Position numbers and translations under genes: made by a program. The notes under the pieces are model-generated. The model was given only the letters and a program-made list of their open reading frames with translations. It was not told where the DNA came from and searched no databases. This document shows, piece by piece, positions 1 through 64,000 of a stretch of DNA of 64,000 bases (position 1 is its first letter; the number at the start of each line of letters is the position of its first letter). Location: positions 930,001 through 994,000 of the forward strand of contig NZ_FONZ01000001.1 in assembly GCF_900113055.1 (NCBI RefSeq), in the 5' to 3' direction. This DNA is from Flavimobilis marinus (GTDB taxonomy: Bacteria; Actinomycetota; Actinomycetes; Actinomycetales; Cellulomonadaceae).

Positions 1-188
1 AGACCTTCACCATCCGCAAGATCAGCTTCGGCGTCGGCGTCGAGCGCACCTTCCCGATCCACACCCCGGCGATCGAGTCGATCGAGGTCGTCTCTCGCGG
101 TGACGTGCGTCGCGCGAAGCTGTACTACCTGCGCAAGCTCCGCGGCAAGAAGGCCCGCATCAAGGAGAAGCGCGAGCCGAAGGCCTGA
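1..188 (+). CDS. rplS: 50S ribosomal protein L19, 3' part
   Basis: This is the C-terminal 61 residues of ribosomal protein L19, which sits at the 30S-50S interface. The reading frame starts at base 3 and runs into TGA at 186-188. The visible protein carries the conserved segments [33 protein letters not shown] and a lysine/arginine-rich tail. The 5' end lies outside the window. In actinobacteria rplS is normally followed by lepB and rnhB, as here. A strong hairpin follows the stop codon, so it probably ends its transcript. Confidence 0.95.
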
Positions 189-212
189 GCCTTCTCGCTC
201 CGAACAACGTCC

Positions 213-245
213 ACGGCGGGCGGGTGACGATCACCCGCCCGCCGT
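213..245 (+). terminator. rplS terminator hairpin
   Basis: A perfect 15-bp inverted repeat (213-227 with 231-245) closes on a 3-nt CGA loop, 25 bp after the rplS stop. The following bases are only moderately T-rich, as is usual for terminators in this window. Confidence 0.75.
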
Positions 246-287
246 CGTCGTTCCCGGGCCCTGGCGTGCGCGTCCAGCCACGGGACG

Positions 288-293
288 TATCGT
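288..293 (+). promoter_or_regulatory. -10 box of lepB, leaderless spacing
   Basis: TATCGT followed by exactly 6 nt and GTG at 300. The transcript would start at or next to the start codon. No clear -35 is seen. Confidence 0.5.
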
Positions 294-299
294 GGTCCG

Positions 300-1073
300 G
301 TGGCATGGACGGCAAGTTCTGACGAAGGTGGCGTGGTGGACCCCGAGAGCGACGCTGGCGCCGAGCCGACGCCCGAACCCTCCCGACGCCCCGAGCAGCC
401 GCGCCGCAAGCGCGGCTCCCTCCTGCGCGAGCTCGTCATCATCGTCGTCAGCGCGCTGCTGCTGTCCTGGCTGGTCAAGACGTACCTAGTCCAGCCCTTC
501 TCGATCCCCAGCTCGTCGATGGAGGACACGCTGATCGAGGGCGACCGCGTGCTGGTCTCCAAGCTCGTGCCGCGGTTCGCCGACGTCCGCCGCGGCGACG
601 TCATCGTGTTCAAGGACCCGGGCGGCTGGCTGGGCGAGGACGGTCCCGAGGACGCCGACGGCGTCACGGGCTTCGCGGACGACGCCCTCACCTTCGTCGG
701 GCTCCGTCCCCAGGACGCCGGCGAGCACCTGATCAAGCGTGTCGTCGGGGTCGGGGGCGATCACGTCACGTGCTGCGACGACGAGGGCCGCGTGTCCGTC
801 AACGGCGTGCCGCTCGCCGAGACCTATCTCAAGCCGGGCGTCGCGCCCAGCCAGACGGAGTTCGACACGGTCGTGCCCGAGGACTCCTACTGGGTGATGG
901 GCGACAACCGCCCGCACTCGCACGACTCGCGATACACCGGTGGTCTGCCGGGAGGCGGCTACGTGCCGCTCGACGACGTCGTCGGCGTCGCGTTCGCACG
1001 GGTCTGGCCGGTCGACCGGCTTGCGCTCATGAAGAACCCGGAGGACGTGTTCGCGCCGGTGGGGGAGCCGTGA
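300..1073 (+). CDS. lepB: Signal peptidase I
   Basis: Type I signal peptidase (257 aa, S26), a membrane serine protease that removes signal peptides from exported proteins. An acidic/proline N-terminus of about 40 residues precedes one membrane segment (LVIIVVSALLLSWLV). It is followed by the catalytic serine motif PSSSMEDT, the catalytic lysine in IKRVVGVGGD, and the later box MGDNRPHSHDSR. GTG 300 is chosen because a -10 box lies 6 nt upstream. GTG 333, with GAAGG just before it, is a plausible shorter start (246 aa). The stop overlaps rnhB by 4 bp, indicating translational coupling. Confidence 0.93.
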   Translation: MAWTASSDEGGVVDPESDAGAEPTPEPSRRPEQPRRKRGSLLRELVIIVVSALLLSWLVKTYLVQPFSIPSSSMEDTLIEGDRVLVSKLVPRFADVRRGDVIVFKDPGGWLGEDGPEDADGVTGFADDALTFVGLRPQDAGEHLIKRVVGVGGDHVTCCDDEGRVSVNGVPLAETYLKPGVAPSQTEFDTVVPEDSYWVMGDNRPHSHDSRYTGGLPGGGYVPLDDVVGVAFARVWPVDRLALMKNPEDVFAPVGEP

Positions 1074-1771
1074 CGAAGGCCGACCTGCGCCACGAGCGTG
1101 CTTGGCTCCGGGAGGGGCCGCTGCTCGTGGCGGGCATGGACGAGGTCGGGCGCGGCGCGCTGGCTGGCCCCGTGAGCGTCGGCGTCACGGTCGTGCGGGC
1201 GACGACCCGGCCGTGCCCCGCGGGGCTCACCGACTCCAAGGCGCTGTCCGCGGCGGCACGCGAGCGGTTCGAGGCCCTCGTGCAGACGTGGGCGGTGGCC
1301 TGGGGCGTCGGGCACGCGAGCGCGGCCGAGATCGACGAGGTCGGCATCATCGGGGCGCTGCGGCGCGCCGGCGAGCGCGCGCTGAGCCGCGTCGAGGCCG
1401 CGTGCGGACCGGTCGCGGCGGTGCTGCTGGACGGCTCGCACGACTGGCTCACCCCGCCCGCGCAGGGTGACCTCTTCAGCGCCGCCGACGTCGGGCCGGC
1501 GCGTGCGGTGCGCACCCTCGTCAAGGGCGACCTGCGCTGCGCCTCGGTGGCGGGTGCGAGCGTCCTCGCCAAGTGCGAGCGCGACCGGATCATGACCGCG
1601 CTCGCCGCAGGGCACGAGGCGTACGGCTGGGACCGGAACAAGGGCTACGGAGCCCCGGACCACCTCGAGGCGTTGCGCACGAGCGGCCCGAGCGAGCACC
1701 ACCGCCGGTCGTGGCGGCTCCCCGGGGTCGGTTCGGCACCGGCCTCGGCATGCGAGATGATGGTCCCGTGA
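1070..1771 (+). CDS. rnhB: Ribonuclease HII
   Basis: RNase HII (233 aa) cuts the RNA strand of RNA-DNA hybrids, including single ribonucleotides in DNA. The N-terminal signature MDEVGRGALAGPV holds the first catalytic Asp and Glu. The motifs DSKALS, LLDGSHDWL, KGDLRCASVAGASVLAK and GYGAPDH follow in the family order. The GTG start overlaps the lepB stop (GTGA), and the 3' end overlaps the next gene the same way. A coupled lepB-rnhB-DUF2469 operon is therefore likely. Confidence 0.94.
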   Translation: MTKADLRHERAWLREGPLLVAGMDEVGRGALAGPVSVGVTVVRATTRPCPAGLTDSKALSAAARERFEALVQTWAVAWGVGHASAAEIDEVGIIGALRRAGERALSRVEAACGPVAAVLLDGSHDWLTPPAQGDLFSAADVGPARAVRTLVKGDLRCASVAGASVLAKCERDRIMTALAAGHEAYGWDRNKGYGAPDHLEALRTSGPSEHHRRSWRLPGVGSAPASACEMMVP

Positions 1772-2067
1772 GCGCCGAGGACCTGGAGAACTACGAGACA
1801 GAGATGGAGCTCGCGCTCTATCGCGAGTACCGCGACGTCGTCGGGCTGTTCTCGTACGTCGTCGAGACCGAGCGTCGGTTCTACCTGGCCAACCAGGTCG
1901 ACCTCCAGGTCCGCTCGGCCGCGGGCGAGGTCTACTTCGAGCTGACTCTCGCCGACGCGTGGGTGTGGGACGTGTACCGCTCGGCGCGGTTCGTGAAGTC
2001 CGTGCGCGTCGTGACGTTCAAGGACGTCAACGTCGAGGAGCTCGCGCGCGCCGAGCTCACGCTCTAG
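1768..2067 (+). CDS. DUF2469 conserved actinobacterial protein
   Basis: A 99-residue acidic protein of the DUF2469 family, which is found almost only in actinobacteria next to rnhB and yraN. The start is GTG 1768, overlapping the rnhB stop, because the family N-terminus is SAEDLENYETEMEL. The rest is highly conserved (REYRDVVGLFSYVVETERR, YLANQVDL, VWDVYRSARFVKSVRVVTFKDVN). No transmembrane segment or catalytic motif is evident. The function is unknown; near-invariance suggests an interaction surface. Confidence 0.92.
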   Translation: MSAEDLENYETEMELALYREYRDVVGLFSYVVETERRFYLANQVDLQVRSAAGEVYFELTLADAWVWDVYRSARFVKSVRVVTFKDVNVEELARAELTL

Positions 2068-2175
2068 CCAGCGCCCTCCCCAGCGACGCCTGCGGACGAC
2101 GCTGTCCACAGGTACGCCGGCGCCGCCCGTGCGAGGCGCGCTGGTGCCTCAGGTTGAGACCTGGAGGTGGTGCTC

Positions 2176-2532
2176 ATGCGCGCGAAGGACGCGGTGGGAC
2201 AGTACGGCGAGCGCACGGCGGCGCGGTTCCTGGAGGACTGCGGGTACGCGCTGGTGGCCCGCAACTGGCGAGGGACCGGGGGCGAGCTCGACATCGTCGC
2301 GCTCGACGGCGACGAGGTCGTCGTGGTCGAGGTGAAGACGCGGACGAGCACGGCGTTCGGGCACCCGGCGCAGGCGGTGACGCCGCGCAAGCTTGCCCGG
2401 CTGCGCCGGCTCGCCGGGGAGTGGCTGACCACGTACGAGCCGTACGTCGCGTCGGTGCGGATCGACGTCGTCGCCGTGACGGCGCAGCGTCAGGGACGCG
2501 CCGTCGTCGAGCACCTCGTGGGGGTGTGCTGA
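2176..2532 (+). CDS. YraN family (UPF0102) nuclease-like protein
   Basis: A 118-residue protein of the YraN/UPF0102 family, with a restriction-endonuclease-like fold. Family hallmarks are GQYGERTAARFLEDCGY, WRGTGGELDIVALDG and VVVVEVKTR, where the D-(E/V)VK residues resemble a PD-(D/E)xK active site. The biochemical role is not settled. ATG 2176 is chosen because CTGGAGG lies 8 nt upstream; GTG 2167 would overlap that site. It overlaps yifB by one base, in an order common in actinobacteria. Confidence 0.9.
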   Translation: MRAKDAVGQYGERTAARFLEDCGYALVARNWRGTGGELDIVALDGDEVVVVEVKTRTSTAFGHPAQAVTPRKLARLRRLAGEWLTTYEPYVASVRIDVVAVTAQRQGRAVVEHLVGVC

Positions 2533-4064
2533 TGGGCCTGGGCCGCGCCGGCGCGGTGGCGCTCGTCGGGCTCACGGGGCACGTCGTCCAGGTGGAGGCG
2601 CACCTCGCGGCCTCCGTGCCCGGCTTCACCCTCATCGGCCTCCCGGACGCGGCGCTCAGCGAGTCGCGGGACCGCGTGCGCGCGGCGGTGACGTCGTCCG
2701 GGCTGCGTTGGCCCAACCGCAAGGTGACGGTGAACCTGTCGCCCGCGGCGCTGCCCAAGCAGGGCTCGGGCTTCGACCTGGCGATCGCGGTCGCGGTCCT
2801 CGCGGGTGCGGGACTGGTCGACGCAGCCAGTGCCGCGCGCGCCGTGCACCTGGGCGAGCTGGGCCTCGACGGTCGTGTGCACCCCGTGCGCGGGGTCCTG
2901 CCTGCCGTGGCGGCCGCCGTGGCCGCCGGCGTGGAGCGCGTCGTGGTCGCGGAGGCGGATGCCGCCGAGGCGCGCCTGGTGCGCGGGGCAGACGTCCGCG
3001 GCGTCGCGACCCTCGGCGAGCTCGCCCTCGCGTACGGGGCGCAGATCCCGCCGCCGGCAGTGCTGCCGCCCGTCGCGCGCGGGCCCGTGCGCGCGCCGCG
3101 TGCCGAGACCCCTGACCTGGCGGATGTGCTGGGGCAGGGGCCGGCCCGGCAGGCGCTCGAGGTTGCGGCCGCAGGTGGGCACCACCTGCTCATGGTCGGG
3201 CCGCCGGGCGCGGGCAAGACGATGCTCGCCACGCGCCTGCCCGGGATCCTCCCGGACCTCGGGGAGGACGAGTCCGTCGAGGTCACCGCGCTGCACTCGG
3301 TGGCGGGCACGTTCGACCCGAGCGTCGGGCTGATCCGGCGCCCCCCGTTCGAGGGTCCGCACCACACGGCGACGGCGGCATCGATCGTGGGTGGGGGGTC
3401 GGGCCTGCCGCGGCCGGGTGCGGCCTCCCGGGCGCACCGCGGGGTCCTGTTCCTCGACGAGGCCCCCGAGTTCGCCGGACGCGTGCTGCAGACCCTGCGT
3501 CAGCCGCTCGAGCAGGGCGAGCTCGTCATCCATCGTGCGGGCGGCGCGGCGCGCTACCCCGCGCGGTTCCAGCTCGTCCTGGCGGCGAACCCGTGCCCGT
3601 GCGGACGGGCGTTCGGCAAGGGGCTCGACTGCACGTGCTCCTCGCTCGCCCGACGTCGCTACTTCGCACGGCTCGACGGCCCGCTCCTGGACCGCGTCGA
3701 CCTCCAGGTGGAAGTCGCGCCGGTGCGCCGTGCCGACCTCGCCGACGGCGCTCGGGGCGAGGCGAGCGCCGCGGTGGCCGCACGCGTGCGAGCGGCCAGG
3801 GACGCGCAGACGGAGCGGTACCTCGGCACGGGGTGGGCCACCAACGCGGAGGCGAACGGTGGATGGCTGCGGCGACGCCTGGGGGCGCGGGTCCGCGTGC
3901 TGGGCGATCTCGACCGGGCGCTCGACCGCGGACAGCTGACGCTGCGGGGGGCGGACCGGGTGCTCAAGGTCGCCTGGACGCTCGCGGATCTGGCGGGCCG
4001 CGACGGGCCCGGGGCCGAGGACGTGGCGCGCGCCCTCGCCCTGCGGACGAGGAGCGGCTCGTGA
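2532..4064 (+). CDS. YifB family Mg chelatase-like AAA ATPase
   Basis: A 510-residue ATPase of the YifB/ComM family. An N-terminal Lon-protease-like domain (to about residue 175: VPGFTLIGLPDAALSESRDRVR, LPKQGSGFDLAIA) is followed by an AAA+ domain with Walker A GPPGAGKTM, Walker B LFLDEAPEF and the NPCPCGRAFG box. Relatives such as ComM promote branch migration in natural transformation. Its coupling with dprA (4-bp overlap) fits DNA processing, but competence is not shown by this window. Confidence 0.92.
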   Translation: MGLGRAGAVALVGLTGHVVQVEAHLAASVPGFTLIGLPDAALSESRDRVRAAVTSSGLRWPNRKVTVNLSPAALPKQGSGFDLAIAVAVLAGAGLVDAASAARAVHLGELGLDGRVHPVRGVLPAVAAAVAAGVERVVVAEADAAEARLVRGADVRGVATLGELALAYGAQIPPPAVLPPVARGPVRAPRAETPDLADVLGQGPARQALEVAAAGGHHLLMVGPPGAGKTMLATRLPGILPDLGEDESVEVTALHSVAGTFDPSVGLIRRPPFEGPHHTATAASIVGGGSGLPRPGAASRAHRGVLFLDEAPEFAGRVLQTLRQPLEQGELVIHRAGGAARYPARFQLVLAANPCPCGRAFGKGLDCTCSSLARRRYFARLDGPLLDRVDLQVEVAPVRRADLADGARGEASAAVAARVRAARDAQTERYLGTGWATNAEANGGWLRRRLGARVRVLGDLDRALDRGQLTLRGADRVLKVAWTLADLAGRDGPGAEDVARALALRTRSGS

Positions 4065-5263
4065 CCGGGCTGCGGTTCGACGTCGGTGACGCGGTGCTCG
4101 CCGCCGCCGCGTGGAGCCGCCTTGCCGAGCCCGCCGACGCGGTCGCGGGGGCGCTCGTGCGCACGATCGGGGCCGGGTCGGCGCTGCGCTGGCTGGACGC
4201 CTCCCAGGACCAGGCCGCCCGTGGCGTCGCCGAGCTCGTGGAGCGTGGCGTCGTGGCGCCGGCGGCCGCCCCGGCGCTGGTCCGCGGCGTCGACCGCTGG
4301 CGGCCACGCCTGGCTGTCCTGGACCCCGCGCGGGAGCTGCGCGTCCTGGCCCGGCTCGGCGGGCGAGTGGTCCTGCCGGGGTCGCCGGGGTGGCCGGCGG
4401 GCCTGGACGACCTGGGCGCCGAGGCGCCGTTCTGCCTGTGGGTGCGCGGCAGGTCCGTGGACGCCGGCGGTGCCGCGATCGTCGGTGCCCGGGCGAGCAC
4501 GGAGTACGGCAACCAGGTGGCGTCCGACCTCGCCACGGGACTCGCCGACCGCGGCGTGGTCGTCGTCTCCGGAGGTGCGTACGGCATCGACGCAGCCGCG
4601 CACCGGGGTGCCCTTGCCGCGGGTGGCGCGTCGGTCGCCGTGCTCGCGGGCGGCGTGGACCGGCTCTACCCGGCAGGCAACGCACGGCTCCTCGAGGCGT
4701 TGTGCGACGCGGGCGCGGTGACGAGCGAGGTCCCGCCGGGCTCGGTGCCGTCACGGGTGCGGTTCCTGCAGCGCAACCGGCTGATCGCCGCCCTGACCGT
4801 GGCGACCGTCGTGGTCGAGGCCGCGTGGCGCTCCGGCGCGCTGAGCACGGCGGGTCGAGCCGCGGAGCTGCTGCGTCCGGTGGGAGCGGTGCCCGGCCCC
4901 GTCACGTCCGCCGCCTCGGCCGGCTGCCACCGCCTCCTGCGCGAGCAAGGCGCCGTGTGCGTCACGGACGCCGCCGAGGTGGCCGAGCTCGTGGGCGCCG
5001 CCGGCGAGCACCTTCCGGCTGCGCGCCCCGACGAGCACCGCCCGGGGGACGGGCTCGCGGAGCGGGAGCGGCGCGTCTTCGAGGCTCTCCCGCTGCGGCG
5101 GGGGGCTGGCACCGCAGCCCTTTCGCGGGCGGCCGGGCTGGGCACGCAGGACACGATGGCGGCGGCGGGGACGCTCGAGCTCGCGGGCCTCGCCGTGCGC
5201 GACCTGGACGGGTGGCGACGAGTGAACAACCCTCCGGGGCGAAACGGGTCAGAGGTCAGATGA
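4061..5263 (+). CDS. dprA: DNA processing protein DprA
   Basis: DprA/Smf (400 aa), a Rossmann-fold protein that loads RecA on incoming single-stranded DNA. A roughly 90-residue N-terminal segment precedes the core with GARASTEYGNQVASDLA, VVSGGAYGIDAAAHRGAL, GGVDRLYPAGN and SEVPPGSVPSRVRFLQRNRLIA. The C-terminal 70 residues look like a small winged-helix domain. GTG 4061 overlaps the yifB stop as GTGA. It is the last gene of the rnhB-yraN-yifB-dprA run. Confidence 0.94.
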   Translation: MTGLRFDVGDAVLAAAAWSRLAEPADAVAGALVRTIGAGSALRWLDASQDQAARGVAELVERGVVAPAAAPALVRGVDRWRPRLAVLDPARELRVLARLGGRVVLPGSPGWPAGLDDLGAEAPFCLWVRGRSVDAGGAAIVGARASTEYGNQVASDLATGLADRGVVVVSGGAYGIDAAAHRGALAAGGASVAVLAGGVDRLYPAGNARLLEALCDAGAVTSEVPPGSVPSRVRFLQRNRLIAALTVATVVVEAAWRSGALSTAGRAAELLRPVGAVPGPVTSAASAGCHRLLREQGAVCVTDAAEVAELVGAAGEHLPAARPDEHRPGDGLAERERRVFEALPLRRGAGTAALSRAAGLGTQDTMAAAGTLELAGLAVRDLDGWRRVNNPPGRNGSEVR

Positions 5264-5432
5264 CCCAGTTCTGGCGCGGTTCGGCCGCGGCGTATCAGGT
5301 CGTCCTGGGTGAGGAAGTCGGCTTTGGCCTGCGCTGACGGCGCGATATTTGCGGCGAACGGGGGATAAACCCGACATTGACCTCACCAGGCGCACAAGAT
5401 CGTGCTTGTGAAACGGCTCACGACAGGCCACC

Positions 5433-6374
5433 GTGGTGCCCGTGAGCTCGACATTAGAGGTTCGTGAGACGACGGAGTGGGGTCCCCACCTCGCCGACTT
5501 CGCCGCGCACCTCGACGCCCAGCGCGGGCTGGCGGCACACACCGTCCGGGCCTACCGGTCCGACCTGGAACAGCTGGCCGTGTACGCCGCCGAGCAGGGC
5601 GTGACGAGCGTTGCGGACATCGACCTGACCGTCCTGCGGGGATGGCTGGGGTCGATGACCGAGCGCAACCTGTCGCGGGCCACGATCGCTCGACGCGGCG
5701 CCAGCGCCCGGACCTTCTTCGAGTGGGCGGCGCGCACCGGCCGCGTGGCGAACGACCCCGCCTCGCGGCTCGCGAGCCCCCGGGCCGACCGTTCGTTGCC
5801 GACCGTGCTGGGCGTGGACAGCGCCGCCCGCCTCATGGAGGCGGCGCGCGAGCGCGCCGCGAGCGACAACCCGGCCCACCTGCGTGACTGGGCCGCGGTC
5901 GAGCTCCTGTACGCCACCGGGATCCGCGTGGGCGAGCTCGTCGGAGTCGACGTGCACGACGTCGACCTCGACCAGCGGATGGTCCGTGTGCTGGGCAAGG
6001 GCGCCAAGGAGCGCGTCGTGCCCTTCGGCCAGCCCGCAGGACGGGCTCTCGACGCCTGGCTGACGCGCGGCCGGCACGTGCTCACCTCCCGGCTCACCGA
6101 CGACGCGCTCCTCCTCGGCTCGCGCGGTCAGCGTTGGGGCCAGCGGCAGGTCCGCGAGGTCGTGCACGACCTCGCCCGGCTCGCGGACGTCGAGGACATC
6201 GCCCCGCACGGGCTGCGCCACAGCGCGGCGACCCACCTCCTCGCCGGGGGCTCCGACCTCCGTGGCGTCCAGGAGGTCCTCGGGCACGCGACCCTCGCGA
6301 CCACACAGAAGTACACCCACGTCAGCGCCGAGCGGCTCCGCTCGTCGTACGAGCTCGCGCACCCCCGTGCGTGA
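5433..6374 (+). CDS. xerC: Tyrosine recombinase XerC
   Basis: XerC-type recombinase (313 aa) that resolves chromosome dimers at dif with XerD. An N-terminal SAM-like core-binding domain (DFAAHLDAQRGLAAHTVRAY) precedes the catalytic domain. The catalytic residues are visible: Arg in YATGIRVGELVG, Lys in GKGAKERVVPF, His-x-x-Arg in HGLRHSAATHLL, His in LGHATLATTQ, and Tyr in QKYTHVS. GTG 5433 is followed by GTG 5442, and neither has a strong ribosome binding site. The housekeeping setting argues against a mobile-element integrase. Confidence 0.88.
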   Translation: MVPVSSTLEVRETTEWGPHLADFAAHLDAQRGLAAHTVRAYRSDLEQLAVYAAEQGVTSVADIDLTVLRGWLGSMTERNLSRATIARRGASARTFFEWAARTGRVANDPASRLASPRADRSLPTVLGVDSAARLMEAARERAASDNPAHLRDWAAVELLYATGIRVGELVGVDVHDVDLDQRMVRVLGKGAKERVVPFGQPAGRALDAWLTRGRHVLTSRLTDDALLLGSRGQRWGQRQVREVVHDLARLADVEDIAPHGLRHSAATHLLAGGSDLRGVQEVLGHATLATTQKYTHVSAERLRSSYELAHPRA

Positions 6375-6393
6375 GGCGAGAGAAGGTCTGAGC

Positions 6394-7239
6394 ATGCTGC
6401 CAGCCGCCAGCCCCACCGTCGACCCCGGCCAGGCCTCCGGGTTCCGTCCTCGCCTCGTCACCGACGAGGTCGACGCCGCCGAGCTCGTCCGCGAGGCGTG
6501 GCAGGACTACAAGGCCCACGGCAGCGCCGCGCGTCGCGAGCAGCTCATCCTGCACTACGCGCCGCTCGTGACGATGGTCGCCTCGCGGGTGGCCATGCGC
6601 CTGCCGAGCTCCGTCGAGCATGCGGACCTCGTGTCGTACGGCATGTTCGGGCTGATCGACGCGATCGACAAGTTCGAGATCGACCGCGAGATCAAGTTCG
6701 AGACCTACGCCTCCTCCCGCATCCGCGGGGCGATCATCGACGAGCTCCGCTCGATCGACTGGGTGCCGCGCTCGGTGCGCACCAAGGCACGCGCCATCGA
6801 CCAGGCGTACGCCGAGCTCGAGGGGCACCTGCGCCGGACGCCGACCGACGCCGAGGTCGCCGCGTGGATCGGTATGCCGCTCGCCGAGGTCCGCGCCATC
6901 ACCACCCAGCTGTCCAACGCCAACGTCGTCGCCCTCGACGAGCTGCTCGCCGTCGGCGCCGAGCGCGCGGACACGGTCTCGGCCGTCGACCCGCAGGGCC
7001 CCCGCGAGGTCGACCCCGCCCGCACGTTCGAGGCGAAGGAGACCAAGTACCTCCTCGCCCGTGCGATCGGCCAGCTGGGTGACCGCGAGAAGATGGTGCT
7101 CACGCTCTACTACTTCGAGAACATGACGCTCTCGGAGATCGGCACCGTGCTCGGCGTGACGGAGTCGCGGATCTCCCAGATGCACACCGCGGCCATGGCG
7201 CGGCTGCGCGCCCTGCTGGTCGCGAGCGAGAAGGCCTGA
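6394..7239 (+). CDS. FliA/WhiG family RNA polymerase sigma factor
   Basis: An alternative sigma-28-type factor (281 aa). Region 2 (HYAPLVTMVASRVAMRLP, DLVSYGMFGLIDAIDKFE, ETYASSRIRGAIIDELR), region 3 and region 4.2 (MTLSEIGTVLGVTESRISQM) are intact, with the WVPRSVR box after region 2. AGAAGG lies 7 nt before ATG 6394. The location after dprA/xerC matches whiG in streptomycetes; in motile Micrococcales the orthologue could serve flagellar genes. No anti-sigma gene is adjacent. The gene ends 2 bp from the convergent M23 gene. Confidence 0.9.
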   Translation: MLPAASPTVDPGQASGFRPRLVTDEVDAAELVREAWQDYKAHGSAARREQLILHYAPLVTMVASRVAMRLPSSVEHADLVSYGMFGLIDAIDKFEIDREIKFETYASSRIRGAIIDELRSIDWVPRSVRTKARAIDQAYAELEGHLRRTPTDAEVAAWIGMPLAEVRAITTQLSNANVVALDELLAVGAERADTVSAVDPQGPREVDPARTFEAKETKYLLARAIGQLGDREKMVLTLYYFENMTLSEIGTVLGVTESRISQMHTAAMARLRALLVASEKA

Positions 7240-7241
7240 CC

Positions 7242-7745
7242 TCACGCCCTGAGGGGCAGCAGCACGATCCGCACCTCCGCGAGCAGCAGCGCGGGATCCA
7301 GGTAGTCATCACCCACCCGGACGCCCCAGTGCACGCAGGTGTCCGGCGCGCAGTGGCCGGGGTGCGCTCCCACGTGCCCGACGACGTCCCCCCGCTCGAC
7401 CGAGGTGCCCACCGCGGCTGTCGAGCGCACGGGCTCGAGCGTGCTGCGTGTCCCGTCCGCGTGCGCGACCACGAGCACCGGACGGTCGACGACGACACCC
7501 GCGAACGTCACGAGACCGTCGCGCGGCGCGCGGACGGGGTCGAGCTCTTCCGCCCGCAGATCGAGGCCGCGGTGCCCCGCGAGCCAGCGCTCCGGGGGTC
7601 GGTGGAAGGCGGCGACGACGCGCCCGGGCACCGGGGGAGACCAGGGGCTGTCGGGCGGCGGTGCGCCGTCGGCCGTCGCGAGCAGGGCGAGCGCGAGCGT
7701 GAGCGCTGCGGCGCGCAGGGGTCGGACGGCGGAGGACAGGTGCAC
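7242..7745 (-). CDS. M23 (LytM-like) peptidase, altered HxH
   Basis: A secreted M23-like protein (167 aa) with a short hydrophobic leader (LRAAALTLALALLATADG). The zinc motif HRGLDL is present. The second motif reads DTCVHWG, so the zinc-ligand His is kept but the first His of HxH is Cys. That first His is catalytic in LytM-type enzymes, so activity may be changed or lost. GTG 7745 is selected because the hydrophobic leader starts there and a CAGGCT box lies 6 nt upstream. It diverges from rpsB. Confidence 0.82.
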   Translation of the reverse strand: MHLSSAVRPLRAAALTLALALLATADGAPPPDSPWSPPVPGRVVAAFHRPPERWLAGHRGLDLRAEELDPVRAPRDGLVTFAGVVVDRPVLVVAHADGTRSTLEPVRSTAAVGTSVERGDVVGHVGAHPGHCAPDTCVHWGVRVGDDYLDPALLLAEVRIVLLPLRA

Positions 7746-7751
7746 GAGACG

Positions 7752-7757
7752 AGCCTG
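7752..7757 (-). promoter_or_regulatory. -10 box of the M23 gene
   Basis: CAGGCT on the minus strand, 6 nt before the GTG start. It differs from TANNNT only at the first base. Confidence 0.4.
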
Positions 7758-7862
7758 CGTGGTCGGGGGACACTCGCGTCGCGATCGCGTCGACCTGTGG
7801 GTGCGGCACCGGGTCGGCGGTGCCTGGGGAGGGCGGTGGGAACACCGACCACGCGCGTCCGG

Positions 7863-7868
7863 TAGACT
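7863..7868 (+). promoter_or_regulatory. -10 box of rpsB-tsf
   Basis: TAGACT, about 240 nt before the rpsB ATG. The -35 is not obvious. Chosen as the best actinobacterial -10 match in the region. Confidence 0.45.
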
Positions 7869-8108
7869 CCATGACGCGCTGGCCCTGTGCCAGTGACATC
7901 GCGTGCCCTCACCTCGTGCCTGGGAAGTCGACCAGGGGCAGGTCAGCGCCTGCACAGGTCCGGGTCAGACCCGGCGCCGGCCAAGCAGGGCACCAGGGGG
8001 ACGACCTCGCCGAGGACGTCCCGAGAACCTCAGAGAAGCAAGCGGCCCTCGGGCTGCCCGACACACGCACGGACAGGCTTGCTGCCGCCGTGCCAGAAAG
8101 GTTGTGCC

Positions 8109-9056
8109 ATGGCCGTCGTGACCATGCGCCAGCTCCTCGACAGCGGAGTCCACTTCGGACACCAGACGCGTCGCTGGAACCCCAAGATGAAGCGCTTCAT
8201 CTTCACCGAGCGCAACGGCATCTACATCGTCGACCTGCAGCAGTCGCTGTCCTACATCGACACCGCGTACGACTTCGTCAAGCAGACGGTGGCGCACGGT
8301 GGCACCGTGCTCTTCGTCGGCACGAAGAAGCAGGCCCAGGAGCCCGTCGCCGAGCAGGCTGCGCGCGTGGGCATGCCCTACGTCAACCACCGCTGGCTCG
8401 GTGGCATGCTCACGAACTTCGGCACCGTGCACAAGCGCCTCCAGCGCATGAAGGAGCTCGAGCAGATCGACTTCGACGACGTCGCGGGCTCGTCCCTGAC
8501 GAAGAAGGAGCTGCTCGTCCTGCGTCGCGAGAAGGACAAGCTCGTGCGCACCCTCGGCGGCATCCGCGAGATGTCCAAGGTGCCCTCCGCGGTCTGGATC
8601 GTCGACACGAACAAGGAGCACCTTGCCGTCGACGAGGCGCGCAAGCTGCACATCCCGATCGTCGCGATCCTCGACACCAACTGCGACCCGGACGTCGTCG
8701 ACTACAAGATCCCGGGCAACGACGACGCGATCCGCGCCGTCTCGCTGCTGACCCGCGTGATCGCCGACGCCGTGGCCGACGGTCTCATGGCGCGTTCGGC
8801 CGGCAAGTCGGGCCAGACCGCCGACGCTGCCGCCGAGCCGCTGGCCGAGTGGGAGCGCGAGCTCCTCGCCGGTGCCGAGGCTCCCGCCGCTGAGGCTCCT
8901 GCGGCTGAGGCTCCTGCGGCTGAGGCTCCTGCGGCTGAGGCTGAGGCTCCTGCCGCTGACGCCGAGGCCCCGGCCGAGACGCCCGTTGCCGAGGCTCCCG
9001 CCGCTGAGGCTCCTGCCGCTGAGGCTGCTCCTGAGGCGACCACGCCGTCCGAGTGA
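8109..9056 (+). CDS. rpsB: 30S ribosomal protein S2
   Basis: Ribosomal protein S2 (315 aa), a late-assembling small-subunit protein. The family core is clear from the start ([22 protein letters not shown]) through [23 protein letters not shown] and [10 protein letters not shown]. The core ends near residue 255. A tail of about 60 residues follows, built from repeats of AEAPA, from near-identical 12-nt units. ATG 8109 is preceded by AGAAAGG. It heads rpsB-tsf, the usual pair. Confidence 0.97.
8874..9045 (+). repeat. 12-nt repeat array in the rpsB tail
   Basis: Repeated units of the form GAGGCTCCTGCGGCT encode the AEAPA-type tail of S2. The units vary mainly in third codon positions. Such arrays can expand or contract by replication slippage. 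Confidence 0.8.
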
Positions 9057-9063
9057 TGCCACT

Positions 9064-9089
9064 GGCCGGGCGGGGAGACCCGCCCGGCC
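9064..9089 (+). terminator. rpsB-tsf intergenic hairpin
   Basis: A perfect 11-bp stem (9064-9074 with 9079-9089) closes on a GAGA (GNRA-type) tetraloop, 8 bp after the rpsB stop. It is likely a partial terminator or RNA stabiliser that sets the S2 to EF-Ts ratio. Confidence 0.65.
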
Positions 9090-9134
9090 TTCGCACGCCC
9101 ACCCACACACTTCTGCACAGGTAAGGGAACCACC

Positions 9135-9974
9135 ATGGCGAACTACACCGCCGCTGACATCAAGGCCCTGCGCGAGCGCACCGGCGCTGGCATGCTCGAC
9201 GTCAAGAAGGCGCTCGACGAGGCTGACGGCAACGCCGAGAAGGCGCTCGAGATCATCCGCGTGAAGGGGCTCAAGGGCGTCAGCAAGCGTGAGGGCCGCG
9301 CAACCTCGGAGGGCCTCGTCGCGCTCCAGATCGTCCCCTCCGCCGAGGGTGAGACCGGCACCGTCATCGAGCTCAACTGCGAGACGGACTTCGTCGCCAA
9401 GAACGACAAGTTCATCGCGCTGTCCGAGCAGGTGCTGGCGGCCGTCGTCGCTGCCGGAGCCACCGAGGTCGACGCGGCGCAGTCCGCTCCCGTCGACGGC
9501 CAGACGGTCGCGGAGCTCATCGTCGAGAAGTCGGCCGAGCTCGGCGAGAAGATCGCCCTGCGCCGCGTCGCCGTCGTCTCGGGCGAGAAGGTCACGAGCT
9601 ACCTGCACCGCACCGCCAAGGACCTGCCGCCGTCGATCGGTGTCCTCGTCGCCACGGACGCCGCCGGTGCGGCCGCGGGCAAGGACGTCGCCCAGCACGT
9701 CGCCGCGATCGCGCCGACGTTCCTCTCCCGCGACGACGTCCCCGCCGAGACGGTCGAGAACGAGCGCCGCATCGCCGAGGAGACCTCGCGCAACGAGGGC
9801 AAGCCCGAGGCCGCGCTGCCGAAGATCGTCGAGGGTCGCCTCGGTGGCTTCTTCAAGGACGTCGTGCTCCTCGACCAGCCCCTCGCGAAGGACCCGAAGA
9901 AGACGGTCAAGCAGGCCGTGGCCGAGGCCGGCGGCGTCGTGACGTCGTTCGTCCGGTTCCGCGTCGGTTCCTGA
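9135..9974 (+). CDS. tsf: Elongation factor Ts
   Basis: EF-Ts (279 aa) exchanges GDP for GTP on EF-Tu. The N-terminal UBA-like domain (ADIKALRERTGAGMLDVKKAL) and the dimerisation/EF-Tu contact motif CETDFVAKNDKF are present. The protein ends VVTSFVRFRVGS. Length fits actinobacterial EF-Ts. AAGGGAACC lies before ATG 9135. Hairpins on both sides suggest its level is set independently of rpsB and pyrH. Confidence 0.97.
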   Translation: MANYTAADIKALRERTGAGMLDVKKALDEADGNAEKALEIIRVKGLKGVSKREGRATSEGLVALQIVPSAEGETGTVIELNCETDFVAKNDKFIALSEQVLAAVVAAGATEVDAAQSAPVDGQTVAELIVEKSAELGEKIALRRVAVVSGEKVTSYLHRTAKDLPPSIGVLVATDAAGAAAGKDVAQHVAAIAPTFLSRDDVPAETVENERRIAEETSRNEGKPEAALPKIVEGRLGGFFKDVVLLDQPLAKDPKKTVKQAVAEAGGVVTSFVRFRVGS

Positions 9975-9982
9975 TCCCTCCC

Positions 9983-10026
9983 GAGCGCCGTTGGTCCAGC
10001 CCTTGCGGGCGGGACCGACGGCGCTC
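9983..10026 (+). terminator. tsf terminator hairpin
   Basis: A 15-bp stem with one G-U pair (9983-9997 with 10012-10026) and a 14-nt loop, 9 bp after the tsf stop. No strong T run follows. Confidence 0.7.
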
Positions 10027-10084
10027 GTGCAGGTAGCCCCGCCCGCAGAGCACGTTGCTGTCGCCGACCGAAGGAGCCCTACCC

Positions 10085-10816
10085 ATGACCGCTGACACCA
10101 CGAAGCCGACCCGGCGCCGCGTCCTGCTCAAGCTCTCGGGCGAGACGTTCGGCGGTGGCCAGATCGGACTGGCCCCCGACGTCGTCCAGCGCGTCTCGGC
10201 GGAGATCGCGCAGGCCGTGGCCCAGGGCGTCGAGGTAGCGATCGTCGTCGGCGGAGGCAACTTCTTCCGCGGGGCCGAGCTCTCCCAGCGCGGCCTCGAC
10301 CGCGCCCGCGCGGACTACATGGGCATGCTCGGCACCGTGATGAACTGCCTCGCGCTGCAGGACTTCCTCGAGCAGGCCGGGGTGTCCACCCGGGTGCAGA
10401 CCGCGATCACCATGGGCCAGGTGGCCGAGCCCTACATCCCCCTGCGGGCGATCCGTCACCTCGAGAAGGGCCGCGTCGTGATCTTCGGTGCCGGCGCGGG
10501 CATGCCGTACTTCTCCACCGACACCGTCGCCGTGCAGCGTTCCCTCGAGACCCACTGCGACGAGGTCCTGATGGGCAAGAACGGCGTCGACGGGGTCTAC
10601 ACGGCGGACCCCAAGCTGGACCCGACGGCGCGCAAGCTCGATGTGCTGACCTATGGCGACGCCCTCCAGCAGGGCCTGCGCGTGGTGGATGCCACCGCGT
10701 TCAGCCTCTGCATGGACAATGGGGTGCAGATGCGGGTGTTCGGCATGGGAGAGCCCGGCAACGTCACGCGGGCGCTCCTCGGCGAGAACATCGGCACGGT
10801 CGTCACCGCGGACTGA
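10085..10816 (+). CDS. pyrH: UMP kinase
   Basis: Bacterial UMP kinase (243 aa) of the amino acid kinase fold, converting UMP to UDP for pyrimidine nucleotides. It shows [58 protein letters not shown] and [18 protein letters not shown] 10085 has AAGGAG 10 nt upstream; a TTG at 10055 gives an unsupported extension. It precedes frr, as in most bacteria. Confidence 0.97.
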
Positions 10817-10880
10817 CCCCGCGCCACCGTGAGAGCCGCCACCGTTCGGTGCGTGGCGAAGAACTGATGAAGGAGCACGC

Positions 10881-11438
10881 GTGATCGACGAGACCCTCCT
10901 CGAAGCCGAGGACAAGATGGACAAGGCCGTCGCGGTCGCCAAGGAGGACTTCTCGGCGATCCGTACCGGACGGGCGAACGCCGCGATGTTCTCGAAGGTC
11001 TTCGTCGACTACTACGGCAGCCCGACCCCGCTGCAGCAGCTCGCGTCGTTCAACGTGACCGAGGCGCGCACCGTGCTCATCTCGCCGTTCGACAAGACGG
11101 CGATGACTGCCATCGAGAAGGCGCTGCGTGACTCCGACCTCGGCGTGAACCCGGCGAACGACGGCAACGTGATCCGCGTGGTCCTGCCGGCGCTCACCGA
11201 GGAGCGTCGTCGTGACTACGTCAAGCTCGCCAAGACGAAGGCGGAGGACGCGCGCGTGTCCATCCGTGCCGTGCGTCGCAAGGCCAAGGACCTCATCGAC
11301 CGTGCCGTCAAGGACGGCGACGCCGGCGAGGACGAGGGTACGCGAGCCGAGAAGGAGCTCGACGCCGTGACCAAGCGCCACACCGATGCGGTCGACCAGC
11401 TGCTGGCGGCGAAGGAAGCCGAGCTCCTCGAGATCTGA
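10881..11438 (+). CDS. frr: Ribosome recycling factor
   Basis: Ribosome recycling factor (185 aa) splits post-termination ribosomes with EF-G. The three-helix/beta-alpha-beta family is recognised from [46 protein letters not shown] and [20 protein letters not shown] 10881 follows AAGGAG. The stop overlaps the cdsA start by one base (TGATG), so translation is probably coupled. Confidence 0.97.
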
Positions 11439-12289
11439 TGGCTGAGGTCTTCGAGCAGGTGAGCGCAGGTTCATCCGCACGCACCGGGCGCGACATGCCC
11501 AAGGCCGTGGGGGTGGGCCTGCTACTGCTTGCCGTGGTGGCGGGCTCACTCTTCCTCGTCAAGGGCGTGTTTGTCGCCCTCGCGGTGCTGGCTGTGGGGG
11601 CCGCGCTGTGGGAGCTCGCGCAGGCGTTCCGTCGCCGTGCGCTCACCCTCCCGCTACTGCCGCTGTGGGTCGGGACGGCGGGCATGCTCGTCTCGGCGTA
11701 CACATCAGGACGCGAGGCGCTCATGGTCTCGTTCTTCCTCACCGTCGTCGGCGTCGTGGTCTGGCGCGCGATCGACGGGCACGCCGAGAGCGCGCTGCGG
11801 GACGCCGCGGCCGGCGTCTTCGCCGCCACCTACCTGCCGCTGCTCGCCGGCTTCGCCATGCTCATGCTGGCCCAGCCCCAGGGCGAGATCCGCGTGTGCC
11901 TGTTCATCCTGCTCGCGGTGGCCAACGACGTCGGTGGGTTCTTCGCCGGCGTGCGGTTCGGCAAGCATCCGCTCGCACCGTCGGTGAGCCCCAAGAAGAG
12001 CTGGGAGGGCCTCGCAGGCTCGTTCCTGCTCGCCCTGGTGGTCGGTGTCGTCGGTGCCGCGCTGCTCGGAGCGCCATGGTGGATGGGCATTGCGCTCGGC
12101 GTCGCGACGCCGCTGACCGCCACCGCGGGAGACCTCGCCGAGTCGCTGCTCAAGCGCGACATGGAGCTCAAGGACATGGGCTCGCTCCTGCCCGGCCACG
12201 GCGGCGTGCTCGACCGGCTCGACTCGATGCTCCTCACTGCCCCCTTCGTCTATCTCCTGCTGTCGGTGTCCGTGCCGATCGTGGGCTGA
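11438..12289 (+). CDS. cdsA: Phosphatidate cytidylyltransferase
   Basis: CDP-diacylglycerol synthase (283 aa), an integral membrane enzyme making CDP-diacylglycerol from phosphatidate and CTP for phospholipid synthesis. Seven or eight hydrophobic segments are visible. The family signature lies near the C-terminus: [17 protein letters not shown] then [11 protein letters not shown]. The product feeds enzymes such as the pgsA product encoded later in the window. Confidence 0.95.
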
Positions 12290-12311
12290 ACCGTGGAAGA
12301 CTCTCCTCGAC

Positions 12312-13445
12312 ATGTCTGCTGACCGAGCGCCGATCGCGCTGAACCTGTCCACGCCGTCCGCAGGGCGCCGTGGCAAGCCGCCGCGCCACTTCGCCGACCT
12401 CTCGGCCGAGGAGCGATCGGCTGCGGTCGTGGAGCTGGGCGAGAAGCCGTTCCGTGCGAAGCAGCTGGCCACGCACTACTTCACCCACCTCACCTCGGAC
12501 CCCGAGGCGATGACCGACCTGCCGAAGGCGTCGCGCGACGCGCTCGCCGGCGCGCTCTTCCCGCCCCTGCTGCGTGCGGCCCGGGTGATGCAGGCGGACG
12601 GCGGCACGACCGTCAAGACGCTGTGGAAGCTCTTCGACGACGCCAAGGTCGAGTCCGTCCTCATGCGCTACCCGTCGCGGACCACGCTGTGCGTGTCGAG
12701 CCAGGCGGGCTGCGGCATGGCGTGCCCGTTCTGCGCGACCGGCCAGCTCGGCCTGACGCGGAACCTCTCGACCGCCGAGATCGTCGAGCAGGTGCGCGCG
12801 GCGGCCCGCTCGCTCGCGGACGGGGAGATCCCCGGCGGTCCGGCGCGGCTGAACAACCTGGTCTTCATGGGCATGGGAGAGCCGCTGGCGAACTACAAGG
12901 CCGTGATGTCGACGGTCCGCCAGCTGGTCGCGGAGGCGCCCGACGGTCTCGGGATGTCCGCCCGCAACATCACGGTGTCGACCGTGGGCCTCGTGCCCGC
13001 GATGAAGCGCCTGGCGGAGGAGGGGATCCCGGTCACGCTCGCGGTCTCGCTGCACGCGCCGGACAACGAGCTCCGCAGCGAGCTCGTGCCGATCAACACG
13101 CGCTGGTCGGTCGACGAGGTCCTCGACACGGCTCGCGCCTACTTCGACGTCACCGGACGCCGGGTGAGCATCGAGTACGCCCTGATCCGCGACATCAACG
13201 ACCACGCGTGGCGCGCGGACCTGCTCGGCAAGAAGCTCGTCGCCCGCGGCCAGGGCTGGGTGCACGTCAACCCGATCCCGCTCAACCCGACGCCCGGGTC
13301 CAAGTGGACGGCGTCGGACCCGCGGGTCGAGGACGAGTTCGTGGCGCGCCTGCGCGGGCACGGCGTCCCGACGACCATCCGGGACACCCGCGGCAGCGAC
13401 ATCGACGGTGCGTGCGGACAGCTGGCGGCAGAGGAGAGCGCATGA
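12312..13445 (+). CDS. rlmN: Dual-specificity RNA methyltransferase RlmN
   Basis: A radical-SAM enzyme (377 aa) that methylates C2 of A2503 in 23S rRNA and A37 of some tRNAs. The iron-sulfur motif [11 protein letters not shown] is present, together with [22 protein letters not shown] and [11 protein letters not shown], and catalytic Cys in [10 protein letters not shown] near the C-terminus. ATG 12312 has no strong ribosome binding site. It overlaps the DivIVA-domain gene by 4 bp (ATGA). Confidence 0.95.
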
Positions 13446-13993
13446 GCGGCATGTTCAGCCTGGAGAACCGGTTCCGGAAGGGCTATGCCCCCGACCAGGT
13501 GGACGCCCTGTTCGCGCAGGCACGAGCCGCCTACGAGGGCGGCAGCGAGGTCGGCCTCAGCCCCAGCCAGATCCACGCCGCTGCGTTCGACCTCGAGCGC
13601 GGGGGCTATGTCGTCGCGGACGTCGACGGCGCGCTGGACCGCCTCGAGGCGGCGTTCGTCGCGAAGTCTCGCGCCGACTTCGTCGCGAGCCACGGTCAGC
13701 AGGCCTGGATGGAGCACCTGGCGGAGCGCGCCCGGACCCTCTACGGGCGCCTGAGCCGCCCGGACGGCGACCGCTTCCTCCCCGGCGAGCGTGGCGCCTA
13801 CTCGTACGACGCCGACGACGTCGACGCGCTGTGCCGGCGTCTGGTCGCCTACTTCGACCGTGGCGAGCCGATCACGAGCGAGGAGGTGCGCCACGCAGCG
13901 TTCCGACGCCGCCGTGGCCGCGACGGCTATGCCCAGGCGCCGGTCGACGCGTTCCTCTCGCGTGCCGTCGAGGTCCTCCTCGGGGTCGAGTAG
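13442..13993 (+). CDS. DivIVA-domain protein
   Basis: A 183-residue soluble protein with two copies of a short DivIVA-type element: near the start ([24 protein letters not shown]) and near the end ([21 protein letters not shown]). The middle has [20 protein letters not shown], a third related segment. Unlike true DivIVA/Wag31 it lacks a long coiled coil. The role is unknown; a link to cell pole or envelope growth is inference. It is coupled to rlmN and abuts dxr with no gap. Confidence 0.85.
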
Positions 13994-15160
13994 GTGGCGG
14001 CCCGCACGGTCGTGCTGTGCGGCTCGACTGGCTCGGTGGGGACGCAGGCCGTCGAGCTCGTCTCGCGGCACCGGGACGAGCTCGAGATCACGGCGCTGAC
14101 CGCCGGCGGCGCCAATCCCGCGCTGCTCGCGGACCAGGTCCGCGCCCTGGGGGTGCGGGTCGTCGCGGTCGCTGACGAGTCCGCGCGATCGGCGCTGGTC
14201 CGGGAGCTCGGTTACCTCGCTGCCGGGATGGACGTGCTGGCGGGCCCGGACGCCTCGGCGACTGTCGCTCGGTCCGGCGCGGACGTGGTGCTGAACGCCA
14301 TCACCGGCTCGATCGGGCTCGCGACCACCCTCGCGGCGCTCGAGTCCGGGTCGACGCTCGCGCTCGCCAACAAGGAGTCTCTCGTCGCAGGCGGGGCGCT
14401 CGTCCGGGCCGCGGCGCAGCGCCCGGACCAGATCGTCCCGGTCGACTCCGAGCACTCCGCGATGGCCCAGGCGTTGCGTGGTGGCCGCGCCGAGGAGGTC
14501 CGCCGGCTCGTGCTGACGGCCTCCGGTGGACCGTTCCGAGGCTGGACGCGCGAGCAGATGTCCGCGGTCACGGCCGCGCAGGCACTGGCGCACCCGACCT
14601 GGGCCATGGGCCCGGTGGTCACCGTGAACTCGGCCTCCATGATGAACAAGTCGCTCGAGCTGATCGAGGCTCACCTGCTGTTCGACGTGCCCGTCGAGGA
14701 CATCACCGTCGTCGTGCACCCGCAGTCGGTCGTGCACTCGATGGTCGAGTTCCGGGACGGCTCCACGCTCGCCCAGGCCTCCCCACCCGACATGCGGCTG
14801 CCCATCGCGCTCGGGCTGAGCTGGCCGGAGCGGATGGACGACGTGATCGCCCCCTGCGACTGGACCCAGGCGACGAGCTGGACGTTCGAACCGCTCGACG
14901 ACGACGTGTTTACCGCCCCGAACCTCGCGCGTCACGCCGTGCGCGCGTCGGCGACGCACCCGGCCGCGATGAACGCCGCCAACGAGGTCGCGGTGGCCGC
15001 GTTCCTCGCCGGTCGTGCGGGGTTCGGCGACATCCTCGACATCGTGCACCGCGTCGTCGACGAGCACGAGGGCACCCCTGGTTCCCAGGTCACCCTCAGC
15101 ACCGTGGTGGAGACTGAGCGCTGGGCCCGTGCCCGCGCGCGGGAGCTGCTCGCGTCCTGA
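13994..15160 (+). CDS. dxr: 1-Deoxy-D-xylulose 5-phosphate reductoisomerase
   Basis: DXR (388 aa) makes 2-C-methyl-D-erythritol 4-phosphate with NADPH, the committed step of the MEP isoprenoid route. The NADPH motif GSTGSVGTQA is at the N-terminus. LANKESLVAGG, VDSEHSAMAQAL, LTASGGPFRG and the HPTWAMGPVVTVNSASMMNK block follow. GTG 13994 begins directly after the preceding TAG. It lies with rseP and ispG, an order shared with mycobacteria. Confidence 0.96.
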   Translation: MAARTVVLCGSTGSVGTQAVELVSRHRDELEITALTAGGANPALLADQVRALGVRVVAVADESARSALVRELGYLAAGMDVLAGPDASATVARSGADVVLNAITGSIGLATTLAALESGSTLALANKESLVAGGALVRAAAQRPDQIVPVDSEHSAMAQALRGGRAEEVRRLVLTASGGPFRGWTREQMSAVTAAQALAHPTWAMGPVVTVNSASMMNKSLELIEAHLLFDVPVEDITVVVHPQSVVHSMVEFRDGSTLAQASPPDMRLPIALGLSWPERMDDVIAPCDWTQATSWTFEPLDDDVFTAPNLARHAVRASATHPAAMNAANEVAVAAFLAGRAGFGDILDIVHRVVDEHEGTPGSQVTLSTVVETERWARARARELLAS

Positions 15161-15177
15161 CGCGCGTCGCGCGCCCG

Positions 15178-15183
15178 TAGCCT
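15178..15183 (+). promoter_or_regulatory. -10 box upstream of rseP
   Basis: TAGCCT, 22 nt before the GTG at 15206. A CGGAG ribosome binding site lies between them, so this would be a short-leader promoter. Confidence 0.4.
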
Positions 15184-15205
15184 GCTGGAACGAACCGGAG
15201 ACGTC

Positions 15206-16504
15206 GTGGGGTATCTGCTCGGAGTGGTCGTGCTGGTGGTCGGCATCCTTGCGTCGATCGCACTGCACGAGGTGGGCCACATGGTGCCCGCCAAGCGGTT
15301 CGGCGTGCGCGTGAGCCAGTACATGGTCGGTTTCGGTCCGACCCTCTGGTCGCGGACCCGTGGCGAGACCGAGTACGGCGTCAAGGCGATCCCGCTCGGC
15401 GGCTACGTGCGCCTCGTGGGCATGTACCCGCCCGCGCGCGAGGGTGCCCCGGTGCGCGCCGGCCGCCTCGCCGAGCTCGTGGAGGACGCGCGCGCGGTCT
15501 CGGCGGAGGAGATCCACCCGGGCGAGGAGCACCGAGCGTTCTACCAGCTGTCCGCGCCGCGCAAGGTCGTTGTGATGCTTGGCGGACCGTTCATGAACCT
15601 GCTCATCGCCTTCGTGCTCTTCGGGGTGCTGCTGCTCGGGTTCGGCGTCGCCACGCCGACGACGACCGTCGGTGCCGTGGTTCCGTGCGCGAGCGGCTCG
15701 ACCGAGTGCGCGGCCGGGGATCCCGTGTCGCCCGCCGCAGCGGCAGGCCTGCAGCCCGGCGACACGATCGTGACGTACGGGGGCGCCGCGGTCGCGAGCT
15801 GGGACGACCTCGTCGCCGCGATCGCCGCCCAGGGCGCCGGCTCCGTCGACGTCGAGGTCGAGCGGGCGGGGGAGCGGCTGTCCCTGACGGTGGAGCCGAC
15901 CCTCGTGACCCGCGAGGTGGTGGACGCTGCTGGCGTGGTCCAGACGGACGAGTCCGGCAAGCCGGTCACGACCACCGCCGCGTACCTCGGGGTGCGTCCG
16001 ACCGCCGAGGACGTGCGCGGGTCCCTGGGCGACGTCCCCGCCGCGCTCGGCGAGCAGGTGAGCGCGACGGCCTCCGTCATGGTCACGCTGCCCGTGCAGG
16101 TGTGGGACGTCGCGACCGCGCTGGTGCGCGGCGAGGAGCGCGGCACCGACTCGGTCATGAGCGTCGTCGGCGTCGGGCGGGTGGCGGGGGAGATCGGAGC
16201 GGTCACCGGAGACGTGACACTCGGTGACCGGGTGGCGGGCTGGGTCTCGCTGCTGGCCGCGCTGAACATCGCCCTGTTCGTGTTCAACCTCATCCCGTTG
16301 CTGCCGCTCGACGGCGGCCACGTCGTCGGCGCCCTGTACGAGGGCGGCCGCCGGCAGATCGCGCGCTGGCGGGGACAGCCCCGGCCGGGCCCAGCGGACA
16401 CAGCCCGGATGGTCCCGGTCGCGTACGGCGTCTTCCTGGTCATCGTGGGCGTGTCGCTCGTGCTCATCGTGGCCGACGTCGTGCGCCCCGTCACGCTCGG
16501 CTGA
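15206..16504 (+). CDS. rseP: Site-2 (RIP, M50) metalloprotease
   Basis: An intramembrane zinc protease (432 aa) of the RseP/Rip1 family that cleaves anti-sigma factors and other membrane proteins. The N-terminal membrane segment carries HEVGH. A PDZ domain lies about residues 170-270 (SPAAAAGLQPGDTIVTYGG). The C-terminal LIPLLPLDGGH supplies the third zinc ligand. GTG 15206 has CGGAG upstream. Location between dxr and ispG matches mycobacterial rip1. Confidence 0.93.
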   Translation: MGYLLGVVVLVVGILASIALHEVGHMVPAKRFGVRVSQYMVGFGPTLWSRTRGETEYGVKAIPLGGYVRLVGMYPPAREGAPVRAGRLAELVEDARAVSAEEIHPGEEHRAFYQLSAPRKVVVMLGGPFMNLLIAFVLFGVLLLGFGVATPTTTVGAVVPCASGSTECAAGDPVSPAAAAGLQPGDTIVTYGGAAVASWDDLVAAIAAQGAGSVDVEVERAGERLSLTVEPTLVTREVVDAAGVVQTDESGKPVTTTAAYLGVRPTAEDVRGSLGDVPAALGEQVSATASVMVTLPVQVWDVATALVRGEERGTDSVMSVVGVGRVAGEIGAVTGDVTLGDRVAGWVSLLAALNIALFVFNLIPLLPLDGGHVVGALYEGGRRQIARWRGQPRPGPADTARMVPVAYGVFLVIVGVSLVLIVADVVRPVTLG

Positions 16505-16534
16505 CCGCCGTTCGCTCGCGACGGGTGCGCGGGG

Positions 16535-16540
16535 GATAAT
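16535..16540 (+). promoter_or_regulatory. -10 box of ispG, leaderless spacing
   Basis: GATAAT followed by exactly 6 nt and the GTG start at 16547. Confidence 0.5.
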
Positions 16541-16546
16541 GGTCGG

Positions 16547-17710
16547 GTGACTTCGATCAGCCTGGGAATCCCTGCCGTCCGCGAGGAGGCGCCGCCCGTC
16601 CTCGCGCCGCGCCGCCCCACCCGCAAGATCCGCGTCGGCTCGGTCGACGTCGGTGGTGACGCGCCGGTCTCGGTGCAGTCGATGACGACGACGCCGACGA
16701 CCGACATCAACGCGACCCTCCAGCAGATCGCCGAGCTCACGGCGTCCGGCTGCGACATCGTGCGGGTGGCGTGCCCCTCGCAGGACGACGCCGACGCGCT
16801 GCCGATCATCGCGAAGAAGTCGCAGATCCCCGTGATCGCCGACATCCACTTCCAGCCGAAGTACGTCTACGCCGCCATCGACGCCGGCTGCGCCGCGGTA
16901 CGGGTGAACCCGGGGAACATCCGCAAGTTCGACGATCAGGTCAAGCAGATCGCCCAGGCCGCCAAGGACGCAGGCACCTCGATCCGCATCGGCGTCAACG
17001 CGGGATCGCTCGACCCGCGGCTCATGGCGAAGTACGGCAAGGCCACGCCGGAGGCGCTCGTGGAGTCCGCGGTGTGGGAGGCGTCGCTGTTCGAGGAGCA
17101 CGACTTCCACGACTTCAAGATCTCGGTCAAGCACAACGACCCGGTGGTGATGGTCCGCGCCTACGAGCTGCTGTCCGAGCGGGGCGACTGGCCCCTGCAT
17201 CTCGGTGTCACCGAGGCCGGACCGGCGTTCCAGGGCACCATCAAGTCCGCGACCGCTTTCGGCGCGCTCCTGAGCAAGGGCATCGGCGACACCATCCGCG
17301 TCTCGCTCTCGGCCCCGCCGGTCGAGGAGGTCAAGGTCGGTATCCAGATCCTGCAGTCCCTCAACCTGCGTCCCCGCAAGCTCGAGATCGTGTCGTGCCC
17401 GTCCTGCGGTCGCGCCCAGGTGGACGTCTACACGCTGGCCGAGCGCGTGACCGCGGGGCTCGAGGGGCTCACCGTGCCGCTGCGCGTCGCCGTCATGGGC
17501 TGCGTCGTCAACGGGCCGGGCGAGGCGCGCGAGGCCGACCTCGGCGTCGCCTCGGGCAACGGCAAGGGGCAGATCTTCGTCAAGGGCGAGGTCATCAAGA
17601 CGGTGCGTGAGGACCAGATCGTGGAGACCTTGATCGAGGAGGCCATGCGCATCGCCGAGTCCATGGAGCCCGTCGAGGGCGCCACCCCGACCGTCGCGGT
17701 CAGCGGCTGA
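16547..17710 (+). CDS. ispG: 4-Hydroxy-3-methylbut-2-enyl diphosphate synthase
   Basis: IspG (387 aa), an iron-sulfur enzyme of the MEP pathway acting after dxr. Visible family blocks are [45 protein letters not shown], and the cluster cysteines in [14 protein letters not shown] and [15 protein letters not shown] 16547 sits 6 nt after GATAAT, with no ribosome binding site, so translation is probably leaderless. Confidence 0.96.
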
Positions 17711-17723
17711 CCAGGTCGGAAGC

Positions 17724-18593
17724 ATGACGATCCTCGGCACCAGGCGGCGCGCGCGCGTGCTGCTGCACGAGGACCTCAGCGAGGCCCTGGAGGTCTGCGC
17801 GCGACAGCCGGTCGCCTCGGTGCTCGCCGCGACGCGGATCGAGGTAGCACGTCGCAGCAGCCTCGCGGCAGCGGGCGGGCAGCTGTGGGGATTCCCCGCG
17901 GCCGGTCCCTTCGAGGCTGTGTGCTGGGCGGGGGCGAACATCGTCCCGGTGCTGTCGCCGGACGCGGGTCCGGACGCGATCCCGGCGTTCGCGGAGCTGG
18001 CGCGACGGCGGGGCCGCACCGCGTCGTCGCTCGTCGGAGAGCGCGGCGCCGTGCTCGCGCTCTGGGAGCTGCTCGCGGCCGAGTGGAGCGCGCGGGAGGT
18101 GCGCGACGACCAGCCGTCCCTCGCGATCGACCGAGCCCCTGACGTCGCAGCCGATCCGCTGGTGCGACGCTCACGCCCGCAGGACCTCGGCCGGGTGCTC
18201 CCCGCGTGCGTCGCGATGTTCACCGAGGAGGTCGGGTACTCTCCGGTCGCCGGGGCCGGGGGAGCGTACGCCCAACGGGTCGCGTCGCTCATCGCCGACG
18301 GCCGGTCGTTCGTCCGGACGGCCGACCCGGAGGTGCGCTCGCCGGTCGTGTTCAAGGCCGAGATCGGGGCGCAGGCCGGGACGGTCGCTCAGGTGCAGGG
18401 GGTGTGGGTGGAGCCGTCGCGGCGCGGCCAGGGCCTCGCCGCGCCGGGGGTGGCTGCTGTCGTGGACGCCGTGCGCTCGGCACGCACGCCCGTGGTGTCC
18501 CTGTACGTCAACAGCTACAACGTCGCCGCGCTCGCGACGTACCGGCGCGTGGGCTTCGAGCAGGTCGGCACCTACGCGACCGTCCTCCTGTAG
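17724..18593 (+). CDS. DUF4081-GNAT acetyltransferase
   Basis: A 289-residue protein with an N-terminal DUF4081-like domain (about 1-140: LLHEDLSEALEVCARQPVAS, GGQLWGFPAAGPFEAVCWAG) and a C-terminal GNAT fold (about 145-289). The acetyl-CoA loop reads WVEPSRRGQGLAAPG, followed by LYVNSYNVAALATYRRVGF. The substrate is unknown. The two-domain architecture recurs beside ispG/proS in actinobacteria. It starts 13 bp after ispG and probably shares its transcript. Confidence 0.87.
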   Translation: MTILGTRRRARVLLHEDLSEALEVCARQPVASVLAATRIEVARRSSLAAAGGQLWGFPAAGPFEAVCWAGANIVPVLSPDAGPDAIPAFAELARRRGRTASSLVGERGAVLALWELLAAEWSAREVRDDQPSLAIDRAPDVAADPLVRRSRPQDLGRVLPACVAMFTEEVGYSPVAGAGGAYAQRVASLIADGRSFVRTADPEVRSPVVFKAEIGAQAGTVAQVQGVWVEPSRRGQGLAAPGVAAVVDAVRSARTPVVSLYVNSYNVAALATYRRVGFEQVGTYATVLL

Positions 18594-18636
18594 CCCCGTC
18601 GCGGCCCCGGCGTCGGGCAGGTCCCCGTGCGGTCGG

Positions 18637-18642
18637 TAGGCT
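18637..18642 (+). promoter_or_regulatory. -10 box of proS, leaderless spacing
   Basis: TAGGCT followed by exactly 6 nt and GTG 18649, which decides the start. Confidence 0.55.
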
Positions 18643-18648
18643 GTGCAC

Positions 18649-20433
18649 GTGCTGCTACGTATGTCATCTCTCTTCGTCCGGACGCTGCGTGAGGATCCCG
18701 CAGACGCCGAGGTCGCTAGCCACCGCCTGCTGGTGCGCGCGGGCTACATCCGCCGCGCCGCGCCGGGCATCTACACCTGGCTCCCGCTCGGCCTGCGCGT
18801 CCTCGGCAAGATCGAGGCCGTGGTGCGCGAGGAGATGGCCGCCGCGGGCGCGCAGGAGGTGCACTTCCCTGCGCTCCTGCCGCGCGAGCCCTACGAGGCC
18901 ACCCACCGGTGGACCGAGTACGGCCCCAACCTGTTCCGGCTGCAGGACCGCAAGAAGGCCGACTACCTGCTCGCGCCCACGCACGAGGAGATGTTCACGC
19001 TCCTGGTCAAGGACCTGTACTCCTCGTACAAGGACCTCCCGGTGACGTTGTTCCAGATCCAGACCAAGTACCGCGACGAGGCCCGCCCCCGCGCGGGACT
19101 GATCCGCGGCCGCGAGTTCGTCATGAAGGACGCGTACTCGTTTGACGTCGACGACGCCGGCCTGGAGGCCGCGTACCAGGCGCAGCGGGACGCGTACGAG
19201 CGCGTGTTCACCCGGCTGGGCCTCGAGTACGTGATCGTCGCGGCGACCTCGGGCGCCATGGGCGGCTCGCGCAGCGAGGAGTTCCTCAGCCCGAGCGCGA
19301 TCGGTGAGGACACGTACGTGCGTTCGGCGGGCGGCTACACGGCGAACGTCGAGGCGGTCGTGACTCCGGTACCTGCGGCCGTCGACGCGAGCGGCGTCCC
19401 CGCAGCGCACGTCGAGGACACCCCCGACACCCCGACGATCGCGACGCTCGTGGCTGCGGCCAACGAGCGGCACCCGCGCGCCGACGGTGTGGCATGGACG
19501 GCCGCCGACACGCTCAAGAACGTCGTGCTTGCCCTCAGCCACCCGGACGGCACCCGCGAGGTCGTCGTCGTCGGCCTGCCGGGCGACCGCGAGGTGGACC
19601 TCAAGCGCGCCGAGGCGTCGTTCGCACCGGCCGAGGTCGAGGCCGCGGGCGACGCGGACTTCGCGAAGCACCCGGAGCTGGTCAAGGGCTACATCGGCCC
19701 CGGAGTCGTCGGTCGGACGGACACCGGCCGCGAGGACGCGGTGAGGTACCTCCTCGACCCCCGCGTGGTGGACGGCACATGCTGGATCACCGGTGCCAAC
19801 GTGTCCGGCAAGCACGTCTTCGACCTCGTGGCCGGACGCGACTTCGTCGGTGACGGCACGGTCGAGACCGCCGAGGTCCGCGCCGGGGACCCGGCACCCG
19901 ACGGCTCCGGCCCGCTGGAGCTCGCCCGCGGCATCGAGATCGGCCACATCTTCCAGCTCGGCCGCAAGTATGCCGAGGCCCTGGGTCTCAAGGTGCTCGA
20001 CCAGAACGGCAAGCAGGTCACCGTCACCATGGGTTCCTACGGGATCGGTGTCACCCGGGCGCTCGCCGCTCTGGCCGAGGCGCACCACGACGACTCCGGG
20101 TTGGCGTGGCCCGCGCACGTGGCGCCCGCGCACGTCCACGTGGTCGCCACCGGGAAGGACGCCGCCGTGCTCGCTGCGGCGGACGACGTCGCGACGCGGC
20201 TGTCCGAGCGTGGAGTCGAGGTGCTGTTCGACGACCGGCCCAAGGTCTCGCCCGGGGTCAAGTTCGCCGACGCAGAGCTGCTCGGTGTGCCTCTCGTCGT
20301 CGTCGTCGGGCGTGGTCTCGCGGACGGCGTCGTGGAGGTGCGGCCGCGTACCGGCGGCGAGTCCGAGCAGGTCACGGTCGCCGACGTCGTCGACACGGTC
20401 GCCGCGCGCGTCGCGCAGCTGCTCGGCAGCTGA
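18649..20433 (+). CDS. proS: Prolyl-tRNA synthetase
   Basis: Class II prolyl-tRNA synthetase (594 aa), bacterial type with an insertion (editing) domain at about 225-400. Motif 2 region [19 protein letters not shown] and motif 3 [16 protein letters not shown] are present, with an anticodon-binding C-terminus. GTG 18649 gives [17 protein letters not shown] 18661 is an alternative. A TAGGCT box exactly 6 nt before the GTG makes a leaderless start likely. Confidence 0.96.
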
Positions 20434-20456
20434 GCCGACGCGCTGCGGTCGTCGGC
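20434..20456. terminator. Hairpin between convergent proS and ABC permease
   Basis: GCCGACG (20434-20440) pairs with CGTCGGC (20450-20456) around a 9-nt loop, starting right after the proS stop. It could serve both strands. Confidence 0.5.
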
Positions 20457-20466
20457 CGCGCGAGCC

Positions 20467-21297
20467 TCAGCCGCGTTCGCGGTCGAGCTCGCGGCGGTAG
20501 CCGGCGGCTGTGGCCACCGTGCACGCCGCACCCCAGGCGAGGACGACCACCAGGCTGACCGCGATGCTCGTCTCGTCGCCCGCCCCGAAGATCTCGCGGT
20601 CGGCGGCGGGCGCCATCGACGACCATGCGAGCTGTCCGAAGTGGTAGGTGGGCAGCCACGGCGCGACCCCTTGCAGGACGGTCGGCAGCTGGCTGAGCGG
20701 GAAGAAGAACCCCGACAGGAACGACAAGGGCAGGAACACCAGGTTGACGATCGTCGAGGCCGCGCGGGGGCGGGCCCAGTAGGCGATGGCCGACCCCATG
20801 GGCGAGAAGACCAGGGTGCCGAGGAGGAGCACCGCGGTCGTCGTCGCGAGGCGGCTGGCGTCGAACCGCGCGTCACCGGCGAGCGCGGCGAGGAGGGCGA
20901 TACCGCCGACGATGACCAGGGTGAACACGAGGTTGAGCGCGAGCTTGCCCGCGAAGTACACCCACATCGGCATGGGCGTGGACCGCAGGCGCCGCAGCCA
21001 TCCCTGCAGTCGCTCGGCGGCGAGCTCTGCACCGAAGGAGAACAGCGCCTGGCTCACGACGCCGTAGCAGGCGAACGACACGAAGATCATGGCCACGACG
21101 GTCGTCCCACCCGGAAGCGTCTCGCCACTGTTCGGCAGGCCGAACATCGCGAACAGGATGACGGGCAGCACGACGACCCCGATGAAGTACTCCGGGACAC
21201 GCGCCGTGCGTCGGATCTCGCTGACCACCTGCGCGGCGACCATCCCACTCCGGCCGCGCGTCGCGACCGCCTCGGGACTGCGGTGGGTGGTGCTCAT
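20467..21297 (-). CDS. ABC-2 type transporter permease
   Basis: An integral membrane protein (276 aa) with six hydrophobic segments typical of ABC-2 exporters (IGVVVLPVILFAMFGLP, LVFTLVIVGGIALLAALAG, LVFLPLSFLSGFFFPLSQLP). It forms the channel for the ATPase encoded just upstream on the same strand (4-bp overlap). The substrate is unknown; drug, lipid or peptide export are all possible. Confidence 0.9.
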   Translation of the reverse strand: MSTTHRSPEAVATRGRSGMVAAQVVSEIRRTARVPEYFIGVVVLPVILFAMFGLPNSGETLPGGTTVVAMIFVSFACYGVVSQALFSFGAELAAERLQGWLRRLRSTPMPMWVYFAGKLALNLVFTLVIVGGIALLAALAGDARFDASRLATTTAVLLLGTLVFSPMGSAIAYWARPRAASTIVNLVFLPLSFLSGFFFPLSQLPTVLQGVAPWLPTYHFGQLAWSSMAPAADREIFGAGDETSIAVSLVVVLAWGAACTVATAAGYRRELDRERG

Positions 21298-22214
21298 CGG
21301 CGGTTCTCCTCAGCGACGTCCGGACCCACGGAGGTGAGCTGCACGAAGGCTTCCTCGAGGGAGGCTTCGGCGACGATCAGGTCGCGCACCTCGTAGGGCG
21401 AGGCGAACAGGGCGTGCAGGACGGGCTCGGCCGTCGCGGCCTGGATGGTGATTGGCCGAGAGCCGGGGAGCCCGTCGGCCTCGTGGACGTTGCGCACGCC
21501 CGGCAGGTCCCGGACGGAGGAGAGCGGCGCGTCCGTCGTCAGCCGGAGGGTGCGTCCGGCGACGAGCGCCTTGATCTGCTGGGGTGTGCCGTCGTGGATG
21601 ACCCGGCCCCGGGCGATCACGACGATGCGCTCGGCGACGGCGTCCGCCTCTGCGAGGTTATGGGTGGAGAACAGGATCGTCTTGCCGAGGTCCGTGAGCC
21701 CGGAGACCTGCGTCCAGAACCCGCGGCGCGCGCCGACGTCGAGCGAGGCGGTGGGCTCGTCGAGGTACAGCAGGTCGGGATCACCGACGATCGCCAACCC
21801 GAACGACAGGCGTGCCCGCTGCCCGCCCGAGAGCTGCGTGACGCGCATCCGCGCCTGGGCGACGAGGTCGGCCCGCTCGAGCACGAGCGGTGTCGGCAGG
21901 CGGTAGGGGTAGTAGCTCCCGACCAGCCCGACGATCTCCGCGACCGTGAGGCTCTCGGGTGCGTCCGTGTCCTGGAGCATCGCACCCACCCGGTGCCGGA
22001 CGGCCAGGGGATCGGCCCCGAACACCTCGACCACGCCCGACGTCGGCGTGCGCAGACCGAGGAGCATCTCGATCGTCGTCGTCTTGCCGGCCCCGTTGGG
22101 GCCGAGGACGGCCACGACCTCGCCCTCCTTCACCTCGAGGTCGATGCCCGCGACGGCGTCGACGGCGCCGTAGGTCTTGCGCAGCCCGCTCGTGCGTACC
22201 ACCGTCTGAGGCAT
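21294..22214 (-). CDS. ABC transporter ATP-binding protein
   Basis: ATPase subunit (306 aa) of an ABC-2 exporter. Walker A GPNGAGKTTT, signature LSGGQRARL, Walker B LLYLDEPTASLD and switch His in STHNLAEADA are intact. The C-terminal 80 residues form the accessory domain seen in DrrA-like ATPases. GGGAG lies upstream of ATG 22214. With the permease it makes a two-gene exporter directly downstream of the lipoprotein gene. Confidence 0.92.
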   Translation of the reverse strand: MPQTVVRTSGLRKTYGAVDAVAGIDLEVKEGEVVAVLGPNGAGKTTTIEMLLGLRTPTSGVVEVFGADPLAVRHRVGAMLQDTDAPESLTVAEIVGLVGSYYPYRLPTPLVLERADLVAQARMRVTQLSGGQRARLSFGLAIVGDPDLLYLDEPTASLDVGARRGFWTQVSGLTDLGKTILFSTHNLAEADAVAERIVVIARGRVIHDGTPQQIKALVAGRTLRLTTDAPLSSVRDLPGVRNVHEADGLPGSRPITIQAATAEPVLHALFASPYEVRDLIVAEASLEEAFVQLTSVGPDVAEENRR

Positions 22215-22249
22215 CGCCGCTCCCCACGTGTCGATCCTGGGCCGGTCGT

Positions 22250-23341
22250 CTAGTCGCGCTGCTCCGGCATCCCGGGGAAGAACAGCGGTGCAGCACCCCA
22301 GGTGCGTGCCGACAGGTAGGAGTCTGTCAGGAGATCCGCCGCAGCGACACGGTCGTCCTCCGCGACGCTGCCGAGGAGCGTGCCGTACGCGTCGGCGAGA
22401 CCGAGCTCGAGCGTCCCGAGGTGAGCGGTCGCGCCCTCGCCCGACAGGACCTCCGGGGGCAGGGCGTACACGGTAGCTCGCGGGTCGCTCGTCGTCCCGG
22501 CGACGCCGGCGGCGACCGCCCACGCCTGCGCGCGGTCGCGGTGGACGTCGGCCCGTGCGCTCGCAGCGACGCGCTCGGCCTCCGACCCGACCCGGGCGGC
22601 GACGACCTCGAACGCGTACCCGGCGGCGTCCTCGAGCGCGACCAGCGGGACCAGCGTGCCCGCGGGGACGCCAGGGAGCTCGGCTGGGACGGTCGGCGTG
22701 GTGGGCAGGTCGACAGGTGTGATGGGGATCCCGGCTGCGGCGGCGATCGTCCGCGCCTGCGCGAGCTGTGCCGTGCCGATCGATGCGACCAGCCTGGCCA
22801 GTCCGGCCTCGGGCACGGTCACGAGCGACCCGCGTGACCGGGAGTACCCCTGGCTCAGCCGCTCGACGAGCTCGGCGAGGTCCTCCGTGGCAGGGTCGCC
22901 CGCCACCTCGGTCGTGGACGGCTCGGGCTCCGGCGCGCCGGGTGAGGACGTCGGCGTCGACGTCGGGGCGACCGCGACGTCCTCGCCGCCGTCAGGGTCG
23001 ACCAGGCCGGAGTCGTAGACCCCACCGAGCGCCTCGAGGTGCACGGCGGCGGCGTCGACGGTGCGCGCGAGCTCAGGACCCGGTGGCTCCTCCGTCCCGG
23101 TCTCGACGAGCAGCACGCGGGCGAGCTCCGCCACGTCGAGCGCGTCGGTCACCGCTGCGCGGCGGGCGACCTCGCGCGAGTCCGGCTCCGGCTCGCTCGG
23201 CGACGGCGTCTCGAGGCGCACCGAGCACCCGGTGACGAGCGCGGTCACGAGCACGGTCGCGAGCATCGCCCGCACGCGGAGCGCCACGGTCGCAGGGGTG
23301 CGGCGGGCGGCCGTGGTCGACGGGGCGGGGCGAGGCGTCAT
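22250..23341 (-). CDS. Lipoprotein with DUF4439 (ferritin-like) domain
   Basis: A 363-residue predicted lipoprotein. An Arg-rich start and hydrophobic stretch end in LVTGCS, a lipobox with the acylated Cys near residue 39. The acidic Pro/Ser/Thr-rich linker is around residues 125-150. The C-terminal 140 residues (LEDAAGYAFEVVAARVGSEAERV, AHLGTLELGLADAYGTLLGS) look like the helical DUF4439 ferritin-like domain. Function unknown. A later start at the Met just before LATVLVTA is possible. A CATGAT box lies 8 nt upstream. Confidence 0.78.
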   Translation of the reverse strand: MTPRPAPSTTAARRTPATVALRVRAMLATVLVTALVTGCSVRLETPSPSEPEPDSREVARRAAVTDALDVAELARVLLVETGTEEPPGPELARTVDAAAVHLEALGGVYDSGLVDPDGGEDVAVAPTSTPTSSPGAPEPEPSTTEVAGDPATEDLAELVERLSQGYSRSRGSLVTVPEAGLARLVASIGTAQLAQARTIAAAAGIPITPVDLPTTPTVPAELPGVPAGTLVPLVALEDAAGYAFEVVAARVGSEAERVAASARADVHRDRAQAWAVAAGVAGTTSDPRATVYALPPEVLSGEGATAHLGTLELGLADAYGTLLGSVAEDDRVAAADLLTDSYLSARTWGAAPLFFPGMPEQRD

Positions 23342-23349
23342 CGGACCCG

Positions 23350-23355
23350 ATCATG
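23350..23355 (-). promoter_or_regulatory. -10 box of the lipoprotein gene
   Basis: CATGAT on the minus strand, 8 nt before the ATG at 23341. Confidence 0.35.
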
Positions 23356-23409
23356 CCACGTCACACCCCCCACGAGCCGTGCCGCGCTGCTGCACGCGCC
23401 GGGGGTCGG

Positions 23410-23415
23410 TAGGCT
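23410..23415 (+). promoter_or_regulatory. -10 box of the rimP-nusA operon
   Basis: TAGGCT, the same hexamer as for proS, giving a leader of about 68 nt before rimP. Confidence 0.5.
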
Positions 23416-23489
23416 GTCCTGCGCGCGCACAACCACACACCGGTCGTAACCCATGGCGGGTGAGCGCCAGGATCGACAGGAGAAGAGTC

Positions 23490-24005
23490 ATGGCACCCAG
23501 CCCCGCGCCCACCCCGGAGGCGGTGGCGGAGCGCATCCGCCCGGCCGTCGACGGAGCCGGACTGTTCCTCGAGGACGTGAAGATCGTCGGTCCGGAGCAG
23601 CGCAGCACGGTGCGCGTCACCGTGGACCTGCCCGAGGACGAGGTCGGCGGCGTCGACCTCGACCAGGTGGCGGAGGTCTCACGAGCCATCTCCGACGCGC
23701 TCGACGCGCAGGACATGTTCCCAGGGACCTACCACCTCGAGGTCTCGAGCCCGGGCACCTCACGACCGCTCACGCAGGCCCGCCACTTCCGCCGGGCGCG
23801 CACGCGCCTGGTGACGCTCGACATGATCGCCGGTGGCACGCGGGCGGGCCGGGTCGCCGAGGTGACCGACACCGCCGTCGTCCTGTCCGACGACGCCGGT
23901 ACGACCCACGAGGTGCCGCTCGCCGACATCCGTCGCGGCAAGGTCGAGGTCGAGCTCAAGCGCATGGACGAGGTGGACCTCGGGTCCGAGGACGAGGAGA
24001 GCTGA
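23490..24005 (+). CDS. rimP: Ribosome maturation factor RimP
   Basis: RimP (171 aa) assists assembly of the 30S subunit. The alpha/beta N-terminal domain ([28 protein letters not shown]) contains the conserved [21 protein letters not shown]. The C-terminal SH3-like domain is [12 protein letters not shown] 23490 is preceded by AGGAGAAG. nusA starts 2 bases after its stop, in the conserved rimP-nusA-ylxR-infB operon. Confidence 0.95.
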
Positions 24006-24006
24006 C

Positions 24007-25041
24007 ATGGACATCAACATGACCGAGCTGCGGCTGCTCGAGCGCGAGCGCGAGATCAGCCTCGACGTGCTGCTCTCCGCGATCGAGCAGGCTCTGCTCT
24101 CCGCCTACCACCGCACACCGGACGCCCAGCAGGACGCCCGCGTCGAGATCGACCGCCGCAGCGGCCACGTCACCGTCTGGGCGCGCGAGCGGATCGAGAG
24201 CCCCGAGCCCGACGACGACGGAGTCCGGGCGCCGCGCGAGCTCGGCCCGGAGTTCGACGACACCCCGGCCGGTTTCGGGCGCATCGCGACGGCGACCGCC
24301 CGGCAGGTGATCGTGCAGCGCCTGCGCGACGCCGAGGACGACCAGGTGCTGGGTGCCTTCCGTGACAAGCAGGGCATGCTGCTGTCCGGCGTGATCCAGC
24401 AGGGCCGCGACCCGCGCATGGTGCTCGTCGACGTCGGCGGCACCGAGGCGCTCCTGCCGCCCCACGAGCAGGTCCCGACCGAGACGTACGTGCACGGCGA
24501 GCGGCTGCGAGCGCTCGTGCTCGAGGTCACGCGCGGCATGAAGGGGCCGTCGGTCACCCTCAGCCGCACGCACCCCAACCTCGTGCGCCGGCTGTTCGAG
24601 ATGGAGGTGCCCGAGGTCGCGGACGGCACCGTCGAGATCGTCGCCCTGGCGCGCGAGGCCGGGCACCGCACCAAGATGGCGGTGCGCGCCCGCGTCCCCG
24701 GTGTCAACGCCAAGGGCGCCTGCATCGGCCCGATGGGCGGCCGGGTGCGTGCCGTGATGGCTGAGCTCCGCGGCGAGAAGATCGACATCGTGGACTTCGA
24801 CGAGGACCCCGCGACGTTCGTGGGCAACGCCCTCTCGCCGTCGCGGGTGAACTCCGTCACGGTCGTCGACGAGGTCGCCCGCGCCGCCCGCGTCGTCGTG
24901 CCGGACTTCCAGCTGTCGCTGGCGATCGGCAAGGAAGGTCAGAACGCGCGTCTGGCCGCCAAGCTCACCGGCTGGCGCATCGACATCCGGTCCGACGCCG
25001 AGGCGCCAGGAGCGGCTGACGGCGAGCCCGCCGACGCATGA
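24007..25041 (+). CDS. nusA: Transcription elongation factor NusA
   Basis: NusA (344 aa) binds RNA polymerase and modulates pausing, termination and antitermination. N-terminal domain ([20 protein letters not shown]) is followed by an S1 domain ([16 protein letters not shown]) and two KH domains ([18 protein letters not shown] and [17 protein letters not shown]). The acidic C-terminal repeats of E. coli NusA are absent, as normal in actinobacteria. Confidence 0.97.
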
Positions 25042-25056
25042 CGGCGCGCGTACGGC

Positions 25057-25062
25057 TAGACT
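25057..25062 (+). promoter_or_regulatory. Internal -10 box before ylxR
   Basis: TAGACT followed by 7 nt and GTG 25070. It would let ylxR-infB be transcribed apart from nusA. Confidence 0.45.
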
Positions 25063-25069
25063 AGGCCGA

Positions 25070-25399
25070 GTGCCCGTGCACATCGATCCCCTTACACCCC
25101 GGCGTGACGTCGTCGCGGCCCCTGTCGACCAGGGTCCCGTGCGCACCTGCGTCGGATGTCGAGGAACCGGTCCGCGGGCACAGCTGGTCCGCCTGGTGGC
25201 GGCCGCACCCCATCCCCCCGGCGCGTCTCGCGTCGTCGTGGACCAGGGGCGGTGCCTCCCGGGTCGCGGCGCGTGGCTCCACCAGGAGGAACGTTGCCTC
25301 GGGCTCGCCGAGCGTCGGCGAGCGGTGATCAGAGCACTACGACTGCCAGGTCCTGCGGACCTGGCCGGTGTGCACGAGTGGTTCGCCCGAGGGACGTGA
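25070..25399 (+). CDS. YlxR (DUF448) RNA-binding protein
   Basis: A 109-residue YlxR-family protein with the hallmark [19 protein letters not shown] and [12 protein letters not shown]. Family members bind nucleic acid and lie between nusA and infB. The N-terminal 22 residues are an extension of low conservation. GTG 25070 sits 7 nt after TAGACT, without a ribosome binding site. GTG at 25076 is a weaker alternative. Confidence 0.88.
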
Positions 25400-25460
25400 C
25401 CATGACGTGTGTCAGAGCATGACAGTCAACGACGAAAGCGGGCAGAAGCCGATGGGCACC

Positions 25461-25488
25461 CGATGAGTACCCAGCGATGAGTACCCAG
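25461..25488 (+). repeat. Tandem 14-bp repeat upstream of infB
   Basis: CGATGAGTACCCAG occurs twice in perfect tandem at 25461-25474 and 25475-25488, in the 136-bp gap between ylxR and infB. It may be a slippage product or a regulatory site. Confidence 0.8.
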
Positions 25489-25535
25489 CACTAACGTTGG
25501 TCCTCCCTGTCCGGGTGGGCCTGGACAGGAGAGAT

Positions 25536-28319
25536 GTGGCAAAGGTCCGCGTGTACGAGCTCGCCAAGGAGCTCGGTGTGGAGAGCAAGACCATCATGAG
25601 CAAGCTGACCGAGCTCGGAGAGTTCGTCCGGTCAGCGTCCTCGACGATCGAACCCCCCGTCGTGCGCAAGCTGCGCGACGTCTTCCCGGCCGAACAGGCG
25701 GCAGCGCCCGAGGCCAAGAAGCCCGCGCCCAAGGCCCCGGTCGCGCCGGCTCCGGCAGCGGAGCCTGCGGCCCCCGCGCCGACCTCGACGCCGGCCGCTC
25801 CGGCCCCCGCCGAGCGCCCGGCCCCGTCGGCACCCAAGGCCCCCGTGGAGCCGGCTGCCGCAGCACCGACTCAGGAGCCGGCCGCGCCGGCTGCGCCCGC
25901 CGCTCCGGCCTCGCCGGCCAGCAGCGCGCGCCCCGGCCCCGCTGCACCCAAGGCGCCCGCGCCCAAGGCGCCCGCTCCCAAGGGACCGCGCCCGGGCAAC
26001 AACCCGTTCGCTCCCAGCCAGGGCATGCCCCGTGGCGGCGGTCCGCGTCCGGGCAACAACCCGTTCGCGCCGAGCCAGGGCATGCCCCGACCCGGCTCTC
26101 GTCCCGACGCCGCGCCCGCCGCGGCGGGCGGTGAGCGCTCCGGCGGCCCCCGTCCCGGCGCTCCGCGTCCGGGCGGTCCTCGCCCGAACCCCGGCATGAT
26201 GCCGGGCAAGAGCGCGGCTGCACGCCCTGCTCCGGGTGGTGGCCGTCCTGGCGCCCCTGGTGGCGACCGCAGCCGCGGTGGCTTCTCGCGTCCCGGCGCT
26301 CCCGGCGGCGCACCCGGTGGTGGCGGCGGCTTCGCCGGCCGCCCCGGCGGCGGCGGCGGTCGCGGCGGCGCAGGCCGCGGCAGCACGCAGGGAGCCTTCG
26401 GGCGTGCTGGAGGGCGCCCCGTGCGTGGACGCAAGTCCAAGCGCGCGAAGCGTCAGGAGTTCGAGCAGATGCAGGCGCCGTCGCTCGGCGGCGTGCAGGT
26501 GCCCCGCGGCGATGGTCAGACCGTCGTGCGGCTGCGCCACGGTGCGTCGCTCAACGACTTCGCCGACAAGATCGACGCGAACCCCGCCAGCCTCGTCACC
26601 GTGCTGTTCCACCTCGGTGAGATGGCCACGGCGACCCAGTCGCTGGACGAGGACACGTTCGGCACGCTCGGCTCCGAGCTCGGCTACATCATCGAGATGG
26701 TGTCGGCCGAGGAGGAGGACCGCGAGCTCCTGGGCGCGTTCGACATCGACCTCGAGGCCGAGCTGGCCGACGAGAGCGACGAGCAGCTCACCGCGCGTCC
26801 GCCGGTCGTGACCGTGATGGGCCACGTCGACCACGGAAAGACCAAGCTGCTCGACGCTATCCGATCCGCGAACGTCGTGGCCGACGAGGCCGGCGGCATC
26901 ACGCAGCACATCGGTGCCTACCAGGTGCGCACCGAGCACGAGGGCGTCGACCGCGCCATGACCGTCATCGACACCCCGGGTCACGAGGCGTTCACCGCCA
27001 TGCGTGCTCGTGGCGCGCAGGTCACCGACATCGCGATCCTCGTGGTCGCGGCGGACGACGGCGTGATGCCCCAGACGATCGAGGCGCTCAACCACGCGCA
27101 GTCGGCCGGCGTGCCGATCGTGGTCGCAGTCAACAAGGTGGACAAGGAGGCTGCGAACCCGGCGAAGATCCGTCAGCAGCTCACCGAGTACAACCTGGTG
27201 GCCGAGGAGTACGGCGGCGACACGATGTTCGTCGACATCTCCGCGCTCAAGCGCATGGGCATCGACCAGCTCCTCGAGGCCGTGCTCCTGACGGCGGACG
27301 CCTCGCTGGACCTGCGGGCCAACGCCGACAAGGACGCCCGCGGTGTGGCGATCGAGGCCAACCTGGACAAGGGACGCGGTGCGGTCGCGACCGTCCTCGT
27401 CCAGTCCGGCACGCTGCGCGTCGGCGACGCGATCGTCGCCGGGACGGCGTACGGCCGCGTCCGTGCGATGTTCGACGAGCACGGCGAGGCGGTCGCCGAG
27501 GCGACGCCAGCCCGTCCCGTGCTGGTGCTCGGCCTGACCTCGGTGCCACGCGCCGGTGACACGTTCATCGTGGCGCCGGACGACCGCACGGCCCGTCAGA
27601 TCGCCGAGAAGCGCGAGGCGGCCGAGCGTGCTGCCCTCCTGGCCAAGCGCCGCAAGCGCATCAGCCTCGAGGACTTCACCCAGGCGCTCGAGCTGGGCAA
27701 GGTCGAGACCCTCAACCTCGTCATCAAGGGTGACGTCTCCGGTGCTGTCGAGGCTCTGGAGGACGCCCTGCTCAAGATCGACGTGGGCGACGAGGTCCAG
27801 CTGCGCGTCATCCACCGTGGTGTGGGTGCGATCACGCAGAACGACGTCAACCTGGCGACGGTTGACAACGCCATCATCATCGGGTTCAACGTCAAGACCG
27901 GCGAGCGCGTGGCCGAGCTTGCGGACCGCGAGGGCGTCGACATCAAGTTCTACTCGGTCATCTACCAGGCGATCGACGACGTCGAGGCCGCGCTCAAGGG
28001 CATGCTCAAGCCCGAGTACGTGGAGGCCCAGCTGGGCACCGCCGAGGTCCGCGAGATCTTCCGTTCCTCCAAGTTCGGAAACATCGCCGGCTGCCTCGTC
28101 CGCTCGGGCACCATCCGCCGCAACACCAAGGCGCGCGTCCTGCGTGGCGGCGTGGTCGTGGGGGACAACCTCTCGATCGAGTCGCTCAAGCGGTTCAAGG
28201 ACGACGCCACCGAGGTCCGCGAGGGCTACGAGTGCGGTATCGGCCTGGGGTCGTTCAACGACCTGCGCGCCGAGGACGTCATCGAGACGTTCGAGATGCA
28301 GGAGAAGCCGCGGTCCTGA
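25536..28319 (+). CDS. infB: Translation initiation factor IF-2
   Basis: IF-2 (927 aa), the GTPase that places initiator tRNA on the ribosome. The N-terminal module ([20 protein letters not shown]) is followed by a 280-residue Ala/Pro/Gly-rich linker with two copies of [16 protein letters not shown]. The G domain has [19 protein letters not shown] and NKVDK. Domains II-IV end with [15 protein letters not shown] 25536 is preceded by AGGAGA; an upstream GTG at 25497 lies before that site. Confidence 0.96.
25986..26089 (+). repeat. Duplicated 47-nt segment in infB
   Basis: Bases 25986-26032 and 26043-26089 are nearly identical and both encode [16 protein letters not shown] in the IF-2 linker. 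Differences are a few single bases. Confidence 0.8.
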
Positions 28320-28335
28320 CTGGCTAGTACCTCCC

Positions 28336-28407
28336 GAGGATCGGTCGCGGGCCTACCGCGGGCCTGGCGGCCCGTGCCAGGCCCACCACGGCCCGCGACC
28401 GATCCTC
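28336..28407 (+). terminator. Two-tier hairpin between infB and rbfA
   Basis: An outer perfect 18-bp stem (28336-28353 with 28390-28407) encloses an inner 9-bp stem (28360-28368 with 28376-28384). It starts 17 bp after the infB stop. No T run follows. It may be a terminator or attenuator that lowers rbfA-truB-ribF expression, or a processing site. Confidence 0.7.
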
Positions 28408-28482
28408 GTCCGGTTCCCCCGCTCGGCTCGCTGGGCGGGGGGAGGCCGGGACAAACTCATGACGACCTAGGAGCTGTGTTTC

Positions 28483-28923
28483 ATGGTTGACCACCCGCGG
28501 GCACGGAAGCTTGCCGATCGGATCAAGGTCATCGTGGCCGAGATGCTGGAGACCCGGGTGAAGGACCCGCGTCTCGGGTTCGTCACGATCACCGACGTCC
28601 GGGTGACGGGCGACCTGCAGAACGCCTCGGTGTTCTACACGGTGATGGGCGACGACGAGGCACGCGCCGGCAGCGCTGCGGCGCTCGCCTCGGCGCGTGG
28701 ACTCATCCGGTCCGAGGTCGGCAAGCAGACGGGCATCCGGCTGACGCCCACCGTCGACTTCTTCCTCGACGCGGTCCCGGAGACCGCGGCCCACCTCGAC
28801 AAGGCGCTGCTCGAGGCCAAGCGTCGCGACGAGGAGCTCGCGGCCCTGCGAGCGAACGCGACGTTCGCCGGCGACGAGGACCCCTACCGCAAGCCCGCGC
28901 CTGAGGACGAGGCGGGTGACTGA
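28483..28923 (+). CDS. rbfA: Ribosome-binding factor A
   Basis: RbfA (146 aa) is a KH-like cold-shock factor for 16S rRNA maturation. Family blocks: [58 protein letters not shown]. The last 25 residues are acidic. AGGAG lies upstream of ATG 28483. It overlaps truB by 8 bp. Confidence 0.95.
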
Positions 28924-29854
28924 GCGGCTCACCGCCGCCGACGGTCTCGTCGTCGTCGACAAGCCCCAGGGCATCTCCAGCCATGACGTCGTGGCTCGGG
29001 TGCGCCGTCTCGCGGCCACCCGCAAGGTGGGGCACGCGGGCACGCTCGACCCCATGGCCACCGGCGTGCTCGTGCTCGGCGTGGGCCGCGCGACCCGGCT
29101 GCTGACGTACCTCGTGGGCGCCGACAAGGAGTACCTCGCCACCATCCGCCTCGGCGTCGCGACCTCGACCGACGACGCCGACGGCGAGGCCCTGGCGACG
29201 GCGGGTGCGCGGGACGTCGCCGACGACGCCGTCGCTGCGGCCGTGCGGGCGCTCACCGGGCCGATCTCGCAGGTCCCCAGTGCCGTCTCCGCCATCAAGG
29301 TGGACGGCAAGCGCGCGTACGCCCGTGTGCGGGCGGGGGAGGACGTGGAGCTCGCGCCCCGACCGGTCACCATCCATGCGTTCGACATCGACGTCGCGCG
29401 GCGCACCGTCGTCGCCGAGGGCGCGCCCGGAGCGGGGACGGACGTCGTGGACGTGGACGTCCGCGTCGTGTGCTCCTCGGGGACGTATGTGCGCGCGCTC
29501 GCGCGGGACGTCGGCGCCGCGCTGGGCGTCGGAGGGCACCTCACCCGGCTGCGACGCACGCGGGTCGGGGCGATCGCGCACGCCGTCACGCTCGACCAGC
29601 TGACCGAGGCGACCGAGACCCACGGCCAGATGCCCGTGCTCGCCATGGCTGAGGCCGCCGCGGCCATGTTCCCGGTGCGCCGTCTCGACGCCGCAGAAGC
29701 GACCGAGCTCGGGCACGGGCGCTTCGTCCCGGCGCACGACGAGCCCGTGGGGGAGACGGTCGCGGCGGTGCACGACGACCGTCTGGTCGCCCTCGTGGAG
29801 CGGCGCCGCGATGCGCTGCGGCCCGTGGTCGTCCTCGTCCCGGCGGGTGGCTGA
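28916..29854 (+). CDS. truB: tRNA pseudouridine(55) synthase
   Basis: TruB (312 aa) converts U55 of tRNA to pseudouridine. The N-terminal [14 protein letters not shown] and the catalytic Asp in [16 protein letters not shown] are seen, followed by [13 protein letters not shown] and [19 protein letters not shown]-terminal PUA-like part follows. The GTG start overlaps rbfA and the stop overlaps ribF by one base (TGATG). Confidence 0.95.
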
Positions 29855-30825
29855 TGGAGCTCTGGTCCGGGGCCGGTGCGGTCCCTGCGGGCGTCGGTCC
29901 GACCGTCATCACGATGGGCAACTTCGACGGCGTGCACCGCGGTCACCTCACGGTGCTGGCACGCGTGCGGCGCGCTGCCGACGCCCTCGGGGCGCGCGCC
30001 GTCGCCGTCACCTTCGACCCGCACCCCGGGCAGGTGCACCGTCCTGACGCGGCCCCCGCGCTCCTCACCGGGCTCCAGGACCGGGTCGAGCTGCTCGGTG
30101 CTGCGGGCGTCGACGCCGTGCTCGTGCTCGAGTACTCGATGGCGTTCGCGCGCCAGAGCCCGGAAGACTTCGTCCAGCGGTACCTCGTCGACCTGCTGGG
30201 TGTGGCGCACGTCGTCGTCGGCCGCGACGTGCGGTTCGGCTGGCAGAACGCCGGGACGATCGACACGATGGTCGCGCTCGGGCGGCAGCACGGCTTCGAG
30301 GTCGAGGTCGTGGACGACGTCGGCGGGCCCGACGCGGCACGGTGGTCCTCGACCCAGCTGCGGGCCCGGCTGGACGCCGGCGACGTCGCTGGCGCGGCAG
30401 CGATCCTCGGCCGGTGGCACCGCGTGCGTGGCGTCGTCGTGCACGGCGACGCCCGCGGCCGCACGATCGGCTTCCCGACGGCGAACCTCGGCGCTCCGGT
30501 CCAGGGCATGGTGCCCGCCGACGGCGTGTACGCGGGCACGCTGCGGCGTACCGACGGCGGACCGGTGTGGCCCGCGGCGGTGTCGATCGGCACAAATCCG
30601 ACGTTCGACGGCGTCGAACGACGTGTCGAGGCGTATGTCCTCGACCGGACGGACCTCGACCTCTACGGTGCTGAGGTGATCGTCGAGCTCGTGCGACGCC
30701 TGCGGCCCATGACGAGGTACGACGGCGTCGAGGCGCTCGTCGAGCAGATGCATCGGGACGTCGCACAGGCCCGCCAGGTGCTCAGTTCGCTCGAGGCGCG
30801 TGACTCTTGGGCTCAAGCGCCGTAG
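29854..30825 (+). CDS. ribF: Bifunctional riboflavin kinase/FAD synthetase
   Basis: RibF (323 aa) makes FMN and FAD from riboflavin. The N-terminal nucleotidyltransferase domain has VITMGNFDGVHRGH and VGRDVRFG. The C-terminal kinase domain has RTIGFPTANLG and the later VEAYVLDRTDLDLYG. It is the last gene of the infB-rbfA-truB-ribF run. The stop TAG is part of a possible -10 box for the next gene. Confidence 0.95.
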   Translation: MELWSGAGAVPAGVGPTVITMGNFDGVHRGHLTVLARVRRAADALGARAVAVTFDPHPGQVHRPDAAPALLTGLQDRVELLGAAGVDAVLVLEYSMAFARQSPEDFVQRYLVDLLGVAHVVVGRDVRFGWQNAGTIDTMVALGRQHGFEVEVVDDVGGPDAARWSSTQLRARLDAGDVAGAAAILGRWHRVRGVVVHGDARGRTIGFPTANLGAPVQGMVPADGVYAGTLRRTDGGPVWPAAVSIGTNPTFDGVERRVEAYVLDRTDLDLYGAEVIVELVRRLRPMTRYDGVEALVEQMHRDVAQARQVLSSLEARDSWAQAP

Positions 30826-30828
30826 ATT
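30823..30828 (+). promoter_or_regulatory. -10 box of the amidase gene
   Basis: TAGATT overlaps the ribF stop codon and would give a leader of about 87 nt. Weak -35. Confidence 0.35.
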
Positions 30829-30876
30829 ATCGCCCGGATGTCCTTCGTTTGTCCGGCTGGTGACCGATATGCCAGG

Positions 30877-30897
30877 GGTGGACGGTGACCGTCCACC
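30877..30897. promoter_or_regulatory. Palindrome upstream of the amidase
   Basis: GGTGGACGGT and ACCGTCCACC flank a single G. This 21-bp perfect palindrome ends 24 bp before the ATG. The lack of loop makes an operator more likely than an RNA hairpin. Confidence 0.55.
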
Positions 30898-30921
30898 ATC
30901 ACCACCCCGGAGGACTCGCCC

Positions 30922-33492
30922 ATGCGACCCGTGCTCGCCGCCCTGCTCACTGGTGCTCTCACCGTCGTCGGCCTCGCCGTCCCGGTGGTGGCGCTCCCCG
31001 TCGCCGCGGCGGAACCGGTCGAGGCGGAGTTCGCCTCCATCGCCCTCGACGGGGTCGACACGGCCGCGGCGAAGGATGCGAGCGTCGCCGAGGAGGCCGT
31101 GAACGCCGCGCCCGACGCGGCAGCCGAGTCCGCGCTGCGGGACAGCTCGGACGACCTCGTCGCCCTCAGCTCGCTGGAGAGCACCGAGCCCTTCATGGTC
31201 GCGGGTGTCACGTGGGACGGCACCGCCGAAGACGTCACCGAGGTCGCCGTTCGCGTGCGTGAGCAGGGCGAGTGGACGGACTGGACCGAGCTCGAGGTCG
31301 AGAACACGGGCGTGGAGGGCGAGCGTGCGGGTACGTCGCCCGTGCTGAGCGCCGGTGCCGACGGCATCCAGGCTCGGGTCCGCACCCACAGCGGGCGCGC
31401 CCCGGCGGGCCTGCAGATCGACCTGGTGGACCCGGGCTCCTCCCGCGCTGACGGGGCACGGGCCGGCGGCCCGGCCGCCACGGCGAACGCCGCGACGGGC
31501 TACGAGATCGCACCGCAGGTCGTCACGCGCGCCCAGTGGGGCGCGGACGAGTCCAAGGCCGGGTCGTGGCCGCAGCTCTCCGCCGGGCTGTCGGCCATGT
31601 ACGTGCACCACACCGCCGGGACGAACAGCTACACGGAGGCACAGGCCGCCGCGCTCGTGCGAGGGATCTACGGCTTCCACACGGGCAGCCGCGGCTGGCC
31701 GGACATCGGCTACCAGTTCCTCGTGGACAAGTACGGCAACATCTACCAGGGCCGCCAGGAGGCGATCCACGACCTCCCGATCGGCGCCCAGGCGGGCGGG
31801 TACAACACCTCGACCATCGGGATCTCGGCTCTCGGCAACTACGAGACCGCGGAGCCCACGGCCGCGCTGCAGAGCGCGCTGGTCAAGGTCCTGGGCTGGA
31901 AGGCCTACCAGTACGGGCTCAACGCCACGGGTACCACCCGGCTCTACACGGGCTCGAGCACCGGCAGCACCGTGCGGGCCAAGGCGGGTTCCACGATCAC
32001 GGTCCCGGTCATCCTCGGCCACCGCGACACCAACTACACCGCGTGCCCGGGCAAGAACCTCTACGCGAAGATGCCCAGCATCCGCCAGCGCGTGGCTGAG
32101 CGCGTCTCGCGCGCGAAGGCTACCCACGGATCGTCCGTCGCCCCGGGCGTCGGCTCGCCGTCGGTCGTCCAGCCCGGTGCCGACCAGGCGCCGGTCCAGA
32201 CCGCGACGAGCTCGACCTACCGCTGGTCGGCCGTCCCGGGCGCCGCCCGCTACGAGATCCTCACGCGCTCCGGCTCGCACGGGTACGCGATGGACGACTC
32301 CCGCTCCTGGATCCGCTACGGCACCGTCTCCGGCACGCAGGCGACCATCTCGATCAGCCCGGGGCAGACGCGGCTGGTCATGGTGCGCGCCATCGATGGC
32401 TCTGGGCGACGCAGTGCCGCGGTGCGTGTCACGCAGTCCACGGCGCCGGTGTCGGCGTCGGCTCTCGCGTGGTCGAGCGGTTGGACCAAGGAGTCCGGCG
32501 CCGGACACACGATCGGGGCGCTGCGCTCGACGGCGACCGCGGGGCGCACGCTCCGCGTCGACAACGTCAAGGACGCCGCCGAGGTGCGGATCTACGGCGA
32601 GGCCGGGCCAGGCTACGGCGCCACGCAGGTGCTGCTGGGTGACCGGGTCATCGGCGAGGTGCGGTGGGACGCGGCAACCGTCGACCCGCGCGCGGTCCGT
32701 GCCCTGCGCCTGCCCGGTCCGGTCTCGGGCAAGGTCCGCCTCCGGACGACGAGCGCCGCACGCGTGGCGATCAGCACCCTGGCGTTCCCACGCGAGTCGG
32801 CCCCGGCCTCACCGACTCCGAGCCCCTCCGCCCCCGTCGCGCTCGGCCGGCCGGTGCTGGACAAGAGCAGCACGTACGACTTCCCGGGCCGGCTCTCGCA
32901 GTCGATCACGTTCCGCTGGAAGCCGGTTGCGGGGGCGAGCTCGTACCGGCTCGAGGTGCGCAAGGCGAAGCACGGCAAGGGCTTCGGTCGCACCATCCAG
33001 GCCGGATCGACGACCGGGACGTCGATCTCGAAGAAGATCAAGGCGGGCGAGACCTGGTACGTCAAGGTGCGCGCGGTCGCGGCCGACGGCACGGTCTCCG
33101 CCGCCTCCGCGTACCCGAAGGTGACCCGGCCCGTCGGCCGGTCCACGCTGAAGCGGACGTCGGGCACCAAGGCGTGGAGCAAGTCCCGGCACACCGGCTA
33201 CTACGGGAACTTCGCGTGGTCGACCACGAACAAGGGCGCCAAGCTGTCCGTCGACGGCGCGTCCGACGTCCGGACCGTGCAGGTCGTCGCGGCGCGCGGC
33301 AAGGGATACGGCCGCATGGCCGTGTACGTCGGTGGCAAGCGGGTCGGCACCATCAACACCGCCGCGACGCGACTCGACCGGACGCACCGCTACACCGTCA
33401 AGGTGGGCGGCAAGCGCTCGGGTCGGGTGACGCTCAAGGCGCTCGACCAGGGCAAGCCGGTGCGGGTCAGCGTGATCGTCGCCGCACGCTGA
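30922..33492 (+). CDS. Secreted amidase (PGRP/Amidase_2) with repeated C-terminal modules
   Basis: A large secreted protein (856 aa) predicted to cut the muramoyl-alanine bond of peptidoglycan. A signal peptide covers residues 1-30. An N-terminal region of about 160 residues is followed by a PGRP/Amidase_2 domain at about 193-395 with zinc ligands in MYVHHTAG and ILGHRDTNYTACPG. Two Fn3-like segments (near 431 and 660) alternate with two copies of a module (about 514-615 and 746-856) sharing GYG, VxxGxRxG and VD. A Pro/Ser linker is near 626-645. CCGGAGGA precedes ATG 30922. Confidence 0.88.
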   Translation: MRPVLAALLTGALTVVGLAVPVVALPVAAAEPVEAEFASIALDGVDTAAAKDASVAEEAVNAAPDAAAESALRDSSDDLVALSSLESTEPFMVAGVTWDGTAEDVTEVAVRVREQGEWTDWTELEVENTGVEGERAGTSPVLSAGADGIQARVRTHSGRAPAGLQIDLVDPGSSRADGARAGGPAATANAATGYEIAPQVVTRAQWGADESKAGSWPQLSAGLSAMYVHHTAGTNSYTEAQAAALVRGIYGFHTGSRGWPDIGYQFLVDKYGNIYQGRQEAIHDLPIGAQAGGYNTSTIGISALGNYETAEPTAALQSALVKVLGWKAYQYGLNATGTTRLYTGSSTGSTVRAKAGSTITVPVILGHRDTNYTACPGKNLYAKMPSIRQRVAERVSRAKATHGSSVAPGVGSPSVVQPGADQAPVQTATSSTYRWSAVPGAARYEILTRSGSHGYAMDDSRSWIRYGTVSGTQATISISPGQTRLVMVRAIDGSGRRSAAVRVTQSTAPVSASALAWSSGWTKESGAGHTIGALRSTATAGRTLRVDNVKDAAEVRIYGEAGPGYGATQVLLGDRVIGEVRWDAATVDPRAVRALRLPGPVSGKVRLRTTSAARVAISTLAFPRESAPASPTPSPSAPVALGRPVLDKSSTYDFPGRLSQSITFRWKPVAGASSYRLEVRKAKHGKGFGRTIQAGSTTGTSISKKIKAGETWYVKVRAVAADGTVSAASAYPKVTRPVGRSTLKRTSGTKAWSKSRHTGYYGNFAWSTTNKGAKLSVDGASDVRTVQVVAARGKGYGRMAVYVGGKRVGTINTAATRLDRTHRYTVKVGGKRSGRVTLKALDQGKPVRVSVIVAAR

Positions 33493-33519
33493 CGGACCGT
33501 CGCCGCCACCCGCACCTGA

Positions 33520-33525
33520 TAGCAT
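33520..33525 (+). promoter_or_regulatory. -10 box of rpsO
   Basis: TAGCAT, about 88 nt before the rpsO start. Confidence 0.4.
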
Positions 33526-33612
33526 CAGATCGCCGTCAGAACGGCCGCGGACAGACAGAGCCCGGGTGGACATGCCCCAGGGCGCCGCGCAACGAGTGAA
33601 ACAAGGAGAGCC

Positions 33613-33882
33613 GTGCCCCTCGACACTGCCACCAAGCAGCGCATCATGACCGAGTACGCCACCACTGAGGGTGACACCGGTTCGCCCGAGGTCCAGATCG
33701 CGCTGCTGTCGCAGCGCATCAAGGACCTCACCGAGCACCTGAAGGAGCACAAGCACGACCACCACAGCCGTCGTGGTCTGCTGCTCCTCGTCGGCCAGCG
33801 CCGTCGTCTCCTCGGGTACCTGCAGAAGGTTGACATCAACCGCTACCGCAGCCTGATTGAGCGCCTCGGACTGCGCCGCTGA
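33613..33882 (+). CDS. rpsO: 30S ribosomal protein S15
   Basis: Ribosomal protein S15 (89 aa), which binds the central domain of 16S rRNA. Classical family sequence: [53 protein letters not shown] 33613 follows AAGGAG. It lies upstream of pnp, as in most bacteria, with a terminator-like hairpin between them. Confidence 0.97.
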
Positions 33883-33895
33883 TCTGACTCTTCCC

Positions 33896-33921
33896 AGCCC
33901 GGGCCCTGATGGGTCCGGGCT
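33896..33921 (+). terminator. rpsO terminator hairpin
   Basis: An 11-bp stem with one G-U pair (33896-33906 with 33911-33921) and a TGAT loop, 13 bp after the rpsO stop. Confidence 0.7.
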
Positions 33922-34130
33922 GGTGCAGTGTCAGCCACCATGCGCCGGCGGGACGCCGGCAGCAGCACGACACCTGCATCTCCGCAGGACAACACAACAC
34001 GAGTTCCGCGCACCGAGCCTCGTCCGGTCCTCGGTAGTGGTCCCCGACATCGCCGCTGAAGACAGCGCGCTGCGGGTGCCTCGATCGAAGACCGTCGGGT
34101 GGGTGCGCGGCTACCGAGAGGAAGGTACCC

Positions 34131-36344
34131 ATGGAGGGTCCCGAGATCATGTTCTCCGAGGCGACGATCGACAACGGTCGCTTCGGCACCCGCACCGTCC
34201 GCTTCGAGACCGGACGCCTGGCCAAGCAGGCCGCCGGCGCAGTCGCCGCCTACCTGGACGGCGACACGATGCTGCTGTCGGCCACGACGGCCGGCAAGTA
34301 CCCGAAGGACCACTTCGACTTCTTCCCCCTGACCGTCGACGTCGAGGAGCGCCAGTACGCCGCGGGCAAGATCCCCGGCTCGTTCTTCCGTCGTGAGGGC
34401 CGTCCGTCGACCGAGGCGATCCTCGCGTGCCGCCTGATCGACCGCCCGCTGCGTCCGCTGTTCGTCAAGGGCCTGCGCAACGAGGTCCAGGTCGTCGTGA
34501 CCGTCCTCGCCATTCACCCGGACGACGCGTACGACACGCTGGCCATCAACGCCGCGTCGCTGTCCACGCAGATCTCCGGCCTTCCGTTCTCCGGCCCCGT
34601 CGCCGGTGTGCGCATCGCGCTCATCGACGGCCAGTGGGTCGCTTTCCCGCGCTACTCCGACAAGGAGAAGGCCGTCTTCGACATGGTCGTCGCCGGTCGT
34701 GTGGTGGGCGACGACGTCGCGATCACCATGGTCGAGGCCGAGGCGACCGAGGGTTCCTGGAACCTGATCAAGAACGAGGGCGCCGTCGCCCCGACCGAGG
34801 CCGTCGTGGCCGAGGGCCTGGAGGCTGCCAAGCCGTTCATCCGCGCCCTGTGCGAGGCGCAGTCTGACCTCGCGGCGCAGGCCGCCAAGCCCGTCCAGGA
34901 CTTCCCGGTCTTCCCGGACTACCAGCCGGACGCCTACGAGGCCGTCGAGGGTCAGATCACCGACGCGCTCGCGCAGGCGCTGACCATCGCGGACAAGCAG
35001 GACCGCGAGAACCGCCTGGACGAGATCAAGGCTGAGGCGGTCGCCGCTCTCGGCGCTCGCTTCGAGGGCCGCGAGAAGGAGCTGTCCGCCGCTGTCCGCG
35101 CGCTGACGAAGAAGCACATCCGTGGTCGCATCCTCGCCGACGGCTTCCGCATCGACGGTCGTGGGCTGCGGGACATCCGCACGCTGTCGGCCGAGGTCGA
35201 GGTCCTGCCCCGCGTGCACGGCTCCGCGATCTTCGAGCGCGGCGAGACGCAGATCCTCGGCGTCACGACGCTGAACATGCTCCGGATGGAGCAGCAGCTC
35301 GACACGCTCTCCCCGGAGACGCGCAAGCGCTACATGCACAACTACAACTTCCCGCCCTACTCGACCGGTGAGACCGGCCGAGTGGGCAGCCCCAAGCGTC
35401 GCGAGATCGGCCACGGAGCGCTCGCCGAGCGTGCGCTCATGCCGGTGCTGCCGTCGCGCGAGGAGTTCCCCTACGCGATCCGTCAGGTCTCCGAGGCGCT
35501 CAGCTCGAACGGCTCGACGTCCATGGGCTCGGTGTGCGCCTCGACCCTGTCGCTGCTCAACGCCGGCGTGCCGCTGCGCGCGGCCGTCGCGGGCATCGCG
35601 ATGGGCCTCGTGTCCGACCAGGTGAACGGCGAGACGCGCTACGCGGCCCTCACCGACATCCTGGGCGCCGAGGACGCGTTCGGTGACATGGACTTCAAGG
35701 TCGCCGGCACCCGGGAGTTCGTCACGGCGATCCAGCTGGACACGAAGCTCGACGGCATCCCCGCCGACGTCCTCGCTGGCGCGCTCACGCAGGCCCGCGA
35801 GGCCCGCCTGGCGATCCTCGACGTCATCAACGAAGCGATCGACACCCCGGACGAGATGTCCCCGAACGCCCCGCGCGTCATCGCGGTCCAGGTGCCCGTC
35901 GACAAGATCGGCGAGGTCATCGGCCCGAAGGGCAAGATGATCAACCAGATCCAGGCCGAGACCGGTGCCGACATCTCGATCGAGGACGACGGCACCGTGT
36001 ACATCGGCGCCACCGACGGTCCGTCGGCCGAGGCCGCGCGCGCGGCGATCAACGCGATCGCCAACCCGCACGTGCCGGAGATCGGCGAGCGCTTCGTGGG
36101 TACGGTCGTCAAGACCACGTCGTTCGGCGCCTTCGTGTCGCTCTCCCCGGGCAAGGACGGTCTGCTGCACATCAGCCAGATCCGCAAGCTCGTGGGTGGC
36201 AAGCGCGTCGACACGGTCGAGGAGGTCCTCTCGGTCGGACAGCGCGTCGAGGTCGAGATCGGTGAGATCGACCCTCGTGGCAAGCTCTCGCTGCACGCCG
36301 TCGTGGCGGAGGAGAAGAACGACGACGCGCAGGCCGACGCCTGA
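34131..36344 (+). CDS. pnp: Polyribonucleotide nucleotidyltransferase
   Basis: PNPase (737 aa), a phosphorolytic 3'-5' exoribonuclease. Two RNase PH domains flank an all-alpha linker ([27 protein letters not shown] split over core 1; [29 protein letters not shown] in core 2). KH ([12 protein letters not shown]) and S1 ([21 protein letters not shown]) domains end the protein. GAGAGGAAGG precedes ATG 34131. The upstream 248-bp gap holds the rpsO terminator; no confident pnp promoter was found there. Confidence 0.97.
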
Positions 36345-36345
36345 C

Positions 36346-37674
36346 GTGCCGTGGAACCTACCGCTCATCGCGTCGGGGGAACCCGGCAGTGAGCTGACCG
36401 CCGGGCAGGAGGGCGCCGTCATCCGGCGCTCCGTCCTGCCCGGCGGGGTCCGGGTCCTCACGGAGTCCATGCCCGGACTTCGCTCGACCACCGTCGGTGC
36501 CTGGGTGGGTGTCGGCTCGCGCGACGAGACCGACGGTCACCACGGCGCGACGCACTTCCTCGAGCACCTGCTGTTCAAGGGCACCGCCCGGCGTTCCGCG
36601 ATGGACATCGCGGAGGCGTTCGACGAGGTCGGCGGCGAGGCGAACGCCGCCACCGGCAAGGAGCACACGTGCTACTACGCGCGGGTGCTCGACACCGACC
36701 TGCCGATGGCCGTGGACGTCATCAGCGACATGGTGACGTCGGCGAGCATCGACGCGGACGAGCTCGAGACCGAGCGTGGCGTGATCCTCGAGGAGATCGC
36801 CATGAACGACGACGACCCCTCGGACGTGGCGCACGAGGAGTTCGCCCAGGCCGTGCTCGGCGACCACCCGCTGGGGCGGCCGATCGGCGGCACGCCCGCC
36901 TCCATCCAGGCTGTCCCGCGGGACGCGGTCTGGGAGCACTACCAGTGGCACTACCGGCCTGAGACCCTCGTGGTCGCGGCCGCGGGCGGGGTGGACCACG
37001 ACGCGCTGTGCACCCAGGTCGTCGACGCGCTCGGCGCGGGCGGCTGGGAGCTGGACCCGTCGGCGCCCCCTCGCGCGCGCCGGGACGGTGCCGACGCCGT
37101 CGGCGTGGGTGCCCACGGCGCCGTCGAGCTCGAGGTGCACCGCCCCGTCGAGCAGGCGAACGTCATCCTGGGTTCGGTGGGCATCAGCGCTTCCGATGAC
37201 CGGCGGTTCACGCTCTCGGTGCTCAACGCGGCGCTGGGTGGGGGCATGTCCTCCCGGTTGTTCCAGGAGATCCGCGAGAAGCGAGGCCTGGCGTACTCGA
37301 CGTACTCGTTCGCCTCCGGGCACGCGGGCACCGGGGTGTTCGGCCTCTACGCCGGCTGCACGCCGGGCAAGGTCGACGAGGTCACCGCGCTGCTCGGGAG
37401 CGAGCTCGACCGGCTCGCGGACGGCGGGATCACGCAGGCGGAGCTGACGCGCAGCGTCGGCCAGCTGTGCGGCGGCATGGTGCTCGGGCTGGAGGACACC
37501 GGGTCGCGGATGAGTCGGCTCGGCAAGTCCGAGCTCGTCTCCGGCGAGCTCCTGTCCATCGCCGAGTCGCTCGACCGCATCCGGTCGGTCACGCTCGAGG
37601 ACGTGCAGACCCTGGCGAGCGAGCTAGCCGGTCGTCCTCGCACGGTCGTGCGTGTCGGGCCCTTCGCGGCCTGA
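36346..37674 (+). CDS. M16 family zinc peptidase
   Basis: A processing-peptidase-like M16 protein (442 aa). The inverted zinc motif is in THFLEHLLFKGT, with the downstream Glu in LETERGVILEEI. The C-terminal half carries the GMSSRLFQEIREKRGLAYS box. GTG 36346 begins one base after the pnp stop. Family members cut signal peptides or envelope fragments; the substrate here is unknown. The pnp-M16-dapB order is conserved in actinobacteria. Confidence 0.93.
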   Translation: MPWNLPLIASGEPGSELTAGQEGAVIRRSVLPGGVRVLTESMPGLRSTTVGAWVGVGSRDETDGHHGATHFLEHLLFKGTARRSAMDIAEAFDEVGGEANAATGKEHTCYYARVLDTDLPMAVDVISDMVTSASIDADELETERGVILEEIAMNDDDPSDVAHEEFAQAVLGDHPLGRPIGGTPASIQAVPRDAVWEHYQWHYRPETLVVAAAGGVDHDALCTQVVDALGAGGWELDPSAPPRARRDGADAVGVGAHGAVELEVHRPVEQANVILGSVGISASDDRRFTLSVLNAALGGGMSSRLFQEIREKRGLAYSTYSFASGHAGTGVFGLYAGCTPGKVDEVTALLGSELDRLADGGITQAELTRSVGQLCGGMVLGLEDTGSRMSRLGKSELVSGELLSIAESLDRIRSVTLEDVQTLASELAGRPRTVVRVGPFAA

Positions 37675-37687
37675 CCTTGAGGTGCCC

Positions 37688-37719
37688 GACGGCCCGTTCC
37701 CTCCAGGGGGCGGGCCGTC
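37688..37719 (+). terminator. Hairpin after the M16 gene
   Basis: GACGGCCCG (37688-37696) pairs with CGGGCCGTC (37711-37719) around a 14-nt loop. It ends the pnp-M16 unit before the dapB promoter. Confidence 0.65.
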
Positions 37720-37752
37720 GTCGTCCGCGCGGGGCCGGGCGTGCAGCACGGC

Positions 37753-37758
37753 TAGGGT
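37753..37758 (+). promoter_or_regulatory. -10 box of dapB, leaderless spacing
   Basis: TAGGGT followed by exactly 6 nt and GTG 37765. Confidence 0.55.
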
Positions 37759-37764
37759 GGTGCC

Positions 37765-38520
37765 GTGACTGACGTGATCAAGGTGGCCGTGCTCGGTGCG
37801 GCCGGACGCATGGGAACCACCGTCTGCGCTGCCGTCGAGGCAGCCCCTGACCTCGCGCTCGTGGCGCGGGTGGATGCCACGGACGACGTGGCCGCCGCGC
37901 TCCGCGACGCGAGTGCCGACGTCGTCGTGGACTTCACGGTGCCGTCCGCGACGGAGGCGAACGTGCACACCGCACTCGCGGCCGGGGCGCACGTCGTCGT
38001 CGGCACGACCGGCTGGACGCCCGAGCGCCTCGAACGGCTCGAGGAAGCGCTTGCCGCTCTGCCCGGACGTGGCGTCCTGATCGCGCCGAACTTCGGGCTG
38101 AGCGCGGTGCTGGCCATGACCCTCGCCGCGAAGGCGGCACGGTTCTTCGAGTCGGCGGAGGTCATCGAGCTGCACCACCCGGACAAGGTGGATGCGCCGA
38201 GCGGCACGGCTCGGCACACGGCGGCGGCGATCGCGGCGGCCCGCGGCGCGGCCGGTCTCGGCCCCAGCCCGGACGCGACGGAGTCCGGCTTCGACGCGCG
38301 CGGTGCGGACGTCGACGGCGTCCGGGTGCACGCGGTCCGGCTCCGCGGTCTGGTCGCGCACGAGGAGGTGCTGCTGGGCAACCCGGGCGAGCAGCTCGTC
38401 ATCCGGCAGGACTCGTTCGACCGCACGTCCTTCATGCCGGGTGTCCTGCTCGCCGTGCGCAAGGTCGGCGGACGCCCCGGTCTGACGGTCGGCCTCGAGC
38501 ACGTCATGGACCTCGACTGA
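37765..38520 (+). CDS. dapB: 4-Hydroxy-tetrahydrodipicolinate reductase
   Basis: DapB (251 aa) reduces the DapA product with NAD(P)H toward diaminopimelate and lysine. The nucleotide motif GAAGRMG is at the N-terminus. The substrate motif ELHHPDKVDAPSGTA is intact, and the protein ends LEHVMDLD. GTG 37765 has a TAGGGT box exactly 6 nt upstream. It overlaps the next membrane protein gene by one base. dapA lies 4.3 kb downstream. Confidence 0.96.
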   Translation: MTDVIKVAVLGAAGRMGTTVCAAVEAAPDLALVARVDATDDVAAALRDASADVVVDFTVPSATEANVHTALAAGAHVVVGTTGWTPERLERLEEALAALPGRGVLIAPNFGLSAVLAMTLAAKAARFFESAEVIELHHPDKVDAPSGTARHTAAAIAAARGAAGLGPSPDATESGFDARGADVDGVRVHAVRLRGLVAHEEVLLGNPGEQLVIRQDSFDRTSFMPGVLLAVRKVGGRPGLTVGLEHVMDLD

Positions 38521-38972
38521 TGGCACGGCCGCGCCGCGGGCTCGTGCCCGCGCTCGCGCTCACCGCGCTGCTCGTCCTGTACACCTGGGCCGTGGCGACG
38601 CGGGGAGTCGCCCTGGTGCGGACCGGCGACCCGGCCGGCATCGGCATCGGAGCGGCGGTCCTGGTGGTCCCCCTCGTCGTGATCGGGCTGATCGCCCGCG
38701 AGTGGCTGCTCGCGACCCGCGTGCAGCAGATGGCGGACGAGCTCGCCGAGGCGGGCGAGCTCCCCGTGGACACGCTGCTCCGGTCGCCCGGAGGACGGAT
38801 CGACCGGGCGGCCGCGGACGAGGCGTTCGGGACCGCCCGCGCGGCCGCCGAGCGTGACGACGCGGGGTGGCGCGAGTGGTACCACCTGGCGTTCGCCTAC
38901 GACGCCGCGGGCGACCGTCGCCGCGCACGGCACGCGCTGCGCACGGCCGCGGCGCTGCGCAAGACGGCCTAG
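38520..38972 (+). CDS. Small membrane protein with helical tail
   Basis: A 150-residue protein of unknown function. Two membrane segments (ALALTALLVLYTWAVATR and GIGAAVLVVPLVVIGLI) precede a soluble tail of about 80 residues with a TPR-like helix pair (WYHLAFAYDAAGDRRRARHALRTA). The start overlaps the dapB stop as TGATG, so expression is coupled. The stop shares a CTAG palindrome with the convergent acetyltransferase gene. Confidence 0.8.
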   Translation: MARPRRGLVPALALTALLVLYTWAVATRGVALVRTGDPAGIGIGAAVLVVPLVVIGLIAREWLLATRVQQMADELAEAGELPVDTLLRSPGGRIDRAAADEAFGTARAAAERDDAGWREWYHLAFAYDAAGDRRRARHALRTAAALRKTA

Positions 38973-39478
38973 AGCGTCGCGGACCAGCGCGACTCGCGCA
39001 CCTCGCGCTCGCCGGCCGCGAGCGTCCGCGTCCGCCCGCTCGGGCCGAGCCCGGCTCCGGCGAAGAACTGCTCGCGCGCCGCGTCGCCGTCGAGGATCCA
39101 GGTCACGACCTCCTCGGCGCGGTCTGTGCGCAGCCGGTCGACCGCCGCGGAGAGCAGCCGGGACCCGTGGCCCTGGCGCTGTGCGGCAGGCTCGACCTCG
39201 AGGGCGAGGATCTGTCCGGGCGCGACGGCGGCGAAGCCGACCACGACAGGTCCGGCGCACGCGACGAGCACTGCGAAGCCGGGCCCCGGGGGGGCGGTGA
39301 TCGCGGTCGCCCACTGGGCCGCCATGCGCGGCTCGTCGAGCAGGTCGACGACCGCGTCGCCCAGGGTCGCCGCGTGCGCCGTGCGCCACGCGCTGACCTG
39401 CACGCGCGTCATGGCCACCTCGTCCCCGGCGACGGCGGGGCGGACGGAGACGTCTGCGGTCTCGGTGAAAAGGGCCAT
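38969..39478 (-). CDS. GNAT family acetyltransferase
   Basis: A 169-residue GNAT-fold protein. The acetyl-CoA loop is VEPAAQRQGHGSRLLSAA. The substrate is unknown. ATG 39478 has TAGGGT exactly 6 nt upstream on the minus strand, so it probably has its own leaderless promoter even though gabD is on the same strand 20 bp away. The stop overlaps the converging gene by 4 bp. Confidence 0.85.
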   Translation of the reverse strand: MALFTETADVSVRPAVAGDEVAMTRVQVSAWRTAHAATLGDAVVDLLDEPRMAAQWATAITAPPGPGFAVLVACAGPVVVGFAAVAPGQILALEVEPAAQRQGHGSRLLSAAVDRLRTDRAEEVVTWILDGDAAREQFFAGAGLGPSGRTRTLAAGEREVRESRWSATL

Positions 39479-39484
39479 GGGCCG

Positions 39485-39490
39485 ACCCTA
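39485..39490 (-). promoter_or_regulatory. -10 box of the GNAT gene, leaderless spacing
   Basis: TAGGGT on the minus strand, exactly 6 nt before ATG 39478. Confidence 0.5.
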
Positions 39491-39498
39491 CCTGCGCG

Positions 39499-40944
39499 TC
39501 AGCACGCCACGTAGACGGTCTCGAGGTACTCCGCGAGCCCGGCGTGCCCGCCCTCGCGGCCCAAGCCGGACATCTTGGTGCCCCCGAACGGCGCCGTCGC
39601 GTCGGACACCAGCCCGCGGTTGAGGCCGATCATGCCCGCGTCCAGCTGCTGGGTGAGGCGCGTCGCCCGGTCGAGGTCACGGGTCCACGCGTAGGCGACC
39701 AGGCCCTCGTCGGTCGCGTTGGCGAGCGCGAGTCCCTCGTCATCAGATCCGAAGGTCACGACCGGGGCGACGGGCCCGAAGATCTCGGTGCCCAGCAGAT
39801 CGGCGTCGGGCGCGACGCCGGCCAGGACGGTAGGGGAGAAGAAGTGCCCGGCACCGTCGCGGGGAGCGTCGCCCCCGGTCATCACGCGAGCCCCGCCGGC
39901 GCGTCCCGCGGCCACCACCTCGTGCATGTGGTCCACCGCGCGGGCGTCGATGAGCGGACCGACCTGGGCGCCGTGCCGACCGTCGCCCACCTCCAGCGCC
40001 GCGAACGCCGCGGTCAGCCGGTCCGTGAACTCGTCCGCGACGCCGGCCTGGACGTAGAACCGGTTCGCGGCGACGCAGGTCTGGCCTGCATTGCGCATCT
40101 TGGCGACCAGCGCCCCGGACACGGCAGCGTCGAGGTCCGCGTCGTCGAGCACGAGGAACGGCGCGTTCCCGCCGAGCTCCATCGACGTGCGCAGCACCCC
40201 GTCGGCCGCGGTGCGCAGGAGCTGCTGACCGACCGCCGTCGACCCGGTGAACGACAGCTTGCGCAGCCGACGGTCGCCCATGACGGCCGCGGAGAGGTCG
40301 CTCGCGCTGCTCGTCGGGACGACGTTGAGCACGCCCGTCGGCAGGCCGCGCTCCGTCAGGTGCCGCAGGACGACGTCGGCGAACAGGGCCGTCGTGAGCG
40401 GCGTCGGGCTCGCGGGCTTCACGACGACCGTGCACCCCGCGGCGAGCGCAGGCGCGATCTTGCGGGTCGCCATCGCGAGCGGGAAGTTCCACGGGGTCAC
40501 GAGCAGGGCGGGGCCGACCGGTCGGCTGTGCACGAGCTGCGTCCCGCCGGCGGGCGCGGGGCGCGCGAGGCCGGGGAGGCGGACAGCCTCCTCGGCGAAC
40601 CAGCGCACGAAGTCGGCGCCGTACGCAACCTCTCCCCGCGCCTCGTCGAGCGGCTTGCCGCACTCCGCGGTGATCAGCGCGGCGAACTCGTCGGTGCGTC
40701 CGACCACCTCGTCGTACACCGCGCGGAGCAGGTCGGCGCGGTCGCGGGGTGTCGTCTCGCGCCACCGCTGCGCACTCGCCACCGCCGCGTCGAGCGCAGC
40801 GACGCCGTCCTCGGGGCGCGCGTCGCAGACCTCGGCGACCACCTCGAGCGTCGCGGGGTCTTCGACGGCGAAGGTGCCGCGTCCCGCGGGACGGGTCCAC
40901 GCGCCGTCGATCAGCAGGCCGGTGAGCGGTGAGTCGGTGTCCAT
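39499..40944 (-). CDS. gabD: NAD(P)-dependent succinate-semialdehyde dehydrogenase
   Basis: An aldehyde dehydrogenase (481 aa) most like the GabD group. The catalytic Glu is in MELGGNAPFLV and the catalytic Cys in NAGQTCVAANRF. The NAD region PWNFPLAMATRKIAPALAAG and the C-terminal FGGTKMSGLGREGG support the group. It would oxidise succinate semialdehyde to succinate; related semialdehydes are possible. ATG 40944 follows GATACT by exactly 6 nt. Confidence 0.88.
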   Translation of the reverse strand: MDTDSPLTGLLIDGAWTRPAGRGTFAVEDPATLEVVAEVCDARPEDGVAALDAAVASAQRWRETTPRDRADLLRAVYDEVVGRTDEFAALITAECGKPLDEARGEVAYGADFVRWFAEEAVRLPGLARPAPAGGTQLVHSRPVGPALLVTPWNFPLAMATRKIAPALAAGCTVVVKPASPTPLTTALFADVVLRHLTERGLPTGVLNVVPTSSASDLSAAVMGDRRLRKLSFTGSTAVGQQLLRTAADGVLRTSMELGGNAPFLVLDDADLDAAVSGALVAKMRNAGQTCVAANRFYVQAGVADEFTDRLTAAFAALEVGDGRHGAQVGPLIDARAVDHMHEVVAAGRAGGARVMTGGDAPRDGAGHFFSPTVLAGVAPDADLLGTEIFGPVAPVVTFGSDDEGLALANATDEGLVAYAWTRDLDRATRLTQQLDAGMIGLNRGLVSDATAPFGGTKMSGLGREGGHAGLAEYLETVYVAC

Positions 40945-40950
40945 CTGCCG

Positions 40951-40956
40951 AGTATC
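40951..40956 (-). promoter_or_regulatory. -10 box of gabD, leaderless spacing
   Basis: GATACT on the minus strand, exactly 6 nt before ATG 40944. Confidence 0.45.
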
Positions 40957-41068
40957 GGCCGACGCCGGCCTGATCGCGACCTGCCCGGGTGTCGGGTCGC
41001 GCGCCTCGTGTGGGATGGTCTGACATGCACGCGGCTACGCAGGCCGCGGGGACGACGGAGGGGAACCC

Positions 41069-41893
41069 ATGCTGGTGGACGAGCGCTCGACGCCTGCGGT
41101 GTGCACCGCGTACGAGGACCTGTTGCGGCACGTGCTGGCCCACGGCACCGCGAAGTCCGACCGCACGGGCACGGGTACGCGCAGCGTGTTCGGTCACCAG
41201 ATGCGGTTCGACCTCGCCCAGGGGTTCCCGCTCGTCACGACCAAGCGGGTGCACCTGCGGTCGATCGTGGGAGAGCTCCTGTGGTTCCTGCGCGGTGACT
41301 CGAACGTGCGCTGGCTGCAGGAGCACGGGGTGCGCATCTGGAACGAGTGGGCGGACGACGACGGCGAGCTGGGCCCGGTCTACGGCGTGCAGTGGCGGTC
41401 GTGGCCCACGCCCGACGGCGGGCACATCGACCAGATCGCCCGCGTCCTCGAGCAGCTCAGGAGCGACCCGGACTCGCGCCGAATCATCGTCTCGGCCTGG
41501 AACGTCGCCGAGCTCGACACGATGGCCCTCGCCCCGTGCCACGCGTTCTTCCAGTTCTACGTGGCGGACGGCCGGCTCTCGTGCCAGCTCTACCAGCGGT
41601 CCGCGGACCTCTTCCTCGGGGTGCCGTTCAACATCGCCTCGTACGCCCTCCTGACCCACATGATCGCCCAGCAGACGGGGCTCGAGGTCGGGGACCTTGT
41701 GTGGACCGGCGGCGACTGTCACATCTACGACAACCACGTCGCGCAGGTCACGGAGCAGCTGGCCCGCGAGCCGTACCCCTTCCCGCAGCTGCGCCTGCGC
41801 CGGGCCGCGTCGCTGTTCGAGTACGACTTCGACGACGTCGTGGTCGAGGGCTACCAGCACCACCCGGCCATCGCGGCGCCGGTCGCGGTCTGA
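41069..41893 (+). CDS. thyA: Thymidylate synthase
   Basis: ThyA (274 aa) makes dTMP from dUMP with methylene-tetrahydrofolate. The catalytic Cys is in [31 protein letters not shown], the dUMP contacts [21 protein letters not shown], and HIYDNHVAQ are intact. GGAGG lies before ATG 41069. Its TGA directly abuts the convergent deacetylase TGA with no base between. No dihydrofolate reductase gene is adjacent. Confidence 0.96.
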
Positions 41894-42709
41894 TCAGGCG
41901 GTCGGCGCGTCCAGCAGCGCGGACGTCGTCACGAACCGGTAGCCGTCGCCGCTGAGGCTAGCCACGAGCCGGTCCACGGCCACGTAGAGCGACTCGGCCG
42001 GGGTGGAGCGTCCGTCGTGGCAGAGCATGATCATGCCCGCCGTCGCACAGCTCAGGTTGTGGTCGACCTTCCGCTCGGCGCCGTCGGTGGGCAGGTGGTG
42101 GGACCAGAGGGCGACGCGGTAGCCGAGCTCCGCGGCGACGAAGAGCCCGGGCGCGTCGATCCGCCCCCAGGGTGGCCGGACGAGCGTCGGTGCGGCGCCG
42201 GTGGCTGCCTCGATGGCGTCGTGCGTCCGCACGAGGTTGTCCCGGAGGTCCGCCGCGGGCAGGTCCGTCAGGTCGCGGTGGCCCCAGCCGTGGTTGGCCA
42301 CCTCGTGGCCGGCGGCCACGACGTCACGAGCGACGCCGGGGTGGCGTTCGACGGCGTCCCCCAGCTGGAAGAAGGTGGCGCGAGCGTCGTGCCGTGCGAG
42401 CACGTCGAGCACGCGGGGGGTCCACCGCGGATCCGGGCCGTCGTCGAACGTGAGGGAGACCAGGCGCTCGGCCGGCTGGGCGCGCCACACGACCTGGGCG
42501 GCGACGGCCGAGGCGACGGTCTCGGGCCGTGGCGAGACGCGGTGGGTCGGGCTCTTGCGGCGGCTCTGCGCCGCTCGTGCCTCCTCGGCCGCAAAGACGG
42601 TCAGGCCAGCGGCGAGCGCGCTCACGCCCGACGTCGTCAGCAGGCGTCGCCGGGTGAGGCCGGGTGCCGCCTCGCTGGTGGGGCGGTCGTCTGTCTGCTG
42701 GTCGGGCAC
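41894..42709 (-). CDS. Polysaccharide deacetylase family protein, Tat-like signal
   Basis: A 271-residue NodB-homology protein, probably secreted. TRRRLLTTSG followed by a hydrophobic stretch resembles a Tat signal. The NodB motifs LTFDDGPDPRWT (catalytic base Asp), ANHGWGHRD (metal His pair) and RPPWGRID are seen. It may deacetylate peptidoglycan or chitin-like sugars. GTG 42709 lies 8 nt after TACGCT; longer upstream frames lack family sequence. Confidence 0.85.
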   Translation of the reverse strand: MPDQQTDDRPTSEAAPGLTRRRLLTTSGVSALAAGLTVFAAEEARAAQSRRKSPTHRVSPRPETVASAVAAQVVWRAQPAERLVSLTFDDGPDPRWTPRVLDVLARHDARATFFQLGDAVERHPGVARDVVAAGHEVANHGWGHRDLTDLPAADLRDNLVRTHDAIEAATGAAPTLVRPPWGRIDAPGLFVAAELGYRVALWSHHLPTDGAERKVDHNLSCATAGMIMLCHDGRSTPAESLYVAVDRLVASLSGDGYRFVTTSALLDAPTA

Positions 42710-42717
42710 GAGACGCG

Positions 42718-42723
42718 AGCGTA
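42718..42723 (-). promoter_or_regulatory. -10 box of the deacetylase gene
   Basis: TACGCT on the minus strand, 8 nt before GTG 42709. Confidence 0.4.
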
Positions 42724-42782
42724 GCGGAGCGCGGCGTCGCGCGGGTGCGCGAGACGGCGCGTGGCGGGCCGCACGTGCGCGG

Positions 42783-42788
42783 TAGGTT
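42783..42788 (+). promoter_or_regulatory. -10 box of dapA, leaderless spacing
   Basis: TAGGTT followed by exactly 6 nt and ATG 42795. Confidence 0.55.
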
Positions 42789-42794
42789 GTCCCC

Positions 42795-43709
42795 ATGGTT
42801 GCGCGCCCCGTCCCGAACCGTCCGTTCGGTGCTGTCCTGACCGCGATGGTCACGCCGATGTCGATCGACGGATCGCTCGATCTCGACGCCGCGGTGGCCC
42901 TGGCCCGTCACCTCGTGGACCACGGCCACGACGGTCTGGTGCTCAACGGCACCACCGGCGAGTCCCCGACGACCCACGCCCCGGAGAAGGCCGAGCTCGT
43001 CCGGGCGGTCGTCGACGCCGTCGGCGACCGTGCCCACGTGATCGCTGGCGCGGGCTCCAACGACACGGCGCACGCGGTGCGCATGGCCGAGAACGCGGCC
43101 GACGCCGGTGCGCACGGCCTCCTCGTGGTCAGCCCGTACTACTCGCGGCCCAGCCAGGAGGGCCTGGTCCGGCACACGCTCGCCGTCGCCGAGTCCACGG
43201 ACCTCCCGGTGATGCTGTACGACGTGCCGGGCCGCACCGGCGTCCGCTTCGCGCCCGCGACCATCGCGCGCCTCGCCGAGCACGACGCCGTCGTGGCCAT
43301 CAAGGACGCCACGGGCGACCTGTACTCCGCCGCGACGCTGATCGCGCGCACGGGCCTCGCCTGGTACTGCGGCGACGACTCGCTGTACCTGGCCTACCTG
43401 GCGCACGGCGCTGCAGGCGTCGTGAGCGTCGCGGGGCACGTCGTCGGCCCCCAGCTCGCCGCGCTCACGCAGGCGTTCGACGCCGGAGACCACGCCCGGG
43501 CCACCGAGATCCTCGTGGAGATCGCGCCCGCGATCGACGCGGTGAACGCGGCGGGCTTCCAGGCGGTCATGGCCAAGGCGGCTCTCGAGCTGCTCGGTCT
43601 CGTCCCCGGCCGCACCCTGCGGCTGCCCCAGGTCGCGGCCACCGACGACGACGTCGCCGTCGTGCGCGCCGGCCTGGTCGCCGCCGGGCTGCTCGCGCAG
43701 TCCCACTGA
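42795..43709 (+). CDS. dapA: 4-Hydroxy-tetrahydrodipicolinate synthase
   Basis: DapA (304 aa), a TIM-barrel aldolase condensing pyruvate with aspartate semialdehyde. The motifs LNGTTGESPTTH, the catalytic Tyr in YYSRPSQEGL/LYDVPGRTG, and the Schiff-base Lys near residue 170 (VAIKDATGD) are present. ATG 42795 follows TAGGTT by exactly 6 nt. RNase J starts 10 bp downstream, as in other actinobacteria, so the two likely share a transcript. Confidence 0.96.
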   Translation: MVARPVPNRPFGAVLTAMVTPMSIDGSLDLDAAVALARHLVDHGHDGLVLNGTTGESPTTHAPEKAELVRAVVDAVGDRAHVIAGAGSNDTAHAVRMAENAADAGAHGLLVVSPYYSRPSQEGLVRHTLAVAESTDLPVMLYDVPGRTGVRFAPATIARLAEHDAVVAIKDATGDLYSAATLIARTGLAWYCGDDSLYLAYLAHGAAGVVSVAGHVVGPQLAALTQAFDAGDHARATEILVEIAPAIDAVNAAGFQAVMAKAALELLGLVPGRTLRLPQVAATDDDVAVVRAGLVAAGLLAQSH

Positions 43710-43719
43710 GAGGTACCCC

Positions 43720-45405
43720 ATGAGCCACCCGCACCCCGAGCTCCCGCTGCCGCCCGCCCTCGTGGACCGCGGCACCCGGGTGGTCGCCCTCGGCGGCCTG
43801 GGCGAGATCGGCCGCAACATGGCCGTGCTCGAGCACCAGGGCCGGCTCCTGATCATCGACTGCGGGGTGCTGTTCCCCGAGGACCACCAGCCCGGCGTGG
43901 ACCTGATCCTGCCCGACTTCGACTACATCGCCGACCGCATGGACGACGTCGAGGCGATCATCCTGACGCACGGGCACGAGGATCACATCGGGGGAGTGCC
44001 GTACCTGCTGCGGCTCCGGCAGGACATCCCCGTGCTGGGGTCCCAGCTGACGCTGGCGTTCGTCGAGGCCAAGCTCAAGGAGCACCGCATCACGCCGGTG
44101 ACGTACGCGGTCAAGGAGGGCCAGCGCGAGCAGCTGGGGAAGTTCGAGGTCGAGTTCGTCGCCGTGAACCACTCGATCCCCGACGCGCTCGCCGTCGCCG
44201 TGACGACCACCTCCGGCACCATCCTGCACACGGGTGACTTCAAGATGGACCAGCTCCCGCTGGACGGGAGGATCACCGACCTGCGCGCGTTCGCGCGGCT
44301 GGGTGAGAAGGGGGTAGACCTGTTCATGGTCGACTCCACCAACGCGGAGGTGCCGGGGTTCGTCACGCCCGAGCGCGAGATCGGTCCGGTGCTCGACCGG
44401 GTGTTCGAGCAGGCGCAGAAGACCATCGTGGTCGCGTCCTTCGCCTCCCACGTGCACCGCGTGCAGCAGGTGCTCGACGCCGCGCACGCCCACGGCCGGC
44501 GCGTCGCCTTCGTCGGGCGCTCGATGGTCCGCAACATGGGCATCGCCGCCGAGCTGGGGTACCTCAGGGTGCCCGACGGGCTGCTCGTCGACATCAAGAA
44601 GATCGACGCGCTGCGCGAGAACGAGCTCGTCCTGATGTGCACGGGTTCCCAGGGTGAGCCCATGGCAGCGCTCAGCCGGATCGCGAACCGCGACCACCGC
44701 GTGTCGGTCGGTCCGGGGGACACCGTGATCCTCGCCTCTTCCCTGATCCCGGGGAACGAGAACTCGGTCTACCGGGTCATCAACGGGCTGACGCGGCTGG
44801 GTGCGAAGGTCGTGCACGGTGGCAACGCCAAGGTTCACGTGTCGGGGCACGCCTCGGCCGGCGAGCTGCTCTATTGCTACAACATCCTGCGCCCGCGCAA
44901 CGTGATGCCCGTGCACGGCGAGGTGCGCCACCTCGTCGCGAACGGGGCCCTTGCGGTAGCCGCCGGGGTCGACCCGAAGCGCGTCGTGCTCGCCGAGGAC
45001 GGCGTCGTCATCGACCTGGTCGACGGCGAGGCGAGCATCGTGGGGGCGGTGCCGTGCGGTTACGTCTACGTGGACGGCTCGAGCGTGGGCGAGCTCACGG
45101 ACGTGGAGCTCAAGGACCGACGCATCCTGGGCGAGGAGGGGTTCATCTCGCTGTTCGCGGTCGTCGACTCAGCCACGGGCAAGGTGCTCGCCGGGCCGGA
45201 GATCCACGCGCGCGGGTTCGCTGAGGACGACGCGGTGTTCGACGAGATCATCCCGCAGCTCACGAGCGCCCTCGAGGAGGCTGCGGCGGCGGGGAGCGCG
45301 GACACCCATCAGCTCCAGCAGGTGATGCGACGGGTCGTCGGACGCTGGGTGTCCGGCCGGCTGCGCCGCAAGCCGATGATCATCCCGGTCGTCGTCGAGG
45401 CCTGA
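43720..45405 (+). CDS. rnj: Ribonuclease J
   Basis: RNase J (561 aa), a metallo-beta-lactamase/beta-CASP nuclease with endo- and 5'-3' exonuclease activity. The zinc motif HGHEDHIGG, LHTGDFKMD, the CASP boxes (LMCTGSQGEP, HVSGHASAGE) and VMPVHGEVRHL are visible. GAGAGGTACCCC precedes ATG 43720. With pnp and rny in this window it covers the main mRNA decay nucleases. Confidence 0.95.
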   Translation: MSHPHPELPLPPALVDRGTRVVALGGLGEIGRNMAVLEHQGRLLIIDCGVLFPEDHQPGVDLILPDFDYIADRMDDVEAIILTHGHEDHIGGVPYLLRLRQDIPVLGSQLTLAFVEAKLKEHRITPVTYAVKEGQREQLGKFEVEFVAVNHSIPDALAVAVTTTSGTILHTGDFKMDQLPLDGRITDLRAFARLGEKGVDLFMVDSTNAEVPGFVTPEREIGPVLDRVFEQAQKTIVVASFASHVHRVQQVLDAAHAHGRRVAFVGRSMVRNMGIAAELGYLRVPDGLLVDIKKIDALRENELVLMCTGSQGEPMAALSRIANRDHRVSVGPGDTVILASSLIPGNENSVYRVINGLTRLGAKVVHGGNAKVHVSGHASAGELLYCYNILRPRNVMPVHGEVRHLVANGALAVAAGVDPKRVVLAEDGVVIDLVDGEASIVGAVPCGYVYVDGSSVGELTDVELKDRRILGEEGFISLFAVVDSATGKVLAGPEIHARGFAEDDAVFDEIIPQLTSALEEAAAAGSADTHQLQQVMRRVVGRWVSGRLRRKPMIIPVVVEA

Positions 45406-45412
45406 CACACGT

Positions 45413-45442
45413 CGCCGGGTGCCTCGGATCGCCGCCCCGGCG
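45413..45442 (+). terminator. Possible hairpin after rnj
   Basis: CGCCGGG (45413-45419) can pair with CCCGGCG (45436-45442), 8 bp after the rnj stop and just before the ftsK -10. Only 7 bp with a 16-nt loop, so weak. Confidence 0.3.
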
Positions 45443-45445
45443 CGG

Positions 45446-45451
45446 TAGCGT
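45446..45451 (+). promoter_or_regulatory. -10 box of ftsK
   Basis: TAGCGT followed by 9 nt and ATG 45461, giving a leader of at most about 3 nt. Confidence 0.4.
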
Positions 45452-45460
45452 TCGAGCATT

Positions 45461-48136
45461 ATGGCAACACGTGGGTCCACCTCCCGGACGGCTACCAAGA
45501 AGCGTCCCGCCGCGCAGAGCGGACGGGGCGCGAGCGCGGCGCGTTCTGGCAAGCCACGCGGGGCGGCTGCGAGCGCGCCCGAGCGTCCGCCGCTGCTGGT
45601 GCGCATGGTGCGCGGCACGTGGCTCGGGTTCGCCCACGGGGTGGGCGGCGCCACGCGTCGGGTAGGACGCGGTGCCCGAGACCTGGACCCGGCGCTGCGC
45701 CGTGACGGCGTCGCGCTCACGCTGCTCGGGCTCGCGATCATCGTCGCGGGCCGGGAGTGGTGGGGCCTCGAGGGCGCAGCCATGGACGTCGTGCACGCGA
45801 TCGCGGCCGGGACCTTCGGCGTCGTCGCCGTCGCTCTCCCGCTCGTGCTGCTGTGGCTGTCCGTGCGGTTCATGCGCCATCCGCAGGAGTCGCAGGTCAC
45901 GAGCCGCATGGGCATCGGCCTCGGTGCGATCACGATCGCGGTCTGCGGTCTGGTCGCGATCGCCGAGGACCTGCCCGCGCCCCGGGACGGCTTCGAGGGC
46001 GTGCGCGCCGCCGGCGGCGTGATCGGCTACCTCGTCGGCACCCCGCTCGTGGCCGGGCTCACGGCGTGGGTCGCGGTCCCCGTGCTGCTCCTCCTCGGCT
46101 TCTTCGGGATCCTCGTCCTGACCGCCACCCCGCTCGGTCAGGTCGTGCCGCGGCTGCGTGGCGTGGTCGACCGGCTCACCTACGGCAGGACGGCAGCGGA
46201 CACGGACGAGACCCTGCAGCTCGCCGAGGGCGTCTCGCGCCACGACGCGCCGGACGAGGTCGAGGCGGCGCCCGTGCGCCGCCGTCGCTTCGGCCGCAAC
46301 CCCCGCGCAGCGGAGGTCGCGCCGACGGACGTCCTGCCGCAGCCGTACGCCGGCGACGAGGCCTTCGAGGCCGCCGCGCTGCGCGAGGCCGACCTCGCCG
46401 AGCGCGAGGCCGCGGCCGACGCGACGCAGGTCCTGGGTGCGGAGGCCGCGGCGACCGCCCCGACGGCTCCGACCGAGGCGCTGGCTCCGGTCCCGGCCCC
46501 GCCGACGGAACGCGCAGCGCCCCCGACGGAGCGTGTCCCGGCGGGCGAGCAGCCGATGCTCTCGGGCGACATCGTCTACCTGCTGCCGCACGAGGAGAGC
46601 CTGGTCAAGGGACCGCCGCACAAGGTCCGCTCCGCAGCGAACGACCGTGTCGTGGAGTCCCTCACCAACGTGTTCGAGCAGTTCGGCATCAACGCGTCGG
46701 TGACCGGCTTCTCCCGCGGACCGACGGTCACGCGCTACGAGGTCGAGCTCGGGCAGGGCACCAAGGTCGAGCGGGTGACGGCTCTGAGCAAGAACATCGC
46801 CTATGCGGTGGCGAGCGCGGACGTGCGGATCCTGTCGCCGATCCCGGGCAAGTCCGCGATCGGCATCGAGATCCCGAACGCGGACCGCGAGACTGTCGCG
46901 CTGGGCGACGTGCTGCGCTCCTCGGTCGCTCGGCGCACCGAGCACCCGATGGTCATCGGGATCGGCAAGGACGTCGAGGGCGGCTACGTCGTGGCGAACC
47001 TCGCGAAGATGCCGCACATCCTCGTGGCCGGGGCGACCGGGGCGGGCAAGTCGAGCTTCGTGAACTCCATGATCGTGTCGCTGCTCATGCGTTCGACGCC
47101 CGACCAGGTGCGCATGGTGCTCGTGGACCCCAAGCGCGTCGAGCTGACGATCTACGACGGCATCCCGCACCTGATCACCCCGATCATCACGAACCCCAAG
47201 AAGGCCGCCGAGGCCCTCGAGTGGGTGGTGCGCGAGATGGACGCGCGCTACGACGACCTCTCGGCGTTCGGCTACAAGCACATCGACGACTTCAACGCGG
47301 CCGTGCGGTCCGGCAAGGTCAAGCCCCTGCCGGGTTCCGAGCGCAAGATCGCGCCGTACCCGTACCTGCTCGTCGTCGTCGACGAGCTCGCGGACCTGAT
47401 GATGGTCGCGCCGCGCGACGTCGAGGCCTCGATCCAGCGCATCACGCAGCTGGCGCGCGCCGCCGGCATCCACCTGGTGCTCGCGACCCAGCGTCCGAGC
47501 GTGGACGTGGTCACCGGGCTCATCAAGGCGAACGTGCCCTCCCGGCTCGCCTTCGCGACGTCGTCCCTGACGGACTCGCGCGTCGTGCTCGACCAGCCGG
47601 GGGCGGAGAAGCTCATTGGCCAGGGCGACGCGCTGTTCATGCCGATGGGCGAGGCCAAGCCCATGCGTGTGCAGGGCGCGTGGGTGACGGAGAGCGAGAT
47701 CCACGCCGTCGTCCAGCACGTCAAGACGCAGCTCAAGCCCGTCTACCGCGAGGACGTCGCCGTCACGGCCGCGAAGAAGCAGGTGGACGAGGACATCGGC
47801 GACGACCTCGACCTGCTGCTCCAGGCCGCCGAGCTCGTCGTGACGACGCAGTTCGGCTCGACCTCCATGCTGCAGCGCAAGCTCCGGGTGGGCTTCGCCA
47901 AGGCGGGCCGCCTGATGGACCTGCTGGAGTCGCGCGAGATCGTCGGCCCGTCCGAGGGTTCGAAGGCGCGCGAGGTGCTCGTGCAGCCCGACGACCTGCC
48001 GGGCACGCTCGCGATGCTTCGCGGTGCGCCGGCCGAGCCCGAGGCCGTCCCGTCGCATGAACCGCCCGTGGCGCAGGAGTACTTCGACGACGACGCGCCG
48101 AGCGAGGACGACGCCTGGGGCGAGACGGGACGCTGA
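45461..48136 (+). CDS. ftsK: DNA translocase FtsK
   Basis: FtsK/SpoIIIE translocase (891 aa) that pumps chromosomal DNA through the closing septum. A basic N-terminal region is followed by about four membrane segments (residues 85-230), then an acidic Ala/Pro linker. The motor has [14 protein letters not shown] (Walker A near residue 523), [11 protein letters not shown] (Walker B) and [12 protein letters not shown]. The C-terminal gamma winged helix ([19 protein letters not shown]) binds KOPS. xerC, its partner at dif, lies at 5.4 kb. Confidence 0.95.
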
Positions 48137-48185
48137 GGCCGCGCCGGCGGCGTGCCGGCCGTGCGGTAGGCGTGCGCGGTCCGCG

Positions 48186-49484
48186 TCAGCCGCGGGGGAG
48201 GACCTCGACGGTCGCCGTCGGCTCGGGTGGCGCCGTGCGCTCCGGCGCGCTGCCGTCGACGACGTCGCGCACCCGGTCGTAGCGGTCGGCCACGTCCCTC
48301 GCGCTCAGCGTACCGGCGCCGTCGGGGATCTCGGACAGCACGTGCATGACGTGCCCCGCCTTGCGGTCCACGGTGATCGCGGTCCACTCGGCCTCGGTCA
48401 CGCGGGCTGCCTCGCCAGCGGCGTGCTCGACCGTCGCGGTGAGGAGCAGGCCCGAGTCGGTCTGTGGGACGCAGCACTCGGTGTCCTGGTTGGAGATCAT
48501 GTTGCCCAGGCCGTACGCGGTCCACATGCCTGCGCCGTCAGGTCCGCCGGGCAGGAGAGCCATCGGCTGGGGGACGTGCGCGTGGTGCCCGATCATGAGG
48601 TCGACCAGGCCGGAGCCCGCCAGCGACTCGGCGACCTCCACCTGCTGGTCGGTGGGGACAGCCTGGTACTCGTTGCCCGCATGCACCGAGACGATCACGA
48701 GGTCGGCACCGTCGGCGCGGGCGGCGCGGGCCTGGTCGACGAGCTGGTCGACGTCGATCAGCTGCACGGCCCACGGCTGCTGCGCCGGCATGGGCAGGCC
48801 GTTGACGCCGTAGGTCGCGGCAAGGTGCGCGACCCGCGTGACCTGGCCGTCGACCGTGACGTCGTAGAGCTGGGGGGCGTCGGCCTCGTCGGCGCTCCGG
48901 GCCGTACCCACGTGCCCCAGCCCGACGGCGTCGAGCCGGTCCAGGGTGGTCTCCACCCCGGCGTAGGCACGGTCGACCGAGTGGTTCGAGGCCGTCGAGC
49001 ACCCGTCCCAGCCCTGGTCCACCAGGTCGTCTGCCAGCAGCGGGCTGGCGCCGAACATCGGGTAGCCGCTGACCTTCTGCCCGGCCGGCGTGAAGGGCAC
49101 CTCGAGGTGGCACAGGGCGAGGTCGGCCGAGGCCACCCAGTCGTCGATGCCGGCGAGCAGCGGTGAGAAGTCGTACCCGTCTGCCGTGCGCGCGGAGATG
49201 TGCACCCACTCGTGCGGCAGCACGTCGCCGCCGGCGAGGATCGTGAAGACTGCCGGCTCGGGCTCCGGCTCGGGCTCCGGCTCGGGCTCCGTCGGCGGGG
49301 CGGGCTCTGGGCTCGTGGCGGCCGGGCTGGGCGTCGACGCCGTGGCGGACCCCGGAGGCACCTCGTCGTCCGCAGCGAGCCAGGCCGCGGTCCCGGCCGT
49401 CGCGGCCCCCGCGACGACGATTCCCGCGGCGAGCAGGGTCCGGGCGGGTCGGCGCGCCGGCGCGGTCGAGCGACTGTGCTTCAC
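48186..49484 (-). CDS. CapA-family (PGA capsule-type) metallophosphatase-like protein
   Basis: A 432-residue membrane-anchored protein. The N-terminal hydrophobic segment (LLAAGIVVAGAATAGTAAWLA) precedes a linker of Glu-Pro repeats. The CapA core begins FTILAGGDVLPH and includes CHLEVPFTPAG, TASNHSVDRAYAG, VSVHAGNEYQ and GHHAHVPQPM. Family members act in poly-gamma-glutamate export or related envelope roles. No capB or capC gene is adjacent, so poly-glutamate synthesis is not supported. GTG 49484 follows TACTGT by 8 nt. Confidence 0.85.
   Translation of the reverse strand: MKHSRSTAPARRPARTLLAAGIVVAGAATAGTAAWLAADDEVPPGSATASTPSPAATSPEPAPPTEPEPEPEPEPEPAVFTILAGGDVLPHEWVHISARTADGYDFSPLLAGIDDWVASADLALCHLEVPFTPAGQKVSGYPMFGASPLLADDLVDQGWDGCSTASNHSVDRAYAGVETTLDRLDAVGLGHVGTARSADEADAPQLYDVTVDGQVTRVAHLAATYGVNGLPMPAQQPWAVQLIDVDQLVDQARAARADGADLVIVSVHAGNEYQAVPTDQQVEVAESLAGSGLVDLMIGHHAHVPQPMALLPGGPDGAGMWTAYGLGNMISNQDTECCVPQTDSGLLLTATVEHAAGEAARVTEAEWTAITVDRKAGHVMHVLSEIPDGAGTLSARDVADRYDRVRDVVDGSAPERTAPPEPTATVEVLPRG
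49252..49289 (-). repeat. Glu-Pro coding repeats in the CapA-like gene
   Basis: Short GGCTCG/GGCTCC units encode a run of alternating Glu-Pro residues between membrane anchor and enzyme domain. Confidence 0.7.
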
Positions 49485-49492
49485 AGCTCGTC

Positions 49493-49498
49493 ACAGTA
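49493..49498 (-). promoter_or_regulatory. -10 box of the CapA-like gene
   Basis: TACTGT on the minus strand, 8 nt before GTG 49484. Confidence 0.4.
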
Positions 49499-49562
49499 CC
49501 GGCCGGAGGAGGGCGCCCGCGCCGCGCCGCCCGTCCCCGGCGCCTCGTCGTCGGCCGACCCC

Positions 49563-49568
49563 TATTGT
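49563..49568 (+). promoter_or_regulatory. -10 box of pgsA, leaderless spacing
   Basis: TATTGT followed by exactly 6 nt and GTG 49575, which decides the start. Confidence 0.55.
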
Positions 49569-49574
49569 GGATCC

Positions 49575-50210
49575 GTGACCACATCGGACCCGGCCCCCGA
49601 GCCCCTCGAGGGCGACGTGCCCAGCCTGCCCGTCGCACCGCCGCCGAGCCCCTGGAACAGCGCGAACCTGGTGACGATGGCGCGGATCGCGCTCGTGCCG
49701 TTCTTCGCGTGGGCGTTGCTCGTCGAGGACGGGACGGACGCACGGTGGCGCTGGGTCGCCGTCGGCGTGTTCGTGCTCGCGGCGGGCACCGACAAGGTCG
49801 ACGGCTACCTCGCACGTCGGTACGGCCTGATCACCGACCTCGGCAAGCTGTTGGACCCGATCGCGGACAAGCTCTTGATCGGCACGGCGCTCGTGGGCCT
49901 GTCGCTCGTCGGCGAGCTGTGGTGGTGGGTGACCGTCGTCGTGCTCGTGCGCGAGCTGGGCATCACCGCCATGCGCTTCTTCCTGCTGCGGTACGTGGTG
50001 CTCCCGGCCTCGCGCGGCGGCAAGCTGAAGACGCTGATGCAGTCGGTGGCCCTCGGACTCATGCTGACGCCGCTGTGGCTGCTGCCGGAGCCGATCACGT
50101 GGCTGGCCTACGCGGCCATGGCCGCGGCCGTCGCGGTCACCCTGGTGACCGGCGTCGACTACGTCGTCCAGGCGGTACGGCTGCGGCGCAGCGCCCGCAC
50201 GGAAGCCTGA
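49575..50210 (+). CDS. pgsA: CDP-diacylglycerol-glycerol-3-phosphate 3-phosphatidyltransferase
   Basis: A CDP-alcohol phosphatidyltransferase (211 aa), probably PgsA, making phosphatidylglycerol phosphate. The catalytic signature KVDGYLARRYGLITDLGKLL-DPIADK is complete, with about five membrane segments. The first 30 residues are an acidic/Pro-rich extension. GTG 49575 lies exactly 6 nt after TATTGT. It leads a pgsA-pncC-clgR run; ftsK, pgsA and clgR are also neighbours in mycobacteria. Confidence 0.92.
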   Translation: MTTSDPAPEPLEGDVPSLPVAPPPSPWNSANLVTMARIALVPFFAWALLVEDGTDARWRWVAVGVFVLAAGTDKVDGYLARRYGLITDLGKLLDPIADKLLIGTALVGLSLVGELWWWVTVVVLVRELGITAMRFFLLRYVVLPASRGGKLKTLMQSVALGLMLTPLWLLPEPITWLAYAAMAAAVAVTLVTGVDYVVQAVRLRRSARTEA

Positions 50211-50217
50211 CGCGCGC

Positions 50218-50712
50218 GTGCCCGGCACCGCGGACGGCTCGGCCCCCGAGGCGCTCCTGGTCGCGGCGCACGCGCGCGGTCTGACCATCGGTGTGGCTGA
50301 GTCGCTCACCGGCGGCCTGGTCTGTGACTCGCTGGTGGCGGTGCCGGGGGCGTCGCGCACGCTCCGCGGGGGCGTCGTGGCGTACGCGACCGACGTCAAG
50401 CGGTCCGTCCTCGGAGTGGACGGTGACCTGCTGGCGGAGGTGGGTCCCGTGCACGCGGAGGTCGCGCGGCAGATGGCGACGGGTGCCGCTCGGGTGCTGG
50501 GCGCGTCGCTCGGGCTCGCCACGACCGGGGTTGCGGGCCCCGGCCCCCAGGACGGCGTCGCCGCAGGGACCGTCGTGGTCGCCGCGGTCCTGGCGGACGG
50601 TCGGCACGTCGTGCACGAGCACCGCTGCGAGGGCGGTCGCGCCGCCGTGCGCGTCGCTGCGGGCTCGGCGGTCATCGCCGCGGCCCTGGAGCTCCTCGAC
50701 CAGACGCGCTGA
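50218..50712 (+). CDS. pncC: CinA-family nicotinamide-nucleotide amidohydrolase
   Basis: A stand-alone CinA C-terminal domain protein (164 aa), which deamidates NMN to nicotinate mononucleotide. Family blocks are [48 protein letters not shown] and [13 protein letters not shown]. The N-terminal COG1058 domain of full-length CinA is absent. GTG 50218 is 7 bp after the pgsA stop. In some actinobacteria the name cinA is kept. Confidence 0.9.
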
Positions 50713-50804
50713 CGACTCCGGGAACAATCGTCCCCAGGCGTGCGTTGGGACGGGTGTGGCTGCCGGTGGGCTCGACCCGCCTGACGGCGCCAGGCGCGGT
50801 ACCG

Positions 50805-50810
50805 TATGGT
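50805..50810 (+). promoter_or_regulatory. -10 box of clgR
   Basis: TATGGT, about 30 nt before ATG 50841. The leader contains AAAGGGGG as ribosome binding site. Confidence 0.45.
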
Positions 50811-50840
50811 TCCGCACTCAGAAGAGGAAAGGGGGTCGCC

Positions 50841-51164
50841 ATGGTGGTTCTACGCCGAGAGATCGGAGATGTGCTGCGCGACGCGCGTCAGCGACAGGGG
50901 CGAACCCTCCGTGAGGTGTCGTCTGCGGCACGAGTGTCCCTGGGTTACCTCAGCGAGGTCGAGCGCGGTCAGAAGGAAGCATCGTCCGAGCTCCTGGGCT
51001 CGATCTGCGACGCCCTCGCCATGCCGATGTCGTCGATCCTGCGCGAGGTGAGCGACCGTATCGCTGTCGCTGAGGGTCTGCTGATCCCCGACACGGTCCC
51101 CGACGACCTCGCGACGCCGGTGCGGCACGGGCTGCGTCGCCGCGAGCTGCAGCCGATCGGCTGA
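50841..51164 (+). CDS. clgR: ClgR-type XRE regulator
   Basis: A 107-residue helix-turn-helix regulator of the ClgR family, which activates clp protease genes and stress genes in actinobacteria. The HTH is residues 8-62 ([36 protein letters not shown]). A short tail ends [17 protein letters not shown] precedes ATG 50841. I found no clear ClgR operator in the upstream 128 bp. Confidence 0.88.
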
Positions 51165-51166
51165 AC

Positions 51167-51195
51167 CCAGCGTGCCGGCTCAGCCGGCACGCTGG
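51167..51195. terminator. Bidirectional terminator, clgR/nei2
   Basis: CCAGCGTGCCGGCT (51167-51180) and AGCCGGCACGCTGG (51182-51195) form a perfect 14-bp inverted repeat around one base. It starts 2 bp after the clgR stop, and its right half encodes the last codons and stop of nei2. Confidence 0.75.
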
Positions 51196-51939
51196 CAGGT
51201 CGGGCACCAGAAGATCGGGCGCTGCTCGGGCGGCTGACGCGCGAGCTCCCGGACGATCACCGACCGGCAGCGAGGGCACCGCTGGCCCGCGCGGTTGTGC
51301 ATGTGCACGACGCGGGCCCCCAGCCCTCCGGTGACCGCCTGGAGCATCTGCCCGCGGATCACCGTGACAAGGCGGAGGAGCGCAGTGCGGGGTAGTTGTG
51401 CCACGGGCAGCCACGGGTTCGTCCGTGTGGCGAAGAGGCCCTCGGCCACGTAGAGCGTGCCGATCCCAGCGACGGCCCGCTGGTCGAGCAGCGCTTCGGC
51501 GAGCGGTGCACCCGTCCCGACGAGCCGGTCGACGATCTGTTCCGGGTCCCAGTCGGCGGCGAGGATGTCCGGCCCCAGGTGACCGAGGATGACGTGCTCG
51601 TCGCGGGTCCGCACGAGGTCCAGCATGCCGAGCCGGTGGCCCGTCGCCGTCCACTGCTCGTTGGCGAGGACAGCGCGGACGAACGCGCCCTTGCCGGCCG
51701 CCTCGTGGGTGCCCGTCCGCGCGACGTACCACGACCCGTCCATGCGCAGGTGCGTCCGCAGGGTCCAGCCTGAGTCCAGGCGCATGAGCAGGTGCTTGCC
51801 GTACGCAAGCACGTCCTCGGGGGTGGCCCCGACGAGGTGGGCGCCCCCGGTGCCCGGCCAGCGCAGCTCGGCCCGGACGAGCGGCCGGCCAGCCAGCGCC
51901 GCGTCGAGGCGCTGGGCGGTGAGCGCCACGACGTCGCCC

Positions 51940-51947
<8 letters not shown>
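51180..51947 (-). CDS. Fpg/Nei-family DNA glycosylase (Nei2)
   Basis: A 255-residue base-excision glycosylase/AP lyase. The catalytic N-terminal Pro-Glu is exposed by GTG 51947 (PEGDVVALTAQRLD). The H2TH region (LDQRAVAGIGTLYVAEGLF) and the C-terminal zinc finger (CPRC...CPTC) are intact. It overlaps lhr by 8 bp, so the two are translated from one message. The lhr-nei2 pair is also found in mycobacteria. Its substrate range (oxidised pyrimidines) is family knowledge. Confidence 0.92.
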
Positions 51948-56712
<4,765 letters not shown>

Positions 56713-56718
56713 GCCCCC

Positions 56719-56724
56719 ATTGTG
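56719..56724 (-). promoter_or_regulatory. -10 box of lhr
   Basis: CACAAT on the minus strand, exactly 6 nt before GTG 56712. Differs from TANNNT at the first base. Confidence 0.4.
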
Positions 56725-56749
56725 GATGCTGGCACCGACATCCGCGTGG

Positions 56750-56755
56750 CAGGCT
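56750..56755 (+). promoter_or_regulatory. -10 box of the DUF3046 gene
   Basis: CAGGCT followed by 7 nt and ATG 56763. GGGAGG lies too close to the ATG to be a good ribosome binding site. Confidence 0.4.
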
Positions 56756-56762
56756 GGGAGGC

Positions 56763-56996
56763 ATGCGCTACCGCGAGTTCTGGGACCTGGTCGACGACGT
56801 CTTCGGCCGCGCCTACGGCCGCTCCCTGGCCTCGGACCAGGTACTCGACGCCCTCGGTGGCCGGACGGCGGCGCAGGCCATCGACGACGGCCTCGAGCCG
56901 CGCCTCGTGTGGCATGCCCTGTGCGACGCCATGCAGGTTCCCGACCAGCGGCGGTGGGGGCGCGACCCGCACCGGCAGGCACCTCCCGCGCGCTGA
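56763..56996 (+). CDS. DUF3046 protein
   Basis: A 77-residue actinobacterial protein of the DUF3046 family, with RYREFWDLVDDVFGRAYGRS, VLDALGGRTAAQAIDDG and VWHALCDAMQVPDQRRWG. Genes of this family stand directly upstream of recA in many actinobacteria. Function unknown; small, charged and soluble. It is separated from recA by 213 bp that hold the SOS box and promoters. Confidence 0.9.
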   Translation: MRYREFWDLVDDVFGRAYGRSLASDQVLDALGGRTAAQAIDDGLEPRLVWHALCDAMQVPDQRRWGRDPHRQAPPAR

Positions 56997-57022
56997 CGAC
57001 ACGCGGGCCGGGCACGCGCGAG

Positions 57023-57038
57023 TCGAACACTTGTTCGG
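57023..57038 (+). promoter_or_regulatory. LexA (SOS) box of recA
   Basis: TCGAAC-N4-GTTCGG, matching 11 of 12 fixed positions of the actinobacterial LexA consensus TCGAAC-N4-GTTCGA. It ends directly before the -10 box. Confidence 0.85.
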
Positions 57039-57044
57039 TATGCT
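57039..57044 (+). promoter_or_regulatory. SOS-controlled -10 box of recA
   Basis: TATGCT immediately downstream of the LexA box, so bound LexA would block the promoter. It gives a leader of about 160 nt. Confidence 0.6.
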
Positions 57045-57135
57045 CGTGCGTACGGCGCCCCGGCTGCACAGCGGTGCTCCGTGCTCGCCGTCCACAGGGT
57101 CGGGACCCGTCCGGGACCGTGTCGGTGGTTCTCGT

Positions 57136-57141
57136 TAGCCT
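57136..57141 (+). promoter_or_regulatory. Second candidate -10 box of recA
   Basis: TAGCCT, 68 nt before the recA ATG and well downstream of the LexA box. It could give SOS-independent basal expression. Confidence 0.35.
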
Positions 57142-57209
57142 CGGCAGGGCACACAGACAGCAGATCAGCAGCGGCCTCGGCGCCGCCGAGAGAGCGTGGA
57201 GATACTGAC

Positions 57210-58280
57210 ATGGCAGCAGCAATGGATCGTGAGAAGGCCCTCGAGGCGGCTCTGGGTCAGATCGACCGCCAGTTTGGCAAGGGATCGGTCATGCGCCTCG
57301 GGGACGAGACCCGCGCGCCCGTCGAGGTCATCCCCACCGGGTCGATCGCCCTGGACATCGCCCTCGGCATCGGCGGTCTGCCGCGTGGCCGCGTCGTCGA
57401 GATCTACGGCCCAGAGTCGAGCGGAAAGACGACCGTCGCGCTGCACGCCGTGGCGTCGGCCCAGCGCGCCGGCGGCATCGCCGCGTTCATCGACGCGGAG
57501 CACGCACTCGACCCCGAGTACGCCAAGAAGCTCGGCGTCGACACCGACGCGCTGCTGGTCTCTCAGCCCGACACCGGTGAGCAGGCGCTCGAGATCATGG
57601 ACATGCTGATCCGCTCCGGGGCCATCGACATCGTCGTGATCGACTCGGTGGCGGCGCTCGTGCCCAAGGCTGAGATCGAGGGCGAGATGGGCGACAGCCA
57701 CGTCGGGCTGCAGGCCCGCCTCATGTCGCAGGCCCTCCGCAAGATCACCGGTGCGCTGAGCTCGTCGAACACCACGGCGATTTTCATCAACCAGCTGCGC
57801 GAGAAGATCGGCGTCTTCTTCGGGTCGCCCGAGACCACCACCGGTGGCAAGGCGCTCAAGTTCTACGCCTCCGTGCGCATGGACATCCGGCGCATCGAGA
57901 CCCTGAAGGAGGGCACGGACGCGGTCGGCAACCGCACCCGCGTCAAGGTCGTCAAGAACAAGATGGCGCCGCCGTTCAAGCAGGCGGAGTTCGACATCCT
58001 GTACGGCGTCGGCATCTCCCGCGAGGGCGGCCTGATCGACATGGGTGTGGAGCAGGGCATCGTCCGCAAGTCCGGATCGTGGTTCACCTGCGACGGCGAC
58101 CAGCTCGGCCAGGGCAAGGAGAACGCGCGCGGGTTCCTCCGAGACAACCCGGACCTCGCCAACGACATCGAGCGTCGGATCAAGGAGAAGCTCGGCATCG
58201 GCCCGAAGCCTGAGGGTGGCGCCGCGCCGGTGGCCGCTGCGCCCGCCGTCAGCAAGGGCGGCAAGAAGGTCGACTTCTGA
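57210..58280 (+). CDS. recA: Recombinase RecA
   Basis: RecA (356 aa), the DNA strand-exchange ATPase and LexA coprotease. It has Walker [10 protein letters not shown] near residue 70, [12 protein letters not shown], loop L1 and L2 segments ([41 protein letters not shown]) and a tail ending KKVDF. ATG 57210 is preceded by GTGGAG. No intein, unlike M. tuberculosis RecA. The stop overlaps the presumed recX start. Confidence 0.98.
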
Positions 58281-58912
58281 GTCCGGGGCAGGCCCGCGCG
58301 CGCCGAGGGAAGACCTTCGGCGCGCGCGGTGCCGACCACCCGTCCGGCGACGGCGCGGACGACGCGCGACCCGACGAGGACCCGCAGGCGGAGAACGTTC
58401 TGGCGGAGGACCCGCAACTGCAGGAAGAGCGTGCCCGCGAGTACCTGCTGCGCTCCCTGGGAGCCGCGGCCCGGACACGGCACCAGCTCAGCCAAGGCCT
58501 CGCCCGCAGGAACGTCGACCCTGAGCTTGCCGAGCGCTTGCTCGACCGGTTCACGGAGGTCGGTCTGATCGACGACGCCGAGCTGGCACGAACGCTCGTG
58601 CGCACCCGTGTCGCCGAGCGCCACCTGTCCCGGCGGGCGCTCGCCGTCGAGCTGCGCCGCAAGGGCATCGCCGATGACGATGCGCGCGCCGCCCTCGAGC
58701 GGATCGACGACGACCTCCAGGAGGAGACGGCGCGCGCGTTCGTCGCGAGTAGGATCAGACGCGCATCGTCGCTCGACCCTGTGACGCGCTCCCGACGTCT
58801 CGTCGGTGCGCTCGCCCGCAAGGGCTACTCGGCCGAGGTGGCGACACGTGTCGTCCGCGAGGCCCTCGCCGCGGATGCCGCCGCGCGAGACGAGGACGAC
58901 TTCAGGAGCTGA
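58277..58912 (+). CDS. recX: Regulatory protein RecX, probable CTG start
   Basis: RecX (211 aa) modulates RecA. Tandem three-helix repeats are clear: [55 protein letters not shown] and [19 protein letters not shown]. The frame is open from 58214 and holds no ATG, GTG or TTG until TTG 58538, which would delete the first repeat. CTG 58277 overlaps the recA stop as CTGA, like the ATGA/GTGA overlaps elsewhere, with AAGAAGG 7 nt upstream. The first 55 residues are acidic and poorly conserved. Confidence 0.85.
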
Positions 58913-58914
58913 GC

Positions 58915-60384
58915 ATGGACGGGATCGACACCAGCATCCTGCTGCTGGTCCTGCTCGGTGCTTGCCTCGTGGCACTCATCCTCGTGCTGGTCGCCCGGCG
59001 TGAGGCGGAGGCTGTCCGGCGCCAGGCCCGCGACGACGTCGCCAGCATCCGGGAGGAAGCACGCGAGCTCAGCCGCGACGCCGCCCGCCGGGCGCAGCGA
59101 GCGTCGGACCTCGAGACCGAGCTGGCGGCGGAACGCGAGCGTCTGGCCCAGGTCGCCGAACGGCTCGACGCCCAGGCGCGGCGCCTCGCCTCATCCGAGG
59201 CGGAGACCGTCGCCGTCCGCGCGGCCCAGCAGGAGGCCGTCGTCCAGGAGCTCGAGCGGCTGAGCGCGCTCACGGCCGACGAAGCGCGTGACGCGCTCGT
59301 GCTGCGCATGACGAGCGACGCCGAGCGTCGCGCCGACGCCCGGGTCCGCAGGCTCGAGGCCGCCGCTCGCAGGACAGCCGACGAGCGCGCCCGCGCGGTC
59401 GTCGCCGCCGCCGTCAGCCGCCTCGCTGTCCCCACCAGCACGCAGACCAGCATCACGATCGTCCCCCTGCCCAGCCCCGACCTCAAGGGACCGATCATCG
59501 GTAAGGAGGGCCGCAACATCCGGACGTTCGAGGCCACGTCGGGCGTGACCCTGATCGTGGACGACAGCCCCGACCACGTCCTGCTCTCCTGCTTCGACGC
59601 TGAACGGCGTGAGATCGCCGAGGTCGCCCTCGTCGAGCTCATGGCCGACGGTCGCATCAACCCCGAGCGGATAGAGGCAGCGCTGCGCCAGGCCGCCGCC
59701 GGCGCCGCCGACCGCGCGACGAGCAGCGGCCACGCCGCCGCGGAGGCCGCAGGAGTCCCTGCGCTGCACCCGGACCTGATCGAGGCGCTCGGCAGGCTGC
59801 GCCTGCGCTCCTCCTACGGGCAGGACGTCCAGGCCCACCTGGTCGAGTCGGCACACATCGCGGGAGCCATCGCCGCTGAGCTCGGCGCAGACGAGGCGCT
59901 GGCACGCCGCGCTGCGCTGCTCCACGACATCGGCAAGTCCGTCCCTGCGACCGTCGAGGGCAGCCACGCGACGCTCGGCGCCCGGCTCGCGGCGCGGTGC
60001 GGCGAGTCCGCAGCGGTCGTCAACGCCATCGCTGCGCACCACGGTGAGGTCGCCTCGGACACCGTCGAGGCGGTCGTCGTCCAGGCGGCCGACGCCATCT
60101 CGGCCGCGCGCCCGGGTGCACGCCGCAACGACGTCGACCAGTTCGTCGAACGGATGGAGTCGATCGAGCGGCTCGTCGCTGAGCACGCCGGAGTCGCCAA
60201 GGTGCTCGCGATGGGTTCAGGGCGCGAGGTGCGCGTCGTCGTCGAGCCCGCGGCCGTGTCCGACGCCGACGTCCCGCGCCTCGCCCAGGCGATCGCTGAC
60301 CGCATCACGAGCGAGCTCCCCGTCCCTGGCGAGGTCCACGTCACGGTGATCCGCGAGCTGCGCGCGAGCGCCACCGCGGGCTGA
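58915..60384 (+). CDS. rny: Ribonuclease Y
   Basis: RNase Y (489 aa), a membrane-anchored endoribonuclease starting mRNA decay. One N-terminal membrane segment (ILLLVLLGACLVALILVLVA) is followed by a coiled coil (to about residue 170). The KH domain has GPIIGKEGRNIRTFEATSGV, and the HD domain has ALLHDIGKSV with IAAHHGEV. Slightly shorter than firmicute RNase Y (about 520). It begins 2 bp after recX and converges with gluD at a 7-bp gap. Confidence 0.93.
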   Translation: MDGIDTSILLLVLLGACLVALILVLVARREAEAVRRQARDDVASIREEARELSRDAARRAQRASDLETELAAERERLAQVAERLDAQARRLASSEAETVAVRAAQQEAVVQELERLSALTADEARDALVLRMTSDAERRADARVRRLEAAARRTADERARAVVAAAVSRLAVPTSTQTSITIVPLPSPDLKGPIIGKEGRNIRTFEATSGVTLIVDDSPDHVLLSCFDAERREIAEVALVELMADGRINPERIEAALRQAAAGAADRATSSGHAAAEAAGVPALHPDLIEALGRLRLRSSYGQDVQAHLVESAHIAGAIAAELGADEALARRAALLHDIGKSVPATVEGSHATLGARLAARCGESAAVVNAIAAHHGEVASDTVEAVVVQAADAISAARPGARRNDVDQFVERMESIERLVAEHAGVAKVLAMGSGREVRVVVEPAAVSDADVPRLAQAIADRITSELPVPGEVHVTVIRELRASATAG

Positions 60385-60391
60385 CGCGGAC

Positions 60392-61246
60392 TCACATCTG
60401 GTTGGCGCCCTCGGCCTCCACCCGGACCGGGCCCGTCGTGCGCGAGCGCAGCAGTCGTGCCAAGAGCTGCGCCACCGTCGACAGCACCATGTTGACCACG
60501 ATGAAGATCACCGCGATCACGATGACCGCGGGGATGTAGTTGGAGAAGTTCGTCGACAGGTACTCGGCCTGGCGGAGCAGCTCGACATACCCGATCAGAT
60601 ACCCGAGAGCCGAGTCCTTCACGACCACGACGAGCTGGCTGACCAGCGCCGGCGCCATCGCCACGATGCCCTGCGGCAGCTGCACCGAGCGCAGCGTCTG
60701 GCCATAGGTCAGACCGACGGAGAGCCCTGCCTCGCCCTGCCCCTTGGGGAGCGAGGTCACCCCCGAGCGCACGAGCTCCGCCACGACCGAGCCGTTGTAC
60801 AGGGTCAGCGCGACGACCACGGCCGTCAGTGCGAACTGGTCGGGCGGCACCAGCCGGTAGACGATCAACAGCTGGTAGACGAACACCATCATCAGGAGCA
60901 CAGGGACGGCACGGAAGAACTCGACGACCACGGTGCTCACGGCGCGGACCGCCCGGTGCTGCGAGAGCCTGCCGAGGCCGAAGACCAGCCCGAAGACGCC
61001 AGCGAGCACCACGGAGTAGGCGGCGGCGACCAGCGTTCCCTTCAGGCCCGGCCACAGGTAGTCCTGCCAGGTCGATGCTTCGAGGAAAGGCGTCCACTTG
61101 GCCGCGGTGAGCTGGCCGTTGGCGTCGAGCTGGAGGAGGACGACCCCGAGCCCGGCGAGGAGCAGGAGCACCGCGAACACGTTCGCCACGGCGAAGTTCC
61201 GTCGGGTGCGTGGCCCCGGCGCGTCGAACAGGGGAGAGGCGCTCAT
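60392..61246 (-). CDS. gluD: Glutamate-type ABC transporter permease
   Basis: Amino-acid ABC permease (284 aa, HisM/His_glut_3TM type) with an N-terminal extension and five to six membrane segments. The ATPase-contact EAA loop reads GEAGLSVGLTYGQTLRSVQLP. It is the last gene of gluABCD. ATG 61246 overlaps the gluC stop (ATGA). Specificity for glutamate is inferred from the operon layout. Confidence 0.9.
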   Translation of the reverse strand: MSASPLFDAPGPRTRRNFAVANVFAVLLLLAGLGVVLLQLDANGQLTAAKWTPFLEASTWQDYLWPGLKGTLVAAAYSVVLAGVFGLVFGLGRLSQHRAVRAVSTVVVEFFRAVPVLLMMVFVYQLLIVYRLVPPDQFALTAVVVALTLYNGSVVAELVRSGVTSLPKGQGEAGLSVGLTYGQTLRSVQLPQGIVAMAPALVSQLVVVVKDSALGYLIGYVELLRQAEYLSTNFSNYIPAVIVIAVIFIVVNMVLSTVAQLLARLLRSRTTGPVRVEAEGANQM

Positions 61247-61953
61247 CGGGTCACCGCCAGCCGGCGCGAAGCCCAGGTGACGACCAGCCCGACGGGCAAG
61301 ACGATGAGGATGAAGCCGAGCGCGAAGATCGCGAAGATCCCGAAGAGCACGTCCGGACGATTCTCGATCATCTCCTTCATGACGTACGAGGCCTCGGCCA
61401 CGCCGATGGTCGCGGCGACCGTGGTGTTCTTGGTCAGGGCGATCACCACGTTGCCGAGGGGCGCGATGGCGCCGCGGAACGCCTGCGGGAGGATCACGAT
61501 CGACAGGCTCTGGCGGAACGTCAGACCGATCGACCGGGCGGCCTCGGCCTGCCCCAGCGGCACGGTGTTCACGCCGGACCGGAGCGCCTCGCACACGAAC
61601 GACGCGTGGTACAGCGAGAGCCCGAGGACCGCGAGCCGCACGTTGTTGTCGACGATGAACGTCCCGGAGTCGCGGTCTGCGAGCACAACGCCCAGCTGGG
61701 TGTAGAGCCCGAGGCTGCACGCCACCACGATCAGCGTGAGCGGCGTGTTGCGCACCACGTTGACGTAGATCGCGCCGCCGGCCTGCAGCGAGGCGATCGG
61801 GGAGACACGCATGATCGCGAGCACGGTGCCGATCAGCAGCGACCCGACGAGCGTCGCGCCCGCGAGCACCAAGGTCATCTGGAATGCGCCGAAGATGTCG
61901 TACTCGGAGAACAACGACGTGACCTGGGGGAGGGCTCCGCTCAGGGTGATCAC
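61243..61953 (-). CDS. gluC: Glutamate-type ABC transporter permease
   Basis: Amino-acid ABC permease (236 aa) with five membrane segments. The EAA loop is AEAARSIGLTFRQSLSIVILPQ. It pairs with GluD to form the channel. GTG or ATG 61953 lies downstream of a hairpin that separates it from gluB, a usual way to make less permease than binding protein. Confidence 0.9.
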   Translation of the reverse strand: MITLSGALPQVTSLFSEYDIFGAFQMTLVLAGATLVGSLLIGTVLAIMRVSPIASLQAGGAIYVNVVRNTPLTLIVVACSLGLYTQLGVVLADRDSGTFIVDNNVRLAVLGLSLYHASFVCEALRSGVNTVPLGQAEAARSIGLTFRQSLSIVILPQAFRGAIAPLGNVVIALTKNTTVAATIGVAEASYVMKEMIENRPDVLFGIFAIFALGFILIVLPVGLVVTWASRRLAVTR

Positions 61954-61975
61954 CGCCTAGGTGGATCGGAGGGAC

Positions 61976-62011
61976 GGACGGGGCCGCGCTGTCGCGGGCG
62001 CGACCCCGTCC
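61976..62011 (-). terminator. gluB-gluC hairpin (attenuator)
   Basis: A 14-bp stem with one mismatch (61976-61989 with 61998-62011) and an 8-nt loop, between gluB stop and gluC start. Probably a partial terminator. Confidence 0.55.
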
Positions 62012-62016
62012 GACGG

Positions 62017-62835
62017 TCAGGCGCAGGCAGCCGGCGTCGGCGGGTTCAGGTCGGCGTTCGGCGTGTACGTCTCCCCGGCGTTGCGGGCCAGGGCGGTCTC
62101 CCACTCGCCGGACTCGATCATCTTGCTGATCGCGGCGTTGACGTCCTCGCAGATCTCGTTGTCCTGGGGGAGGCCGACGCCGTAGTTCTCCTCGGAGAAC
62201 GGGTTGCCGACGACCTTGAGCTTGCCGGCGTTCGCCTCCTGGGCGGCGAAGCCCGCCAGGATGATGTCGTCGGTCGTGACCGCGTCGATCGTCCCGGCGG
62301 CGAGCTGCTCGATGCACTTGGAGTAGGTGTCGAACTCCTGGAGCTGCACGCCGGCGGAGTACTCGTCCTTGACGCGCTGGGCCGACGTGGAGCCCTGCAC
62401 CGAGCAGAGCTTCTTGCCGTCCAGGGCCTCGGGGCCGGTGATGTCGGTGTTGTCCTCCGCCACGAGCAGGTCCTGGCCGGCGACGAAGTACGGGCCCGCG
62501 AAGGCGACCGTCTCCTTGCGGGAGTCGGTGATCGAGTAGGTCGCGAAGATCATGTCGACCTGACCGCTCTGCAGGAGGGTCTCGCGCTGGGGTGACGGGC
62601 TCTCCTTGAACTCGATCTGGTCCTCCTCGTAGCCAAGCTCGGCTGCCACGTAGCGCGCCACGTCGACGTCGAAACCCGAGTAGGAGTCGCCGGACTTCAG
62701 GCCCAGACCGGGCTGGTCGAACTTGATGCCGATGGTGACCTTCTCGTCGTCGCCTCCTTCTTCCGAGCTGCAGGCGGTGAGGCCTACGGCGGCCACCGAG
62801 GCAAGGGCGATCGCGGTGAGTGTGCTGCGGCGCAT
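62017..62835 (-). CDS. gluB: Glutamate-type ABC substrate-binding lipoprotein
   Basis: A family 3 solute-binding protein (272 aa). The signal peptide ends in the lipobox LTACSS, with the lipidated Cys at 22. Family blocks: YSGFDVDVARYVAAELG, DMIFATYSITDSRKE, VQGSTSAQRVK, GVGLPQDNEICEDVNAAI. It captures glutamate or a related amino acid outside the cell. GGGAG precedes ATG 62835. Confidence 0.92.
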   Translation of the reverse strand: MRRSTLTAIALASVAAVGLTACSSEEGGDDEKVTIGIKFDQPGLGLKSGDSYSGFDVDVARYVAAELGYEEDQIEFKESPSPQRETLLQSGQVDMIFATYSITDSRKETVAFAGPYFVAGQDLLVAEDNTDITGPEALDGKKLCSVQGSTSAQRVKDEYSAGVQLQEFDTYSKCIEQLAAGTIDAVTTDDIILAGFAAQEANAGKLKVVGNPFSEENYGVGLPQDNEICEDVNAAISKMIESGEWETALARNAGETYTPNADLNPPTPAACA

Positions 62836-62885
62836 GGTGTTCTCCCGTCGTCGTGCGTCGTATCGTGCCGAGGGTGGTGCGTCCT

Positions 62886-62930
62886 GCCGCCCGGCGCCCC
62901 GCCGGTTGCCAGAGGCGGGCTGCGGGCGGC
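62886..62930 (-). terminator. gluA-gluB hairpin (attenuator)
   Basis: Outer GCCGCCCG with CGGGCGGC (62886-62893 with 62923-62930) and inner CCCGCC with GGCGGG (62898-62903 with 62914-62919). It lies in the 104-bp gap between gluA and gluB. Confidence 0.45.
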
Positions 62931-62939
62931 GGGAGGTCT

Positions 62940-63701
62940 CTAGTGGGTGAGGATCTTGGACAGGAAGTCCCGCGCGCGGTCCGAGGTCGGGTGCGTGAAG
63001 AACGTCTCCGGCTCCGCCTCCTCGACCACGCGGCCGTCCGCCATGAACACGACGCGCTTCGCGGCCTTGCGCGCGAAGCCCATCTCGTGGGTGACGACGA
63101 TCATCGTCATCCCCTCCCGGGCGAGGGCGACCATCACGTCGAGGACCTCGTTGATCATCTCCGGGTCGAGGGCCGACGTGGGCTCGTCGAAGAGCATCAC
63201 CTTGGGGTGCATGGCGAGCGATCGCGCGATCGCGACGCGCTGCTGCTGTCCGCCCGAGAGTGCAGCGGGGAGCTTGTGCGCCTGGTTGGCGACCCCGACC
63301 CGTTCGAGGAGCTCCATCGCCTCCTTCTTCGCGGCGTCGGGCTTGACGCCGCGGGCCTTGATGGGGCCGAGCGTGACGTTCTCGAGCACAGTCTTGTGCG
63401 CGAACAGGTTGAACGACTGGAAGACCATGCCGACGTCGGCACGCAGCTTGGCGAGCGCCTTGCCCTCCGCGGGCAGCTCCTGCCCGTCCACCCGGATGGT
63501 GCCGGAGTCGATCGTCTCCAGCCGGTTGATCGCGCGGCACAGGGTGGACTTGCCCGACCCCGAGGGACCGATCACGACGACGACCTCGCCGGTCGCCACC
63601 GAGAGGTTGATGTCCTGGAGCACGTGGAGGTCGCCGAAGTGCTTGTTCACGCCGACGAGCTCGACGAGCGGGTGGGCAGCGGCAGTGCCTGCATCTGTCA
63701 T
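62940..63701 (-). CDS. gluA: Glutamate-type ABC transporter ATP-binding protein
   Basis: Amino-acid ABC ATPase (253 aa). Walker [11 protein letters not shown]-loop [12 protein letters not shown], signature [14 protein letters not shown], Walker [15 protein letters not shown] and switch His in VTHEMGFA are intact. ATG 63701 is the family start; TTG 63722 adds seven residues and is less likely, though AGAGG lies right against the ATG. It heads the gluABCD operon, divergent from miaB. Confidence 0.92.
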
Positions 63702-63746
63702 CCTCTGAAAGTAGGGACTCAAGGCCCAGGGCGCTACCTCATCGCG

Positions 63747-63765
63747 TAACGGTACGGTCTCGTTA
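63747..63765. promoter_or_regulatory. Inverted repeat in the gluA-miaB gap
   Basis: TAACG (63747-63751) and CGTTA (63761-63765) flank 9 nt that contain part of an ACGGT direct repeat. It could bind a regulator of gluA or miaB. Short, so uncertain. Confidence 0.3.
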
Positions 63766-63785
63766 TGGCAAAGCGGGTCGAGCCG

Positions 63786-63791
63786 TAGAAT
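63786..63791 (+). promoter_or_regulatory. -10 box of miaB
   Basis: TAGAAT followed by 8 nt and ATG 63800, giving almost no leader. Confidence 0.45.
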
Positions 63792-63799
63792 TGGTGGCG

Positions 63800-64000
63800 A
63801 TGTCCACCACCGCTCCCGCCCCCGCCTCCCGCCGCACCTACGTCGTGCGCACCCTCGGCTGCCAGATGAACGTGCACGACTCCGAGCACATGTCCGGCAT
63901 GCTTGAGCAGGCTGGGTACGTGCGGGCCAGCGCGGCGGACGAGGCCGCGAGCTCGGCCGACGTCGTCGTCATCAACACGTGCGCCGTGCGCGAGAACGCG
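63800..64000 (+). CDS. miaB: tRNA-2-methylthio-N6-dimethylallyladenosine synthase, 5' part
   Basis: The first 67 residues of MiaB, a radical-SAM methylthiotransferase for tRNA A37. The N-terminal UPF0004 domain is clear: [22 protein letters not shown] and [12 protein letters not shown], giving two of its three cluster cysteines. The gene runs past the right edge. ATG 63800 follows TAGAAT by 8 nt. The position downstream of recA-recX-rny is common in actinobacteria. Confidence 0.95.

Follow-up and report, generated by a model that had tools for sequence, protein, structure and literature searches.

A duplicated Fn3 and CBM6/35/36-like tail in one clade of amidases, a candidate charge-driven anchor to the cell wall

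Peptidoglycan amidases with long C-terminal tails raise the question of what such a tail is, where else it occurs and how it might keep the enzyme on the wall. The gene considered here lies in a stretch of 64,000 nucleotides of Flavimobilis marinus DNA, hereafter the window, and its features are listed in Table 1. An initial annotation, made from the sequence alone, had called the product an amidase and had described in its C-terminal part a repeated beta-rich module, probably an anchor to wall sugars. The identity of the enzyme was borne out by a Pfam Amidase_2 match of 55.1 bits, against a cut-off of 26 (E 1.2e-14), and PGRPs are the PDB sequence matches of the amidase (best E 5.4e-20). Among 22 aligned amidase rows, Y264, H367 and C375 are invariant, and H229 and H230 are present in at least 90%. 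The His/His/Cys zinc ligands and active-site Tyr, a residue set known from T7 lysozyme, are all found in the enzyme, with roles given to the residues by motif; as His229/230, Tyr264, His367 and Cys375 are kept, the amidase is probably catalytically active. Residues 31-195 (window 31012-31506), which include the N-terminal beta-rich part, have a net charge of -22, opposite to that of the tail. The model of the whole protein, built with 22 aligned rows, has a mean pLDDT of 84.7 and a pTM of 0.67.

Table 1. Position of the amidase gene and of its parts in the window.
Feature	Window position	Strand	Basis or remark
Amidase gene, 856 aa (PGRP/Amidase_2 enzyme, tandem C-terminal units)	30922..33492	+	
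Signal-peptide-like start, residues 1-30	30922..31011	+	By-eye sequence reading
N-terminal beta-rich region, residues 79-170	31156..31431	+	Predicted model
Amidase_2 match, residues 227-378	31600..32055	+	Pfam profile
Unit 1, Fn3-like domain, residues 411-505	32152..32436	+	Self-alignment, profile, predicted model
Unit 1, CBM6/35/36-like beta module, residues 506-624	32437..32793	+	Whole unit net +12
Pro/Ser/Ala linker, residues 625-641	32794..32844	+	Model; pLDDT <50 at 626-639
Unit 2, Fn3 domain, residues 642-733	32845..33120	+	Profile, predicted fold
Unit 2, CBM6/35/36-like beta module, residues 734-856	33121..33489	+	Whole unit net +34

The duplication of the tail is real and far beyond chance. 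BLASTP aligns residues 396-630 with 631-856 over 202 residues at 30% identity (E 6e-22). In 1000 shuffles the real score was never reached, be it that of the beta module, of the Fn3 part or of the entire half; what is repeated is thus the Fn3 domain together with the beta module. The two module copies of about 100 residues read by the initial annotation are indeed two, but the repeating unit is the Fn3 plus module pair of about 214 residues, with unit 1 at residues 411-624 (32152-32793) and unit 2 at residues 642-856 (32845-33489). Over 34 aligned units the best conserved columns of the module are Trp, Gly, Val, Ser and a terminal Arg, and the motifs proposed earlier fared unequally. The initial Trp (W521/W752) held, being Trp in 31 units and Tyr in 3, while GxGYG kept its last Gly in 34/34 units and its Tyr in just 14/34; the Asp of the VD pair is not conserved across the units, and where copy 1 has the Arg of VxxGxRxG, the second copy has a Lys. 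Two elements had escaped that reading, namely an SG that precedes the last strands of the module (S in 31/34 units, G in 33/34) and the terminal Arg, present in 31/31 unit rows that have a residue there. Tyr or Phe is frequent at columns 760-761, and no conserved acidic or amide pocket residue was found in the module among the 34 units.

Profile searches place this unit near several sequence families and inside none of them. A Pfam scan of residues 398-856 returned CBM60, Ig_Rha78A_N, DUF4249 and DUF2969 only, all under cut-off; the tail gave no match to a Pfam profile of named wall-binding repeats (CWB2, ChW, LGFP, LysM, SH3b and others), and no NCBIfam model passes on it. CBM60 (PF16841), the sole Pfam match on the window's modules, reaches 13 to 14.7 bits against 28.2 (E 0.044), and membership of that family was rejected on this score. 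When 24 units were scanned singly (Pfam, E<=10), fn3 was found in four (best 2.5e-5), DUF7330 in four (best 2.4e-4), GH85_C in three (best 0.016) and CBM60 in two (best 0.025); none passed when 10 of the 24 were rescanned against Pfam curated cut-offs. The GH85_C match sits on the Fn3 part, and DUF7330 (PF24016) falls on the module, at 21.1 against 27 bits in the unit of the relative L010 (E 2.4e-4). Unit 1 of the window has no Pfam match at E<=0.1, fn3 included. Against PDB sequences the unit profile gave 11 weak matches, chiefly through the Fn3 part (best E 0.019), and the CBM6-named entry 5g56 matched weakly, through the Fn3 part only (E 0.32). A profile for a phage major tail protein, phrog_7440, matched tail residues 426-519 with E 3.4e-5, its best stretch being the Fn3-like part of unit 1; a phage origin is unsupported, since tblastn of unit 2 against 50,697 phage records gave no match at E<=0.01. 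No description of the Fn3 plus module unit was found in the literature, as judged by titles and abstract openings.

The absence of a named wall-binding domain, as the initial annotation had it, therefore stands at the level of sequence families, where no Pfam or NCBIfam model lies above cut-off, but not at the level of fold, which has a name. The model of unit 2, built with 24 aligned units, has a mean pLDDT of 95.1 and a pTM of 0.86. Its module (model residues 92-215, protein 733-856) matches the CBM35 structure 2w1w with Z 12.3 (2.5 A, 119 aligned residues) and the CBM36 structures 1w0n, 1ux7 and 7ay3 with Z 11.8 each; in the whole-protein model, residues 734-856 match 7ay3 with Z 12.1. The module of unit 1 is matched by the CBM35-bearing xylanase 4qaw over residues 506-629 (Z 12.5, 3.1 A, 123 aligned) and by CBM6-3 1o8s over residues 507-623 (Z 11.4). 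The whole-protein model gives both modules the same run of strands, at 543-562, 567-572, 575-581, 588-609 and 614-621 in unit 1 and at 774-793, 798-803, 806-812, 819-840 and 847-855 in unit 2. As predicted, then, both tail modules have a CBM6/35/36-type beta-sandwich fold, and the idea of a wholly unrecognised domain was rejected. A lack of structural similarity between the copies, which had been offered as grounds for refuting the repeat, is not what the models give, since strands and fold matches agree. The Fn3-like segments noted earlier were likewise confirmed in unit 2, where Pfam fn3 gives E 8.8e-4 (19.9 bits, under the cut-off of 25) and model residues 1-96 match the titin Fn3 domain 3lpw with Z 11.2 (2.0 A, 86 aligned). 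At low TM-score the Foldseek lists also include insecticidal and other sandwich proteins, matches that we take to reflect the common sandwich shape.

The likeness to CBM6, CBM35 and CBM36 (2w1w, 1ux7, 1o8s) extends over the whole module, with Z from 11.4 to 12.5 in both copies, and it includes the position as a C-terminal appendage of a hydrolase. The differences are that identity is 9-17% in the fold-match rows of unit 2, that no profile lies above cut-off, and that the amidase units are strongly basic and lack acids matching the structural calcium ligands. A CBM35 and the Amycolatopsis cell wall are reportedly the subject of an earlier paper.

The distribution of the unit follows that of one kind of amidase. 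The window's genome, of 2.9 Mb, has the Fn3 plus module unit at one locus found, so a spread over that genome is unsupported, and a near relative carries the amidase gene with 68% identity in unit 2. With the amidase tail as query, matches came from at least 21 of 79 genomes; every one of these belongs to the bacterial family of the window, whose own genome is among them. The unit profile gave at least 85 matches in at least 55 of 150 genomes of that family. All 65 unit matches at E<=1.6e-19 adjoin an amidase of one group, as does one (in G009) of 20 weaker ones. A search of the 150 family genomes with the amidase domain found at least 143 places, of which 46 lie at E<=2.9e-61 and, after a gap, 97 at E>=6.2e-54. 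Among the matches listed, all 46/46 amidases of the group bear units, one in 26 and two in 20. In a tree of 50 amidase domains, which took 38 of the 46 unit-bearing rows and 12 of the 97 sisters, the 38 fall on one side of a branch (99/89) and the 12 sisters on the other. The unit is tightly linked to one amidase clade.

The sister amidases carry other tails in the same place. At E<=10 the unit profile found the Fn3 plus module unit in none of 12 sister tails. Pfam scans of 10 of these showed CWB2, ChW and LGFP in one tail each, DUF4214 in two tails and FlgD_ig just under cut-off in one, and four had no tail family. Like the unit, the CWB2 (PF04122), ChW (PF07538) and LGFP (PF08310) repeats stand C-terminal to a homologous Amidase_2 domain, but by profile they are unrelated to it; Pfam labels CWB2 a cell wall binding domain, and ChW and LGFP are presumably surface repeats. 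One sister (L142) has almost no tail (18 residues), and another (L137) has a basic one, of +42; others are not basic. In L131, L136 and L141 the tails hold repeats some 100 residues long that share a GWALDPDT...VHVYVDG-like motif; those of L131 and L136 gave no Pfam match at E<=0.01. The slot after the amidase domain tolerates many tails.

A tree of 56 units bears on how the tandem arose. One group (84/99, not starred) takes in all 19 first units together with 14 of the 19 single units, and the 18 second units fall outside it; the single units from G022 and G043 are nested, on starred branches, with the second units of the window's genus. The simplest account of these relationships is that the duplication is old and that one copy or the other was lost later. 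The amidase tree, however, has the single-unit enzymes of G022 and G043 branching first, followed by those of G006 and G030, so that the ancestor may have carried just one unit. The gene order truB-ribF-amidase-rpsO-pnp is kept in 7 of 20 loci (five from the same genus, G022 and G043); 12 others have the amidase without truB, ribF, rpsO or pnp in the stretch taken, and the G019 locus is without such an amidase. At L107 (G376:C1:2655509-2657480) the second unit lies in a 235-aa frame separate from that of the amidase and first unit which, in a genome 81% complete, suggests a frameshift or an assembly error.

Relatives of the unit are found beyond the bacterial family. Over the phylum, at least 19 genomes of 296, counting that of the window, have a match to the unit profile, and by eye the host proteins are GH25-like muramidases (L032, L033, L037), protease-like (L049, L055), amidase-like (L038) and others. 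A profile of the module without Fn3 recovers 24 of 27 distant phylum relatives at E<1e-3 and 0/27 shuffled sequences; one of the 27, L046, matches through Fn3 only. By profile similarity the amidase module is a homologue of a broader Fn3-plus-sandwich family of the phylum. No Pfam model passes on the module of the six distant relatives scanned, CE2_N (PF17996) coming nearest with 23.8 against 27.9 bits (E 4.8e-5, L053), so that DUF7330, CBM60 and CE2_N are the nearest Pfam profiles on the module, yet all under their curated cut-offs.

These relatives differ from the amidase units in two acidic positions. Right before the module they have an acidic pair, often as P-x-D-D, and their last strand holds a further acid, in I-D-G or V-D-A. 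In the sequence alignment the C-terminal acid is present in 24/24 readable distant rows vs 0/33 readable amidase units, and the N-terminal pair, with at least one D/E/N in 22/24 readable distant rows, is lacking in 30/33 amidase units; 3 of the 27 distant rows are unreadable at these positions. In BT0996-C of Bacteroides thetaiotaomicron a structural calcium is held by Glu21, Glu23 and Asp137, near the first and last strands (PMC9843283). As the acids missing from the amidase units have a placement similar to that of these ligands, we infer that the window's lineage lost a structural calcium site. Among 19 weaker in-family hits, none of them beside a matched amidase when the unit and amidase match lists were compared, the C-terminal acid was lost in 14, kept in 4 and unreadable in one, L143 (by eye); a loss specific to the amidase was therefore rejected, and the loss of this acid is a trait of the lineage. 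BT0996-C is also a Lys-rich, CBM6/35-like sandwich without the usual CBM6/35 binding signatures, which binds the polyanion polygalacturonate electrostatically, a binding impaired by 150 mM NaCl in Tris (PMC9843283). It differs in keeping its Glu21, Glu23 and Asp137 and in having a plant polygalacturonate as ligand, and it is likened to the amidase module by description only.

Charge is the other character of the tail. The amidase units are net positive in 33/33 cases, from +7 to +50 with a mean of +24.5 (L021, not an amidase unit, was omitted from the mean), and the 27 distant relatives have a mean of +12.5, with 6/27 negative. Unit 2 of the window, at +34, has 21 Lys in 215 residues (9.8%), against 2.0% Lys in the genome sample; unit 1 is only mildly basic, at +12. 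The sample comprised 268 ORFs called on 464 kb of the same genome, window included, by a crude GC3 gene caller with a rough signal rule. When 228 ORFs are ordered by their most basic stretch of 215 residues, the amidase comes 11th; of the ten ahead of it, several have almost no Lys and look like false frames. Among 29 secreted or membrane-like ORFs, four have a stretch of at least +34, the amidase being one of them, and the others reach at most +9. The three other secreted-like, Lys-rich proteins of the window's genome (L088:3880-8580, L088:8670-12371 and L084:16105-17958) have +35 to +37 per 215 residues. The two of L088 are adjacent and glycosidase-like, with near-identical terminal Ig-like repeats, and the third has carboxypeptidase-regulatory-like repeats (by eye); their Lys-rich C-termini differ in make-up from the amidase tail. 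Since these three proteins are equally basic, the charge is not specific to the amidase module, and it may serve other ends, such as solubility or the binding of DNA or matrix. Hydrolases with a distinct net charge are said to have been the subject of an earlier paper.

How, then, would the tail work? Anchoring to wall sugars, as initially supposed, is plausible by position, in that some sister amidases have CWB2, ChW or LGFP at the same place. The charge, together with the lack of a conserved polar or calcium site, points to polyanion binding rather than a sugar pocket. With slightly better than even confidence, drawn from sequence, models and analogy, we regard the tail as an anchor driven by charge and avidity on anionic wall polymers; this retention is preferred for the CBM-like sandwich, the missing pocket residue and calcium acids, the strong charge and the BT0996-C precedent. 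The units would form a surface anchor in which polycationic sandwiches bind the polyanionic wall (teichoic- or teichuronic-type polymers or other acidic glycans), mainly through electrostatics and avidity, with the Fn3 domains as spacers; the zinc amidase would thereby be held on peptidoglycan, and copy number, one unit or two, may tune its retention. Against this proposal count the mere +12 of unit 1, a charge that is not specific to the module and an acid loss that is not specific to the amidase, and, as salt impairs BT0996-C, charge binding of such a kind may be weak in salt.

The main rival is a true carbohydrate-binding module, in which each sandwich would have a loop-side pocket specific for one wall or environmental sugar, charge being secondary. 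The CBM6/35/36 fold, the Trp of 31/34 units with the frequent Tyr/Phe at columns 760-761 and the weak CBM60 matches on the module (2/24 members, best E 0.025) all speak for such a pocket; it nevertheless seems unlikely to us, in view of the 34 units without a conserved acidic or amide pocket residue and of the calcium-ligand acids missing at the C-terminal position in 33/33 units and at the N-terminal one (D/E/N) in 30/33. Rather improbable is an intra- or intermolecular clamp, by which the basic units would dock onto the acidic N-terminal region, the enzyme staying inactive or oligomeric until it touches the wall: the polarity within one protein that suggests it (-22 in residues 31-195 vs +12 and +34 in the units) loses weight because acidity of this degree is not exceptional, the amidase ranking 19th of 255 in the genome sample by its most acidic stretch of 165 residues, and the whole-protein model is of moderate quality in its pTM (0.67) and of low confidence in the linker. 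A spacer role is common among Fn3 domains, and the sister tails are very diverse, one of the 12 (L142) being nearly tailless, but a simple spacer or stabilising stalk, without any ligand and serving just to position the catalytic domain, is very improbable, since a positive charge in 33/33 units and retention in 46/46 amidases exceed what a spacer needs.

The charge-driven anchor may be set in a broader proposition, to which we give somewhat less than even credence: that one amidase clade has taken as its standard wall anchor an unnamed, polycationic branch of the CBM6/35/36 type without a calcium site, which acts through electrostatics and copy number, and that this branch is at the same time one case of a habit of the secretome, in which unrelated C-terminal beta domains, Ig-like and others, have turned Lys-rich for surface retention. 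The unit recurs across the bacterial family, and its wider form occurs elsewhere in the phylum, attached to proteins that resemble muramidases, proteases and amidases; as no Pfam or NCBIfam model lies above cut-off in the members scanned, such proteins probably carry it unannotated. If the units do bind wall polyanions by charge, they would constitute an anchor without a sugar pocket, and they would allow a clean test of the part that net charge and copy number play in holding peptidoglycan hydrolases on the wall.
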